From Halorubrum distributum JCM 10118 (GTDB lineage: Archaea; Halobacteriota; Halobacteria; Halobacteriales; Haloferacaceae): a stretch of DNA of 50,960 nucleotides. This document shows positions 1 to 50,960 of this stretch, one piece after another. The stretch covers positions 10,406 to 61,365 of the forward strand of contig NZ_AOJN01000064.1 in assembly GCF_000337335.1 (NCBI RefSeq), given 5' to 3'. Numbering within the stretch: position 1 is the first letter of the stretch; every line of letters starts with the position of its first letter. The translations under genes and the position numbers were made by a program. The notes beneath the pieces were generated by a model. It was not told the DNA's origin and did not search any database. It saw only the letters and a program-made list of their open reading frames with translations.

Positions 1-272
1 TCCCCCGTTCGACTCCCGGGCGCCGGGAACGCGTCGGGCCGGGGCCGGTCGCCCTACGCGCGACCGAGGCGACGCGCGCGAGCGGCGAGCGGGGTGACAG
101 CGCCGATCTCGCCGGGTCCGTGGTACTCGTTCGCAAACAATAACTCCACGGGCGTTCGTTTATCCGTCATAGAATAACAGATTCAAGCCTTTCTTCTCTC
201 TATTGATTCTGTATAAAGGGCCAAACAGCGTTAGAGTTATATGTATGTCCAGCCATCGTTTGGATGTACCCG

Positions 273-431
273 ATGACGTCCAAATCCGTCGCCACCGCGC
301 TCACGCTGTACCGCTCCCGCACGCTGACGCTCGAACAGGCCGCGACCGTCGGCGGCTGCTCGACGACGCAGCTGGAAGAGAGCGCCCGGGCGTTCGCCCC
401 GACGCCGGGCGACGCTCCCGCGGACGACTGA
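273..431 (+). CDS. Small HTH-like haloarchaeal protein (52 aa)
   Basis: A 52-residue ORF beginning MTSKSVATAL. Residues about 17-42 (TLTLEQAATVGGCS followed by a second helix) read like a small helix-turn-helix, similar to short haloarchaeal DUF7317-type proteins; that family name is from memory and not tested. The start at 273 is chosen because a TATA-like element (gttatatg, 236-243) lies about 30 bp upstream, fitting a nearly leaderless transcript. It lies 89 bp before the siroheme decarboxylase gene on the same strand. A role in DNA binding is inference only. Confidence 0.6.
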   Translation: MTSKSVATALTLYRSRTLTLEQAATVGGCSTTQLEESARAFAPTPGDAPADD

Positions 432-520
432 GACGCGCGCTCGTCTCCGACGACACGCGTCCCGCTGACGCTCGACGACCCTCCGAAACCCGTACGTACG
501 CGGGTCTCCTAACCCGCGTA

Positions 521-1600
521 ATGAGTTTGGACGCCGACTGGCGGGCCGACCTCGACGCGGTCGACGCGGCCCTCATCGACGAGTACCAGAGCGGCTTCCC
601 CGTCGAACCCCGGCCGTTCGAGCGGGTCGCCCGCGAGATCAGCGCCGAGACGGGAATCGACGTCGACGCCGAAACGGTCCTCGACCGCGTCCGGGACCTC
701 CGCGAGCGCGGCGTGTTCCGGCGGTTCGGTGCGGTGCTCAACCCGCCGGTCATCGGCTCGTCGACGCTCGCGGCGGTGCGCGCCCCCGAGGACCGGTTCG
801 ACGCGGTCGCCGAGGTCATCAACGGCTACCGGCAGGTGAACCACAACTACCGCCGCGACCACGAGTGGAACCAGTGGTTCGTCGTCACCGCGGGCTCCCG
901 CGAGAAGCGCGACGAGATCCTCGCGGAGATCGAGGCGCGCACCGGCTGTGAGGTGCTCGCCCTCCCGATGCTCACGGACTACTACATCGACTTGGAGTTC
1001 CCCGTGGTCAACGCCGACCGATTCGCCCGAGAGTCGCTCGACGAGACCGCGGTCTCCGCCACCCGCATCTCCGAGAACGCTCGCGGCGATCTGAGCCCCC
1101 TCGAAGCAGACCTCCTCTTGGCGATCCAAGACGGCTTCCCGCTCTCTTCGACCCCCTACGCCGACGTGGCGGACGAGATCGGCGCGAGCGGCTCGGGCGT
1201 CGACCCGACCGTCGACGACGTCCTCGAAGCGGTCGAGCGCCTGCTCGCGGACGGCTGTATCAAGCGGATCGGCTGTATCGTCAACCACGTCGTCACCGGG
1301 TTCACGAACAACTGTATGGTGGTCTGGGACGTGCCCGACGACGAGCTCGACGCGCGCGGCGAGGCGGTCGGGAGCCTCCCGTACGTCACCCTCTGTTACC
1401 ACCGGCCGCGCCGCCCTGACTTAGACTGGGAGTACAACCTGTTCACGATGATCCACGGCCGCGAGGCGGAGGCCGTCGACGCGAAGATCGACGAGCTGGC
1501 GGCCGACCACCTCCCGTTCGCCCACGAGCGGCTCTACTCGACGGAGACGCTGAAACAGACCGGCGCGCGCTACGAGGACCTCGTCGCGGACGGGCAGTAG
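521..1600 (+). CDS. ahbAB: Fused siroheme decarboxylase (AhbA-AhbB / NirD-NirL type)
   Basis: A 359-aa protein made of two tandem Lrp/AsnC-like modules, each an N-terminal winged-helix segment (about 12-75 and 193-255) followed by a ligand-binding half. The first half carries HNYRRDHEWNQWF (108-120) and the second CYHRPRRPDLDWEYNLF (292-308), the signatures of AhbA and AhbB respectively. AhbA/AhbB decarboxylate siroheme to 12,18-didecarboxysiroheme in the alternative haem pathway of archaea and sulfate reducers; the fold mimics a transcription factor but the family is enzymatic. The ATG at 521 is the first codon that leaves an intact first module; upstream in-frame sequence is arginine-rich and overlaps the 273 gene. 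In many organisms the two subunits are separate genes; here they form one chain. Annotators often mislabel such proteins as Lrp regulators. Confidence 0.85.
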   Translation: MSLDADWRADLDAVDAALIDEYQSGFPVEPRPFERVAREISAETGIDVDAETVLDRVRDLRERGVFRRFGAVLNPPVIGSSTLAAVRAPEDRFDAVAEVINGYRQVNHNYRRDHEWNQWFVVTAGSREKRDEILAEIEARTGCEVLALPMLTDYYIDLEFPVVNADRFARESLDETAVSATRISENARGDLSPLEADLLLAIQDGFPLSSTPYADVADEIGASGSGVDPTVDDVLEAVERLLADGCIKRIGCIVNHVVTGFTNNCMVVWDVPDDELDARGEAVGSLPYVTLCYHRPRRPDLDWEYNLFTMIHGREAEAVDAKIDELAADHLPFAHERLYSTETLKQTGARYEDLVADGQ

Positions 1601-1645
1601 AAGGACACAGCGGACGGAAAAGAGGAGAGGGAGACGGCCCGCGGC

Positions 1646-2425
1646 TCAGTCGTCGCCGAGGACGGTCGGCTGCTCCTCGTCGCTCGAGTCCAGCGCATCG
1701 GCGGCGACGAACTCGCCGTCGCCGCCGAGCCCGCTGCCGGCGCCGAGGCGGTCGAGCGCGTCGGCGCCCGCGACCGCGACGACGACGAAGCCGACCTTCG
1801 AGACGACGTCGAGGTAGACGAACACGAGCATCTCCGTGGCGGGCGTCAGCAGGCCGAAGCCGGTCGGCGCGAGCAGCCACACGACCGGGTACAGCGTCCA
1901 CAGCACCACGGTGATGTTCCGGAGCGTGCCGAAGACCGCGCGGACCCGGTCGCCCTCCGCCGAGGCCGACCGCGGGAGCGAGACGAGGAGCCCGTAGACG
2001 AGCGCGACGTACGCGGCCCCGGCGACGCCGAAGGCGACCCACGAGACCGTCCCGGTCGTCGCGGCGGCCGCGATACCGCCGGCGATGATCACCACGTCGA
2101 CCCCGATCAGCCCGGCGAGCACGCGCCGCGACGGCCGCGCGAGCAGGCCGAGGTAGAGCAGCAGCAGCGGCGTCGTCAGGAGCCAGTCGACGTACCGGGC
2201 GACGTCGAGATCCCCGGCTGACAGCGAGACGCTTCCGAACCCGAGCGCCATCAGGAGGTACGCGATCGCCGCGATACCGGTGACCCCGGCGAGGGTGCCG
2301 TAGTAGACCGCGTGCGACTCGTCTGCCTCCGAAGACCGGGAGAACCACGCCCACAGGGGCGGAATCGTCCCGGCGCCCATCGCGAGGGCGCCGATCCACG
2401 CCCAGACGGCGGTGTCGACGAGCAT
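1646..2425 (-). CDS. sop2: Sensory rhodopsin II (retinal photoreceptor)
   Basis: A 259-aa seven-helix microbial rhodopsin. Helix C reads RYVDWLLTTPLLLLYLGLL: Asp80 matches the Schiff-base counterion (Asp85 of bacteriorhodopsin) and Tyr91 replaces the proton-donor Asp96, which marks a sensor and not a pump. Helix F has W176, Y179 and W183 of the retinal pocket, and helix G has Asp206 and the retinal-binding Lys210 in YLDVVSKVGF. Ser209 stands where Natronomonas SRII has the signalling Thr204; a hydroxyl able to bond Tyr179 is kept. The ATG lies one base after the stop of the transducer gene, with a GGAGG-rich stretch before it, so the two are translationally coupled. Function: blue-light photophobic receptor signalling through HtrII. 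The C-terminal 40 residues are an acidic tail. Confidence 0.93.
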   Translation of the reverse strand: MLVDTAVWAWIGALAMGAGTIPPLWAWFSRSSEADESHAVYYGTLAGVTGIAAIAYLLMALGFGSVSLSAGDLDVARYVDWLLTTPLLLLYLGLLARPSRRVLAGLIGVDVVIIAGGIAAAATTGTVSWVAFGVAGAAYVALVYGLLVSLPRSASAEGDRVRAVFGTLRNITVVLWTLYPVVWLLAPTGFGLLTPATEMLVFVYLDVVSKVGFVVVAVAGADALDRLGAGSGLGGDGEFVAADALDSSDEEQPTVLGDD

Positions 2426-2426
2426 C

Positions 2427-4118
2427 TCAGTTCACCCCCTCCCCGGCGGGCGATTCGTCGCCCCCGCCGCCGTCGCGCGAGAAGTCGAACTCGGTCCCCC
2501 CGCCGTCGGTTCCCCCGTCGGAGACCGCGGTAGCGGCGTTGTTGCCGCCGCCCGCGGCGTCCCGGTCGGTTCCGCCGCTCGCGGCGCCGAGGTCGTCCTC
2601 GGCCGCGAACTCGAAGTCGTCGACCGCGTCGCGCAGCGCGAGCGCACGGTCGGAGAGCGACCCGGCCGCGGTCTCGACCGCCCCGAGGGTCTGCTCCTGT
2701 TCGTCGACCGCCCCGGTGACGTCGCCGGCCGCGCTGGCCGTCTGCGCGCTGATCGCGGAGACGTCCTCGACGTGGCCGACGACTGCGTCGACGGAGTCCG
2801 CCTGCGTCTCGGTCGCTCGGGTGATCTCGGTCATGCTCGTGTCGGTCCGTTCGGAGGCCTCCGCGAGGCGTTCGAGGGCGTCGATCGACGTCTCGACCGT
2901 GTCGACGCCGGCGGAGATCCGCTGTTCGGTGCGCGCCATCGCGTCGGCGCCCGTCTCCGCGCGCTCCTGGACGGAGTGGATCCGGGCTTCGATCTCGCCC
3001 GCCGATTCCTGGGTCTCCTCCGCCAGCGCCTTCACCTCCTCGGCGACGACCGCGAAGCCGGCGCCCTCGGCGCCGGAGCGGGCCGCCTCGATGGAGGCGT
3101 TCAGCGCGAGCAGGTTCGTCTGCTCGGCGATCTCCGAGATGGTGTCGACGACCTCGCCGATCTCCTCGACCTCCTCGGCGAGCGCCTCGACCTCCGCGGT
3201 CGTCTCCGCCGTCGTCTCCTCGACCGCGTCCATCTCGGCGAGCGCCTCCTCGGCGGCCTCGCGGCCCTCCTCGCCGACCTCGGCGGCGTGTTCCGCGGTC
3301 TCCGCCACGTCGGTGACCGTGGAGGCGACCTCCTCGGCCGACGACGCGAGGTTCTCGGCCTCGTCGGTCGCCGCCTGGAGGTCGTCGCGCTGGGTGCGCG
3401 CGCCCTCGGCGATCTCCGAGACCGCCTCGCTCACGGTCCCGGTCGTCGCCCGCAGGTCCTCCGTGCGGTCGTCGACGGTCCCGGCCACGTCGGCGGTGTC
3501 CTCGGCGACGGTCGCGACGGACGCGACCGTCTCCTCCAGCTCGTCGGCCATCTCGTTGAACGCGACGCCGACGCGCGCCATCGCCTCGTTGTCGGCGTCG
3601 GAGTCGACCCGCTGGGTCAGGTCGCCGTCTGCGAGCGCCCGCATCGCCGACTCGTACTCGGTCGCCTTCCGCTCGACCGTCTCGGCGCGCGCGTCGGCCT
3701 CCCGCCGCGCCTGCTCCGCCTCCTCGCGAGCCGCTTTCGCGTCGGAGATCTCCGAGCGCAGCGAGCCGCGCATCTCGTCGAACGCCCGGAACAGCCGCCC
3801 GATCTCGTCGGTTCGGCCCGTGTCCAGTCGCACGTCGAGGTCCCCCTCGGCCATCCGCTCGGCCTTGGCCGTGAGCTGTCGCAGGGAGATGACCGTGTTC
3901 GATCCGATGGTGACGCCGATGAGCGCGAGCCCGATCACCGTCAACAGCGTCATCCCGACGAGCCCGGAGCGTACCGCCGCGCCTGCGGCCCCGGCCTCCT
4001 CCGCGCGGAGGTAGACGATGACACCGTATGAAACTGAAACCCCCATGACCCCGATCAAAGACAGCGCGAGCTTCGCGCCGTAACTCGACCGGACGCCGGA
4101 GGACGATCCCGCTTGCAT
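2427..4118 (-). CDS. htr2: Sensory rhodopsin II transducer HtrII (methyl-accepting)
   Basis: A 563-aa methyl-accepting transducer. Two membrane helices (about 14-36 and 50-74) are separated by only about 14 residues, so there is no extracellular ligand domain; this is the Natronomonas-type HtrII layout, not the Halobacterium serine-sensing one. Two HAMP modules follow (about 76-130, with [16 protein letters not shown], and about 155-205, with [17 protein letters not shown]). Then comes a long coiled coil with the conserved signalling hairpin ([19 protein letters not shown]) and a disordered glycine/aspartate-rich tail. It lies directly upstream of the rhodopsin gene on the same strand, the canonical htr2-sop2 order. 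It should pair with the rhodopsin in the membrane and drive CheA/CheW, which are not in this window. Confidence 0.93.
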
Positions 4119-4146
4119 GTGTACTGGATCGCACGGATCGTATCGG

Positions 4147-4156
4147 GATAATAACT
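4147..4156 (-). promoter_or_regulatory. Probable TATA element of htr2-sop2
   Basis: Read on the minus strand, this A/T-rich stretch (AGTTATTATC) lies about 30 bp before the htr2 ATG at 4118. That spacing fits an archaeal TATA box with a very short leader. The call rests on spacing and composition only. Confidence 0.4.
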
Positions 4157-4250
4157 GCTCCCCGAATATTACCAGTGATAACTGCGTTCGGCGCTGCGTC
4201 CGTTTAGCCCGCGGTTGGCGACCGAATCGGTCCGGGGGACCGACCTCGCC

Positions 4251-4805
4251 TCACCCGAGGAGGTACCGCGTCCACGGGTACCGCTCCACGAGGGGCCGGC
4301 CGCCGACCTCGTACTCCTCGACGACCGAGTCGAGCCCGAGGATCCGCCCGGCGCCGAAGGCGGCGACCGAGAGGAACACGAGCATGTACGCGAAGTCGCC
4401 GTTGATGTAGCCGTGCGAGATGTCCCAGTTGCCGAGATAGAAGAGGAGCATCATGAACGCGCCCCAGAACGCGGCGAGCCGCGTGAGGAGTCCGACGATC
4501 ACGCCGAGCCCGATGAGCACCTCGCCCCACGGCACCGCGACGTTCACGAAGTCGACGAACAGCGCGTTCTCGCCCATCGCGGCGAACAGGCCGGCAGCCG
4601 GGCTGCCGTTCGCGGCGGGCGCGTTCTGGAGGTACCCGACGGCGCTGAAATCGCCGCCGAGGACCTTACTGAGGCCGCTCTGGAAGAACGCGAGACCGAT
4701 CATCAGCCGCAACGCGAGGATGAACCAGACGCTGAGCGTGTGGAGCTTTCCCTCGACCGAAACGCTGCCGATCGTGCTTCGGAGCGCGACTTCTTTCGTT
4801 GACAT
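4251..4805 (-). CDS. DoxX family membrane protein
   Basis: A 184-aa protein with four predicted membrane helices and the DoxX-type pattern: an N-terminal helix rich in small and aromatic residues ending GLAFFQSGLSKVLGG, then a helix with PWGEVLIGLGVIVGLLTRLA, then GAFMMLLFYLGNWDISHGY. DoxX proteins are subunits of, or relatives of, quinone-linked oxidoreductases; the substrate here is unknown. The stop is at the 4251 side and the ATG at 4805. A TATA-like cttaag (4831-4836) lies about 28 bp upstream on the minus strand, which supports this start as leaderless. It stands alone between the rhodopsin operon and a divergent aldo/keto reductase. Confidence 0.85.
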   Translation of the reverse strand: MSTKEVALRSTIGSVSVEGKLHTLSVWFILALRLMIGLAFFQSGLSKVLGGDFSAVGYLQNAPAANGSPAAGLFAAMGENALFVDFVNVAVPWGEVLIGLGVIVGLLTRLAAFWGAFMMLLFYLGNWDISHGYINGDFAYMLVFLSVAAFGAGRILGLDSVVEEYEVGGRPLVERYPWTRYLLG

Positions 4806-4955
4806 ACGTCACCCGACTCTCGGAGGTGTCTTAAGTAGAACGGCGGATTCTCGGGCGGCGTGACCCGTTCGAGGTCGCTCCCGCGATCTGTTCGAGGCCT
4901 GTCTCGCGGTTCGGGGACCGGTACGTTGAGGGCGTCGCCGTCCGCACGCGACCAC

Positions 4956-5762
4956 ATGGCGAGCACCTTCGACCGACTCGGGTACGGGACGTACAAGCTG
5001 GCGGACGGCGAGGAGTGCGCGGCCGGCGTCGCGCACGCGATCGAGACCGGCTACCGCCACGTCGACACCGCGCAGGGGTACGACAACGAGGCCTCGGTCG
5101 GCGACGGGATCGACCGCAGCGACGTCGACCGCGAGGACCTGTTCGTCGCGACGAAGCTCTCGACGGACAACCTCTCGTACGACGACGCCGTCGAGACCGC
5201 GCGCGCCAGCCGCGACCGGCTCGGCGTCGACTCGATCGACCTGCTGTACGTCCACTGGCCGATCAACAGCTACGACCCCGAAGAGACGCTGCCCGCGCTC
5301 GACGACCTCGTCGACGACGGCGTGATCGACCGGATCGGGCTCTCGAACTTCCGGCCAGACCAGCTCGACGAGGCGATCGCTCGACTCGACCACGACGTGT
5401 TCGCCCACCAGGTGGAGTGTCACCCCCTGCTTCAACAGGAGCGGCTCCGCGAGTACGCCGTCGAGGACGGCCACTGGCTCGTCGCCTACTCGCCGATCGC
5501 GCGCAACCGCGTCGCCGACGTCGACGTGCTTCAAGAGATCGCGGCGAGCCGCGACGCGACCCCCGCGCAGGTGAGCCTCGCGTGGCTGCTCTCGAAGGAG
5601 CGCGTCGCGCCGATCCCGAAGGCGGCCGACTTCGGGCACGTCGGGGAGAACTGGGCCGCCCGCGAGCTCGACCTGACGGACGACCAGATCGCCCGGATCG
5701 ACGCCTTGGACCGCGACGAGCGGATCGTCGACTTCGAGGAGGCGTCGTGGAACCGAGGGTGA
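4956..5762 (+). CDS. Aldo/keto reductase
   Basis: A 268-aa single-domain (beta/alpha)8 oxidoreductase using NAD(P)H. The catalytic tetrad is complete: Asp37 and Tyr42 (DTAQGYDNE), Lys67 (ATKLS) and His100 (YVHWP). The GLSNF motif and the C-terminal IPKAADFGHVGEN region match the AKR cofactor site. The ATG at 4956 is preferred over the further-upstream open frame because homologues begin near GYGTYKL and the extra residues are arginine-rich. The substrate cannot be told from sequence. The gene is divergent from the DoxX gene, so the two may share an intergenic control region of about 150 bp. Confidence 0.9.
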   Translation: MASTFDRLGYGTYKLADGEECAAGVAHAIETGYRHVDTAQGYDNEASVGDGIDRSDVDREDLFVATKLSTDNLSYDDAVETARASRDRLGVDSIDLLYVHWPINSYDPEETLPALDDLVDDGVIDRIGLSNFRPDQLDEAIARLDHDVFAHQVECHPLLQQERLREYAVEDGHWLVAYSPIARNRVADVDVLQEIAASRDATPAQVSLAWLLSKERVAPIPKAADFGHVGENWAARELDLTDDQIARIDALDRDERIVDFEEASWNRG

Positions 5763-5835
5763 TCTCCGGAGCGCTCAATACCCGTACTGTGGCCTCATAG
5801 TCGGTTTAACGGGCCTCCCGATCGAACGGTCGACC

Positions 5836-6033
5836 GTGTCGGACCCGAACCCCCAGACGGACGTGCGTCCCGACCCCGAGAGCGAGTCAGGCCCCCGCGA
5901 CCGCCCGGCCCTCCTCGCCGCCACGCCCGACGTCGAGGCCGTGTCCGACTGGCTCCGGACGCTCGCCGCCCTCGCGGGCCTCCTCGGTCTCCTCCTGACG
6001 CTGATCGCGGTGGAACTGCTGGTCCGGATCTGA
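5836..6033 (+). CDS. Small membrane-anchored protein (65 aa), unknown
   Basis: A GTG-initiated ORF of 65 codons. The N-terminal 40 residues are hydrophilic and proline/acid-rich; the C-terminus (LRTLAALAGLLGLLLTLIAV) is one strong membrane helix ending LLVRI, so a single-pass, tail-anchored protein is predicted. A TATA-like ggtttaac (5804-5811) lies about 28 bp before the GTG, the spacing expected for a leaderless start. I do not recognise the family. It could be a lineage-specific gene, as GC-rich DNA easily keeps frames open, but the helix and promoter spacing favour a real gene. Confidence 0.55.
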   Translation: MSDPNPQTDVRPDPESESGPRDRPALLAATPDVEAVSDWLRTLAALAGLLGLLLTLIAVELLVRI

Positions 6034-6161
6034 GCCCGTCCGCCGCCGAACCGAAACTGAACGCGAAATCCGCCCGATCCGGCGATGGACCCGTCCTCAC
6101 CGGCGGTTTCACTTCCGCTTTCGGGCGCGTTTTTAAAAGGTGCGGGCACGACGTGTCCGGT

Positions 6162-6581
6162 ATGGGCCAGTCCACGTTCGACGACGACGACCTGTTCGGC
6201 GAGGCGGCCGAGGAGACCCGCGCGGAGGTCGAAGAGCACCTCGCGGCGGCGCGCGACCAGCTCCCCGACCCCGACGCGGTGTGGGAGACGGACGCGGACA
6301 ACGTCCTCGGCGCGCTCAACGGGCTGAAGTCCGCCCTCGACGCCGGCGACGCGGTCGACAGCGTCCGCTCGGCGAAGAAGGCGTACGTCCTCGGCGAGCG
6401 CGCCGACGCCTTCGAGGACGCCGACGATTTAAAAGCGGAGATCGAGGAGCTGGAGTCGCTCGTCGGCGACATCGAGGACGCCGCCGAGGAGGTGGCCTCC
6501 CTCACCGGCACCGTCCCCGCGATCCGCGGGGCGCTTCAGGACGCGGCGGACGACGACGAAGCGGAGGAAGACGAGGAGTAG
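6162..6581 (+). CDS. DUF5790 family acidic helical protein
   Basis: A 139-aa highly acidic, almost entirely helical protein starting MGQSTFDDDDLFGEA and ending in an acidic tail. The composition and N-terminal pattern match the haloarchaeal DUF5790 family, whose function is unknown. A clear TATA box (gtttttaaaagg, 6129-6140) sits about 25 bp before the ATG, so the transcript is probably leaderless; an in-frame GTG at 6153 is the less likely alternative. It converges on the creatininase-family gene with only 18 bp between the two stops, and a six-T run (6596-6601) there may terminate it. Confidence 0.8.
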   Translation: MGQSTFDDDDLFGEAAEETRAEVEEHLAAARDQLPDPDAVWETDADNVLGALNGLKSALDAGDAVDSVRSAKKAYVLGERADAFEDADDLKAEIEELESLVGDIEDAAEEVASLTGTVPAIRGALQDAADDDEAEEDEE

Positions 6582-6599
6582 CTCCCGCGCCGTGCTTTT

Positions 6600-7358
6600 T
6601 TAAGCGGCGTCGCGGTCGACGACGGCCGCCGACAGCTCCGCGAGCGCCGCGCTCGCGCGGTCGAGCAGCTCCGTGCCGCGCTCGGCGTCGCCCGCACGCG
6701 GGTCGCCGACGACGCCGTTGTCGGTGAACTCGTCCGAATCGTGCGCGAGGTTCACGCCGGACACCCACTCCCCCCACCGGTCGGCGGCGCCAGCGCTCGC
6801 CGCTTCGACCCGCTCCTCGCGGACGAGGTCGGGGTTCGTCGCGCGAAGCAGCGCGGTCTCCAGCGGGCCGGCGTGGCCCATGTCGCTCGCGTGGTCGCCG
6901 ACCGCCTCGAACCAGGTGAACGCGACGCCGTACCCCGCGTGGGCGTCGTCCCGCGAGAACCGGCGGGCGACCTCCGCGAGCGCTTCGACGTTCCCGCCGT
7001 GGCCGTTGACGAACACGACGCGGTCGACCCCGTGGGAGACCAGCGACTCGGCGGCCTCGCGGACGTAGGCGCGGAACGTCTCCGGCGACACCCACATCGT
7101 CCCGTCGAACGCGCGGTGTTCCTCGGCGACGCCGACGGGGACCGGCGGCGCGACCGCGACTTCCCCGCGGCCCGCTCCCGGCCCGCCACTCGACTCCTCG
7201 TAGGCGTCGGCGGCCGCCTCCGCGACCGCGACGGCGTTCAGCGCGTCGGTGCCGAGCGGGGCGTGCGGCCCGTGCTGTTCCGTGCTCCCGACCGGGAGAA
7301 ACGCGACGTCGACCTCGGCGTCGCGCACGTCGGTCCACGTGACCTCGCTGAGGCGCAT
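6600..7358 (-). CDS. Creatininase family amidohydrolase (possible ArfB formamide hydrolase)
   Basis: A 252-aa protein with the creatininase fold. Metal ligands are visible in PVGSTEQHGPHAPLGTD (Glu27, His29, Asp38), then VFVNGHGGN and DMGHAGPLETALL. In archaea a creatininase homologue, ArfB, removes the formyl group from the FAPy intermediate after GTP cyclohydrolase III in riboflavin/F420 biosynthesis, and this protein is a candidate. Other members hydrolyse creatinine or modify mycofactocin-type peptides, so the substrate is not settled. No riboflavin genes are adjacent. The start at 7358 gives the usual MRLSEVTW N-terminus. Confidence 0.8.
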   Translation of the reverse strand: MRLSEVTWTDVRDAEVDVAFLPVGSTEQHGPHAPLGTDALNAVAVAEAAADAYEESSGGPGAGRGEVAVAPPVPVGVAEEHRAFDGTMWVSPETFRAYVREAAESLVSHGVDRVVFVNGHGGNVEALAEVARRFSRDDAHAGYGVAFTWFEAVGDHASDMGHAGPLETALLRATNPDLVREERVEAASAGAADRWGEWVSGVNLAHDSDEFTDNGVVGDPRAGDAERGTELLDRASAALAELSAAVVDRDAA

Positions 7359-7490
7359 ACCGGGTCCTCGACGCGCGGCGTCGTATAGGCGGCGGTCACC
7401 GGCGACGCCGTGGCCGTTCGGCGCTCGCGTCGGTCACCGTCGAGCGAACGCTCCCGGGGTATTATGCCCCTCCCCGTGGATCGCGACCGC

Positions 7491-7802
7491 ATGAGCGGTG
7501 ACAACGCGGATCACGACCCGGAGGCGCACGGTTCGGCTCCCGCCGTGACGTTCGGCCCGCTGAAGCGGGCGCTCCGCGAACACCGCTACCCGGTCACGGC
7601 GGCGGAGCTGATAGAACAGTACGGCGCGGCGACACTGGAGACTCCGACGGGGACGGCGCGGCTCGACGGCCTGCTCGAAGGGAGCGAAGAGGCGCAGTAC
7701 CGGAATCCGTCTGAGGTCCGAGAGGCGGTCCTCGACGCGCTCGGGTACACCGACGCGTCTCCGGAGGCGCCCGCGGACGAGTGGACCGAACTCCCGCGGT
7801 GA
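7491..7802 (+). CDS. DUF5789 family small protein
   Basis: A 103-aa acidic protein. The core, ALREHRYPVTAAELIEQYG, followed by LETPTGTARLDGLLEG and a segment predicting helices, matches the haloarchaeal DUF5789 (DUF2795-like) family of unknown function. The start ATG at 7491 is chosen because a TATA-like gtatta (7459-7464) lies about 28 bp upstream; an in-frame ATG at 7464 would fall inside that element. It is transcribed alone, between convergent and divergent neighbours. Confidence 0.75.
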   Translation: MSGDNADHDPEAHGSAPAVTFGPLKRALREHRYPVTAAELIEQYGAATLETPTGTARLDGLLEGSEEAQYRNPSEVREAVLDALGYTDASPEAPADEWTELPR

Positions 7803-7849
7803 CGCTCGGGCGCTCCTGAATCGTCCCGCCCGGTCGACCGCGGTCGCGG

Positions 7850-9793
7850 TCAGTCGTCGTCGCTCTCGGCGTCCTCGACGATCCGGGCGGTGCGCTCCTG
7901 CGCGCGGTCGATGAACTCCTGTGGCAGCTCGTCGATCTCGCCGGCCTGAACGCCCCAGAGGTGCGCGTACAGCCCGTCGTTGTCGAGCAGCTCGTCGTGG
8001 GTGCCGCGCTCGGCGATCTTCCCGCCCTCCAGCACGAGGATCGTGTCCGCGTCCTTGATCGTCGAGAGCCGGTGGGCGATCGCGAACGTCGTCCGTTCCT
8101 CCGTGAGCCGGTCGAGCGAGCGCTGGATCAGCATCTCCGTCTCCGTGTCGACGTCGGAGGTCGCCTCGTCGAGGATGAGGATGTCCGGGTCGGTCAGCAC
8201 GGCGCGCGCGATGGTGATCCGCTGGCGCTGACCGCCGGAGAGCTTCACGCCGCGCTCGCCGACCATCGTGTCGTAGCCGTCGGGGAGGTTCTGGATGAAG
8301 TCGTGGGCCTCGGCGGCCTCGGCTGCCTCGCGGACCTCCTCGTCGGTCGCGTCGAAGGTGCCGTAGGTGATGTTCTCGCGGACGGTGCCGTAGAACAGGT
8401 ACGACGACTGCCCGACGTAGCCGATCGAGCGGCGCAGCGACCGCAGCGTCACGTCGCCGACGTTCTGGTCGTCGATCCGAATTTCCCCGTCGTCGACGTC
8501 GTACATCCGGAGGAGGAGCTTGAGGACGGTCGACTTACCGGCGCCGGTGGGACCGACGAGGGCGAGCGTCTCGCCGCCCTCGACCTCGAAGTCGATGTCC
8601 TCGACGATGGTCTCGTCGTCGTAGCCGAAGGAGACGTCGTCGTACACCACGTGTCCCTCGTCGACGGCGAGCTCCTCGGCGTCGCGGTCCTCCGCCAGCT
8701 TCGAGGGCTCGTCCATCAGCCCGAAGATCCGCGCGGAGGAGGCGCGGGCGCGCTGGTACATGTTGATGATCTGCCCGAACTGCGCCATCGGCCAGATGAA
8801 CCGCTGCGTGTAGAGGATGAACACGACGAACATCCCCTCGGAGAGCTCGCCGGTGAACGGTCCGGGCGGCCCCTGGAACACCCAGAGCCCGCCGACGATG
8901 AACGTGAGCACGAAGCCGATGCCGGCGAGGACGCGGAGCGCGGGGAAGAACTTGATCCGCGTCTCGATGGCGTCCCAGTTCGCGTCGAAGTAGTCGAAGG
9001 AGACGTCGTCGACGCGGTCGGACTCGTAAGACTCGGTGTTGGCGGCCTTGATCACCTGGATGCCGCCGAGGTTGTTCTCCAGCCGGGAGTTCATCTTGCC
9101 CACCGTCGACCGCACCTCGGCGTACTTCGGCTGAATGATCTTGATGAACAGGTAGGTGAACCCGGCGATGACGGGGACGGGAAGCAGCGCGACCAAGGCG
9201 AGCTGCCAGTTGATCCAGAAGAGGAGGACGCCGATCCCGACCACCATCACGGAGAGGCGGAACACGGAGTTCATCCCGTCGTTGAGGAACCGCTCCAAGC
9301 GGTTCACGTCGTTCGAGAGGATGGACATCATCTCCCCGGTCTGCTTGTCCGAGAAGAAGTCCATGTTGAGCCGCTGCATCTGGTCGTACGTGTCGGTCCG
9401 GACGTCGTGCTGGATGTTCTGTGCGAACGCGTTGAACCCCCAGTTGCGGACCCAGTGGAACCCGGCGCCGAAGGCGAACGCCCCGGCCAGCACCGCGATC
9501 GTGAACCAGAACTGCGCCGCCTGTTCCGTCGGGAGCCACGCGTCCGGCAGCAACACGAGCGGGATCTGCTCGTCGAACGCGGCCTCGCCGCGGAAGATCG
9601 CGTCGAGGGCGATCCCGAGCATCAGCGGGGGAAGCAGATCGAGCAGCCGCGCGAAGACGCTCGCGAGGATCCCCACCGTCACCTGCGGGACGTAGTCGCG
9701 GCCGTACTCGACGAACAGCCGCTTCATCGGATTCTCGATCTTGTCCCGCTGCTCCTCGAAGGGATCGTCTTCCTCCCATTCGACGCCACTCAT
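7850..9793 (-). CDS. ABC exporter, fused permease and ATPase (MsbA/MDR-like)
   Basis: A 647-aa half-transporter. The N-terminal about 350 residues form the six-helix type I exporter domain (coupling-helix region with MQRLNMDFFSDKQTGEMMS). The C-terminal nucleotide-binding domain has Walker A GPTGAGKST, Q-loop YVGQSSYLF, signature LSGGQRQR, Walker B ILILDEATSDVD and the H-loop in IAHRLSTI. It would act as a homodimer exporting lipid, drug or peptide; the substrate is unknown. ATG at 9793 is preferred; a GTG one codon upstream is possible. There is no partner gene nearby. Confidence 0.93.
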   Translation of the reverse strand: MSGVEWEEDDPFEEQRDKIENPMKRLFVEYGRDYVPQVTVGILASVFARLLDLLPPLMLGIALDAIFRGEAAFDEQIPLVLLPDAWLPTEQAAQFWFTIAVLAGAFAFGAGFHWVRNWGFNAFAQNIQHDVRTDTYDQMQRLNMDFFSDKQTGEMMSILSNDVNRLERFLNDGMNSVFRLSVMVVGIGVLLFWINWQLALVALLPVPVIAGFTYLFIKIIQPKYAEVRSTVGKMNSRLENNLGGIQVIKAANTESYESDRVDDVSFDYFDANWDAIETRIKFFPALRVLAGIGFVLTFIVGGLWVFQGPPGPFTGELSEGMFVVFILYTQRFIWPMAQFGQIINMYQRARASSARIFGLMDEPSKLAEDRDAEELAVDEGHVVYDDVSFGYDDETIVEDIDFEVEGGETLALVGPTGAGKSTVLKLLLRMYDVDDGEIRIDDQNVGDVTLRSLRRSIGYVGQSSYLFYGTVRENITYGTFDATDEEVREAAEAAEAHDFIQNLPDGYDTMVGERGVKLSGGQRQRITIARAVLTDPDILILDEATSDVDTETEMLIQRSLDRLTEERTTFAIAHRLSTIKDADTILVLEGGKIAERGTHDELLDNDGLYAHLWGVQAGEIDELPQEFIDRAQERTARIVEDAESDDD

Positions 9794-10008
9794 CACAAAA
9801 TCGTATCAGGTAGGGCGGCAAATAGGTTTCCTTCGAACCGAAATACATCGGCAGAAAACGCCGGTAACGAGCGGTCGATCGGGTGATATCGACCTCGAGA
9901 ACGCGTTCGACGGCGGGGCGGCTCCGGTCGGGTCGGGGTAAGATCGGCGCGCGCGGGCATCGGTCCGGCGACTGCCCGTCGGCCTCACCTCTCGCGGCCC
10001 CGAGGCGG

Positions 10009-10287
10009 TCAGAGTTCGCGGCGCTCGACCTCGGTGTCGATCCCGGCCTCGTCGAGGTCCTCCCGGACGCGCCGCCGGAGCGGCTCCGGGACGCCGTCGC
10101 GCGGGACCGGCGCGGCCGTTCCGCCCTCGTCGTCGTCGGTCGGGACGGCCCAGTAGAGCACGCGGCCCGTCTCGGCGTAGAACTCCACCGCGTATCGGTC
10201 GCTACCCCCCTCGTAGTGGACGCGGGCGGCCGCGCCCTCCGCGCGCCACCCCTCCTGTTTGACCAAGGCGGCGATCGGATCTCGCAT
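10009..10287 (-). CDS. Conserved small haloarchaeal protein (92 aa)
   Basis: A 92-aa acidic protein beginning MRDPIAALVKQEGW. The middle (RVHYEGGSDRYAVEFYAETGRVLYW) predicts a small antiparallel sheet, and the end is a charged helix with LRRRVREDLDEAG. I have the impression of a widespread haloarchaeal family of unknown function but cannot name it with confidence. It is divergent from the RNase Z gene with about 116 bp between the starts, so the promoters are shared. Confidence 0.65.
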   Translation of the reverse strand: MRDPIAALVKQEGWRAEGAAARVHYEGGSDRYAVEFYAETGRVLYWAVPTDDDEGGTAAPVPRDGVPEPLRRRVREDLDEAGIDTEVERREL

Positions 10288-10403
10288 GCTCGCCCTCGGG
10301 CGGCCGGACTCATGTGGGTGTCGGCCGGCGCTCCGCGAGGCCGAGCCGACCGCCGCTCTCCCGCATCGACACCGGTTTACAACCGCCGCCCCGACGACTC
10401 GGC

Positions 10404-11336
10404 ATGTCTCTTCGCGTCACCTTCCTCGGGACGGGCGGCGCCGTCCCGACCGTCGAGCGCGCGGCGAGCGCCGTCTTCGTCAACCGCGAGGGCGACCGCT
10501 TCCTCTTCGACTGCGGCGAGGGCACCCAGCGCGAGATGATGCGCGCCGGCACCGGGTTCGCCGTCGACCGCGTGTTCGTCTCCCACCTCCACGGCGACCA
10601 CGTCCTCGGCATCCCCGGCCTCGTCCAGACGCTCGGGTTCAACGACCGCACCGACCCGCTGACGGTCCACTGCCCGCTGGGGACCGACGACCACCTTCAC
10701 GACCTCGTCCACGCGGTCGGCCACGACCCGGCGTTCCCGGTCCGGATCGAGCCGGTCGCCCCCGGCGAGGTCGCCTACGAGACCGACGAGTACGAGGTCC
10801 GCGCGTTCGAGACGGAACACCGGACCGTCTCGCAGGGGTACGTCTTGGAAGAGGACGACCGCCCCGGCCGGTTCGACCGCCCGAAGGCGGAGGCGCTCGG
10901 CGTCCCCGTCGGCCCGAAGTTCGGGCGCCTCCACGAGGGCGAGTCCGTCGAGGCCGAGGACGGGACGGTCGTCGAGCCCGAGCAAGTCGTCGGCCCGCCC
11001 CGCCCGGGCCGCAAGTTGGTGTACACCGCGGACACGCGCCCGCGAGAAGCGACCGTCGAAGCGGCCAAGGACGCCGATCTGCTCATCCACGACGCCACTT
11101 TCGCCGACGACATGGCCGACCGCGCCCGCGACACGGCCCACTCCACCGGCCGCGAGGCGGGGTCGATCGCCGACCGTGCGGACGCGAAGCGGCTCGCCTT
11201 GGTCCACATCTCCTCGCGCTACGCGGCCGACGCGCGACCGATCCGCCGCGACGCCCGCGAGGCCTTCGACGGCGAGTGTATCCTCCCCGACGACGGCGAC
11301 CTGATCGAGGTGCCGTTCCCCGACGCGGACGACTGA
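10404..11336 (+). CDS. rnz: Ribonuclease Z (tRNA 3'-end endonuclease)
   Basis: A 310-aa short-form RNase Z of the metallo-beta-lactamase superfamily. The zinc motif HLHGDH is at residues 61-66, preceded by FLGTGGAVPT and FDCGEGTQRE. Further conserved blocks are the flexible-arm region (GVPVGPKFGRLHEGESV), YTADTRP and HISSRY with the late histidine ligand. It cleaves 3' trailers from pre-tRNA in the cytoplasm. The ATG at 10404 gives the usual N-terminus MSLRVTFLG; the longer upstream frame is arginine/proline-rich and non-homologous. Length is normal for archaea. Confidence 0.95.
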   Translation: MSLRVTFLGTGGAVPTVERAASAVFVNREGDRFLFDCGEGTQREMMRAGTGFAVDRVFVSHLHGDHVLGIPGLVQTLGFNDRTDPLTVHCPLGTDDHLHDLVHAVGHDPAFPVRIEPVAPGEVAYETDEYEVRAFETEHRTVSQGYVLEEDDRPGRFDRPKAEALGVPVGPKFGRLHEGESVEAEDGTVVEPEQVVGPPRPGRKLVYTADTRPREATVEAAKDADLLIHDATFADDMADRARDTAHSTGREAGSIADRADAKRLALVHISSRYAADARPIRRDAREAFDGECILPDDGDLIEVPFPDADD

Positions 11337-11398
11337 CACGGCGGGTCCGCATGAACGAATCGACGTTCGACGAACGATCCCGTAGCCGAGACCACCGA

Positions 11399-11550
11399 AG
11401 CCCCAGCCGCTCGGCTGTACGTAACTAGTTCTCGAACAGCGGAGAACGCCTCCAAAGCCCCAGCCGCGAGGCCGCAGTACGCTCGTTGCGCTCCTCGCTC
11501 GCGCTGCTCGCTGCGGTGCTTATGTCGCCTACTGCGGCCTCGCGGCTGCC
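11399..11550. repeat. Inverted-repeat element in a 628-bp gene-free stretch
   Basis: Between rnz and rpa3 there is no convincing gene for 628 bp (11337-11964). It holds an 18-bp perfect inverted repeat (arms 11462-11479 and 11530-11547, AGCCGCGAGGCCGCAGTA) around a 50-bp spacer. The outer arms extend with a shared CAAAG. A second, shorter relative of the left arm (AAGCCCCAGCCGC) lies at 11399 and folds on itself (CAGCCG-CT-CGGCTG, 11404-11417). Another 6-bp stem, GTTCTC/GAGAAC, spans 11428-11447. The following 11550-11720 is C-rich and skewed. This looks like a REP/MITE-type dispersed element; copy number elsewhere cannot be judged here. Confidence 0.65.
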
Positions 11551-11964
11551 CCTTTGAGTCCCGCCCCGCACCGCTTCGCACCACTGCCTCACTCCTCCCC
11601 AGCCTCGCGGTTCGCGCTCTGCGAGCGCTCACCGCGTCCCTCGCGCGTGCGACTCGCGCCCTACTGGGCGCTCGTCGGCACGCGCCACCGCTCCGCTTCG
11701 TCACCTCCGTCGGATCTCCACCTGTGTGACTCCGGCCCGTGTGATCGTTCCACTCGAAACGAAGCCCGCGCACGGCTGACGGGCGTCTGACGCGAGCGAG
11801 GTCGTCCCGTCGGCCGATCTCCGCGGATCGAAAGAACACCGCGTAGCGGCCCTCAAGCGGGCGTTTCGTTTCACTTTCACCACGGTCACGTACATTTTAA
11901 TACCATCTGGAACCAACCGTCGTACGCCTCCCACTGAAAACAAGACCGGAGGCGGAGACACCCC

Positions 11965-12891
11965 ATGAGCGAACTGCGACAGGAAGCGGAAGCGATAGCG
12001 GAACAGTTCTCGGACCACACCGACGTCGACCCCGACGACGTCGAGGAGCGGCTGACGACGCTCGTCGACGAGTACCGCGTACCGCTCGACGAGGCGAGCC
12101 GGAGCGTCACCAACAGCTACCTCGAAGACGCCGGCATGGAGCGCGACGAGCTCGGCCGCGGCGGCAGCGAGGAGGTCCTCGTCAACGACATCGACGAGGA
12201 CGAGCAGTGGGTCGACCTGCGCGTGAAGCTGGTCGACCTCTGGGAGCCCCGGAGCGACTCCATCTCGCAGGTCGGCCTCCTCGGCGACGAGTCGGGCACG
12301 ATCAAGTTCGTCGCCTTCGAGACCTCCGACCTCCCCGAGCTGACGGAGGGGCAGGCGTACGAGCTCTCGAACGTCGTCACCGACGAGTACGAGGGGAGCT
12401 ACTCGGTGAAGCTCAACCGGACGACCGGTATCACCGAGATCGACGAGGAGATCGAGGTCGGCGACAACGCCGACACCGTCGAGGGCGCCCTCGTGGACAT
12501 CCAGTCCGGCTCCGGGCTTATCAAGCGCTGCCCCGAGGAGGACTGTACGCGCGTCCTCCAGAACGGGCGCTGCTCGGAACACGGCCAGGTCGAGGGCGAG
12601 TTCGACCTCCGGATCAAGGGCGTCCTCGACGACGGCGAGACCGTCACCGAGGTCATCTTCGACCGCGAGGCCACCGAGGAGCTCACCGGCATGACCCTCG
12701 AAGCGGCCAAGGACATGGCGATGGACGCGCTCGACACCACCGTCGTCGCCGAGGAGATGGGCGAGGACGTGCTCGGGCGCTACTACCGCGTCACCGGCCC
12801 GACGTTCGGCCGGTACGTCCTGGTCGACGAGATGGACGAGCCCGGGAGAGTCGACGTTGAAAGCGCGCTGATCGAAGCGAGGTCGATTTGA
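11965..12891 (+). CDS. rpa3: Replication protein A homologue, RPA3-type ssDNA-binding protein
   Basis: A 308-aa acidic protein with one OB-fold (about 70-165, including WVDLRVKLVDLWEP and GLLGDESGTIKFVAFE) and a zinc-binding segment (CPEEDCTRVLQNGRCSEHG, about 190-208), then a C-terminal winged region. Haloarchaea have three RPA types; the single OB fold, the length near 310 aa and the directly following RPA-associated protein match the rpa3-rpap3 operon of Haloferax and not the longer Rpa1/Rpa2. It coats single-stranded DNA during replication and repair. A TATA-like ttttaata (11894-11901) lies upstream, and GGAGG (11948-11952) precedes the ATG. Confidence 0.88.
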   Translation: MSELRQEAEAIAEQFSDHTDVDPDDVEERLTTLVDEYRVPLDEASRSVTNSYLEDAGMERDELGRGGSEEVLVNDIDEDEQWVDLRVKLVDLWEPRSDSISQVGLLGDESGTIKFVAFETSDLPELTEGQAYELSNVVTDEYEGSYSVKLNRTTGITEIDEEIEVGDNADTVEGALVDIQSGSGLIKRCPEEDCTRVLQNGRCSEHGQVEGEFDLRIKGVLDDGETVTEVIFDREATEELTGMTLEAAKDMAMDALDTTVVAEEMGEDVLGRYYRVTGPTFGRYVLVDEMDEPGRVDVESALIEARSI

Positions 12892-12892
12892 A

Positions 12893-13558
12893 ATGAGCCA
12901 GTCAGCCCCCACCCGAGAGGTCGCCCGGCGCGTGTTCGCGAGCGAGTTCAACGACGCCGGCTACACGTTCACCGAGTCCGACGACGAGCGCGCCCCCGTC
13001 TACGCGCTGTTACCGACTGGCGAGTCCTCGAACCGCGTGTTCTTCGTCGGCACTCTCACGGAGAAGGAGGACGTCGGCGAGGACAGCGAGTACTGGCGCG
13101 GCCGCATCGTCGACCCGACGGGCACGTTCTTCGTGTACGCCGGCCAGTACCAGCCGGAAGCCGCTTCCAAACTCCGGGACTTGGAGCCCCCGGCCTACGT
13201 CGCAGTCGTGGGGAAGCCCCGGACCTACGAGACCGACGACGGCACGGTCCGGGTCTCCGTCCGCCCCGAGTCGATCACCGAGGTCGACGCCGCCACCCGC
13301 GACCGCTGGGTCGCGGAGACCGCTCGCCGCACCGTCGAGCGCGTCGCCGCGTTCGACGACGAGGGCAACGAGTACGCGCGGATGGCCCGCGAGGAGTACG
13401 ACCTCGATCCCGAGACGTACAAGGCCGCCGCACTGTCGGCGCTGGAGGACCTCGACGAGAGCGGCGACGAGCTCGCGGGCGACGAGTCCGGGAGCGACGA
13501 CGCCACGCTCGACGACGCCTCGGACGGGACCGACCCGGCCGGCACGCCGGAGCCCTGA
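12893..13558 (+). CDS. rpap3: RPA-associated protein (RPAP3-type, COG3390)
   Basis: A 221-aa protein whose start lies one base after the rpa3 stop, so the two are translationally coupled. It begins MSQSAPTREVARRVFASEF and has an OB-like core (RVFFVGTLTEKEDVG, YWRGRIVDPTGTFFVYAGQYQPEA, ppayVAVVGKPRTY) and a helical, acid-rich tail. RPAPs are specific partners of their cognate RPA, and here the partner would be the upstream Rpa3. The 3' end of the gene is built from a 25-bp tandem repeat that runs through the stop codon, so the last dozen residues (TDPAGTPEP) are probably lineage-specific. Confidence 0.87.
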   Translation: MSQSAPTREVARRVFASEFNDAGYTFTESDDERAPVYALLPTGESSNRVFFVGTLTEKEDVGEDSEYWRGRIVDPTGTFFVYAGQYQPEAASKLRDLEPPAYVAVVGKPRTYETDDGTVRVSVRPESITEVDAATRDRWVAETARRTVERVAAFDDEGNEYARMAREEYDLDPETYKAAALSALEDLDESGDELAGDESGSDDATLDDASDGTDPAGTPEP

Positions 13559-13618
13559 CGCGGCCGGCGGCTCGGCGTTCTGACGCGGTCGGCGCGCCGG
13601 AACGCTGACGCGCTAACC
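13530..13618. repeat. 25-bp tandem repeat spanning the rpap3 stop codon
   Basis: Units begin at 13530, 13555, 13580 and 13605 (the last partial), each starting C(C/T)GAC(C/G)CGG. The first copy is coding, the second contains the stop codon at 13556-13558, and the others are downstream. Copies are imperfect. Confidence 0.7.
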
Positions 13619-13723
13619 CCAGATTTTCGCGGGGTTCGGCGCGGCTCTGCCTCCGTACGCGATTTTCGCTCTTGCGATCGTCTGACAAACGCTTAAGTGA
13701 TCCGCGGAACGAACGGTCCGATA

Positions 13724-14128
13724 ATGGGCAACAAGAACAAGACGATCTCGTTCCGCGTCAACGAGGACGCGTTCGAGACCCTCCGCGACATCGCCGAGGA
13801 GCGAGACATCTCGCTGTCTGCGGTCTTCCGGGACTACGTGGACACGCTCGTTGCCCACGACGGTCAGGTCCGGGTTATCCCGGAGGCCGAACTGGACAGC
13901 ATGGGCGACAGCGGGGAGTCGTTCCCCCCGAAGATCGAGGTCCCGAAGAGCTTCGTCCGCGAGCACGAGCGCCTGGAGCTCGAGGCCGAACACCTCCGCG
14001 AGCAGCTCGAAGAGCACAAGCGCTACGTCAACTACCTCCGCGAGCAGCTGGAGGACGGCGACGAGGAAGTCATCCAGCTGGAGGACCTCGACGGCGAGCC
14101 CGACGAGCCCTCGTTCCGCCTCGGATAA
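13724..14128 (+). CDS. Ribbon-helix-helix protein with coiled-coil tail
   Basis: A 134-aa protein. The N-terminus, KTISFRVNEDAFETLRDIAE followed by ERDISLSAVFRDYVDTLV, is a CopG/Arc-type ribbon-helix-helix fold expected to dimerise and bind DNA. Residues 75-120 form a leucine-rich coiled coil (LELEAEHLREQLEEHKRY). A TATA-like cttaag (13692-13697) is about 28 bp before the ATG. The target is unknown; two GATTTTCGC direct repeats lie just upstream (13622-13630, 13661-13669) and could be autoregulatory, but that is inference. It is monocistronic. Confidence 0.8.
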   Translation: MGNKNKTISFRVNEDAFETLRDIAEERDISLSAVFRDYVDTLVAHDGQVRVIPEAELDSMGDSGESFPPKIEVPKSFVREHERLELEAEHLREQLEEHKRYVNYLREQLEDGDEEVIQLEDLDGEPDEPSFRLG

Positions 14129-14333
14129 CCCTTCGATCCGGGCGAGACCGCCCGTCCAACCGATTCTCTCGCGCCACTCGCGGTCGCCGAGCCGCGGCGC
14201 CGCGACGCCCGGCTCCCGCGCCGGACGACCGACCCCCGCGCGAAAACCTTCCTGTTCGTCCGTTACTGACCGACGAAACGCCCATCTTGGCGAAAATATT
14301 GCCGAACGAGTCGGAGTTTGTTCAGAAACGTCC

Positions 14334-14417
14334 GATTCTCCCCGAATCTGATGGACGGTCTCTCAGCGCGAAGCCGCTATTTCTGATTATACTAAATTAT
14401 TTACGAAAACGATATTA
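14334..14417 (+). promoter_or_regulatory. Promoter region of the 2-oxoacid dehydrogenase operon
   Basis: The 332-bp gap 14129-14460 holds no gene. It has a small inverted repeat (GATTC-tcccc-GAATC, 14334-14348, with outer CGTCC/GGACG partly pairing), then an A/T-rich run ending in a TATA-like gatatta (14411-14417). A start site about 25 bp further would fall near 14440, at the ATG of a 7-codon ORF. Confidence 0.5.
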
Positions 14418-14440
14418 CCCGGGCGGTGGACGTATCTGAC

Positions 14441-14464
14441 ATGCGAAGGTGGGTTCGACCGTGA
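14441..14464 (+). CDS. Possible leaderless 7-codon upstream ORF (MRRWVRP)
   Basis: ATG at 14441 lies about 27 bp after the TATA-like gatatta, where a leaderless transcript would begin. It encodes MRRWVRP and stops at TGA 14462-14464, overlapping the GTG (14461) proposed as the start of pdhA. If translated it would couple initiation of the operon to a mini-ORF. No homology test is possible at this length. Confidence 0.3.
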   Translation: MRRWVRP

Positions 14465-15564
14465 CCGTGTTCGACAGGGCGTACGACGATACGGTTCGCG
14501 TCCTCGACGAGGACGGCGAGGTCGTCGGCGATCTCCCCGACCTCGACGACGAGTCGCTCGTCGAGATGTACAGGCACATGCGGCTGGCGCGCCACTTCGA
14601 CGGCCGCGCGGTGAGCCTCCAGCGGCAGGGCCGGATGGGGACGTACCCCCCGCTCTCTGGACAGGAGGGCGCCCAGATCGGGTCGGCGTACGCGCTCGAC
14701 GCGGACGACTGGATGGTCCCGTCGTACCGCGAGCACGGCGCCGCCCTGGTTCACGGGCTGCCGCTCAAACAGACGCTGCTCTACTGGATGGGCCACGAGG
14801 ACGGGAACCGCGCGCCAGACGGCGTCAACGTCTTCCCGGTCGCCGTCCCCATCGCGTCGCAGGTCCCCCACGCGACGGGCGCCGCGTGGGCCTCGAAGCT
14901 CCGCGGCGAGAACGACGCGTTCATCTGCTACTTCGGCGACGGCGCGACGAGCGAGGGCGACTTCCACGAGGGGGTCAACTTCGCCGGCGTGTTCGACACG
15001 CCGACCGTCTTCTTCTGTAACAACAATCAGTGGGCGATCTCCGTCCCCCGCGAGCGCCAGACTCGGAGCGCGACGCTGGCGCAGAAGGCGGAGGCGTACG
15101 GCATCGACGGCGTCCAAGTCGACGGGATGGACCCGCTCGCGGTGTACAGCGTCACGGAAGCGGCCTTGGAGAAGGCGCGCGACCCCGAGACGGACCGGCC
15201 GCGGCCGACGCTCATCGAGGCGGTCCAGTACCGCTTCGGCGCGCACACGACCGCCGACGACCCGACCGTCTACCGCGACGACGACGAGGTCGAAAGCTGG
15301 AAGCGCAAGGATCCGATCGACCGGCTGGAGTCGTACCTCCGCGGCGAGGGCGTCCTCGACGACGAGCGCGTCGCGGAGATCGAGTCGTCGGTCGAGGCGC
15401 AGGTCGCGGACGCGATCGACGCGGCGGAGTCGATGGCGCGGCCCGACCCGCGCGAGCTGTTCGAGCACGCCTACGCGGAGCTTCCGCCGGAACTGGAGCG
15501 GCAGTACGAGGAGTTCGCCGCGCTGCACGACGAGCGCGGCGACGCGGCGTTCCTGGAGGATTGA
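14461..15564 (+). CDS. pdhA: 2-oxoacid dehydrogenase E1 component, alpha subunit
   Basis: A 367-aa ThDP-dependent E1-alpha. The ThDP/Mg2+ motif is GDGATSEGDFHEGVNFAGVF followed by NNNQWAIS. Earlier conserved blocks are QRQGRMGTYPPLSGQEGAQ and PSYREHGAAL. Start is uncertain: GTG at 14461 (MTVFDRAYDD) or in-frame GTG at 14449; no in-frame ATG fits. With E1-beta, E2 and E3 it forms an acyl-transferring 2-oxoacid dehydrogenase complex. In haloarchaea pyruvate is normally oxidised by ferredoxin oxidoreductase, and the substrate of these complexes (branched-chain 2-oxoacids in one Haloferax study, as I recall) is not fixed by sequence. First gene of a five-ORF operon. Confidence 0.93.
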   Translation: MTVFDRAYDDTVRVLDEDGEVVGDLPDLDDESLVEMYRHMRLARHFDGRAVSLQRQGRMGTYPPLSGQEGAQIGSAYALDADDWMVPSYREHGAALVHGLPLKQTLLYWMGHEDGNRAPDGVNVFPVAVPIASQVPHATGAAWASKLRGENDAFICYFGDGATSEGDFHEGVNFAGVFDTPTVFFCNNNQWAISVPRERQTRSATLAQKAEAYGIDGVQVDGMDPLAVYSVTEAALEKARDPETDRPRPTLIEAVQYRFGAHTTADDPTVYRDDDEVESWKRKDPIDRLESYLRGEGVLDDERVAEIESSVEAQVADAIDAAESMARPDPRELFEHAYAELPPELERQYEEFAALHDERGDAAFLED

Positions 15565-16551
15565 ATGACCGAGACACAGAACCTCACGCTGGTACAGGCG
15601 ATACGAGACGGATTACACACCGAACTGCGCGAGGACGACGACGTCGTCGTGATGGGCCAGGACGTCGGCAAGAACGGCGGTGTCTTCCGCGCCACCGAGG
15701 GCCTCTTCGACGAGTTCGGCGGCGACCGGGTGATCGACACCCCGCTCGCCGAGTCGGGCATCGTCGGCACCGCCGTCGGGATGGCCGCGATGGGGATGCG
15801 ACCGGTCCCGGAGATCCAGTTCTCCGGGTTCATGTACCCCGGCTTCGACCAGATCGTCTCGCACATGGCGCGGTTCCGCACCCGGAGCCGCGGGCGGTTC
15901 ACGCTCCCGATGACGCTGCGAGCCCCCTACGGCGGCGGCATCCGCGCACCGGAACACCACTCCGAGTCGAAGGAGGCGTTCTACGCCCACGAGGCGGGGC
16001 TGAAGGTCGTCATCCCTTCGACCCCCTACGAGGCGAAGGGGCTGCTCGCGGCGTCGATCCGCGACCCCGACCCGGTGATCTTCCTCGAACCGAAGCTGAT
16101 CTACCGGGCGTTCCGCGAGGAGGTGCCCGAGGAGCCGTACACGGTCCCCATCGGCGAGGCGGCCACGCGCCGCGAGGGCGACGACGTCGCGGTGTTCACC
16201 TACGGCGCCATGACCCGCCCCACGCTGGAGGCCGCCGAGACGCTCGGCGAGGAGGGGATCGAATGCGAGGTCGTCGACCTCCGGACGATATCGCCGCTGG
16301 ATCGCGAGGCGATCGTCGAGGCGTTCGAGAAGACCGGCCGCGCGGTCGTCGTCCACGAAGCGCCGAAGACGGGCGGGCTCGCGGGCGAGATCACGGCGAT
16401 CCTCCAGGAGGAGGCCCTCCTCTACCAGGAGGCGCCGATCGGCCGCGTCACCGGCTTCGACGTGCCGTACCCGCTGTACGCGCTGGAGGACTACTACCTC
16501 CCGTCCGCGGCGCGCATCGAGGACGGGATCTTGGAGGCGGTCGAATTTTAA
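15565..16551 (+). CDS. pdhB: 2-oxoacid dehydrogenase E1 component, beta subunit
   Basis: A 328-aa transketolase-like E1-beta starting directly after the E1-alpha stop with no gap. Diagnostic blocks are VVMGQDVGKNGGVFRATEGL, DTPLAESGIVGTAVGMA, ThDP-contacting EIQFSGFMYPGFDQ, APYGGGIRAPEHHSES and the C-terminal VVHEAPKTGG. It completes the alpha2beta2 E1 that decarboxylates the 2-oxoacid and reductively acylates the E2 lipoyl group. The TAA stop is followed after one base by the ATG of a short ORF. Confidence 0.95.
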   Translation: MTETQNLTLVQAIRDGLHTELREDDDVVVMGQDVGKNGGVFRATEGLFDEFGGDRVIDTPLAESGIVGTAVGMAAMGMRPVPEIQFSGFMYPGFDQIVSHMARFRTRSRGRFTLPMTLRAPYGGGIRAPEHHSESKEAFYAHEAGLKVVIPSTPYEAKGLLAASIRDPDPVIFLEPKLIYRAFREEVPEEPYTVPIGEAATRREGDDVAVFTYGAMTRPTLEAAETLGEEGIECEVVDLRTISPLDREAIVEAFEKTGRAVVVHEAPKTGGLAGEITAILQEEALLYQEAPIGRVTGFDVPYPLYALEDYYLPSAARIEDGILEAVEF

Positions 16552-16552
16552 G

Positions 16553-16663
16553 ATGTCCGCCGGAGATACATCCATGAACATCGAGGGGCGACGCACGATC
16601 GTCGAGCATCGAGGCGCGATCGACGAGCGTCGACGCGCGACCGCCGAGGGGGTCGACACATGA
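16553..16663 (+). CDS. Possible 36-aa protein inside the dehydrogenase operon
   Basis: ATG one base after the pdhB stop; TGA overlapping the pdhC ATG (ATGA). The peptide MSAGDTSMNIEGRRTIVEHR continues with two more heptad-like units (RGAIDER, RRATAEG). The DNA is an imperfect 21-bp tandem repeat. The exact coupling at both ends argues for translation; the repeat nature argues that it could be expanded spacer that happens to stay open. No family recognised. Confidence 0.4.
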   Translation: MSAGDTSMNIEGRRTIVEHRGAIDERRRATAEGVDT

Positions 16664-18303
16664 CCGTCAAGGAGTTCAAACTCCCCGACGTCGGGGAGGG
16701 CGTCGCGGAGGGCGAACTGGTCTCGTGGCTGGTCGCGCCCGGCGACCGCGTCGAGGAGGATCAGCCCGTCGCCGAGGTCGAGACCGACAAGGCGCTCGTC
16801 GAGGTGCCGTCGAGCTACGACGGGACCGTCGAGGAGCTGTTCGTCGAGGAAGGGGAGATGGTCCCCGTCGGCGACGTGATCATCTCCTTCCGCGTCGACG
16901 AGGACGGCGACGCGGGGGCGGCCGCCGCCGACGCGGGATCCGACGCCGAATCGGACTCCGATTCGGCCGCGGCCGACGAGCCCGAGCCGGAACCGGACGC
17001 GACCGCCGACGAGGGCGACGCGGAGCCCGCCGAACCCGACACGCCCTCCGGGCGCACCTTCGCGCCGCCGTCGGCCCGCCGGCTCGCCCGCGAACTCGGC
17101 GTCGACGTCGCGGCCGTCGAGGGGAGCGGTCCCGGCGGCCGCGTCAGCGAGGCCGACGTGCGGGCGCACGCCGAGGGCGGGGCCGCCGAGAGCGGCGGGA
17201 GCTCCGACGGCGACGCCCCGACGCCGCGGCCCGCGCCGACCGACACCGGATCGGGCGAGCGGAAGTCCGCGGTCAGCAAGCGCGGGGGCGATGAGTCGGC
17301 CGACTCCGCGGCGGCCGGGGGGAACGCCCCCGAGCCCGCGGGCCGCGAGACGACGCTCGCGACGCCCGCGACGCGGAAGGTCGCGCGCGACCGGGGCGTC
17401 GACATCGACGACGTGCCGACCGACGAGACTCGCGACGGCGAGGCGTTCGTCACGGCCGAGGCCGTGAACGCGTACGCGGACGCGCTGGAGTCGCCGGCCG
17501 AGCCGACCCCGGAGCCGGCCGACGTCGACGCGGGCGCCGGGGACGACCCGGCCGCTGCTAGCGACGCCGCGGACGCGGCCGCCGCCGCGTCGGGCGACGA
17601 GACCGTCCCCTACCGCGGCGTCCGGCGCACCATCGGCAAGCAGATGGAGCGGTCGAAGTTCACGGCGCCGCACGTCACCCACCACGACACCGCCGAGGTC
17701 GACTCGCTCGTGGACGCCCGCGCGGACCTGAAGCCGACGGCCGAGTCGGAGGGGGTGAAGCTCACCTACATGCCGTTCGTGATGAAGGCCATCGTCGCCG
17801 GGCTGAAGGAACACCCGTACCTCAACAGCGAGCTCCGCGAGGAGGACGAAGCGATCGTCCTGAAGAAGGACTACAACCTCGGGATCGCGGTCGCGACCGA
17901 CGCCGGCCTCATGGTCCCCGTCGTCGACGACGTCGACGAGAAGGGGCTCTTCGAGCTGGCCGACGAGGTGAACGACCTGGCCGCTCGCGCCCGCGAGCGC
18001 AAGCTCAAGCCCGCCGAGATGAAGGGCGGCACCTTCACCATCACCAACTTCGGCGCCATCGGCGGCGAGTACGCCACGCCGATCATCAACTACCCCGAGA
18101 CCGCGATCCTCGGCCTCGGCGCCATCGAGGAACGACCCGTCGTGCGCGAGGGCGCCGACGGAGCGAGCGAGGTCGTCCCGGCGCCGACGCTGCCGCTGTC
18201 GCTGTCGATCGACCACCGCGTCGTCGACGGCGCGATCGCGGCCCAGTTCGCAAACACCGTCATGGAACACTTAGAAAACCCCCTGCTGCTACTCAACGAA
18301 TAA
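16660..18303 (+). CDS. pdhC: 2-oxoacid dehydrogenase E2 (dihydrolipoamide acyltransferase)
   Basis: A 547-aa E2. Residues 1-80 are the lipoyl domain with the lipoylated lysine in VETDKALVEVPS. An acidic Ala/Glu linker follows, then two peripheral-subunit-binding-like domains: PSARRLARELGVDVAAVEGS with GPGGRVSEADV (about 130-166) and a second ATPATRKVARDRGVDIDDV (about 233-270). Residues about 320-547 are the catalytic domain with KFTAPHVTHHDTAEVD and the active-site DHRVVDGAIAA. It transfers the acyl group from lipoate to CoA and is the core of the complex. The start overlaps the 36-aa ORF, and the stop overlaps the E3 start by one base. Confidence 0.95.
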   Translation: MTVKEFKLPDVGEGVAEGELVSWLVAPGDRVEEDQPVAEVETDKALVEVPSSYDGTVEELFVEEGEMVPVGDVIISFRVDEDGDAGAAAADAGSDAESDSDSAAADEPEPEPDATADEGDAEPAEPDTPSGRTFAPPSARRLARELGVDVAAVEGSGPGGRVSEADVRAHAEGGAAESGGSSDGDAPTPRPAPTDTGSGERKSAVSKRGGDESADSAAAGGNAPEPAGRETTLATPATRKVARDRGVDIDDVPTDETRDGEAFVTAEAVNAYADALESPAEPTPEPADVDAGAGDDPAAASDAADAAAAASGDETVPYRGVRRTIGKQMERSKFTAPHVTHHDTAEVDSLVDARADLKPTAESEGVKLTYMPFVMKAIVAGLKEHPYLNSELREEDEAIVLKKDYNLGIAVATDAGLMVPVVDDVDEKGLFELADEVNDLAARARERKLKPAEMKGGTFTITNFGAIGGEYATPIINYPETAILGLGAIEERPVVREGADGASEVVPAPTLPLSLSIDHRVVDGAIAAQFANTVMEHLENPLLLLNE

Positions 18304-19730
18304 TGGTCGTCGGAGACGTCACCACGGGAACGGAGGTACTGGTCATCGGCGCGGGGCCGGGCGGCTACGTCGCCGCCATCCGCGCCGCACAGGAGGGGCT
18401 CGACACGACCCTCGTCGAGAAGGACGCCTACGGGGGCGCCTGTCTCAACCGCGGCTGCATCCCCTCGAAGGCGCTGATCACGGGCAGCGGGCTCGCCCAC
18501 GAGGCCGGCAACGCGGAGTTCATGGGCGTCCACGCGGACCCCGCCGTCGACATGGGGAAGATGGTCGAATGGAAGGACGGCGTCGTCGACCAGCTGACGG
18601 GCGGCGTCGAGAAGCTCTGCAAGGCGAACGGCGTGAACCTGATCGAGGGGACCGCCTCGTTCGTCGGCGAGGACACCGTCCGCGTCGCGCACGGCGGCGA
18701 CGGGCAGGGCTCCGAGACGCTCTCGTTCGAACACGCGATCGTCGCGACCGGCTCGCGACCGATCCAGATCCCCGGCTTCGAGTTCGCCGAGGACCACGTC
18801 TGGAGCTCCGCCGACGCGCTCGACGCCGACACCGTCCCGGACCGGCTCGGGATCGTCGGCGGGGGCTACATCGGGATGGAGCTGGCGACGACGTACGCGA
18901 AGCTCGGCGCCGACGTGACGGTCGTCGAGATGCTCGACGACATCCTCGACCCGTACGAGGACGACGTGAAGCGGATCGTCCGCAACCGCGCCGAGGAGCT
19001 GGGCGTCGAGTTCCACTTCGGCGAGGGCGCGAGCGAGTGGTCGGAGGCGCCCGACGGCGGCTACCTGCTCCACACGGAGACGGAAGAGGGAGAGGAGTCG
19101 ACGTACGGCGTCGACAAGGTCCTCGTCGCGGTCGGCCGCCAGCCGGTCACGGACGGGCTCGACCTGGAGGAGGCCGGGATCGAGACTGACGAGCGCGGGT
19201 TCATAGAAACTGACGACCGCACCCGGACCGCCGTCGAGCACGTTCACGCCGTCGGCGACGTGGCCGGCGACCCGATGCTCGCGCACGCGGCCTCGAAGGA
19301 GGGGATCGTCGCCGCCGAGGTGATCGCGGGCGAACCCGCCGCGATGGATCAGCAGGCGATCCCCGCGGCCGTCTTCACCGACCCCGAGATCGGCACGGTC
19401 GGGATGACCGAGGAGGAGGCCGCGGACGCCGGCTTCGACCCCGCGGTCGGCGAGATGCCGTTCAACGCCTCCGGGCGGGCGATGACGACCGGCCACACCG
19501 AGGGGTTCGTCCGGATCGTCGCCGACGAGGAGACCGGCTTCGTCCTCGGCGGACAGATCGTCGGCCCCGAGGCGTCGGAGCTGATCGCGGAGGTCGCGCT
19601 CGCGATCGAGATGGGCGCGACCCTGGAGGACGTGGCCGCCACCGTCCACACCCACCCGACGCTCGCGGAGGCCGTGATGGAGGCGGCCGAGAACGCGCGC
19701 GGACAGGCGATCCACACGCTGAACCGCTGA
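18303..19730 (+). CDS. lpdA: Dihydrolipoamide dehydrogenase (E3)
   Basis: A 475-aa FAD disulfide oxidoreductase. It has the N-terminal FAD fingerprint VIGAGPGGYVAAIRA, redox-active cysteines in GGACLNRGCIPSKALI, the NAD-binding GIVGGGYIGMELA, the FAD-binding HAVGDVAGDPMLAHAA, and the dimer-interface active-site histidine in HTHPTLAEA. It reoxidises the E2 dihydrolipoyl groups with NAD+. The start overlaps the E2 stop (TAATG). The 3' end, including the codons LNR and the stop, is the first unit of a 27-bp tandem repeat. Confidence 0.96.
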   Translation: MVVGDVTTGTEVLVIGAGPGGYVAAIRAAQEGLDTTLVEKDAYGGACLNRGCIPSKALITGSGLAHEAGNAEFMGVHADPAVDMGKMVEWKDGVVDQLTGGVEKLCKANGVNLIEGTASFVGEDTVRVAHGGDGQGSETLSFEHAIVATGSRPIQIPGFEFAEDHVWSSADALDADTVPDRLGIVGGGYIGMELATTYAKLGADVTVVEMLDDILDPYEDDVKRIVRNRAEELGVEFHFGEGASEWSEAPDGGYLLHTETEEGEESTYGVDKVLVAVGRQPVTDGLDLEEAGIETDERGFIETDDRTRTAVEHVHAVGDVAGDPMLAHAASKEGIVAAEVIAGEPAAMDQQAIPAAVFTDPEIGTVGMTEEEAADAGFDPAVGEMPFNASGRAMTTGHTEGFVRIVADEETGFVLGGQIVGPEASELIAEVALAIEMGATLEDVAATVHTHPTLAEAVMEAAENARGQAIHTLNR

Positions 19731-19799
19731 CCGCGTTCGACACCACTGAACCGCTGACCGCGCTCGACACCGCTGAACCGCTGACCGCGCTTGACCCCT
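19719..19799. repeat. 27-bp tandem repeat (3 copies) spanning the lpdA stop
   Basis: Three copies start at 19719, 19746 and 19773, each beginning CTGAACCGCTGACCGCG. The first supplies the last codons and stop of lpdA. The 27-bp period keeps reading frame, so each copy repeats the Leu-Asn-Arg-stop. Confidence 0.88.
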
Positions 19800-19943
19800 C
19801 CGTGTTTCCGTGCGGCCGCGGTCCTCGCCCGCCGAGGTCCCGCGACGAAGTGAACTGATGCGCCGCTGGATCCTCGAGTGTGACTCTCACTCATGACCGT
19901 CGAAGTGTCGAAACGGCTACTTATCGGGGCTGGTAGCAGACGC

Positions 19944-19957
19944 TTACCGCGCGGTAA
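19944..19957. promoter_or_regulatory. Perfect 14-bp palindrome in the katG upstream region
   Basis: TTACCGCGCGGTAA, a perfect palindrome about 150 bp before katG. The 307-bp gap 19800-20106 holds no gene. It also contains GAGTG/CACTC arms (19876-19892) and becomes A/T-rich from 20000, with a TATA-like aatatta (20073-20079) about 30 bp before the katG ATG. A regulator-binding role is inference. Confidence 0.4.
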
Positions 19958-20070
19958 ACCCATCGGAGCGCCGCTGCGACCCCTGTCAGCGACTTCGAAG
20001 ATCTACGAAAAGAACTTCATTATTTCGATAGAAACTCTCTGTTATAACGATGATTCCCTCTCCGACTTAG

Positions 20071-22236
<2,166 letters not shown>

Positions 22237-22286
22237 CGCGGTCGCTGCCCCGTCTGACAGGGGTCCGCGTTTCGACGGCTTCGGTA

Positions 22287-22305
22287 CCCGGCCGTTCGGG
22301 CCGGG
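22287..22305 (+). terminator. Stem-loop downstream of katG
   Basis: CCCGGCC-gttcg-GGCCGGG, a 7-bp perfect GC stem about 50 bp after the katG stop. No T-run follows, so it may be an mRNA 3'-end structure and not a true archaeal terminator. Confidence 0.35.
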
Positions 22306-22364
22306 GACAACGGTCCGAAAGACGCCGCTTCGACGGGCACGTCTCTCTATATATCAGTCAGTAC

Positions 22365-22448
22365 CGGTAGCCACTGCTACCGCCCGATAGGAGCCGCCAC
22401 GGAGGAAAACGTATAAAGATAGTGACCTATTATAAAACTGTTTAATAG
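22365..22448 (+). promoter_or_regulatory. pst promoter region with two inverted repeats
   Basis: A perfect 7-bp inverted repeat (CGGTAGC-cact-GCTACCG, 22365-22382) is followed by a second inverted repeat, CTATTA-N10-TAATAG (22427-22448). The right arm of the second overlaps the TATA-like tttaata that sits 23-29 bp before the pstS ATG. Position suggests a phosphate-responsive operator, but no known Pho motif was confirmed. Confidence 0.5.
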
Positions 22449-22469
22449 AATCTCGCCTCCGATACGGTG

Positions 22470-23624
22470 ATGTCACAGGATTCGGGGCGTCAGGCGGACT
22501 CGGTATCACGCCGGAAGTACCTGCTCACCTCGGCCGCCGTCGGAGCGGTCGGCCTCGCCGGGTGTAGCGGCAACGGCGGCGACGACGACGACGGCGGCAG
22601 CGAGGAGAGCGGCAACACGATGAGCTCCGGGTCGTCGGGCCCGTCGACGGTGACCGCCGAGGGGTCGTCGACGGTGTACCCCATCTCGAACAAGGGGAGC
22701 TCCTACTGGAACTCGAACTCGCCGGCGAGCGACGGCGAGTACTGGGGGTCGAACGACGAGTCCTCGGTCGCCGGCTGGGACCAGATCGAGACCGACATGA
22801 ACATCGCCGACTACTTCGCCAGCCTGTACGGCTTCGAACCGTCTGGCGAACGCTCGAACCCGCCGTTCGCGACCCGCGTCGCGCTGAGCCACTCGGGGAC
22901 CGGCTGTGAGGCGGTTCGGGACGGACTCGTCGACATCGGGAATTCCTCCGGACCGATCACGGCGGAACTCGACATCAGCGAGGACGAGCGCGACGAGAAC
23001 TACGTCGACCACGTCGTCGGCCGCGACGGGCAGCCGGTGTTCGTCAGTCAGGCGATCTACGACGCCGGCGTCGAACAGCTCACCGGCGACCAGATCCGCG
23101 GTATCTACCAGGGCGACATCACCAACTGGAGCGAGGTCGGCGGCCCGGACCAGGAGATCTACGTGGTCGGCCGCGCCGAGGGCTCCGGGACGGACACCTC
23201 GTTCCGGCTGAACATGCTCGGCGACGCCGACGCGCCGATGGACGTCGACACGCGCCTCGGGCAGAACCAGCAGGTCCAACAGGTCCTCCAAGACAACGAC
23301 AACGCCATCGGCTACATGGCGCTGGCGTTCTCCGGGTCGGGGATCCAGGCGATCGCCATCGACTTCGAAGGCACCGTCTACCGCCCCGACCCCGACGCCG
23401 AGAACACCATCTTCGACTCCGAGTACCCGCTGAACCGGGACCTGCACATGTACACCCGGATCGACGAGGAGACGCCCGAGGGCACGGACAAGCGCGAGGC
23501 CGCGTTCCTCAACATGTTCCTGACCGAGTTCGGCCAGAAGACGTTCGTCGAGGACGTCAACTACATCACGCTGCCGACGTCGGACATCGAGGCCGAGCGC
23601 GAGAAGCTTCCCGACCAAGCGTAA
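22470..23624 (+). CDS. pstS: Phosphate ABC transporter substrate-binding lipoprotein
   Basis: A 384-aa secreted phosphate-binding protein. The N-terminus has a twin-arginine motif (SRRKYLLT, Arg14-Arg15) and a lipobox ending at Cys32 (GLAGCSG), followed by a Gly/Ser/Asp linker, so it is a Tat-exported lipoprotein on the outer face of the membrane. The binding-site segments EGSSTVYPIS, SHSGTGCEAV and GRAEGSGTDTSFR are present. ATG at 22470 with the TATA element about 26 bp upstream indicates a leaderless transcript; GTG at 22467 is an unlikely alternative. First gene of pstSCAB-phoU. Confidence 0.95.
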   Translation: MSQDSGRQADSVSRRKYLLTSAAVGAVGLAGCSGNGGDDDDGGSEESGNTMSSGSSGPSTVTAEGSSTVYPISNKGSSYWNSNSPASDGEYWGSNDESSVAGWDQIETDMNIADYFASLYGFEPSGERSNPPFATRVALSHSGTGCEAVRDGLVDIGNSSGPITAELDISEDERDENYVDHVVGRDGQPVFVSQAIYDAGVEQLTGDQIRGIYQGDITNWSEVGGPDQEIYVVGRAEGSGTDTSFRLNMLGDADAPMDVDTRLGQNQQVQQVLQDNDNAIGYMALAFSGSGIQAIAIDFEGTVYRPDPDAENTIFDSEYPLNRDLHMYTRIDEETPEGTDKREAAFLNMFLTEFGQKTFVEDVNYITLPTSDIEAEREKLPDQA

Positions 23625-23634
23625 CGTTCGGCCG

Positions 23635-23652
23635 CGCGAACCGCGGTTCGCG
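23635..23652 (+). promoter_or_regulatory. Perfect 18-bp palindrome between pstS and pstC
   Basis: CGCGAACCGCGGTTCGCG, a perfect palindrome lying 10 bp after the pstS stop and 14 bp before the pstC ATG. In RNA it forms a strong hairpin. It could stabilise or process the pstS message separately from the downstream genes, or bind a regulator. Confidence 0.55.
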
Positions 23653-23666
23653 GCCACTTCCATTAT

Positions 23667-24794
23667 ATGCCATTCAACACCTCTCAAACCGGTTGGCGCG
23701 CTCGCATCGAACGGCGGCTGACCGGCGCCCGGGAGTTCGTCGACGACACCGACCCGGAGGCGCTGGCCGTGGTCACCGCCTCGATGGGAGCGCTACTGAC
23801 CGCCTTCATCGGCTTCCTGCTCGCCTCGCCGTGGACCGCCGTTCCGTTCGGGGCGTTTCTCCTCGTCACCGGCTACGGCTGGGCGCGCCATCAGGCGCTC
23901 GTCGCCCGCGCGATCTCCCTCGCGATGACGACGGTGACGCTCCTCACGCTCGGCCTCATCGTCGTGTTCATCTTCGCCGAGTCGATCCCGGCGTTTCGGT
24001 ACGAGACGGCGAGCGTCTTCGGCGTCTCCGTTCCCGGCGCCGGGATGTTCACACAGGCGCGCTGGGACGCCGTCTCGGACCCCGTTCGCTACTCGCTGCT
24101 CCCGATGATCCACGGGACGGTGATGGTGACGACCATCGCGACGCTCGTGGCGGCCCCGCTCGGCGTCGCCGCGGCGCTCTTCATCGCCGAGATCGCGCCG
24201 CCGCGGGTCCGCGAACTCGTCAAGCCGGGCATCGAGATACTGGCGGGCATCCCCTCGATCGTCTACGGCTTCATCGGGTTCACCGTGATCAACCCGTGGG
24301 CAAGTGGGGCGTTCGACCTCAACGGCGGCTCGACGTACCTGTTCGTCGGGATGGTCGTCGGGCTGATGGCGCTGCCGACGGTCGTCTCCGTGGCCGAGGA
24401 CGCGCTGACGAGCGTCCCGGACGTGATGAAGGACGGCTCGCTCGCGCTCGGGGCGACCGACTGGCAGTCGATGACCTCGATCACGCTGCCGGCGGCCTTC
24501 TCCGGCGTCTCGGCGGCCGTCCTGCTCGGCGTCGGGCGAGCGATCGGCGAGACGATGGCCGCGACGGTGATGCTGGCCGGCGTCCCGCGGATAAGCGACC
24601 CCCTCGTGAACGTCTTCTACGGCTACGAGACGCTCACCTCCCTCATCGCCCGCGGCTACGGGAGCGCGAACGGCGTCCACGAGAGCGCGCTGTTCGCCGC
24701 CGGGGTCGTCCTGTTCGTGACCGTGTTGTGCCTGAGCATCGGCTCGCAGTACATCGAGGCGCGTATGCGTCGCCGCCTCGGGGGTGCGGAATGA
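23667..24794 (+). CDS. pstC: Phosphate ABC transporter permease PstC
   Basis: A 375-aa inner-membrane permease. After a cytoplasmic N-terminus there are two additional hydrophobic segments (about 35-100) and then the six-helix PstC core, with the extracytoplasmic loop FRYETASVFGVSVPGAG. The EAA-like coupling loop is GALALGATDWQSMTSITLPAA-like (about 260-282; SLALGATDWQSMTSITLP). It pairs with PstA to form the phosphate channel. The start ATG is 42 bp after the pstS stop, and the stop overlaps the pstA start (ATGA). Confidence 0.93.
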   Translation: MPFNTSQTGWRARIERRLTGAREFVDDTDPEALAVVTASMGALLTAFIGFLLASPWTAVPFGAFLLVTGYGWARHQALVARAISLAMTTVTLLTLGLIVVFIFAESIPAFRYETASVFGVSVPGAGMFTQARWDAVSDPVRYSLLPMIHGTVMVTTIATLVAAPLGVAAALFIAEIAPPRVRELVKPGIEILAGIPSIVYGFIGFTVINPWASGAFDLNGGSTYLFVGMVVGLMALPTVVSVAEDALTSVPDVMKDGSLALGATDWQSMTSITLPAAFSGVSAAVLLGVGRAIGETMAATVMLAGVPRISDPLVNVFYGYETLTSLIARGYGSANGVHESALFAAGVVLFVTVLCLSIGSQYIEARMRRRLGGAE

Positions 24795-26359
24795 GCCGCG
24801 CCACGCGGACCGCGCTCGTTCGGGACGACCGCACGCTGTACGAGGCGGTCGCCGGGACCGCCGTCGGTCTCTCCGGGGTCGCGTTCGTCGTCGGCCTGAC
24901 GGCGCTTCTGGGACTCGTCGGGATCGACGACCCCGTCGCCGGCGTCGGGCTGTCTGTCGCGCTCGGAGCGCTGCTGCTCGCGCTCGGCGCGTCGGTCGTC
25001 GGCTTCGGGATGGCCTCGCGGTTCGGGTTCGTCGACGCCGCGCCCCAGCCCAGCGCGGGGATCGTCGCCGCGGTCGCGTTCACTGCGATCTGGGGCGCCG
25101 TGGGCGCGGCCGCGTCCGGTGCGGCGGGGGTCGGGACGGGCGGTCGGCTCGCCCTCGGGGCGGTCCTCGGCGGAACCGCGTTCGCGGCGACCGCGTTCCC
25201 CCGCGAGGACGTCGGATCGACGGCGCCAGCGGGCGCGCTCGCGGTCCTCTGTGGGCTCTCGCTCCTCACTGGCCTCATCGCCCCCGGGTGGGAGCGCGCG
25301 CTCGACGGGTACAACGCGACGCTGTTCGGCGACACCGTCGTTCCGGCGGTCGTGCTGTTCGCCTCGCTGGTGACCGGCTGGAGCGCCGCGAAGGCGTACG
25401 GCGGGTTCGGCGCTCGCGGCCGCAACGTCGGCGCCTATGTGCTCATCTACCTCGTCGTCGGCTCGATACTGGCGGTGCTGGTCGGACTCGTCGCCTTCGT
25501 CGCCGCGAAGGGGCTCCCCGGGCTGTTCAACGGCTTCTCCCTCGGGGGGTCGGGGCTCGTCAGTTGGCCGTTCCTGACAAGCGGCGCCGGCCTGACGGCC
25601 GAGGTCGCGGGCGTGTTCCCCGCCCTCCTCGGGACGATATGGCTGGTCGCCGGCGCCGTCCTCTTCGCCGTGCCGACCGGGGTCGGCGCCGCCGTGTTCC
25701 TCAGCGAGTACGCCGAGCAGGGCCGGTTCACGGGGGCGGTCGAGGTGGCGACCAACGGCCTCTGGAGCACGCCGAGCATCGTGTTCGGCCTGTTCGGCGC
25801 CGCCTTCCTGATCCCGCGGTTCGGTAACCAGAAGTCGCTGATCGCCGGCATGTTGACGCTCGGCTTCATGCTGCTGCCGCTGGTGTTGATCACGAGCCGG
25901 GAGGCGATACTCGCGGTCCCCGACGAGTACCGCGACGCCAGCGCGGCGCTCGGCGTCTCGAAGTGGCAGACGGTCCGCAGCGTCGTCCTCCCCGCGGCGA
26001 TCCCCGGTGTGACCACTGGCGTCATCCTCGGCGTCGGACGCATCGCCGGCGAGACCGCCCCGATCCTGCTGACGATGGGCGGCGGCGTCCTCCCGGCGAA
26101 GTCGGCCGCTCCGGACGTGCTGGGAAGCTTCCGACTGAGCGCGTCGCCGCCGTTCGTCAGCAACCCCTCGCTGTTGGAGGCGACGAGCGCGCTCCCGTAT
26201 CAGCTGTACGCGCTCATCACCGCGGGCCTGAGCGGCAACATCCAGAATCCACAGGAGTACGCGTGGGGGCTGGCGCTGACGCTGCTGCTCGTCGTGCTGG
26301 CCTTCTACGCGGTCGGTATCGCGACGCGCTACTACTTCAGGCGGAAACTACACCAATGA
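24791..26359 (+). CDS. pstA: Phosphate ABC transporter permease PstA
   Basis: A 522-aa permease, longer than the usual about 300 aa of bacterial PstA. The first about 200 residues are extra hydrophobic, alanine/glycine-rich helices with no clear similarity. The C-terminal 300 residues are the PstA core with [34 protein letters not shown] and the coupling loop [20 protein letters not shown]. An N-terminal extension of this kind is typical of haloarchaeal PstA. The start overlaps the pstC stop and the stop overlaps the pstB start, so the whole transporter is translationally coupled. Confidence 0.92.
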
Positions 26360-27270
26360 GTCAGACAGACGCAGCGGAACCCGTGGCGAACCGCACCGAC
26401 GGCCAGGGGGTCTCCACGACCGCCGGCGAGACCGTCGAAGAGACGCGCCCGGAGTGGACGAGCTACGAGGCCGGCGGCGAGACGAAGTTCGCCGTCGACG
26501 ACCTCGACGTCCACTACGGCGACGACCACGCGCTGAAGGGCGTCTCCATGGACATCCCCGAGCGGAGCGTGACGGCGCTGATCGGCCCGTCCGGCTGCGG
26601 CAAGTCGACGTTCCTCCGGTGTCTCAACCGGATGAACGACCGCATCCGTGCGGCCAGCGTCGACGGAACCGTCGAGCTCGACGGCGAGGACGTGTATCAG
26701 GACGGCGTCGACCTCGTCGAGCTACGCAAGCGGGTCGGGATGGTGTTTCAGAGCCCCAACCCCTTCCCCAAGTCGATCCGCGAGAACGTGTCGTACGGTC
26801 CGCGGAAACACGGCGACATCGAGACGGGACTCCTCGCCCGACTGACCGGGCGCGCGGAGCCCGACCGCGAGGAGGCGCTCGTCGAGCGGTCGCTCGAACG
26901 GGCCGCGCTGTGGGAGGAAGTGAGCGATCGACTGGACGACAACGCGCTCGGGCTGTCGGGCGGGCAACAACAGCGCCTCTGTATCGCCCGGTGCCTGGCG
27001 GTCGATCCGGAGGTCATCCTCATGGACGAACCGGCCTCGGCGCTCGACCCCATCGCCACCTCGAAGATCGAGGACCTCATCGAGGACCTCGCGCAGGACT
27101 ACACGGTCGTCGTCGTCACCCACAGCATGCAGCAGGCGGCCCGCGTCTCCGACCAGACCGCGGTCTTCCTGACCGGCGGCGAGCTCGTCGAGTACGACGA
27201 CACCGAGAAGATCTTCGAGAACCCCGAGAGCCAGCGCGTCGAGGATTACATCAGCGGAAAGTTCGGGTGA
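26356..27270 (+). CDS. pstB: Phosphate ABC transporter ATPase
   Basis: A 304-aa ABC ATPase with a roughly 50-residue acidic N-terminal extension before the domain. Walker A is GPSGCGKST, followed by the PstB-specific LRCLNRMND; then Q-loop [12 protein letters not shown], signature LSGGQQQR, Walker [14 protein letters not shown] and the switch histidine [11 protein letters not shown]. It energises PstCA. ATG at 26356 overlaps the pstA stop, and the stop overlaps the phoU GTG. Confidence 0.96.
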
Positions 27271-27944
27271 TCACCGTGCCGCGAGAGGACTACCGCGACT
27301 CGCTGGACGAGCTGCGCGCCGACGTCGAGTCGATGGGAACGGCGGTGCTCGACCAGCTCTCGCGGTCGCTCGACGCCCTCGAGACGGACGACCGCGGGCT
27401 GGCCCGCGAAGTGATCGCCGGCGACGAGCGCGTCAACCGGCGGTACCTCGACCTCGAAAGCGACTGTATCGACCTGATCGCGCTCCAACAGCCCGTCGCC
27501 TCCGACCTGCGCTTCGTCGCCGCCTCGTTCAAGATCCTCACCGACGTAGAGCGGGTCGGCGACCTCGCGACGAACCTCGCCCGGCACGCGCTCGCCGCCC
27601 GACCGGACGAGATCGCCGAGGTCCGGGTCCGGGAGATCGGCGAGACGGCCCGCGACCAGGTCCGAGCGGCCCTCCAAGCCTACGTCGACGCCGACCCAGC
27701 CGCGTGTCGGGCGATCGCCGAGCGGGACGACGAGCTCGACGCCTCGTGTCAGCACGCCAGCGAGACCGTCGTCCGCGAGCTCGTCGCCAGCGAACCCGAC
27801 CGCTGGGAGGTCGAACAGCTGCTCGACGGCGTGTCGCGGTTGCTGCTCACGATTCGGGACCTGGAACGGGTCGGCGACCACGCCGTCAACATCGCCGCGC
27901 GCACGCTGTACGCGACCGACGGCGATCCCGAGCTGATCTACTGA
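27267..27944 (+). CDS. phoU: Phosphate signalling protein PhoU
   Basis: A 225-aa all-helical protein with two PhoU repeats, each ending in a metal-site motif of the DxERVGD type: [19 protein letters not shown] (about 92-110) and [20 protein letters not shown] (about 195-214). It modulates Pst activity according to phosphate status. The start is GTG at 27267, overlapping the pstB TGA (GTGA); GTG at 27276 is an alternative. The gene after it is another PhoU-like regulator two bases downstream. Confidence 0.93.
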
Positions 27945-27946
27945 CA

Positions 27947-28963
27947 ATGGAGACCAGAAAGCTCCAGGAGGTCGGCGGCGGGACGTTCACCGTCTCGATC
28001 CCGAGGGGGTGGGCGACGACTCACGGCTTCGAGGTCGGCATGGAGCTCCAGCTGTACACGCACCGCGACGGGTCGATACTCGTCCGGTCCTCCGAGGCGG
28101 ACGTCGACCGCCTCGACGACGCGACGATCGACGTCGACGGGGGGACCGATGCCGCCGAACGTGCCGTGCGAACGGCCTACGCGGTGGGGTTCGAGACGGC
28201 GACACTGCGTCGCCCGGACGGGTTCGACGACGCGGAGCGCAAGGCGGTCCGATCGACGACGCGGGACTTGGTCGGGATGAACGTCCTCAGCGAGTCCGAC
28301 ACGGAAGTCACGGTCGGGCACCTCTTGGACGCGTCGTCCGTCTCCGTCTGTCAGTCGGTCGTCCAGCTACAGTACGTGGTCGGTTCGCTCCTCCGCGACG
28401 CGGCCGAGAGCTTCGCCGAGGCCGCGGACACGAACGCGCGGGTCCGCGACCGCGCCGACGAGGCGCGCCGCTCGGCGGAGATGGTCACGCGACACTTCTC
28501 GCGGTCGCTGGTCTCGCACGCCGAGCTCGACGCGCTCGGCGTCTCCCGCCCCGAGCTGTTCGCGTACCACGCGACCGCCCGTCGCCTCGGAACGCTCGCG
28601 GACCTATCCGTTCGCATCGAACGCACCGGCGAACGCCTCTCCGAGCCGCCCGCGGCCGAGCCGGCCGAAGCCGTGCGCTCCGCCGCCGACGACGTCGCGT
28701 GCGCCGTCGACGACGCGGTGACCGCCGTTCTCGACGACGATCCGACGGAGGTCCGGCGGGCGAGGGGTCGCTGTGACGACGCCGAAGACGCCATCGAAGC
28801 CGTCGAACGGCGGGCGTACGACGGGGCCGCTTCGGGAACGGCTCCCGGGACGGCCGCCCTCTCGGCCGTTACCTGTCACCTACGGCGGGCCGTCGAGTGC
28901 GGTCGGTCCGTGGCCGACACCGCGGCGAGATCCGCGGTCCGCGCCGAGAACGTCGACGGCTGA
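27947..28963 (+). CDS. Phosphate uptake regulator with AbrB and PhoU-like domains
   Basis: A 338-aa protein. The first 48 residues (METRKLQEVGGGTFTVSIPR with GWATTHGFEVGMELQLY) form a SpoVT/AbrB swapped-hairpin DNA-binding domain. The rest is a PhoU-like helical domain. This fusion is common in archaeal pst operons and is presumed to be the DNA-binding arm of phosphate sensing, for which PhoU alone has no DNA-binding part. Its start is two bases after the phoU stop. Last gene of the operon; it ends 40 bp from a convergent gene. Target site not known; the inverted repeats at 22365-22448 are candidates. Confidence 0.88.
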   Translation: METRKLQEVGGGTFTVSIPRGWATTHGFEVGMELQLYTHRDGSILVRSSEADVDRLDDATIDVDGGTDAAERAVRTAYAVGFETATLRRPDGFDDAERKAVRSTTRDLVGMNVLSESDTEVTVGHLLDASSVSVCQSVVQLQYVVGSLLRDAAESFAEAADTNARVRDRADEARRSAEMVTRHFSRSLVSHAELDALGVSRPELFAYHATARRLGTLADLSVRIERTGERLSEPPAAEPAEAVRSAADDVACAVDDAVTAVLDDDPTEVRRARGRCDDAEDAIEAVERRAYDGAASGTAPGTAALSAVTCHLRRAVECGRSVADTAARSAVRAENVDG

Positions 28964-29003
28964 CCGTCCGTCCGAGCGGTCGTCGCACCGCGGGTGCGGT
29001 CCG

Positions 29004-29954
29004 TCACTCGGCTTCGGGCCGGTGTTCCGCGACGACGGCCTCCACCTCGCCCCACGCGACCGGCGGCTCCATCGCGGCGAGCGCCTCGTCGAGCGCGGTC
29101 AGCCGGTCGCCGAACCGCGCGACCCACTCGGGGTCCGCCTGCGAAGCGAGCCGGTCCCCGACCGCCCCGTGGCGGCCCTGTACCTCGTCGATCTGCGGCT
29201 CGATCCCCGACGGCGCGGGAGCGCCCTCGCGTTCGGCCCACCTCCGAAGCGCCGCCAGCTCCGCCCGGAGATCGGCGATCAGCAGCGACGCGACGCGGTG
29301 GCGGACCCGCGCGGCGGCCCACGTCCGTCCCGCTTCGCTCTCCGGACCGCTGCCGTCGCCACCGAGGGCTTCGGAGAGCTCGTCGAGCTCCTCGATCGAC
29401 TCCGCGACCGCGTCGACGTCGCCGTCGAGCTCCGCGGCCCGTCGGTCGGGGTCGGTGAGCCACTCCTCGAAGGAGCCGAGCTCGAACTGGAGGTCGTCGG
29501 CGGCGCGTTGGACCTCGGTCGCGGCGGTCGTCAGCCGCCTGATCCGTCGCGCGACCTCGTAGAGGTCGCCCTCCGCTCTCATCGCGAGAACCTCCTGAAC
29601 GGCCTCGCCGAGCGCGTCAGACCGGTCCTCGACCGCGTCGAGGCGCGCATCGAAGTCGCCGAGGCGCGTCGACACGAGATCGAGGTCCGCGACCGGTGAA
29701 GCGGTCTCCCGCGCGCCGTCCAGCTTCTCGGCAGCGAGTTCCACCCGCGTCTCGGCGGTCGTCACCACCTTCGACGCGTTCGCGAGCGCGTCGTCGACGG
29801 CCGCCCGACGGACCGTCCCGTCCCGCGCCACGATCGCGAGCGTCTCCCGTCGCTCGCCGAGGTCCCTCTCGTCGTCGTTGACGAGCTCGGCCGCCCGCTC
29901 CGTGGACATCCCGTCGAGGTTCGTCGAGCCGCCGTCCGACGCCGTCTCAGTCAT
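29004..29954 (-). CDS. Coiled-coil 'halo transducer' family protein, unknown function
   Basis: A 316-aa acidic, helix-rich protein without membrane segments. Recognisable stretches include MTETASDGGSTNLDGMST, ASKVVTTAETRVELAAEKL and LYEVARRIRRLTTAATEVQR. It resembles haloarchaeal proteins labelled 'halo transducer protein', a label that does not prove a chemotaxis role: the MCP signalling hairpin is absent. ATG at 29954 is chosen; the frame stays open to 30005, but that extension is arginine-rich and overlaps the end of the pseudogene upstream. It is convergent with the pst operon. Confidence 0.7.
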   Translation of the reverse strand: MTETASDGGSTNLDGMSTERAAELVNDDERDLGERRETLAIVARDGTVRRAAVDDALANASKVVTTAETRVELAAEKLDGARETASPVADLDLVSTRLGDFDARLDAVEDRSDALGEAVQEVLAMRAEGDLYEVARRIRRLTTAATEVQRAADDLQFELGSFEEWLTDPDRRAAELDGDVDAVAESIEELDELSEALGGDGSGPESEAGRTWAAARVRHRVASLLIADLRAELAALRRWAEREGAPAPSGIEPQIDEVQGRHGAVGDRLASQADPEWVARFGDRLTALDEALAAMEPPVAWGEVEAVVAEHRPEAE

Positions 29955-30006
29955 GCGACCTCTGTTTCCCCGTTCGTCGGCCGTTCGCTGTCGTTCACGT
30001 TTCATC

Positions 30007-30186
30007 TCAAGTCACTCCACGGACGCGGTCGGCGGGCTGAGTCCCGCCCGTCAGGACCTCGATCCGACCGCCCGCGTTACGGCGGTCCGGCTCGCGCTCG
30101 GCGAACGCCGCCGCCATCTGGCTCCGGCCCGCGTTCTGGACGCAGACGAACGCGGTCCGACGGTCCGGCCGATTGTGGTGGCTCAC
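30007..30186 (-). pseudogene. Truncated low-molecular-weight phosphatase / arsenate reductase (ArsC-like)
   Basis: The minus strand from GTG 30186 encodes 59 residues beginning MSHHNRPDRRTAFVCVQNAG and containing the complete CX5R phosphatase loop (CVQNAGRS), the helix QMAAAFAERE and the strand IEVLTGGTQPADRV. It then stops after RGVT. Full-length family members are about 130-140 aa, so the catalytic Asp (DP motif) and C-terminal half are missing. A TATA-like attatag (30213-30219 on the minus strand) remains about 30 bp upstream. The missing half is not found downstream, where the frame leads into the next gene; a deletion is the simplest explanation. It lies in the 487-bp gap 29955-30441, which otherwise holds only promoter-like A/T-rich sequence. 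Confidence 0.72.
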
Positions 30187-30300
30187 GGCCCGTTATGCGG
30201 GAGGTATCACTATAATCGTTACTTGGGACCGCTACCGAGAGATATAGAGCAATATAGCGATCCGAACACTGTTCACACTGCGGGGAGGACCGCGAACGAC

Positions 30301-30314
30301 AAATTCTATATCGC
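30301..30314 (+). promoter_or_regulatory. AAATTNTATATCGC motif, copy 1
   Basis: AAATTCTATATCGC about 128 bp before the DUF5783 gene. A near-identical copy is at 31381-31394. A related reverse-orientation AATATAGCGA is at 30251-30260. Function unknown. Confidence 0.35.
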
Positions 30315-30441
30315 GACATGAGATTTATCAAGCCAGAGCCGGTCGAACCCCACAGCTGACCGCACGCTCGATTTTCACGCCCGATCCGGCGTTTCGGCGG
30401 CGATCGACCGGCTTTTTTCCCGCCGGACCCTCGCCCGCGAC

Positions 30442-30771
30442 ATGGCCGACGAGTTCGACCCGGAGAAGTTCGAGGACAAGTACGCGCACTACTTCAACGA
30501 GCTCCAGCGGGCGTACAAGAACGCGTTCGAGCAGATGAACGACCGGTACGACTCGGAGCTGATCCACGGGATCGACCAGACCGTGCTCAACGAGTCGGAG
30601 CCGTTCTACGAGGACGGCGAGTTCCGCGTCGAACTCCCGGAGAACCCGCGCGAGCGCATCCGCGGCGCCGTCGCGGTCGACGACGAGACGTTCGAGGAGA
30701 CGTTGGAGGAGTACGTTGAGCGGATCGAGTCCGAGCTGTACCGGACCCTCGGCGTCGATCGGCCGGAGTGA
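30442..30771 (+). CDS. DUF5783 family protein
   Basis: A 109-aa acidic protein beginning MADEFDPEKFEDKYAHYFNE, with paired helices (LQRAYKNAFEQMNDRYDSEL) and a charged C-terminal helix ending LYRTLGVDRPE. Matches the haloarchaeal DUF5783 family; function unknown. It is followed 75 bp later by the NifU-domain gene on the same strand, and the two may be co-transcribed. Confidence 0.82.
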   Translation: MADEFDPEKFEDKYAHYFNELQRAYKNAFEQMNDRYDSELIHGIDQTVLNESEPFYEDGEFRVELPENPRERIRGAVAVDDETFEETLEEYVERIESELYRTLGVDRPE

Positions 30772-30845
30772 TTCGACGAGGCGCGTCACCCGCCGGAATC
30801 CGCCCGAACCAAAGGCATAAGCCCGCCGCCCGCCAACTCGCGGGC

Positions 30846-31235
30846 ATGAGCACGGACACCGACGCGGCTGACGCGGAAAACGAACTCCGCGAGCGGATCA
30901 CGAACTTCCTGCGGCGCAACTTCCCGCAGATCCAGATGCACGGCGGGAGCGCCGCCATCGCCCACCTCGACCGCGAGAAGGGCGAGGTCACGGTCCAGCT
31001 CGGCGGCGCCTGTTCCGGCTGCGGTATCTCCCCGATGACGATCCAGGCGATCAAGTCCCGGATGGTCAAGGAGATTCCCGAGATCGAGACGGTCCACGCC
31101 GACACCGGCGCGTCCGCCGGCGCGGACGGCGACCTCGGCGGCACCAGCAGCGGCGGCGGCATGTCTCCCTCCTTCCCCGGCGAGACGACCGACGACGACG
31201 GCGGCGACGACGAAGGCCCCCAGGCCCCGTTCTGA
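30846..31235 (+). CDS. NifU C-terminal domain protein (Fe-S cluster scaffold/carrier)
   Basis: A 129-aa protein. Residues about 12-88 are the NifU C-terminal (Nfu) domain with the cluster-binding CSGC (Cys56, Cys59) in GGACSGCGISPMT. The last 40 residues are a Gly/Ser/Asp-rich disordered tail. It is expected to carry [4Fe-4S] clusters to client apoproteins. ATG at 30846 is chosen over the upstream open frame because the MSTDTDAADAENELRERI N-terminus is typical. Downstream partner not evident. Confidence 0.9.
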   Translation: MSTDTDAADAENELRERITNFLRRNFPQIQMHGGSAAIAHLDREKGEVTVQLGGACSGCGISPMTIQAIKSRMVKEIPEIETVHADTGASAGADGDLGGTSSGGGMSPSFPGETTDDDGGDDEGPQAPF

Positions 31236-31380
31236 GTCGGTCCGAACCGCGACGCTCTCCTCTCTCTTTCCGCTTCGCCAGTCGCATCACTGTTCGCCGA
31301 TACTCAGGCGTTTTAGGGCCGAAGAGTCGTTGTAGCGGCCTTTTTCTCGTTTCTGCTGTGTCTCCCCGGCGACTCTGATT

Positions 31381-31394
31381 AAATTGTATATCGC
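31381..31394 (+). promoter_or_regulatory. AAATTNTATATCGC motif, copy 2
   Basis: AAATTGTATATCGC, followed directly by TATATCGAATC, about 77 bp before the PPC-domain gene. It may include a TATA box for the PPC-polD2 transcript. Shares 13 of 14 bases with the copy at 30301. Confidence 0.4.
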
Positions 31395-31470
31395 TATATC
31401 GAATCCGATCCGTCGGTCCCGCTCGGTCCGACTGAAGGCTTTTTCTCCCCGGCAGCCGTGGGGAGTTGCT

Positions 31471-31890
31471 ATGTACCATCGCGAGGTCGAACCCACGGCG
31501 GAGTACGTCGCGCGGTTCGAGACGGGCGCCGACTGGCGCGAGGAGATAGAGAGCCTCGCACGCGAGGAGGACGTCGAGGCCGGCTGGTTCACGGCGCTCG
31601 GCGCGGTCCAGGACGCGGACGTCTGGTTCTACGACCAGGAGGAGACCGAGTACCGCTCGGTGACGTTCGACGAGCCGCTGGAGGTGGCCGCCTGCGTGGG
31701 CAACGTCTCGCTCCTGGAAGGAGACGTTTTCGCGCACACCCACGCTGTGCTGTCGCGACCGAGCGGCCAGGCGCTCGCGGGCCACCTCGACTCCGCGACC
31801 GTCTGGGCCGGCGAGTGCCACCTGCGCGCGTTCGCCGAGCCGCTGGAGCGCTCGCACGACGAGGCGACCGACCTCGACCTGTGGCTGTGA
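31471..31890 (+). CDS. PPC (DUF296) domain protein
   Basis: A 139-aa single-domain PPC/DUF296 protein. Core features: FTALGAVQDADVWFY, VAACVGNVSLLEGDVFAHTH with the conserved histidine pair, and the strand TVWAGECHLRAFAE. In plants PPC domains occur in AT-hook DNA-binding proteins; stand-alone archaeal versions are trimeric and functionally unclear. It starts 40 bp before the DNA polymerase D large-subunit gene, an association I recall from other haloarchaea, so co-transcription is likely. Confidence 0.87.
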   Translation: MYHREVEPTAEYVARFETGADWREEIESLAREEDVEAGWFTALGAVQDADVWFYDQEETEYRSVTFDEPLEVAACVGNVSLLEGDVFAHTHAVLSRPSGQALAGHLDSATVWAGECHLRAFAEPLERSHDEATDLDLWL

Positions 31891-31930
31891 CCCGCCGAAC
31901 GCGCCGCGTGATTCCCTCGACCGAGGCCCG

Positions 31931-34900
31931 ATGAGACCGGACGACGAGCGCTACTTCGCGCGGATCGAGGAGCGGCTCGACGAGGCGTGGGACGTGGCGG
32001 AGGCGGCCAAAGAGCAGGGCCGGGACCCGGAGCCGGAGATCGAGATCCCGGTCGCCCGCGACATGGCCGACCGCGTCGAGAACATCCTCGGTATCGACGG
32101 CGTCGCGGAGCGGGTCCGCGACCTGGAGGGGGAGATGTCCCGCGAGGAGGCCGCCCTGGAGCTCGTCACCGACTTCGTCGACGGCAGCGTCGGCGACTAC
32201 GACTCCCGCGAGGGGAAGATCGAGGGGGCCGTCCGCACCGCCGTCGCGCTGCTCACCGAGGGCGTCGTCGCCGCGCCGATCGAGGGGATCGACCGCGTCG
32301 AACTGCTGGAGAACGACGACGGCACCGAGTTCGTCAACGTCTACTACGCCGGCCCGATCCGCTCGGCGGGCGGGACCGCGCAGGCGCTGTCGGTGCTCGT
32401 CGCCGACTACGCCCGGTCGCTGCTGGGCATCGACGAGTACAAGCCGCGCGACGTGGAGGTCGAGCGCTACGCCGAGGAGATCGCCTTATACGACAAGGAC
32501 ACCGGGCTCCAGTACACGCCGAAGGACAAGGAGTCGAAGTTCATCGCGAAGCACATCCCCGTCATGCTCGACGGGGAGGCGACGAGCGACGAGGAGGTCT
32601 CGGGGTTCCGCGACCTCGAACGCGTCGACACCAACTCCGCGCGCGGCGGGATGTGCCTCGTCGCCGCCGAGGGGATCGCGCTGAAGGCCCCGAAGATCCA
32701 GCGGTACACCCGCGACCTCGACGAGGTCGACTGGCCGTGGCTCCAGGACCTCATCGACGGGACGATCGGGAAGGACGGGGCAGGCGACGGCGACGCCGCG
32801 GAGGCGGAAGAGGACGCGGCCGACGCGGAGGGCGGCGACGGCGAGGAGGGCGGCGACGGCGAATCGGACGAGGCGGAGGGCGAGCCCGAGAACGGGGCCG
32901 AAGCCGACGGCCCGCCCCGCGCTGACCCCTCCCAGAAGTTCCTCCGGGACCTCATCGCGGGTCGCCCCGTGTTCACCCACCCGAGCGAGGCCGGCGGGTT
33001 CCGACTCCGCTACGGTCGCGCGCGAAACCACGGATTCGCGACCGGCGGCGTCCACCCGGCGACGATGCACATCGTCGACGACTTCCTCGCGGCCGGGACG
33101 CAGATCAAGACGGAGCGGCCGGGGAAGGCCCACGGCGTCGTCCCCGTCGACTCCATCGAGGGGCCGACGGTCCGGCTCGCGAACGGCGAGGTCCGCCGGA
33201 TCGACGACCCCGAGGAGGCGAAGGAGGTCCGCAACGGGATCGAGAAGGTGCTCGACCTCGGCGAGTACCTCGTCAACTACGGCGAGTTCGTCGAGAACAA
33301 CCACCCGCTCGCGCCCGCCTCGTACGCCCCCGAGTGGTGGGTCCAGGAGTTCGAGGCGGCCGGCGCCGACGTTCAGGCCATGGGCGACGACCCGCACGTC
33401 GACCTCGACCACCCTGACGTCGACGAGGCGCTCGCGTGGGCGCGCGAGTACGACTGCCCGCTCCACCCCGAGTACACCTACCTCTGGCACGACGTGTCGG
33501 TTGACGCGTTCGAGGCGCTCGCCGACGCGGTCGCCGCGGGCGAGGTCGTCGAGGGCGTCCTCGCGGTCGAGCGCACCGAGGCGGTCCGGGACGCGCTGGA
33601 GTCGCTTTTGCTCGAACACGCTGCGACCCCGGACGCGCTCCGGATTCCCACGTGGCGCCCGCTCGCGCGGTCGCTCGGGATTGACGACGGGCTCCGGAAG
33701 GAGTGGGACGCGGACGACCTCTCGCGGGCCGCTCGCGAGTACGCTGACGGCGAGAACGCGATCCGCGCGGTCAACGAGGTTGCGCCGTTCGAGATCCGCG
33801 AGCGCGCGCCGACCCGGATCGGCAACCGGATGGGCCGCCCCGAGAAGTCCGAGAGCCGCGACCTCTCGCCCGCGGTCCACACGCTCTTCCCGATCAACGA
33901 GGCGGGCGGCCCGCAGCGCGACGTGGCCGAGGCCGCGAACGTCATGGACGACACGGGACACCGCGGGCGGCACGAACTTCAGGTCTCCGACCGGGTCTGT
34001 CCCGACTGCGGCGAGCACACCTACGCCGCGCTCTGTCCCGACTGCGAGACGCACACGGACCCGCACTACGAGTGTAACGACTGCGGCACCGTCTGCGAGC
34101 CGGACGAGGCCGGCCGGGTCGAGTGCCCGAACTGCGAGTGGGAGGTGACGGCCGCGACATACCAGGAGGTCGACGTCAACGACGCGTACCGCTCCGCGCT
34201 GGAGACGGTCGGCGAGCGCGAGTCCGCCTTCGAGATCCTCAAGGGGGTCCAGGGGCTCACCTCGCGGAACAAGACGCCCGAGCCGATCGAGAAGGGCGTC
34301 CTCCGCGCGAAGAACGGCGTCACGTCGTTCAAGGACGGCACGGTCCGGTACGACATGACGGACCTCCCGGTCACCGCGGTCAAGCCCGCGGAACTCGACG
34401 TCACCGCCGATCACTTCCGCGAGTTGGGCTACGAGACGGACGTCGACGGCGAGCCGCTCCGTCACGACGACCAGGTGGTCGAGCTCCGGGTCCAGGACAT
34501 CGTCCTCTCGGACGGCGCGGCCGAGCACATGCTCAAGACCGCCGACTTCGTCGACGACCTGCTCGAACAGTTCTACGGGCTCGACCGCTTCTACGAGGTG
34601 AACGAGCGCGACGACCTCGTCGGCGAGCTCGTCTTCGGGATGGCGCCCCACACGAGCGCCGCGACTGTCGGGAGAGTGGTAGGTTTCACCTCGGCCGCCG
34701 TGGGATACGCGCATCCGTACTTTCACGCCGCGAAACGTCGGAATTGCTTCCATCCAGAGACGAAAATCTGGTACGAGGACGAGACCGGTAGTTTACGATA
34801 CGACGAGATCGACGACTTCGTCGAGACGTACCTCGATCAGTCTGAGATCGAGTTCGACGACTTCGGAACGGCGATTGGCGAACTGGAAGGCGTCGACGGA

Positions 34901-37042
34901 GACCTGTCCGTTCCCGCGGTGACTGCTGACGGAGAGCGAGTCTCTCGACCGGTTGAGGCGGTCAGCAAACATGAAGCCCCGGATCACATGATACAGGTCC
35001 GTACGACGTCCGGACGCTCGATAACCGTCACTCCCGATCACGGTGTCCACGTGTACGACGGAGAACAAGACGAGATCGTCAGCAGGGACGCACAGGACCT
35101 CGACACGACCGATAAACTGGTCGTTCCTGATTCGATCGGGAGCGACGACTCCGGTCGGAGTCAACAGCGGTTCGATCTGCTTGCCGAGTTCATCCGATCC
35201 GAAGCGGTCCCGACCGACCGTCTCATGATAAAGGGACTAGACAAAGATCGGCTGTACGATCTCTTTGAGGACACCTTCGCGGATGACTGGGAGGGACGGT
35301 TCTACCCGCTCCAGAGCATGACTGAGGTGTTCGACACGAACAAGAAGACGCTGAGTAACTACTTGTACCGAGAGAGTTTCCCCGCGTCGTATCTAGAGCA
35401 GTGCTTCTCTTCGACCGATGATCTCCTCGCGTTCGTTCCCGACGACGTGACGCTCGGGATGAAACGTGACCGCACAGAGATCGATCGGACCGTTGACCTC
35501 AACCAGCGCGTCGCAACGCTACTCGGCTACTACGCGGCCGAGGGATTCGCTCGTGAACAGGAGACGCCGAAAGGGACGATCCACCAAACGACAATCTGCG
35601 GGACCGAGACGGAAGCGAGGGAGTTCTTCCTCAACGCTTTGCGCGAGGAGTTCGGGGTCGACCCGTACGAAGAGAACAACGCGAAGGTCACCGTATCCGG
35701 CCGTCTCCTTCGAGCCTTCTTTGATTCCGTCCTCGACGCTGGCGTGCGTGCAGAGAGCAAACGTGTTCCGGACTCCATCTTCGACGCGCCCGAAAAAACG
35801 GTTGGTGCGTACCTGAGCGGGTATTTCAGCGGTGACGGCGGTGTCGACAAGGGCTCTCTCCGGATCACGGCTACGACGGTAAGTGAGGAGCTTCGCGAGG
35901 ACTTACTCGCGCTCCTACGGCGACTGGACATCCACGCGACGGTCGACCGACCGAAGCGCGTCCTACTTCACGAGAAATTCCCCGAGTTCTACGATGAGAG
36001 CGACATGCGGCTGACCTCTCAGACATACGTCATTTCTGTCTCTTCACGGGACGCCGTTCGGTTCTCCGAGATTGCTGGGTTCCACCTCTCTCGGAAGCAC
36101 GACCGACTCATGGAGAACGTCTCGTCTGTCGACCCGTACGCACCGAAGGTATCGGACGGCGGATCCGGAGAGTACCTCGTCGAGGGCGTCGACGAAGTCG
36201 AGATCGTCGAGAGCGACGTTGACCACGTGTACTGTCTCACCGTCGAGGAGACGCACTCCCTCGTTGCGAACGATCTGTCGGTCGATCAATGCGACGGTGA
36301 CGAGGACTGCGTCATGCTCCTCATGGACGGACTGCTCAACTTCTCGAAAGAATTCCTGCCAGACCAACGCGGCGGGCGGATGGATGCACCCTTAGTGATG
36401 TCTTCGCGAATCGACCCCTCGGAGATCGACGACGAGGCGCACAACGTCGACATCGTGCGGGAGTACCCGCTGGAGCTGTACGAGGCGTCGCGCGAGCTGG
36501 CCGACCCGGAGGAGGTCGAGGAGCTGATCCAGATCGGCGAGGACACGCTCGGGACCGACGACGAGTACCACGGGTTCGACCACACCCACGACACGACGGA
36601 CATCGCGATGGGGCCGGACCTGTCGGCGTACAAAACGCTCGGCGACATGATGGAGAAGATGGACGCGCAGCTGGAGCTGGCCCGGAAGCTGCGCGCGGTC
36701 GACGAGACGGACGTGGCCGAGCGCGTCATCGAGTACCACTTCCTGCCGGACATCATCGGGAACCTGCGCGCGTTCTCCAGACAGGAGACGCGCTGCCTCG
36801 ACTGCGGCGAGAAGTACCGTCGGATGCCGCTGACCGGTGAGTGCCGCGAGTGCGGTGGCCGCGTGAACCTCACCGTCCACGAGGGGTCGGTGAGCAAGTA
36901 CGTCGACACCGCCATCGAGGTCGCGGAGCGGTTCGGCTGCCGGCCCTACACGAAGCAGCGGTTGAAGGTGTTAGAGGGGTCGCTGGAGTCGATCTTCGAG
37001 GACGACACGAACAAGCAGTCCGGCATCGCGGACTTCATGTGA
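31931..37042 (+). CDS. polD2: DNA polymerase D large subunit (DP2) with intein
   Basis: A 1703-aa precursor, about 1188 aa after intein removal. N-terminal DP2 blocks include NVYYAGPIRSAGGTAQALS. An acidic low-complexity insertion (about 284-334) is halophile-specific. Zinc fingers: CPDCGEHTYAALCPDC with two more Cys pairs (about 690-740) and CLDCGEKYRRM with CREC (about 1622-1645). The catalytic NCDGDED motif is split by the intein between Asn938 and the following Cys. The C-terminus NKQSGIADFM fits a PIP box for binding PCNA. DP2 is the polymerising subunit of the euryarchaeal replicative enzyme; the exonuclease subunit DP1 is elsewhere. Codon use becomes atypical in the intein and in about 80 bp before and 120 bp after it. 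Confidence 0.96.
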   Translation: MRPDDERYFARIEERLDEAWDVAEAAKEQGRDPEPEIEIPVARDMADRVENILGIDGVAERVRDLEGEMSREEAALELVTDFVDGSVGDYDSREGKIEGAVRTAVALLTEGVVAAPIEGIDRVELLENDDGTEFVNVYYAGPIRSAGGTAQALSVLVADYARSLLGIDEYKPRDVEVERYAEEIALYDKDTGLQYTPKDKESKFIAKHIPVMLDGEATSDEEVSGFRDLERVDTNSARGGMCLVAAEGIALKAPKIQRYTRDLDEVDWPWLQDLIDGTIGKDGAGDGDAAEAEEDAADAEGGDGEEGGDGESDEAEGEPENGAEADGPPRADPSQKFLRDLIAGRPVFTHPSEAGGFRLRYGRARNHGFATGGVHPATMHIVDDFLAAGTQIKTERPGKAHGVVPVDSIEGPTVRLANGEVRRIDDPEEAKEVRNGIEKVLDLGEYLVNYGEFVENNHPLAPASYAPEWWVQEFEAAGADVQAMGDDPHVDLDHPDVDEALAWAREYDCPLHPEYTYLWHDVSVDAFEALADAVAAGEVVEGVLAVERTEAVRDALESLLLEHAATPDALRIPTWRPLARSLGIDDGLRKEWDADDLSRAAREYADGENAIRAVNEVAPFEIRERAPTRIGNRMGRPEKSESRDLSPAVHTLFPINEAGGPQRDVAEAANVMDDTGHRGRHELQVSDRVCPDCGEHTYAALCPDCETHTDPHYECNDCGTVCEPDEAGRVECPNCEWEVTAATYQEVDVNDAYRSALETVGERESAFEILKGVQGLTSRNKTPEPIEKGVLRAKNGVTSFKDGTVRYDMTDLPVTAVKPAELDVTADHFRELGYETDVDGEPLRHDDQVVELRVQDIVLSDGAAEHMLKTADFVDDLLEQFYGLDRFYEVNERDDLVGELVFGMAPHTSAATVGRVVGFTSAAVGYAHPYFHAAKRRNCFHPETKIWYEDETGSLRYDEIDDFVETYLDQSEIEFDDFGTAIGELEGVDGDLSVPAVTADGERVSRPVEAVSKHEAPDHMIQVRTTSGRSITVTPDHGVHVYDGEQDEIVSRDAQDLDTTDKLVVPDSIGSDDSGRSQQRFDLLAEFIRSEAVPTDRLMIKGLDKDRLYDLFEDTFADDWEGRFYPLQSMTEVFDTNKKTLSNYLYRESFPASYLEQCFSSTDDLLAFVPDDVTLGMKRDRTEIDRTVDLNQRVATLLGYYAAEGFAREQETPKGTIHQTTICGTETEAREFFLNALREEFGVDPYEENNAKVTVSGRLLRAFFDSVLDAGVRAESKRVPDSIFDAPEKTVGAYLSGYFSGDGGVDKGSLRITATTVSEELREDLLALLRRLDIHATVDRPKRVLLHEKFPEFYDESDMRLTSQTYVISVSSRDAVRFSEIAGFHLSRKHDRLMENVSSVDPYAPKVSDGGSGEYLVEGVDEVEIVESDVDHVYCLTVEETHSLVANDLSVDQCDGDEDCVMLLMDGLLNFSKEFLPDQRGGRMDAPLVMSSRIDPSEIDDEAHNVDIVREYPLELYEASRELADPEEVEELIQIGEDTLGTDDEYHGFDHTHDTTDIAMGPDLSAYKTLGDMMEKMDAQLELARKLRAVDETDVAERVIEYHFLPDIIGNLRAFSRQETRCLDCGEKYRRMPLTGECRECGGRVNLTVHEGSVSKYVDTAIEVAERFGCRPYTKQRLKVLEGSLESIFEDDTNKQSGIADFM
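34745..36289 (+). other. Intein in polD2 with LAGLIDADG homing endonuclease
   Basis: A 515-residue intein (precursor residues 939-1453) in frame within DP2. Block A starts with Cys (CFHPETKIWYED). Block B has TVTPDHGVHV with the Thr-x-x-His pair. Two dodecapeptides, LLGYYAAEGF and LSGYFSGDGG, mark a LAGLIDADG endonuclease. Block F is VYCLTVEETHSLVAND. The intein ends in LSVDQ before the extein Cys, so the terminal residue is Gln, not Asn, and the penultimate is Asp, not His. A Gln-ending intein at the equivalent PolII site is known from Pyrococcus abyssi. The acceptor nucleophile is Cys. G+C is visibly lower than in the host gene. It should splice, restoring NCDGDED. Confidence 0.93.
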
Positions 37043-37316
37043 CGACCGCGGGACGACCCCGCCCCGTCGCGGCCTGTCCCGCGGCGGCGACGGGGTCACT
37101 CTCCCCGTCAGGGGAGACCGGCGAGCGGTGGTTGGGTGTACCGACAGCGTGTTCCGGATGACTTCCAGGCTGTGCCTCTCGTCTGCGGGCTGGAAGCCGG
37201 TCTCAGTTTGCGTCTCCGCGTTCTTGTATGTGTGGCATGGCATACCAGACTTTTAAAAATGGAACGGCGGTCTGACCGCGGTCGTCGCCGCGCGTTCGAT
37301 CGGCCGTCGCGCGTGC
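37043..37316. other. Gap between convergent polD2 and KDPG aldolase genes
   Basis: A 274-bp gap with lower G+C around 37140-37260. A minus-strand frame from ATG 37243 begins MPCHTYKNAETQTETGF, with A/T-rich ttttaaaa (37250-37257) just before it, but it runs on into the polD2 3' end and its later part is arginine/proline-rich. No gene is called. Confidence 0.4.
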
Positions 37317-37961
37317 TCAGTCGCCCGCGCGCGCAGCCTCGACGACCCGCGTGAACTCGCGGGCGGTCTCGGTGATGACCTCGTAGTCGCCGCGCTCGGC
37401 GGCGTCGTAGTCGACGAGCGCGCCGCCGGCGCCGACCGCGAACGCGCCCGCGTCGATGTACTCGGCCGCGTTGTCGGGGCTCACGCCGCCGGTCGGCATC
37501 ATCGGGATCTGGCCGAGCGGACCCTTCATGGCGCCGAGGTGGGCCGGGCCGACGGTCTTCGCGGGGAACACCTTCACGAAGTCCGCGCCGGCCTCGTAGC
37601 CGCGGATCGCCTCCGTCGGCGTCATCACGCCCGGGGCGCTGACGGCGCCGTAGCGGTTACACGTCTCGATGACGTCCTCGTGGAGGCTCGGCGAGACGAC
37701 GAACTCCGCGCCCGCCATCAGCGTGGTCCGGGCCGTCTCGCTGTCGAGGACCGTTCCCGTGCCCACGACGACCTCGTCGTCAAAGGAGCCGGCGACCTCG
37801 CCGAGCTTCTCGGCCACGTCCGGCGTGTCGGCCGTGATCTCGACGGCGGTGACCCCGCCCTCGCGCAGCGCCTCGGTGATCTCGATCAGCTGGTCGGCGG
37901 GGACTCCGCGCAACACCGCGACGACGCCGCTGTCGACGAGCCGTGAGAGCGTCTCGTTCAT
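37317..37961 (-). CDS. KDPG/KHG-type aldolase (Eda family)
   Basis: A 214-aa class I aldolase of the Eda family. Catalytic residues: Glu41 (VEITADTP), Schiff-base Lys130 (FVKVFPAKTVGP) and phosphate/carboxylate-binding Arg18 (AVLRGV); GTGTVLD and PTGGVSPDNAAEY are also conserved. It cleaves 2-keto-3-deoxy-6-phosphogluconate (or 4-hydroxy-2-oxoglutarate) to pyruvate and an aldehyde. Haloarchaea run a semi-phosphorylative Entner-Doudoroff route in which a different aldolase family also acts, so the in vivo substrate is open. A TATA-like ttttaag is about 27 bp before the ATG at 37961. Divergent from EF-2. Confidence 0.9.
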   Translation of the reverse strand: MNETLSRLVDSGVVAVLRGVPADQLIEITEALREGGVTAVEITADTPDVAEKLGEVAGSFDDEVVVGTGTVLDSETARTTLMAGAEFVVSPSLHEDVIETCNRYGAVSAPGVMTPTEAIRGYEAGADFVKVFPAKTVGPAHLGAMKGPLGQIPMMPTGGVSPDNAAEYIDAGAFAVGAGGALVDYDAAERGDYEVITETAREFTRVVEAARAGD

Positions 37962-38030
37962 ACCTCCAGTTTCCCGAGTCGGAACTTAAAACCGCCCCGA
38001 TGGCCGCAGGCGGTGAGCCCGGGCGCGAGC

Positions 38031-38087
38031 GCCGCCGTCGACCGCGAACGCCGCCGCCGACAGCGAATGCCGCCGTCGACCGCGAGC
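38031..38087. repeat. 19-bp tandem repeat (3 copies) between eda and EF-2
   Basis: Three 19-bp units start at 38031, 38050 and 38069 with the pattern GCCGCCG(T/C)CGAC(C/A)GCGA. They lie in the 259-bp divergent gap that must hold the promoters of both genes. Imperfect copies. Confidence 0.7.
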
Positions 38088-38220
38088 GGGGTCCAGTCTC
38101 AGCCGCCTGTCCCGTGACACCGGTCGACACGAAATCGGCGGCGATCGGGGGGACTCGCCCGCGAAACGGCCGCGACGAAACACTACCCTTTTGACCCTCC
38201 TTTCGGTAACACTCGGTATA

Positions 38221-40410
38221 ATGGGCCGACGCAAGAAGATCGTTCAGGAATGTGAGCGGCTGATGGACACCCCGGAGAACATCCGGAACATCGCCATCGC
38301 CGCCCACGTCGACCACGGGAAGACGACGCTCTCCGACAACCTGCTGGCGGGCGCCGGCATGATCTCCGAGGACACCGCGGGCGAGCAGCTCGCGATGGAC
38401 ACGAAGGAGGACGAGCAGGAGCGCGGGATCACCATCGACGCGGCGAACGTCTCGATGACCCACGAGTACGAGGACACCAACCACCTCGTCAACCTCATCG
38501 ACACCCCGGGCCACGTTGACTTCGGGGGCGACGTCACCCGCGCGATGCGCGCGGTCGACGGTGCGCTGGTGGTCGTCGACGCCGTCGAGGGCGCGATGCC
38601 CCAGACGGAGACGGTGCTCCGGCAGGCGCTCCGCGAGGGCGTGAAGCCGACGCTGTTCATCAACAAGGTTGACCGCCTCATCTCGGAGCTCCAGGAGGGG
38701 CCCCAAGAGATGCAAGAGCGGCTGATGTCCGTCATCGCCGACGTCAACGAGCTCATCCGCGGGATGGCCGAGAACATGGACGACATCCCCGAGGACTGGA
38801 CCGTCTCCGTCGAGGACGGCACGGTCGGGTTCGGCTCCGCGCTGTACAAGTGGGGCGTCTCGATGCCCTCGATGCAGCGGACCGGCATGGACTTCGGCGA
38901 TATCATGGAGCTCGAACAGAACGACAAGCGCCAGGAGCTCCACGAGCGGACGCCGCTGTCGGACGTCGTGCTCGACATGGTCTGCGAGCACTTCCCGAAC
39001 CCGGTCGACGCCCAGCCCCGCCGCGTCCCGCGCATCTGGCGCGGCGACCCCGAGTCCGACCTGGCCGACACGATGCGGCTGGTCGACGAGGACGGCGAGG
39101 TCGTCTTCATGGTCACCGACATCTCGATGGACCCGCACGCGGGCGAGATCGCGACGGGCCGCGTCTTCTCCGGCACGCTGGAGAAGGGCCAGGAGCTGTA
39201 CGTCTCCGGCACCGCCGGCAAGAACCGCATCCAGAGCGTCGGCCTCTTCATGGGGTCCGAGCGCGAGGAGGTGGACCGCGTCCCGGCAGGGAACATCGCG
39301 TCCGTCACCGGACTGCGTGACGCCATCGCCGGTTCCACGGTCTCTTCCGTGGAGATGACGCCGTTCGAGTCGATCGAGCACATCTCCGAGCCGGTCATCA
39401 CGAAGTCCGTCGAGGCGCAGAACATGGACGACCTGCCGAAGCTCATCGAGACGCTCCAGCAGGTCGCCAAGGAGGACCCGACGATCCAGATCGAGATCAA
39501 CGAGGACACCGGCGAGCACCTGATCTCCGGGCAGGGCGAGCTCCACCTCGAAGTGATCACCCAGCGGATCCGCGACAACCAGGGTATCCCGGTCATCACC
39601 GGGGAGCCGATCGTCGTGTTCCGCGAGCAGCCCCAGGAGTCGTCCCGCGAGGTCGAGGGGCAGTCGCCGAACCGGCACAACAAGTTCTACATCACCGTCG
39701 AGCCGATGGACCAGGAGATCGTCGACGCCATCCAGCTCGGCGAGGTCTCGATGGACATGCCCGAACTGGAGCGCCGCGAGGCGCTGCAGGATGCCGGCAT
39801 GGACAAGGACACCTCGCAGAACGTCGAGGACATCCACCGGACGAACATCCTCATCGACGACACGAAGGGTATCCAGCACCTCAACGAGACGATGGAGCTG
39901 GTCCTCGAGGGGCTTCAGGAAGCGCTCGACGACGGCCCGCTGGCCGCCGAGCCGGTCCAGGGGTCGCTGTTCCGCCTCCACGACGCGAAGCTCCACGAGG
40001 ACACCATCCACCGCGGTCCCGCGCAGGTCATCCCCGCGGTCCGCGACGCGGTCCACCGCGCGCTTATCGACGGCGAGGTCCGCCTGCTGGAGCCGATCCA
40101 GGACGTCCGGATCGACGTGCCCAGCGAACACATGGGCGCCGCGTCCGGCGAGATTCAGGGCCGTCGCGGCCGCGTCGACGACATGTACCAGGAGGGCGAC
40201 CTCATGGTCGTCGAGGGCATCGCGCCCGTCGAGGAGATGATCGGGTTCTCCTCCGACATCCGCTCGGCCACCGAGGGCCGCGCCTCGTGGAACACCGAGA
40301 ACGCGGGCTTCCGCGTGCTCGTCGACAACCTCCAGCGCGAGAAGATCATGGAGATCCGCGAGCGCAAGGGGATGAAGCTGGAACTGCCGCAGTCGATCGA
40401 CTACTTCTAA
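38221..40410 (+). CDS. fusA: Translation elongation factor EF-2
   Basis: A 729-aa archaeal EF-2 GTPase. G1 is AHVDHGKTT, the switch region [15 protein letters not shown]3 [12 protein letters not shown] and G4 NKVDR. The diphthamide histidine is His597 in [13 protein letters not shown]. Domains II-V follow the usual length, ending LPQSIDYF. It drives translocation on the ribosome. ATG at 38221 is used; a longer frame begins 30 bp upstream without support. No strong TATA is obvious, and the repeat at 38031 lies in the upstream region. It is monocistronic here. Confidence 0.97.
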
Positions 40411-40518
40411 GTCGACGACGCGGTTCGCGCTGCGGTTCCCGGCCGTCTGCGGTTCTCTTCCGCTGATCTCCTCTCTCGGTTCTTTCGACGTCCCGACGCC
40501 ACTTCGACAGCGGCGCGA

Positions 40519-41001
40519 CTACCTGATCGCCGACCGCCCGCCGACGAGGACGAAGCCCAGTCCGACCGCGACCGCGACGAGCGGCGCGTTCGAGGTCCGG
40601 TCCTTCAGGAACGCGGCGTCCGGGTCGGACGGATCGACGTGCGCGGTCGCGGACTCGCCGACGGCGTACTCCGAGACGACCTCGCGGGCCGCCGACTCGG
40701 TGTCATAGTTCGGCGAAATCGCAGACGGGAAGACGCTCCCGCTCTCGTAGGCGGTCCCCTCGTACTCGTAGGAGAACCGCACGACCGGGCGGTAGTCGGT
40801 GTCCGCGCTGCTGCCGGCCGAGGTCGGCTCCACGCCGAGTTCGGTTATCTCGGCGTCGACCTCGACGGCGTCCGCGACGGCGTTCGACTGCTGGGTGTAG
40901 TCGTACGCGCCGTACCCGGTCGCCGCGAGGCCGATGATCAGCATGATGACCGCGCCGCGCCTCGTCTTCGGGCCGCCGATCGAGAGTCCGTCGTCCCCCA
41001 T
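40519..41001 (-). CDS. DUF3592-type membrane protein
   Basis: A 160-aa protein with an N-terminal membrane helix (AVIMLIIGLAATGYGAYDY), an extracytoplasmic beta domain of DUF3592 character (VVRFSYEYEGTAYESG, then VGESATAHVDPSDPDAAFL with the YxVG-V-Y/H-DPxxP-like pattern) and a C-terminal helix (LVAVAVGLGFVLVGG). Function of the family is unknown. The start at 41001 gives MGDDGLSIGG; the longer frame upstream is arginine/proline-rich. It faces EF-2 tail-to-tail. Confidence 0.78.
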   Translation of the reverse strand: MGDDGLSIGGPKTRRGAVIMLIIGLAATGYGAYDYTQQSNAVADAVEVDAEITELGVEPTSAGSSADTDYRPVVRFSYEYEGTAYESGSVFPSAISPNYDTESAAREVVSEYAVGESATAHVDPSDPDAAFLKDRTSNAPLVAVAVGLGFVLVGGRSAIR

Positions 41002-41143
41002 CGCTACCTCACCTCGGGGCCGCGGAGGGCGGTTCCGGAGCGGTGGCGTCGCGACCGTCGCCGAACTGCGGGGAGGGAGTTCACACCGGCGCAACAGCCC
41101 CGCGACACAAAATTGTGCTGGGGTTCCGCGCGCACCTTCCCCT

Positions 41144-41187
41144 CGGAGTCGAGCGGTTTTCGCTCCGGAATCGAGCGGTTTCCGCTC
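41144..41187. repeat. 22-bp tandem repeat (2 copies) upstream of the ACT-hom operon
   Basis: Two 22-bp units at 41144 and 41166, differing at two bases, each containing TCGAGCGGTTT. They are in the gap 41002-41297, which has no gene, about 110-150 bp before the operon start. Confidence 0.7.
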
Positions 41188-41266
41188 GCCCGGCGGCGGA
41201 CCGTCTCACGACCGTGCGCCGCGTTGACAGGCGTGCGGGCGAGGCAACGCCTGCCATCGCCGAAGG

Positions 41267-41272
41267 CTTATA
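41267..41272 (+). promoter_or_regulatory. TATA element of the ACT-hom operon
   Basis: CTTATA within ggcttataccc, 26-31 bp before the ATG at 41298. The spacing predicts a transcript that starts at that ATG and not at the ACT gene 137 bp further on. Confidence 0.6.
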
Positions 41273-41297
41273 CCCGATCGTCCGACTCCGTTCGAGT

Positions 41298-41438
41298 ATG
41301 CAGACGGGCACGACTCCCCCCCGGCGCACCGCGACGGAGCCACCGAGCGACCGCTCCACGCCGGGCACAGGAACGTGTCTGCGAACGCGCGCCCCCGGAC
41401 TGGTCCGCCGCAGCGAGGCGCCGGAGGTGGCGGCGTGA
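41298..41438 (+). CDS. Possible threonine-rich leader ORF (46 aa)
   Basis: ATG at 41298 sits where a leaderless transcript from the TATA box at 41267 would begin. The ORF encodes MQTGTTPPRRTATEPPSDRS and 26 more residues, with nine threonines in the first 30. Its TGA overlaps the GTG start of the ACT-domain gene (GTGA). The operon product is a threonine-pathway enzyme, so a leader-peptide role is suggestive. Against: the peptide is basic, unlike typical haloarchaeal proteins, and out-of-frame GC-rich DNA often gives Thr/Pro/Arg-rich sequence. No terminator-like hairpin with a T-run is seen after it. Confidence 0.4.
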   Translation: MQTGTTPPRRTATEPPSDRSTPGTGTCLRTRAPGLVRRSEAPEVAA

Positions 41439-42064
41439 GCGACCGTCGCGACGGGGCGCCCGAGGCCGCGCTCGACGCCGAGGACGCGGCCGATTCGGCC
41501 GCCGCCGGGAGCGCAGACGCGGCCTCCCCGGACGGCGGTCACGCGGCCGCGGCCCCCTCGACGCACACGGTGCGGCTGGAGCTGGTCGACGAGCCGGGCC
41601 AGCTGCTCGCCGCGCTCCACCCGATCGCGGACAACGGCGGGAACCTCCTGTCGATCTACCACGAGCGCGGGAACAAGACGCCCCGCGGGCGGATCCCGGT
41701 CGAGGTCGACTTCGAGGCGACGCCCGAGCGGTTCGAGGAGATCGTCGACGCGCTCCGCAGCGAGGGCGTGAACGTGATGCAGGCGGGCACGGAGCGGTAC
41801 GCGGAGGAGGTGACGCTGCTCCTGTTCGGCCACCTCATCGACACCGACCTCTCCGACACGCTCTCGCGGATCGAGGCCTGCGAGTCGGCGTCGGTCGCCG
41901 ACGTGTCGCTCGCGGCCCCGCAGGGCACCGAGGAGGTGTCGAGCGCGCGGCTCCGGCTCGAAGCGCGCGCCGGCGAGACGGACGCGGCGCTCGCGGCGGT
42001 CCGCGAGCTCGCCGACGAGAAGGAGCTCCGCGTCGTGGAGCCGCTCACGGGGGTGGACGCGTGA
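41435..42064 (+). CDS. ACT-domain amino-acid-binding regulatory protein
   Basis: A 209-aa protein. After an Ala/Asp-rich N-terminal tail, residues about 45-130 form an ACT domain (THTVRLELVDEPGQLLAAL, IADNGGNLLSIYHERGN), followed by a second ACT-like half (SSARLRLEARAGETDAAL). The usual start is absent; GTG at 41435 is chosen because it overlaps the upstream mini-ORF stop and follows a purine-rich stretch (ggaggtgg, 41422-41429). It overlaps hom by four bases, so it is probably the amino-acid-sensing partner of homoserine dehydrogenase, supplying the regulatory ACT that the enzyme lacks. Confidence 0.87.
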   Translation: MSDRRDGAPEAALDAEDAADSAAAGSADAASPDGGHAAAAPSTHTVRLELVDEPGQLLAALHPIADNGGNLLSIYHERGNKTPRGRIPVEVDFEATPERFEEIVDALRSEGVNVMQAGTERYAEEVTLLLFGHLIDTDLSDTLSRIEACESASVADVSLAAPQGTEEVSSARLRLEARAGETDAALAAVRELADEKELRVVEPLTGVDA

Positions 42065-43053
42065 GGCTCGCCGTGATCGGCGCGGGCGCGGTCGGGCGCT
42101 CCGTCGTCGAGCTGGCGGGCGAGTACGGCCACGAGGTCGTTGCGGTCGCGGACTCCTCGTCGGCGACCGTCGCGGACGGGACGGACGGCCGGGCCGGCGG
42201 GATCGGCGTCGACCCCGACGCGGTCGTCGCGCGGAAGGCGGAGCGGGGGATCGTCGGCGACGCGGACCCGGACGACGCCCTCGCGGCGGACTACGACGTC
42301 CTCGTCGAGGCGACGCCGACCACGCTCGGCGACGCCGAGCCCGGCTTCTCGCACGTGACGGCAGCCTTGGAGCGCGACCGCCACGCCGTCCTCGCGAACA
42401 AGGGCCCGGTCGCGGAGCGGTTCGGCGACCTGCGGGCGGCCGTCGACGACAGCGACGGCGAGATCCGGTTCGAGGCGACGGTCGGCGGCGCGATCCCCGC
42501 GGTGTCGACCGTCGAAGACATCGAACCCGGCCACGTCACCGCGGTCCGGGGCGTGCTCAACGGGACGGCGAACTTCATCCTGACGCGGATGGCCGCCGAG
42601 GGGCTCGACTACGACCACGTGCTCGCGGAGGCGCAGGACCTCGGCGTCGCGGAGGCGGACCCCTCCTTCGACGTGGACGGGACCGACGCGGCGCTGAAAT
42701 GCGTCATCCTCGCGAACGTGCTATCCTTCGGCGCGGTCGACGACCCCGACGCCGCCCGCGAGTTCACGCTCGCCGACGCCGACGTCTCGGGGATCCGCGA
42801 CGTGCCCGGGTCCGCGCTCCGCCTCGCGGCCGAGGACGGCCGGACGGTCCGGCTGATCGGCGAGGCGACCGGCGAGACGGTCCGCGTCGCGCCGCGGCTC
42901 GTCCCCGAGAACGGAACGCTCGCGGTCTCCGGCACCCAGAACATCGTCCAGATCGAGACGACCCACGCCGGCCGGCTCAACATCTCCGGCCGCGGCGCGG
43001 GCGGCCCGGAGACCGCGAGCGCGGTCCTCGGCGACGTGGGGCGGCTGGAGTAG
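42061..43053 (+). CDS. hom: Homoserine dehydrogenase
   Basis: A 330-aa NAD(P)-dependent homoserine dehydrogenase without a C-terminal ACT domain. The nucleotide fold is VIGAGAVGRSVVELAG. Catalytic-domain blocks are VLANKGPVA, FEATVGGAIPAVSTVED, GVLNGTANFILTRM and EAQDLGVAEADPSFDVDGTDAALK, which holds the active-site lysine and aspartates. It reduces aspartate semialdehyde to homoserine for threonine and methionine synthesis. The GTG start overlaps the ACT-gene stop. The 3' end (RLE-stop) is the first unit of a 23-bp tandem repeat. Confidence 0.94.
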   Translation: MRLAVIGAGAVGRSVVELAGEYGHEVVAVADSSSATVADGTDGRAGGIGVDPDAVVARKAERGIVGDADPDDALAADYDVLVEATPTTLGDAEPGFSHVTAALERDRHAVLANKGPVAERFGDLRAAVDDSDGEIRFEATVGGAIPAVSTVEDIEPGHVTAVRGVLNGTANFILTRMAAEGLDYDHVLAEAQDLGVAEADPSFDVDGTDAALKCVILANVLSFGAVDDPDAAREFTLADADVSGIRDVPGSALRLAAEDGRTVRLIGEATGETVRVAPRLVPENGTLAVSGTQNIVQIETTHAGRLNISGRGAGGPETASAVLGDVGRLE

Positions 43054-43157
43054 GCCGGGTCGGCCGGCTGGAGTGAGCCGGGTCGACCGGCTGGAGTGGG
43101 CCGGGTCGACCGGCTGGAGTGGGCCGGGTCGACCGGCTGGAGTGGGCCGGGTCGACC
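43043..43157. repeat. 23-bp tandem repeat (5 copies) spanning the hom stop codon
   Basis: Five units start at 43043, 43066, 43089, 43112 and 43135, each beginning GGCTGGAGT and continuing with GCCGGGTCG-type sequence. The last three are identical. The first contains the last codons and TAG of hom. It lies between hom and the EF-1A promoter. Confidence 0.95.
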
Positions 43158-43319
43158 GCCGAGTCCGTCGCGGCGGACCGGGGCGTGTGTCGCTCTGTCG
43201 TGTCCCGCGTTGTCGAGAATCGCCGGACGGCGTCGCGATACTCTGTGGGCCGTATCGAAACCGTTTTAGTGGAATCAACCGAAACTTACTCACAGAGCGC
43301 CTTAGCGCGTGATTACCCC

Positions 43320-44585
43320 ATGAGTGACAAACCGCACCAGAACTTGGCCATTATCGGCCACGTCGACCACGGCAAGAGTACGCTCGTGGGTCGCCTCCTC
43401 TTCGAGACGGGGAGCGTCCCCGAGCACGTAATCGAGCAGCACCGCGAGGAAGCCGAAGAGAAGGGCAAGGGCGGCTTCGAGTTCGCCTACGTGATGGACA
43501 ACCTCGCCGAGGAGCGCGAGCGCGGCGTCACGATCGACATCGCCCACCAGGAGTTCGACACCGACGAGTACTACTTCACCATCGTCGACTGTCCGGGCCA
43601 CCGTGACTTCGTGAAGAACATGATCACGGGCGCCTCGCAGGCCGACAACGCGGTGCTCGTCGTCGCGGCCGACGACGGCGTCGCGCCCCAGACACGCGAG
43701 CACGTGTTCCTGGCCCGCACGCTCGGGATCAACGAGCTCATCATCGGCGTCAACAAGATGGACCTCGTCGACTACAGCGAGGACTCCTACAAGGAGGTCA
43801 TCGGCGAGGTCGAGGACCTGCTCAACCAGGTCCGCTTCGCGACCGACGACACCACGTTCGTGCCGATCTCGGCGTTCGAGGGCGACAACGTCGCCGAGGC
43901 GTCCGAGAACACCGACTGGTACGACGGCCCCACTCTGCTGGAGTCGCTCAACGACCTTCCGGAGGCCGAGCCGCCGACGGACGCGCCGCTCCGCCTGCCG
44001 ATCCAGGACGTGTACACCATCTCCGGCATCGGGACCGTCCCCGTGGGACGCGTCGAGACCGGGATCCTCAACACCGGCGACAACGTCTCCTTCCAGCCGT
44101 CCGACGTGGGCGGCGAGGTGAAGACGGTCGAGATGCACCACGAAGAGGTGCCCAAGGCCGAGCCCGGTGACAACGTCGGGTTCAACGTCCGCGGCATCGG
44201 CAAGGACGACATCCGCCGCGGCGACGTCTGTGGCCCGGCCGACGACCCGCCGAGCGTCGCCGAGACGTTCAAGGCGCAGGTCGTCGTCATGCAGCACCCG
44301 TCGGTGATCACGGCCGGCTACACCCCGGTCTTCCACGCCCACACGGCGCAGGTCGCCTGTACGATCGAGTCCATCGATCAGAAGATCGACCCCTCGTCCG
44401 GTGAGGTCGCCGAGGAGAACCCGGACTTCATCAAGTCCGGCGACGCCGCGGTCGTCACCGTGCGCCCCCAGAAACCGCTCAGCATCGAGCCGTCCGGCGA
44501 GATTCCGGAGCTCGGCAGCTTCGCCATCCGCGACATGGGTCAGACCATCGCGGCCGGCAAGGTGCTCGAAGTCAACGAGCGATAA
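43320..44585 (+). CDS. tef1a: Translation elongation factor EF-1 alpha
   Basis: A 421-aa archaeal EF-1A (EF-Tu homologue). G1 is GHVDHGKST, then [16 protein letters not shown]3 [12 protein letters not shown] and G4 NKMDL. Domain II/III blocks [14 protein letters not shown] and HTAQVACTI are present. It delivers aminoacyl-tRNA to the ribosome. ATG at 43320 is chosen; the frame open upstream runs through the tandem repeat and is non-homologous. The gene is followed after three bases by uS10, the standard haloarchaeal tef1a-rps10 pair. A TATA-like ttttag lies at about 43264-43269, giving a leader of roughly 30 nt. Confidence 0.97.
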
Positions 44586-44588
44586 TCG

Positions 44589-44897
44589 ATGCAGCAGGCA
44601 CGCGTCCGCCTCGCCGGCACGAGCCCCGAGGACCTCGACGACATCTGCGACGACGTCCGCGAGATCGCGGACTCGACGGGGGTCGCCCTGTCGGGCCCGA
44701 TCCCGCTGCCGACGAAGACGCTCGAGATCCCGTCGCGCAAGTCCCCGGACGGTGAGGGGACGGCGACGTGGGAGCACTGGGAGATGCGCGTCCACAAGCG
44801 TCTGATCGACATCGACGCCGACGAACGCGCGCTCCGCCAGCTCATGCGCGTCCAAGTGCCGAACGACGTCAGCATCGAGATCGTTCTCGAAGACTGA
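44589..44897 (+). CDS. rps10: Small-subunit ribosomal protein uS10
   Basis: A 102-aa uS10 with the family core [40 protein letters not shown] and [20 protein letters not shown]. It sits at the head of the 30S subunit. The start is three bases after the EF-1A stop. A T-rich run (ttttt, about 44931-44935) follows within 40 bp and may terminate the transcript. Confidence 0.97.
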
Positions 44898-44984
44898 GCG
44901 CTAGGGCGTTTCTCTTTCACCCCTTTCGTTTTTCACACCGTCCAGCCTCGGCGCCGTCGCGCGTTCGGTCCGCGCCGCTGTCGG

Positions 44985-45545
44985 TCAGCGCGCGTCGAGC
45001 AGCCCGGCGCGCCCCGCGACGAGCCCGCAGAACGCCCCGGTCGTGTGCGCGATGAGCGCGACGCCGGGCGCCGCCGTCGTCGCGGTGAGGACGACGGCGA
45101 CGAGGCCGAACAAGAGGAGTTGGACCCGCGGCGAGAGGCGCAGCCGGTCGAACAGCGTCGCGCTCACGACGTTGCCGGCGAGCAGGTAGCCGCCGAGCGC
45201 GAAGACGGCGCCGCTGATCCCCAACACGGCGGACGGGGGGCCGAGCAGGCTCCCGACGGTCACCTGCGCGACGCCCGCGAGCGCGCCGGTGACGACCACG
45301 AACGCGTGGAAGCGGGCGCGGGTCGTTCGGCGCTCGACGAGGGGCCCGACGAGCAGCAGTCCGAGGGCGTTCGCCAGCAGGTGGCCGACGGAGCCGTGCG
45401 CGTACACGCTGGTGACGAGCGTCCACGGGGCGACGGAGACGGGGGTCGACAGCGCGAGGAGCCCGAAGAGGCCGACGACGCTGAGGAGGGCCTGCGCGGC
45501 GCCGACGAGGAGGACGATCCCGAGCGTTTCGAGGGTGGCGCGCAT
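44985..45545 (-). CDS. Rhomboid family intramembrane serine protease
   Basis: A 186-aa protein with six predicted membrane helices. The rhomboid catalytic dyad is Ser111 in GISGAVFALGG and His167 in IAHTTGAFCG. The HxxxN motif (His55-Asn59, HLLAN) and the preceding WTLVTSVYAHG are also conserved. It would cleave membrane proteins within the bilayer; its substrates are unknown. ATG at 45545. It converges with uS10 with about 87 bp between them. Confidence 0.9.
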   Translation of the reverse strand: MRATLETLGIVLLVGAAQALLSVVGLFGLLALSTPVSVAPWTLVTSVYAHGSVGHLLANALGLLLVGPLVERRTTRARFHAFVVVTGALAGVAQVTVGSLLGPPSAVLGISGAVFALGGYLLAGNVVSATLFDRLRLSPRVQLLLFGLVAVVLTATTAAPGVALIAHTTGAFCGLVAGRAGLLDAR

Positions 45546-45626
45546 CGGGCGAGGGTTGGGGCCGCGCGGTGAAAAGAGTGGGTGAGGCCGTCGTTGCGAG
45601 TCGACCGGAGCGAGCCCGGACGCGAC

Positions 45627-45929
45627 TCAGATCACGTCGTCTGGGTCGTGCGCGTTCGCCATCCGCGTCGCCTCGGCGGCGTACCGCTCTCGGCCGTCGG
45701 GGTCGTCGACGGTCCCGACGTTCGACGGCGGCGCGTCGACGGCGGCGGTCGTGTCGCGCACGTCCGTGAAGGAGGTGAGCGCGCGCTCCTTGCGGAAGTA
45801 GCGCTCGCCGTCCGGCGTCGCGTACGTGAGGATCACCATGTTCTGCTCGTCGTCGGAGTAGGTGCGCTCGACGAGCCACATCCGGATCTCGTCTCCCGCG
45901 GAGCCGGCGGCCGCTTCGTTCGCGTTCAT
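45627..45929 (-). CDS. Conserved small haloarchaeal protein (100 aa)
   Basis: A 100-aa acidic protein with the core MWLVERTYSDDEQNMVILTY then ATPDGERYFRKERALTSF and a C-terminal ATRMANAHDPDDVI. The strongly conserved-looking core suggests a real haloarchaeal family of unknown function that I cannot name. ATG at 45929 is preferred; in-frame GTG 45950 and TTG 45956 would add up to nine residues. It is divergent from the flippase-like gene, and the iron box at 46025 lies between them, so it might also respond to that operator. Confidence 0.72.
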   Translation of the reverse strand: MNANEAAAGSAGDEIRMWLVERTYSDDEQNMVILTYATPDGERYFRKERALTSFTDVRDTTAAVDAPPSNVGTVDDPDGRERYAAEATRMANAHDPDDVI

Positions 45930-46024
45930 GTGCGGTATTTCGATTTCCACGAACAAACGTGTTGCGTCGGCCCAGAGCCGGCTCGCGTCGCCGCTCGCCT
46001 CCGCGAACCGCCAGCGTTTTATTC

Positions 46025-46040
46025 TTTAGGGCGACCTAAA
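46025..46040. promoter_or_regulatory. Iron-box-like palindrome 1
   Basis: TTTAGGGCGACCTAAA: 6-bp arms around GCGA. It ends 7 bp before the ATG at 46048 and follows a TATA-like gttttatt (46016-46023), so a bound repressor would cover the transcription start. Resembles DtxR/IdeR-family operators (TTAGG...CCTAA). Confidence 0.72.
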
Positions 46041-46047
46041 CGAATAG

Positions 46048-47181
46048 ATGAATCCGCGCGTCGCCGCCGCTCGGCTCCGCAAACGGCTCCGTCGGCTCCG
46101 CGACCGGCTCCCGCAGGGAACCCTCGCGGTCGCGGGGACGGTCGTCGTTCTCGCGGTCGGCGGCGCGGTGCTGACCCGGACCCTTGACGTCGGGACCGTC
46201 GTCGACGCGGCCGCGACCGCGGACCCGGCGCTGCTCGCCGCGGCGCTCGCCGCCTACCTCGCCTCGTGGCCGGTCCGCGGGCGGCGGTACGGCGACGTGC
46301 TCGCCCCGATGGGACACCGGTGTCGCACGGCGTTCCTCACGGCGACGGTGTTCGCGAGCCAGACCGCGAACCTGATCGTTCCGGCACGTGCCGGCGACGG
46401 GGTGCGCGCGTACCTCCTGAACGACCGGCGCGACGTGCCGTACCCGACCGGCGTCGCGTCGCTGGCGGTCGAGCGCGCCTTCGACCTGGTCGCGCTCGGC
46501 GTCCTCGGCGGCGCCGCGCTCGCGGCCCTGCTCGTCGACGGACGGGCCGCGGCGCCGGACGGGTCGGGGCGAGCGGTCGCGGCCGCCGGGGGAATTGCGG
46601 TCGCGGCCGCGCTCGGCTCGGCGGTCACCGTCGCGGTCGCCCGGAGCGACCGCCGGTTCGGCCCGGCGCTCCGCGAGCGCGCCGACGGCTCCCGGCTCGC
46701 ACCGGTCGCCGACGCAGCGGTCCGGTTCGGTGCCGCGGTGCGGGTCGTGGCGGCGGACGGGGCCGCGCTCGTCCGCGTGTTCCTCGCCAGCGCCGTCGTC
46801 TGGGGACTGGATGTGGCCACCGCGGTCCTCGTGCTCGCGGCGCTCGTCGGCGGCTTCGGCGGCGGCGTCGCCCCGGCCGCGCTGCTCGTCGTCGGGACCC
46901 TCGCGGTCTCGGCCGGGAACCTCGCGAAGGTGTTGCCGCTCTCGCAGGGGGGGATCGGGCTGTACGAGGCCGCGTTCACCGGGATCGTCGTCGCGACGAC
47001 GCCGATCGCACCCGAGGTCGCGCTCGCCGCGGCGGTCCTCGACCACGCGCTGAAGAACGGCGTCACCCTCGCCGGCGGCGCGGCCGCGGCGGCCGCGTTC
47101 GACCTCTCCGTGACGGGGGCTCCGGACGAATCCGAGCGGGAGCCGGACGCGGGCGCGACGCGGCCGACGACGGACCGCTAA
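46048..47181 (+). CDS. UPF0104 / LPG-synthase-TM family flippase-like membrane protein
   Basis: A 377-aa polytopic protein with about 8 membrane helices. Family motifs: TANLIVPARAGDGVRAYLL, SLAVERAFDLVALGVLGG, LPLSQGGIGLYEAAFTG and VLDHALKNGV. UPF0104 proteins include the membrane part of MprF (lysyl-phosphatidylglycerol synthase/flippase) and the C-terminal part of haloarchaeal AglD; they are linked to lipid or lipid-linked glycan handling. No synthase domain is attached. The start at 46048 lies 7 bp after an iron-box palindrome. The stop is 4 bp before the second box, so it shares regulation with the two genes that follow. Confidence 0.85.
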   Translation: MNPRVAAARLRKRLRRLRDRLPQGTLAVAGTVVVLAVGGAVLTRTLDVGTVVDAAATADPALLAAALAAYLASWPVRGRRYGDVLAPMGHRCRTAFLTATVFASQTANLIVPARAGDGVRAYLLNDRRDVPYPTGVASLAVERAFDLVALGVLGGAALAALLVDGRAAAPDGSGRAVAAAGGIAVAAALGSAVTVAVARSDRRFGPALRERADGSRLAPVADAAVRFGAAVRVVAADGAALVRVFLASAVVWGLDVATAVLVLAALVGGFGGGVAPAALLVVGTLAVSAGNLAKVLPLSQGGIGLYEAAFTGIVVATTPIAPEVALAAAVLDHALKNGVTLAGGAAAAAAFDLSVTGAPDESEREPDAGATRPTTDR

Positions 47182-47184
47182 GCT

Positions 47185-47200
47185 TTTAGGCTGGCCTAAA
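47185..47200. promoter_or_regulatory. Iron-box-like palindrome 2
   Basis: TTTAGGCTGGCCTAAA, a near-perfect palindrome 11 bp before the ATG at 47212 and 4 bp after the preceding stop. Same arms as boxes 1 and 3. Confidence 0.75.
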
Positions 47201-47211
47201 GATTATCGTGT

Positions 47212-48393
47212 ATGCCGACCACAGCCCAGAGTCCCGACGACTCGGACATCTGCGTGATCGTCCCGACGATCCGGGAGTACGAGTGCGTCCGCGCGTACGT
47301 CGCGAACGCCCGCGAACACGGCTTCGACGTCTCGCGGCTCCACTTCGTCCTCGTCACCGAGGACTTCTGTGAGGTCTCGGAGATGCGCGACATGCTCGAC
47401 GACCTCGGTGTCTCCGGCGAGGTGTTCGACGGTAGCCGCCGCGAGGAGTGGTACGAGGCCAACGGGGTCGCGGAGTACGGCCACGTCGTCCCGGCCGCGA
47501 GCCACGCCGAGACCAGCTTCGGTCTGCTGTACATGTGGGCCGACGAGTCGTACGACTACGGCGTGTTCATCGACGACGACACGCTCCCGCACGACGACGT
47601 CGACTACTTCGGTCGACACATGGAGAACCTCGCGTTCGGCGGGGAGGTCGAGCGCGTCAGCTCCGACGAGGACTGGGTGAACGTCCTCTACGACAACGCC
47701 GACGAGCACGGGCTCTACCCCCGCGGCTACCCGTACTCGGCGATGGACGAGACGGTCGAGACGGACACCGTCGACGTCGACGGCGGCGAGATCGTCGCCT
47801 CGCAGGGCCTGTGGACGAACGTCCCCGACCTCGACGCGGTCCGGATCCTGATGGACGGCGACCTGGAGGGCCAGGCCCAGACCCGGACGACCGCCGACGA
47901 CTTCGGCGACGACTTCATCGCCGCGCGCGGCAACTACCTCACCGTCTGCTCGATGAACCTCGCGTTCCGCCGCGAGGTGATCCCGGCGTTCTACCAGCTG
48001 CCGATGGACGACAACGAGTGGGACGTGGGGCGGTTCGACGACATCTGGTCGGGCCTCTTCTTGAAGCGCGCCTGCGACGTGCTCGGCAAGCGCATCTACA
48101 ACGGCGACCCGCTCTGCGAGCACAACAAGGCCCCGCGCTCGACGTTCGACGACCTCGCGAACGAGGTCGCCGGGCTGGAGCTGAACGAGCACGTCTGGGA
48201 GGTCGTCGACGGGGCCGGCGAGGAGGCCGACTCGTACGCGGCCGTCTTCGACGCGATGGCCGACGCGCTCGCCGAGGGCGACTTCGACGAGTGGAACAAC
48301 GGCGCGTTCCTCAACCACTGCGGCGAGTACATGCGCGACTGGCTCGACTGCCTCGACGCGATCCGGCGGACGCCGGCGGTCGCGGACGACTGA
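47212..48393 (+). CDS. GT75 / reversibly glycosylated polypeptide family protein
   Basis: A 393-aa soluble glycosyltransferase-like protein. It begins with the nucleotide-sugar fold (DICVIVPTIREYECVRAYV) and has the metal/nucleotide motif FIDDDTLPHDD (Asp121-123), then NLAFRREVIPAFYQLPMDD and DIWSGLFLKRACDVLG. This is the RGP/UDP-arabinopyranose mutase family (GT75), often labelled alpha-1,4-glucan-protein synthase. Plant members interconvert UDP-arabinose ring forms; archaeal substrates are unknown. The gene has its own iron-box palindrome 11 bp before the ATG. It lies between the flippase-like gene and the iron-binding lipoprotein gene. Confidence 0.85.
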   Translation: MPTTAQSPDDSDICVIVPTIREYECVRAYVANAREHGFDVSRLHFVLVTEDFCEVSEMRDMLDDLGVSGEVFDGSRREEWYEANGVAEYGHVVPAASHAETSFGLLYMWADESYDYGVFIDDDTLPHDDVDYFGRHMENLAFGGEVERVSSDEDWVNVLYDNADEHGLYPRGYPYSAMDETVETDTVDVDGGEIVASQGLWTNVPDLDAVRILMDGDLEGQAQTRTTADDFGDDFIAARGNYLTVCSMNLAFRREVIPAFYQLPMDDNEWDVGRFDDIWSGLFLKRACDVLGKRIYNGDPLCEHNKAPRSTFDDLANEVAGLELNEHVWEVVDGAGEEADSYAAVFDAMADALAEGDFDEWNNGAFLNHCGEYMRDWLDCLDAIRRTPAVADD

Positions 48394-48412
48394 ACCGACA
48401 CGACTAAACCTA

Positions 48413-48428
48413 TTTAGGCAAGCCTAAA
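48413..48428. promoter_or_regulatory. Iron-box-like palindrome 3
   Basis: TTTAGGCAAGCCTAAA, ending 4 bp before the ATG of the iron-binding protein gene. An A/T-rich ctaaacctattta overlaps its left side. Binding here would block the transcription start. Confidence 0.8.
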
Positions 48429-48432
48429 ACAC

Positions 48433-49596
48433 ATGACGAACCACGAATCCGACGGACGAGACGGACGCGACGTTCGACGACGGAAGTTCCTCGCGGCCGC
48501 CGGCGCGGTCGGCGCGGCGGGGATCGCCGGCTGTAACGGGACCGGCGACGACGGGGGCGAGGACGGCGGCGACGGAAGCGGCGACGTCAGCGACGGGGCC
48601 GTCGGCCAGATCGGCTCCGGCCGCGCGGGCCGCGACGCCCCCGGCGGCACGTCGATGGCCGAGATGCCGGCGCTCGAAGGCGAGCTCACCGTCTACTCCG
48701 GCCGCGGCGAGTTCCTCGTCGGCGAGCTCGTCGGCTACATCGACGACCTGTACGACGACTTCGACCTGACCGTCCGGTACAACAACTCGACCGACCACGT
48801 GAACGCGATCATCAACGAGGGCGAGGGCTCGCCAGCGGACGTGTTCTACTCGGTCAACGCGGGGTCGCTCGGCGCGCTCGCCGACGCGGGCCGCACGCAG
48901 GCGCTCCCCGACGACGTGGCCGGGAAGGTCCGCGAGGAGTTCCGTACCGAGCAGTGGGTCGGCACCTCCGGGCGCGCCCGGACGATCCCGTACAACACCG
49001 AGGCGTTCTCCGAGGAGGATATCCCGGACGACATCATGGCGTTCCCCGAGGAGTTCGAGGGCGACCTCGGGTGGGCGCCGTCGTACGGCTCCGCGCAGGC
49101 GTTCATCACCGCGATGCGGATCCTCGAGGGCGAGGACGCGACCCGCGACTGGCTCGAAGCGATGGTCGAGCGCGGCGCCGCGACGTACCCCGACGAGTTC
49201 CGCACGTGTCAGGAGATCGCCGACGGCGAGATCGACGCCGCGTTCACGAACCACTACTACATCCAGCGCGTGCTCGACGGCAACCCGGAGGCCCCGATCG
49301 CCACCGCGTTCACCGAGGGCGACGCCGGCGCGGTGTTCAACGTCGCGGGCGCCGCGGTCATCGACACGGCGTCGGACGCCGACCTGGCGTCGAACTTCGT
49401 CCGGCACCTGCTGTCGGCGGAGGCGCAGGACTACTTCGCGCGCTCCACCTTCGAGTACCCGCTGATCCCGGACGTCGAGCCGATCGGCGACCTCCCGACG
49501 ATCGACGAGCTGGACGTCCCGGACATCGACCTCTCGCAGCTGTCCAACCTCGAACCGACGATCGACCTGATGCGCGACGCCGGCGTCCAGATCTGA
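48433..49596 (+). CDS. Iron(III) ABC transporter substrate-binding lipoprotein (FbpA-like)
   Basis: A 387-aa Tat lipoprotein: twin arginines in DVRRRKFLAAAG, a lipobox ending at Cys34 (GIAGCNG) and an acidic Gly/Asp linker. The mature part is a class-2 periplasmic-binding fold of the ferric-binding family (ELTVYSGRGEFLVGELV, SPADVFYSVNAG, APSYGSAQAF). The adjacent tyrosines Tyr275-Tyr276 in TNHYYIQRV are where FbpA coordinates Fe3+. It would capture iron at the cell surface. No permease or ATPase gene is adjacent; the next ORF is a glycosyltransferase. The iron-box palindrome 4 bp before the ATG supports iron control. Confidence 0.9.
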   Translation: MTNHESDGRDGRDVRRRKFLAAAGAVGAAGIAGCNGTGDDGGEDGGDGSGDVSDGAVGQIGSGRAGRDAPGGTSMAEMPALEGELTVYSGRGEFLVGELVGYIDDLYDDFDLTVRYNNSTDHVNAIINEGEGSPADVFYSVNAGSLGALADAGRTQALPDDVAGKVREEFRTEQWVGTSGRARTIPYNTEAFSEEDIPDDIMAFPEEFEGDLGWAPSYGSAQAFITAMRILEGEDATRDWLEAMVERGAATYPDEFRTCQEIADGEIDAAFTNHYYIQRVLDGNPEAPIATAFTEGDAGAVFNVAGAAVIDTASDADLASNFVRHLLSAEAQDYFARSTFEYPLIPDVEPIGDLPTIDELDVPDIDLSQLSNLEPTIDLMRDAGVQI

Positions 49597-49644
49597 GGCC
49601 GCCTCCCGCTCCACGCCACCCCATATCACCACCGCCTCTCGTCC

Positions 49645-50944
49645 GTGTCACTGCTTCCACCGTCCGCGCGTCCCCGCCGACTCGCCGCCCGGCTCCGACA
49701 GCGGCTCGCCCGCGCCGACCGGGTGAGCCTCGCCGCGGCGCTGGTCGCCGTCGCCGCCGGCCTGCTGACGTTCGCGATCGCCGCCACCGTCTTCTCGCAC
49801 CACTCCGCGAACCACGACGAGGGGGTCTACCTCACGCAGGCCGCGCTCCTCCTCGAAGGCCAGCTGGCGTTCCACGCCGGGCCGCTCGCGGATGCGTTCC
49901 ACCCGTGGTTCTTCATCGAGGACGGCGGGCGGCTCTACCCGAAGTACAACCCCGTCCCGGCGGCGATGTTCGCGGTCACGATGGGCCTGTTCGGCGAACC
50001 CCGCGTCACGCTGGCGGTCGTCGCCGCCGGCAACGCCGCCCTCGTGTACCTGCTCGGGTCGATGGCGGTCGGCCGCCGAGCGGGGCTCGCCGCGGCCGTC
50101 TGCTTCGCCGCGTCGCCGATGGCGGTCGCGACCTCGTCGGCGTTCCTCCCGTACGCGCCGACGACGTTCCTCAACCTGATCTTCGCCGTCGCGTACCTCC
50201 GGAGCGTCCGGGACCGGTCGCTCCGGGCGGCCGGCGTCGCGGGCGTCGCGATCGGGCTCGCGTTCTTCGCGCGGCCGTACACCGCGGTGCTGTTCGCCGC
50301 CCCGTTCATCGGCCACGCGCTGTGGCGGGTGTGGTCGGCGGTCCGCCGCTTCGGCGTCGAGTCCGGGACGTCGACGCCGCGTGCGTTCGCGGCCCTCGGT
50401 CGCCGCGCGCTTGGAGTCGGCCGGTCCGGTGAGCTTCCCGGGCCGATCCGCCGCCACGGGCTCACGGCGCTGTTCGGCACCCTGTTCGTCGGCGTCACGC
50501 TCGCGTACAACGTCCGGATGACCGGATCGCCGCTCGTGTTCCCCTACCAGGTGTTCGCGCCGATGGACGGCCCCGGCTTCGGCGAGCGGCGCATCCTCGG
50601 CCACACGGTCGACTACACGCTCGGGCTGGCGCTGGAGTCGAACCGGTACGCGCTGCAGGAGATCGCGACCCGGTGGTTCGCGGCCGGGCCGCTCGGGACG
50701 GCCGCGGCGCTCGTCGGCGGCGTGGTCGCGGCCTACGGGTGGCGCGCGAGCGGCGACCCGCGCGGCCTCCTCGATGACGGCGAGACCGGGCCCTCGCCCG
50801 ACCCCGCCGGTTCGCCCGCGTTCCGGCGGACGGCGACGCTGCTCCTCGTCGGCGTCGCGGTCTCGGTCGCCGTCGGGAACCTCTACTTCTGGGGGACCCA
50901 CAACGCGCTCGCCGACCTCTCGGACCCGACCGACGGGCTCGCGT
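49645..50944 (+). CDS. GT39/ArnT-like membrane glycosyltransferase (3' end missing)
   Basis: An open frame from GTG 49645 to the contig end, more than 430 codons. It begins MSLLPPSARPRRLAARLRQR, followed by a first membrane helix ([20 protein letters not shown]) and then HHSANHDEGVYLTQAALLL. The Asp-Glu pair in this first loop is the hallmark of GT-C glycosyltransferases such as ArnT and protein O-mannosyltransferases. Further helices and LYPKYNPVPAAMFAVTMGLF follow, with FFARPYTAVLFAAPF later. It would use a polyprenyl-phosphate sugar on the outer face of the membrane. It starts 48 bp after the iron-binding protein gene and has no iron box of its own, so co-transcription is likely. The sequence from 50945 is adapter. 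Confidence 0.8.
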
Positions 50945-50960
50945 CTGTCTCTTATACACA
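50945..50960. other. Nextera/Tn5 mosaic-end adapter sequence (contig-end artefact)
   Basis: CTGTCTCTTATACACA is the standard start of the Nextera transposase adapter. On the minus strand it yields the well-known artefactual peptide start MYKRQ. It should be trimmed and not annotated as genomic. Confidence 0.95.

Follow-up and report, generated by a model that had tools for sequence, protein, structure and literature searches.

Does the last stretch of a contig belong to the chromosome that it is meant to represent, and is the gene that stops there short by nature or by assembly? This question is raised by the final 16 bases of a stretch of 50,960 nucleotides from Halorubrum distributum JCM 10118, referred to here as the window. 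A preliminary description had read these bases as an untrimmed Nextera adapter. Both its observation and its interpretation are supported by the present analysis, and the case is an ordinary artefact; what is added here is the generation of the kit, the extent of the adapter across the genome and the gene's remaining half.

The terminal bases of the window

Direct reading of positions 50945-50960 gives CTGTCTCTTATACACA, and the window closes with ...GGGCTCGCGT followed by CTGTCTCTTATACACA, the junction between genomic and adapter DNA lying between the two. The window corresponds to positions 10406-61365 of contig C64, which is 61,365 bases long, so that the final base is common to window and contig. 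A Nextera sequence, AGATGTGTATAAGAGACAG, is given in a passage of PMC3699833, and the reverse complement of that sequence begins with the same letters as the terminal bases of the window (16 of 16). Comparison with the adapter sequence thus bears out the earlier reading of a Tn5 mosaic-end adapter, as an exact match placed at the contig's very last base. When up to three mismatches are allowed, positions 50945-50960 remain the sole match in the window, against an expectation of 0.02 from dinucleotide shuffles. The G+C content of the 16 bases is 0.375, compared with 0.694 over the whole window. These bases are confirmed as a laboratory adapter, that is, a sequencing artefact with nothing biological about it. 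The features concerned are collected in Table 1.

Table 1. Features at the end of the window and the basis of each assignment
Feature	Position	Strand	Basis or remark
Untrimmed Nextera (Tn5 mosaic end) adapter, reverse complement, 16 bases, contig end	50945..50960	+	Exact match, terminal position
Predicted membrane glycosyltransferase, 5' part, 433 complete genomic codons plus one base, Pfam PMT_2 (PF13231)	49645..50944	+	3' part on C65
Spurious ORF 'MYKRQ...', 154 aa	50495..50959	-	Sole ATG/GTG/TTG is a GTG within the adapter
Open frame ending '...LSLIH', last residues read from adapter, no gene	50774..50959	+	ORF list

Distribution of the adapter and version of the kit

The window's genome (G000) consists of 68 contigs and 3,306,135 bases, in which the 16-mer occurs 36 times exactly; a reversed control sequence does not occur at all. 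Behind 20 of these copies the bases reach a contig end and behind the other 16 they meet N within 25 bases, none of the 36 reaching neither. When 150 bases at either end of every contig were surveyed (136 ends), exact adapter of 15 bases or more was found to close 20 of them (12 starts and 8 ends). The start of C41, where the adapter carries a tail that diverges at its last bases, brings the total to 21 of 136 ends with at least 15 adapter bases. The 16 copies within scaffolds stand beside N on C13, C18, C32, C48, C49, C55, C65 and C66, and at six places two copies face each other across N. Adapter beside N within scaffolds implies that the sequence is broken inside contigs too.

Other contigs of this genome carry the full mosaic end followed by up to 16 exactly matching bases of primer tail. 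At least four exact tail bases are present at 8 of the 20 ends, and all eight fit the early Nextera tails (five fit one tail and three the other). The Illumina Nextera tails, in the letters which we take them to have, fit none of the same eight. The sequences printed for Adaptor 1 and Adaptor 2 of the Epicentre kit in a part of PMC3699833 include the two early tails. These longer copies show the adapter of this genome to be, as judged from its letters, that of an early Epicentre version of the Nextera kit; the assignment rests on the other contigs because the window's 16 bases end before the tail begins.

Within the genus, the 16-mer is present in 10 of 52 genomes, the window's own counted: eight hold 22 to 37 copies and two hold one or two, while the remaining 42 have none. 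One contig of a sister genome (G015:C17) is contained letter for letter in contig_17 of Halorubrum kocurii JCM 14978. At the end of contig C22 in another genus genome (G036), the bases behind the mosaic end agree with the later Illumina Nextera tail, again in the letters we presume for it, and not with the Epicentre one. The mosaic end joined to an early tail was found in at least 119 stretches of genome contigs. Among the 80 matches listed, haloarchaea (Halorubrum, Natrialba, Natronococcus and others) account for 25 and Streptomyces and Actinoplanes for the remainder; many 'Doro1' scaffolds of NRRL strains of these two genera (L190-L268) bear the same early Nextera adapter. Viral contigs yielded at least 120 stretches (L049-L168), and 95 of these loci hold a whole viral contig. 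In those 95, all but one of 102 full mosaic ends lie no more than 100 bases from a contig end, and the exception (L053) stands close behind NN. The Illumina Nextera read-1 adapter was matched by 42 of 50,697 phage records, in some under annotated features (terminase, tail fibre).

The divided gene and the false reading frames

The open reading frame at 49645-50958 matches Pfam PMT_2 with an E-value of 2.8e-08 and has counterparts in 47 of the 52 genus genomes, a count that takes in the window's own. Among the matches listed, the open frame of the relatives measures 743-1040 aa, except for 404 aa in G040 and 512 aa in G004. The open frame in the window's genome is 454 with the adapter included, against 433 genomic codons. 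Adapter supplies two of the three bases of codon 434 and the whole of residues 435-438 (VSYT), so the last residues of the predicted protein are indeed artefactual, as had been proposed.

It had also been claimed that assembly, not biology, cuts this gene. Continuity beyond the junction was judged from the genomes of relatives and from contig C65 of the same genome. Of 19 loci in relatives, 17 align with the last 400 genomic bases as far as base 50944 and, by chance, one base more. In the other two the alignment ends 3 bases earlier, at query base 397 (L188), or already at query base 229 (L187), where the relative's own contig is nearly at an end. A relative from a closed, one-contig genome (L170) provided the C-terminal part of the protein (337 aa), which found a single place in the window's genome, C65:34-861, with 89% identity over residues 65-333. 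A 35-base run of adapter, in the orientation opposite to that of the C64 copy, opens C65 itself. Projected on the same relative, the two parts of the gene are separated by 196 bp missing from the assembly, the one on C64 reaching to 2797 and the one on C65 setting in at 2994. With its continuation on C65 behind adapter and about 196 bp absent relative to L170, the gene has been divided over C64 and C65 by assembly. Homology up to the junction and the missing half on C65 both uphold the claim, and the predicted glycosyltransferase gene is shown in this way to be truncated by an assembly break. The missing 196 bp have a G+C content of 0.78 (flanks 0.74 and 0.72) and a predicted structure of -116.0; 41 pieces of the relative's locus average -89.5, the lowest value being -117.6. 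Most of that locus is thus somewhat poorer in G+C and predicted structure than the gap, a difference that, for a single site, is no proof by itself.

The minus-strand protein MYKRQ..., likewise called an artefact beforehand, proves to be one, its only start codon lying inside the adapter. On C65 too, the true frame extends across the adapter and begins MPARSEMCIRDS..., with a further MYKRQ ORF in a different frame; false adapter frames are therefore demonstrated on two contigs. Through leftover adapter of this kind in a published haloarchaeal cohort, false starts and ends (MYKRQ..., ...MCIRDS... and ...SVSYT) more likely than not recur in annotated databases, where, if so, they could mislead analyses of protein ends. 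A literature search for adapter-derived peptides returned none described as artefacts, and MYKRQ alone gave a paper: a proposed oestrogen-receptor variant in guppy begins with it (PMC4658143), in a passage that does not discuss adapters. A second search, on adapter contamination of assemblies and at the level of titles and listings, found nothing directly on the present case.

The relevance of these observations is one of quality control only. The gene should be treated as truncated and the MYKRQ ORF discarded, and in the window's genome 21 of the 136 contig ends and 16 gap-side positions should be handled as adapter-bearing. Otherwise a false N-terminus (MPARSEMCIRDS...) would be added to the part of the gene that lies on C65.

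Origin of the adapter and comparison with known sequences

It is virtually certain that the terminal bases are synthetic adapter, left probably by untrimmed read-through of short inserts and by extension of the contig where coverage failed. In this scheme, Tn5 tagmentation would have produced some library fragments shorter than the read length, whose reads would traverse the insert into the reverse-complemented mosaic end and primer tail and would be left untrimmed. Where genomic coverage failed, the assembler may then have extended the contig end into adapter k-mers and stopped. We infer the steps of read-through and failed coverage from the pattern of copies rather than from reads. A part of PMC4230888 reports 59 haloarchaeal drafts, assembled with A5, for which Epicentre Nextera with purified transposase (in-house Tn5) was among the library types, and the window's genome is presumably among them. 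According to a passage of the A5 paper, Tagdust screens the reads for Epicentre Nextera adapters; survival of the adapter would thus require the filter to have missed some reads, as it evidently did.

Three other explanations were weighed and rejected on copy positions, primer tails and controls. The facing copies at six places of the genome could recall a mate-pair circularisation junction, in which a mosaic end is joined to its own reverse complement. However, between the facing copies stand N and fragments of one or two primer tails, with no direct joining, the window has a single copy, at its very end, and the mate-pair libraries of the project were of 6 kb and made by 'standard protocols' according to a part of PMC4230888. 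A junction of this kind is extremely improbable.

A natural IS50/Tn5-like transposon end inserted into the glycosyltransferase gene is even harder to credit. The mosaic end does, admittedly, combine real IS50 ends, and a single base sets it apart from the outside end, in the letters we assume for the latter. Yet all 36 copies halt at a contig end or at N and none continues into element DNA, the longer copies run into primer tails, the base pattern is that of the synthetic hybrid, and the gene is uninterrupted in relatives and continues on C65. As for a chance chromosomal sequence, no point in its favour was found and its probability is close to nil: even with three mismatches only 0.02 matches are expected in the window, the genome holds 36 copies against none of the control, and 42 of the 52 genus genomes lack the 16-mer.

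Among known sequences, the untrimmed adapter at the window's end is closest to the Epicentre-era Nextera/Tn5 mosaic-end adapter with 454-style tails, with which it agrees at all 16 bases. It stops three bases short of the complete Nextera/Tn5 mosaic end and is otherwise without difference from it. The outside end of IS50 in natural Tn5, in the wild-type letters which we take it to have, shares 15 of the 16 bases and differs at one. Unlike a natural IS50 end, the adapter found here has no element DNA behind it in any of the 36 copies inspected in the genome, and its many copies are confined to breaks in the assembly.
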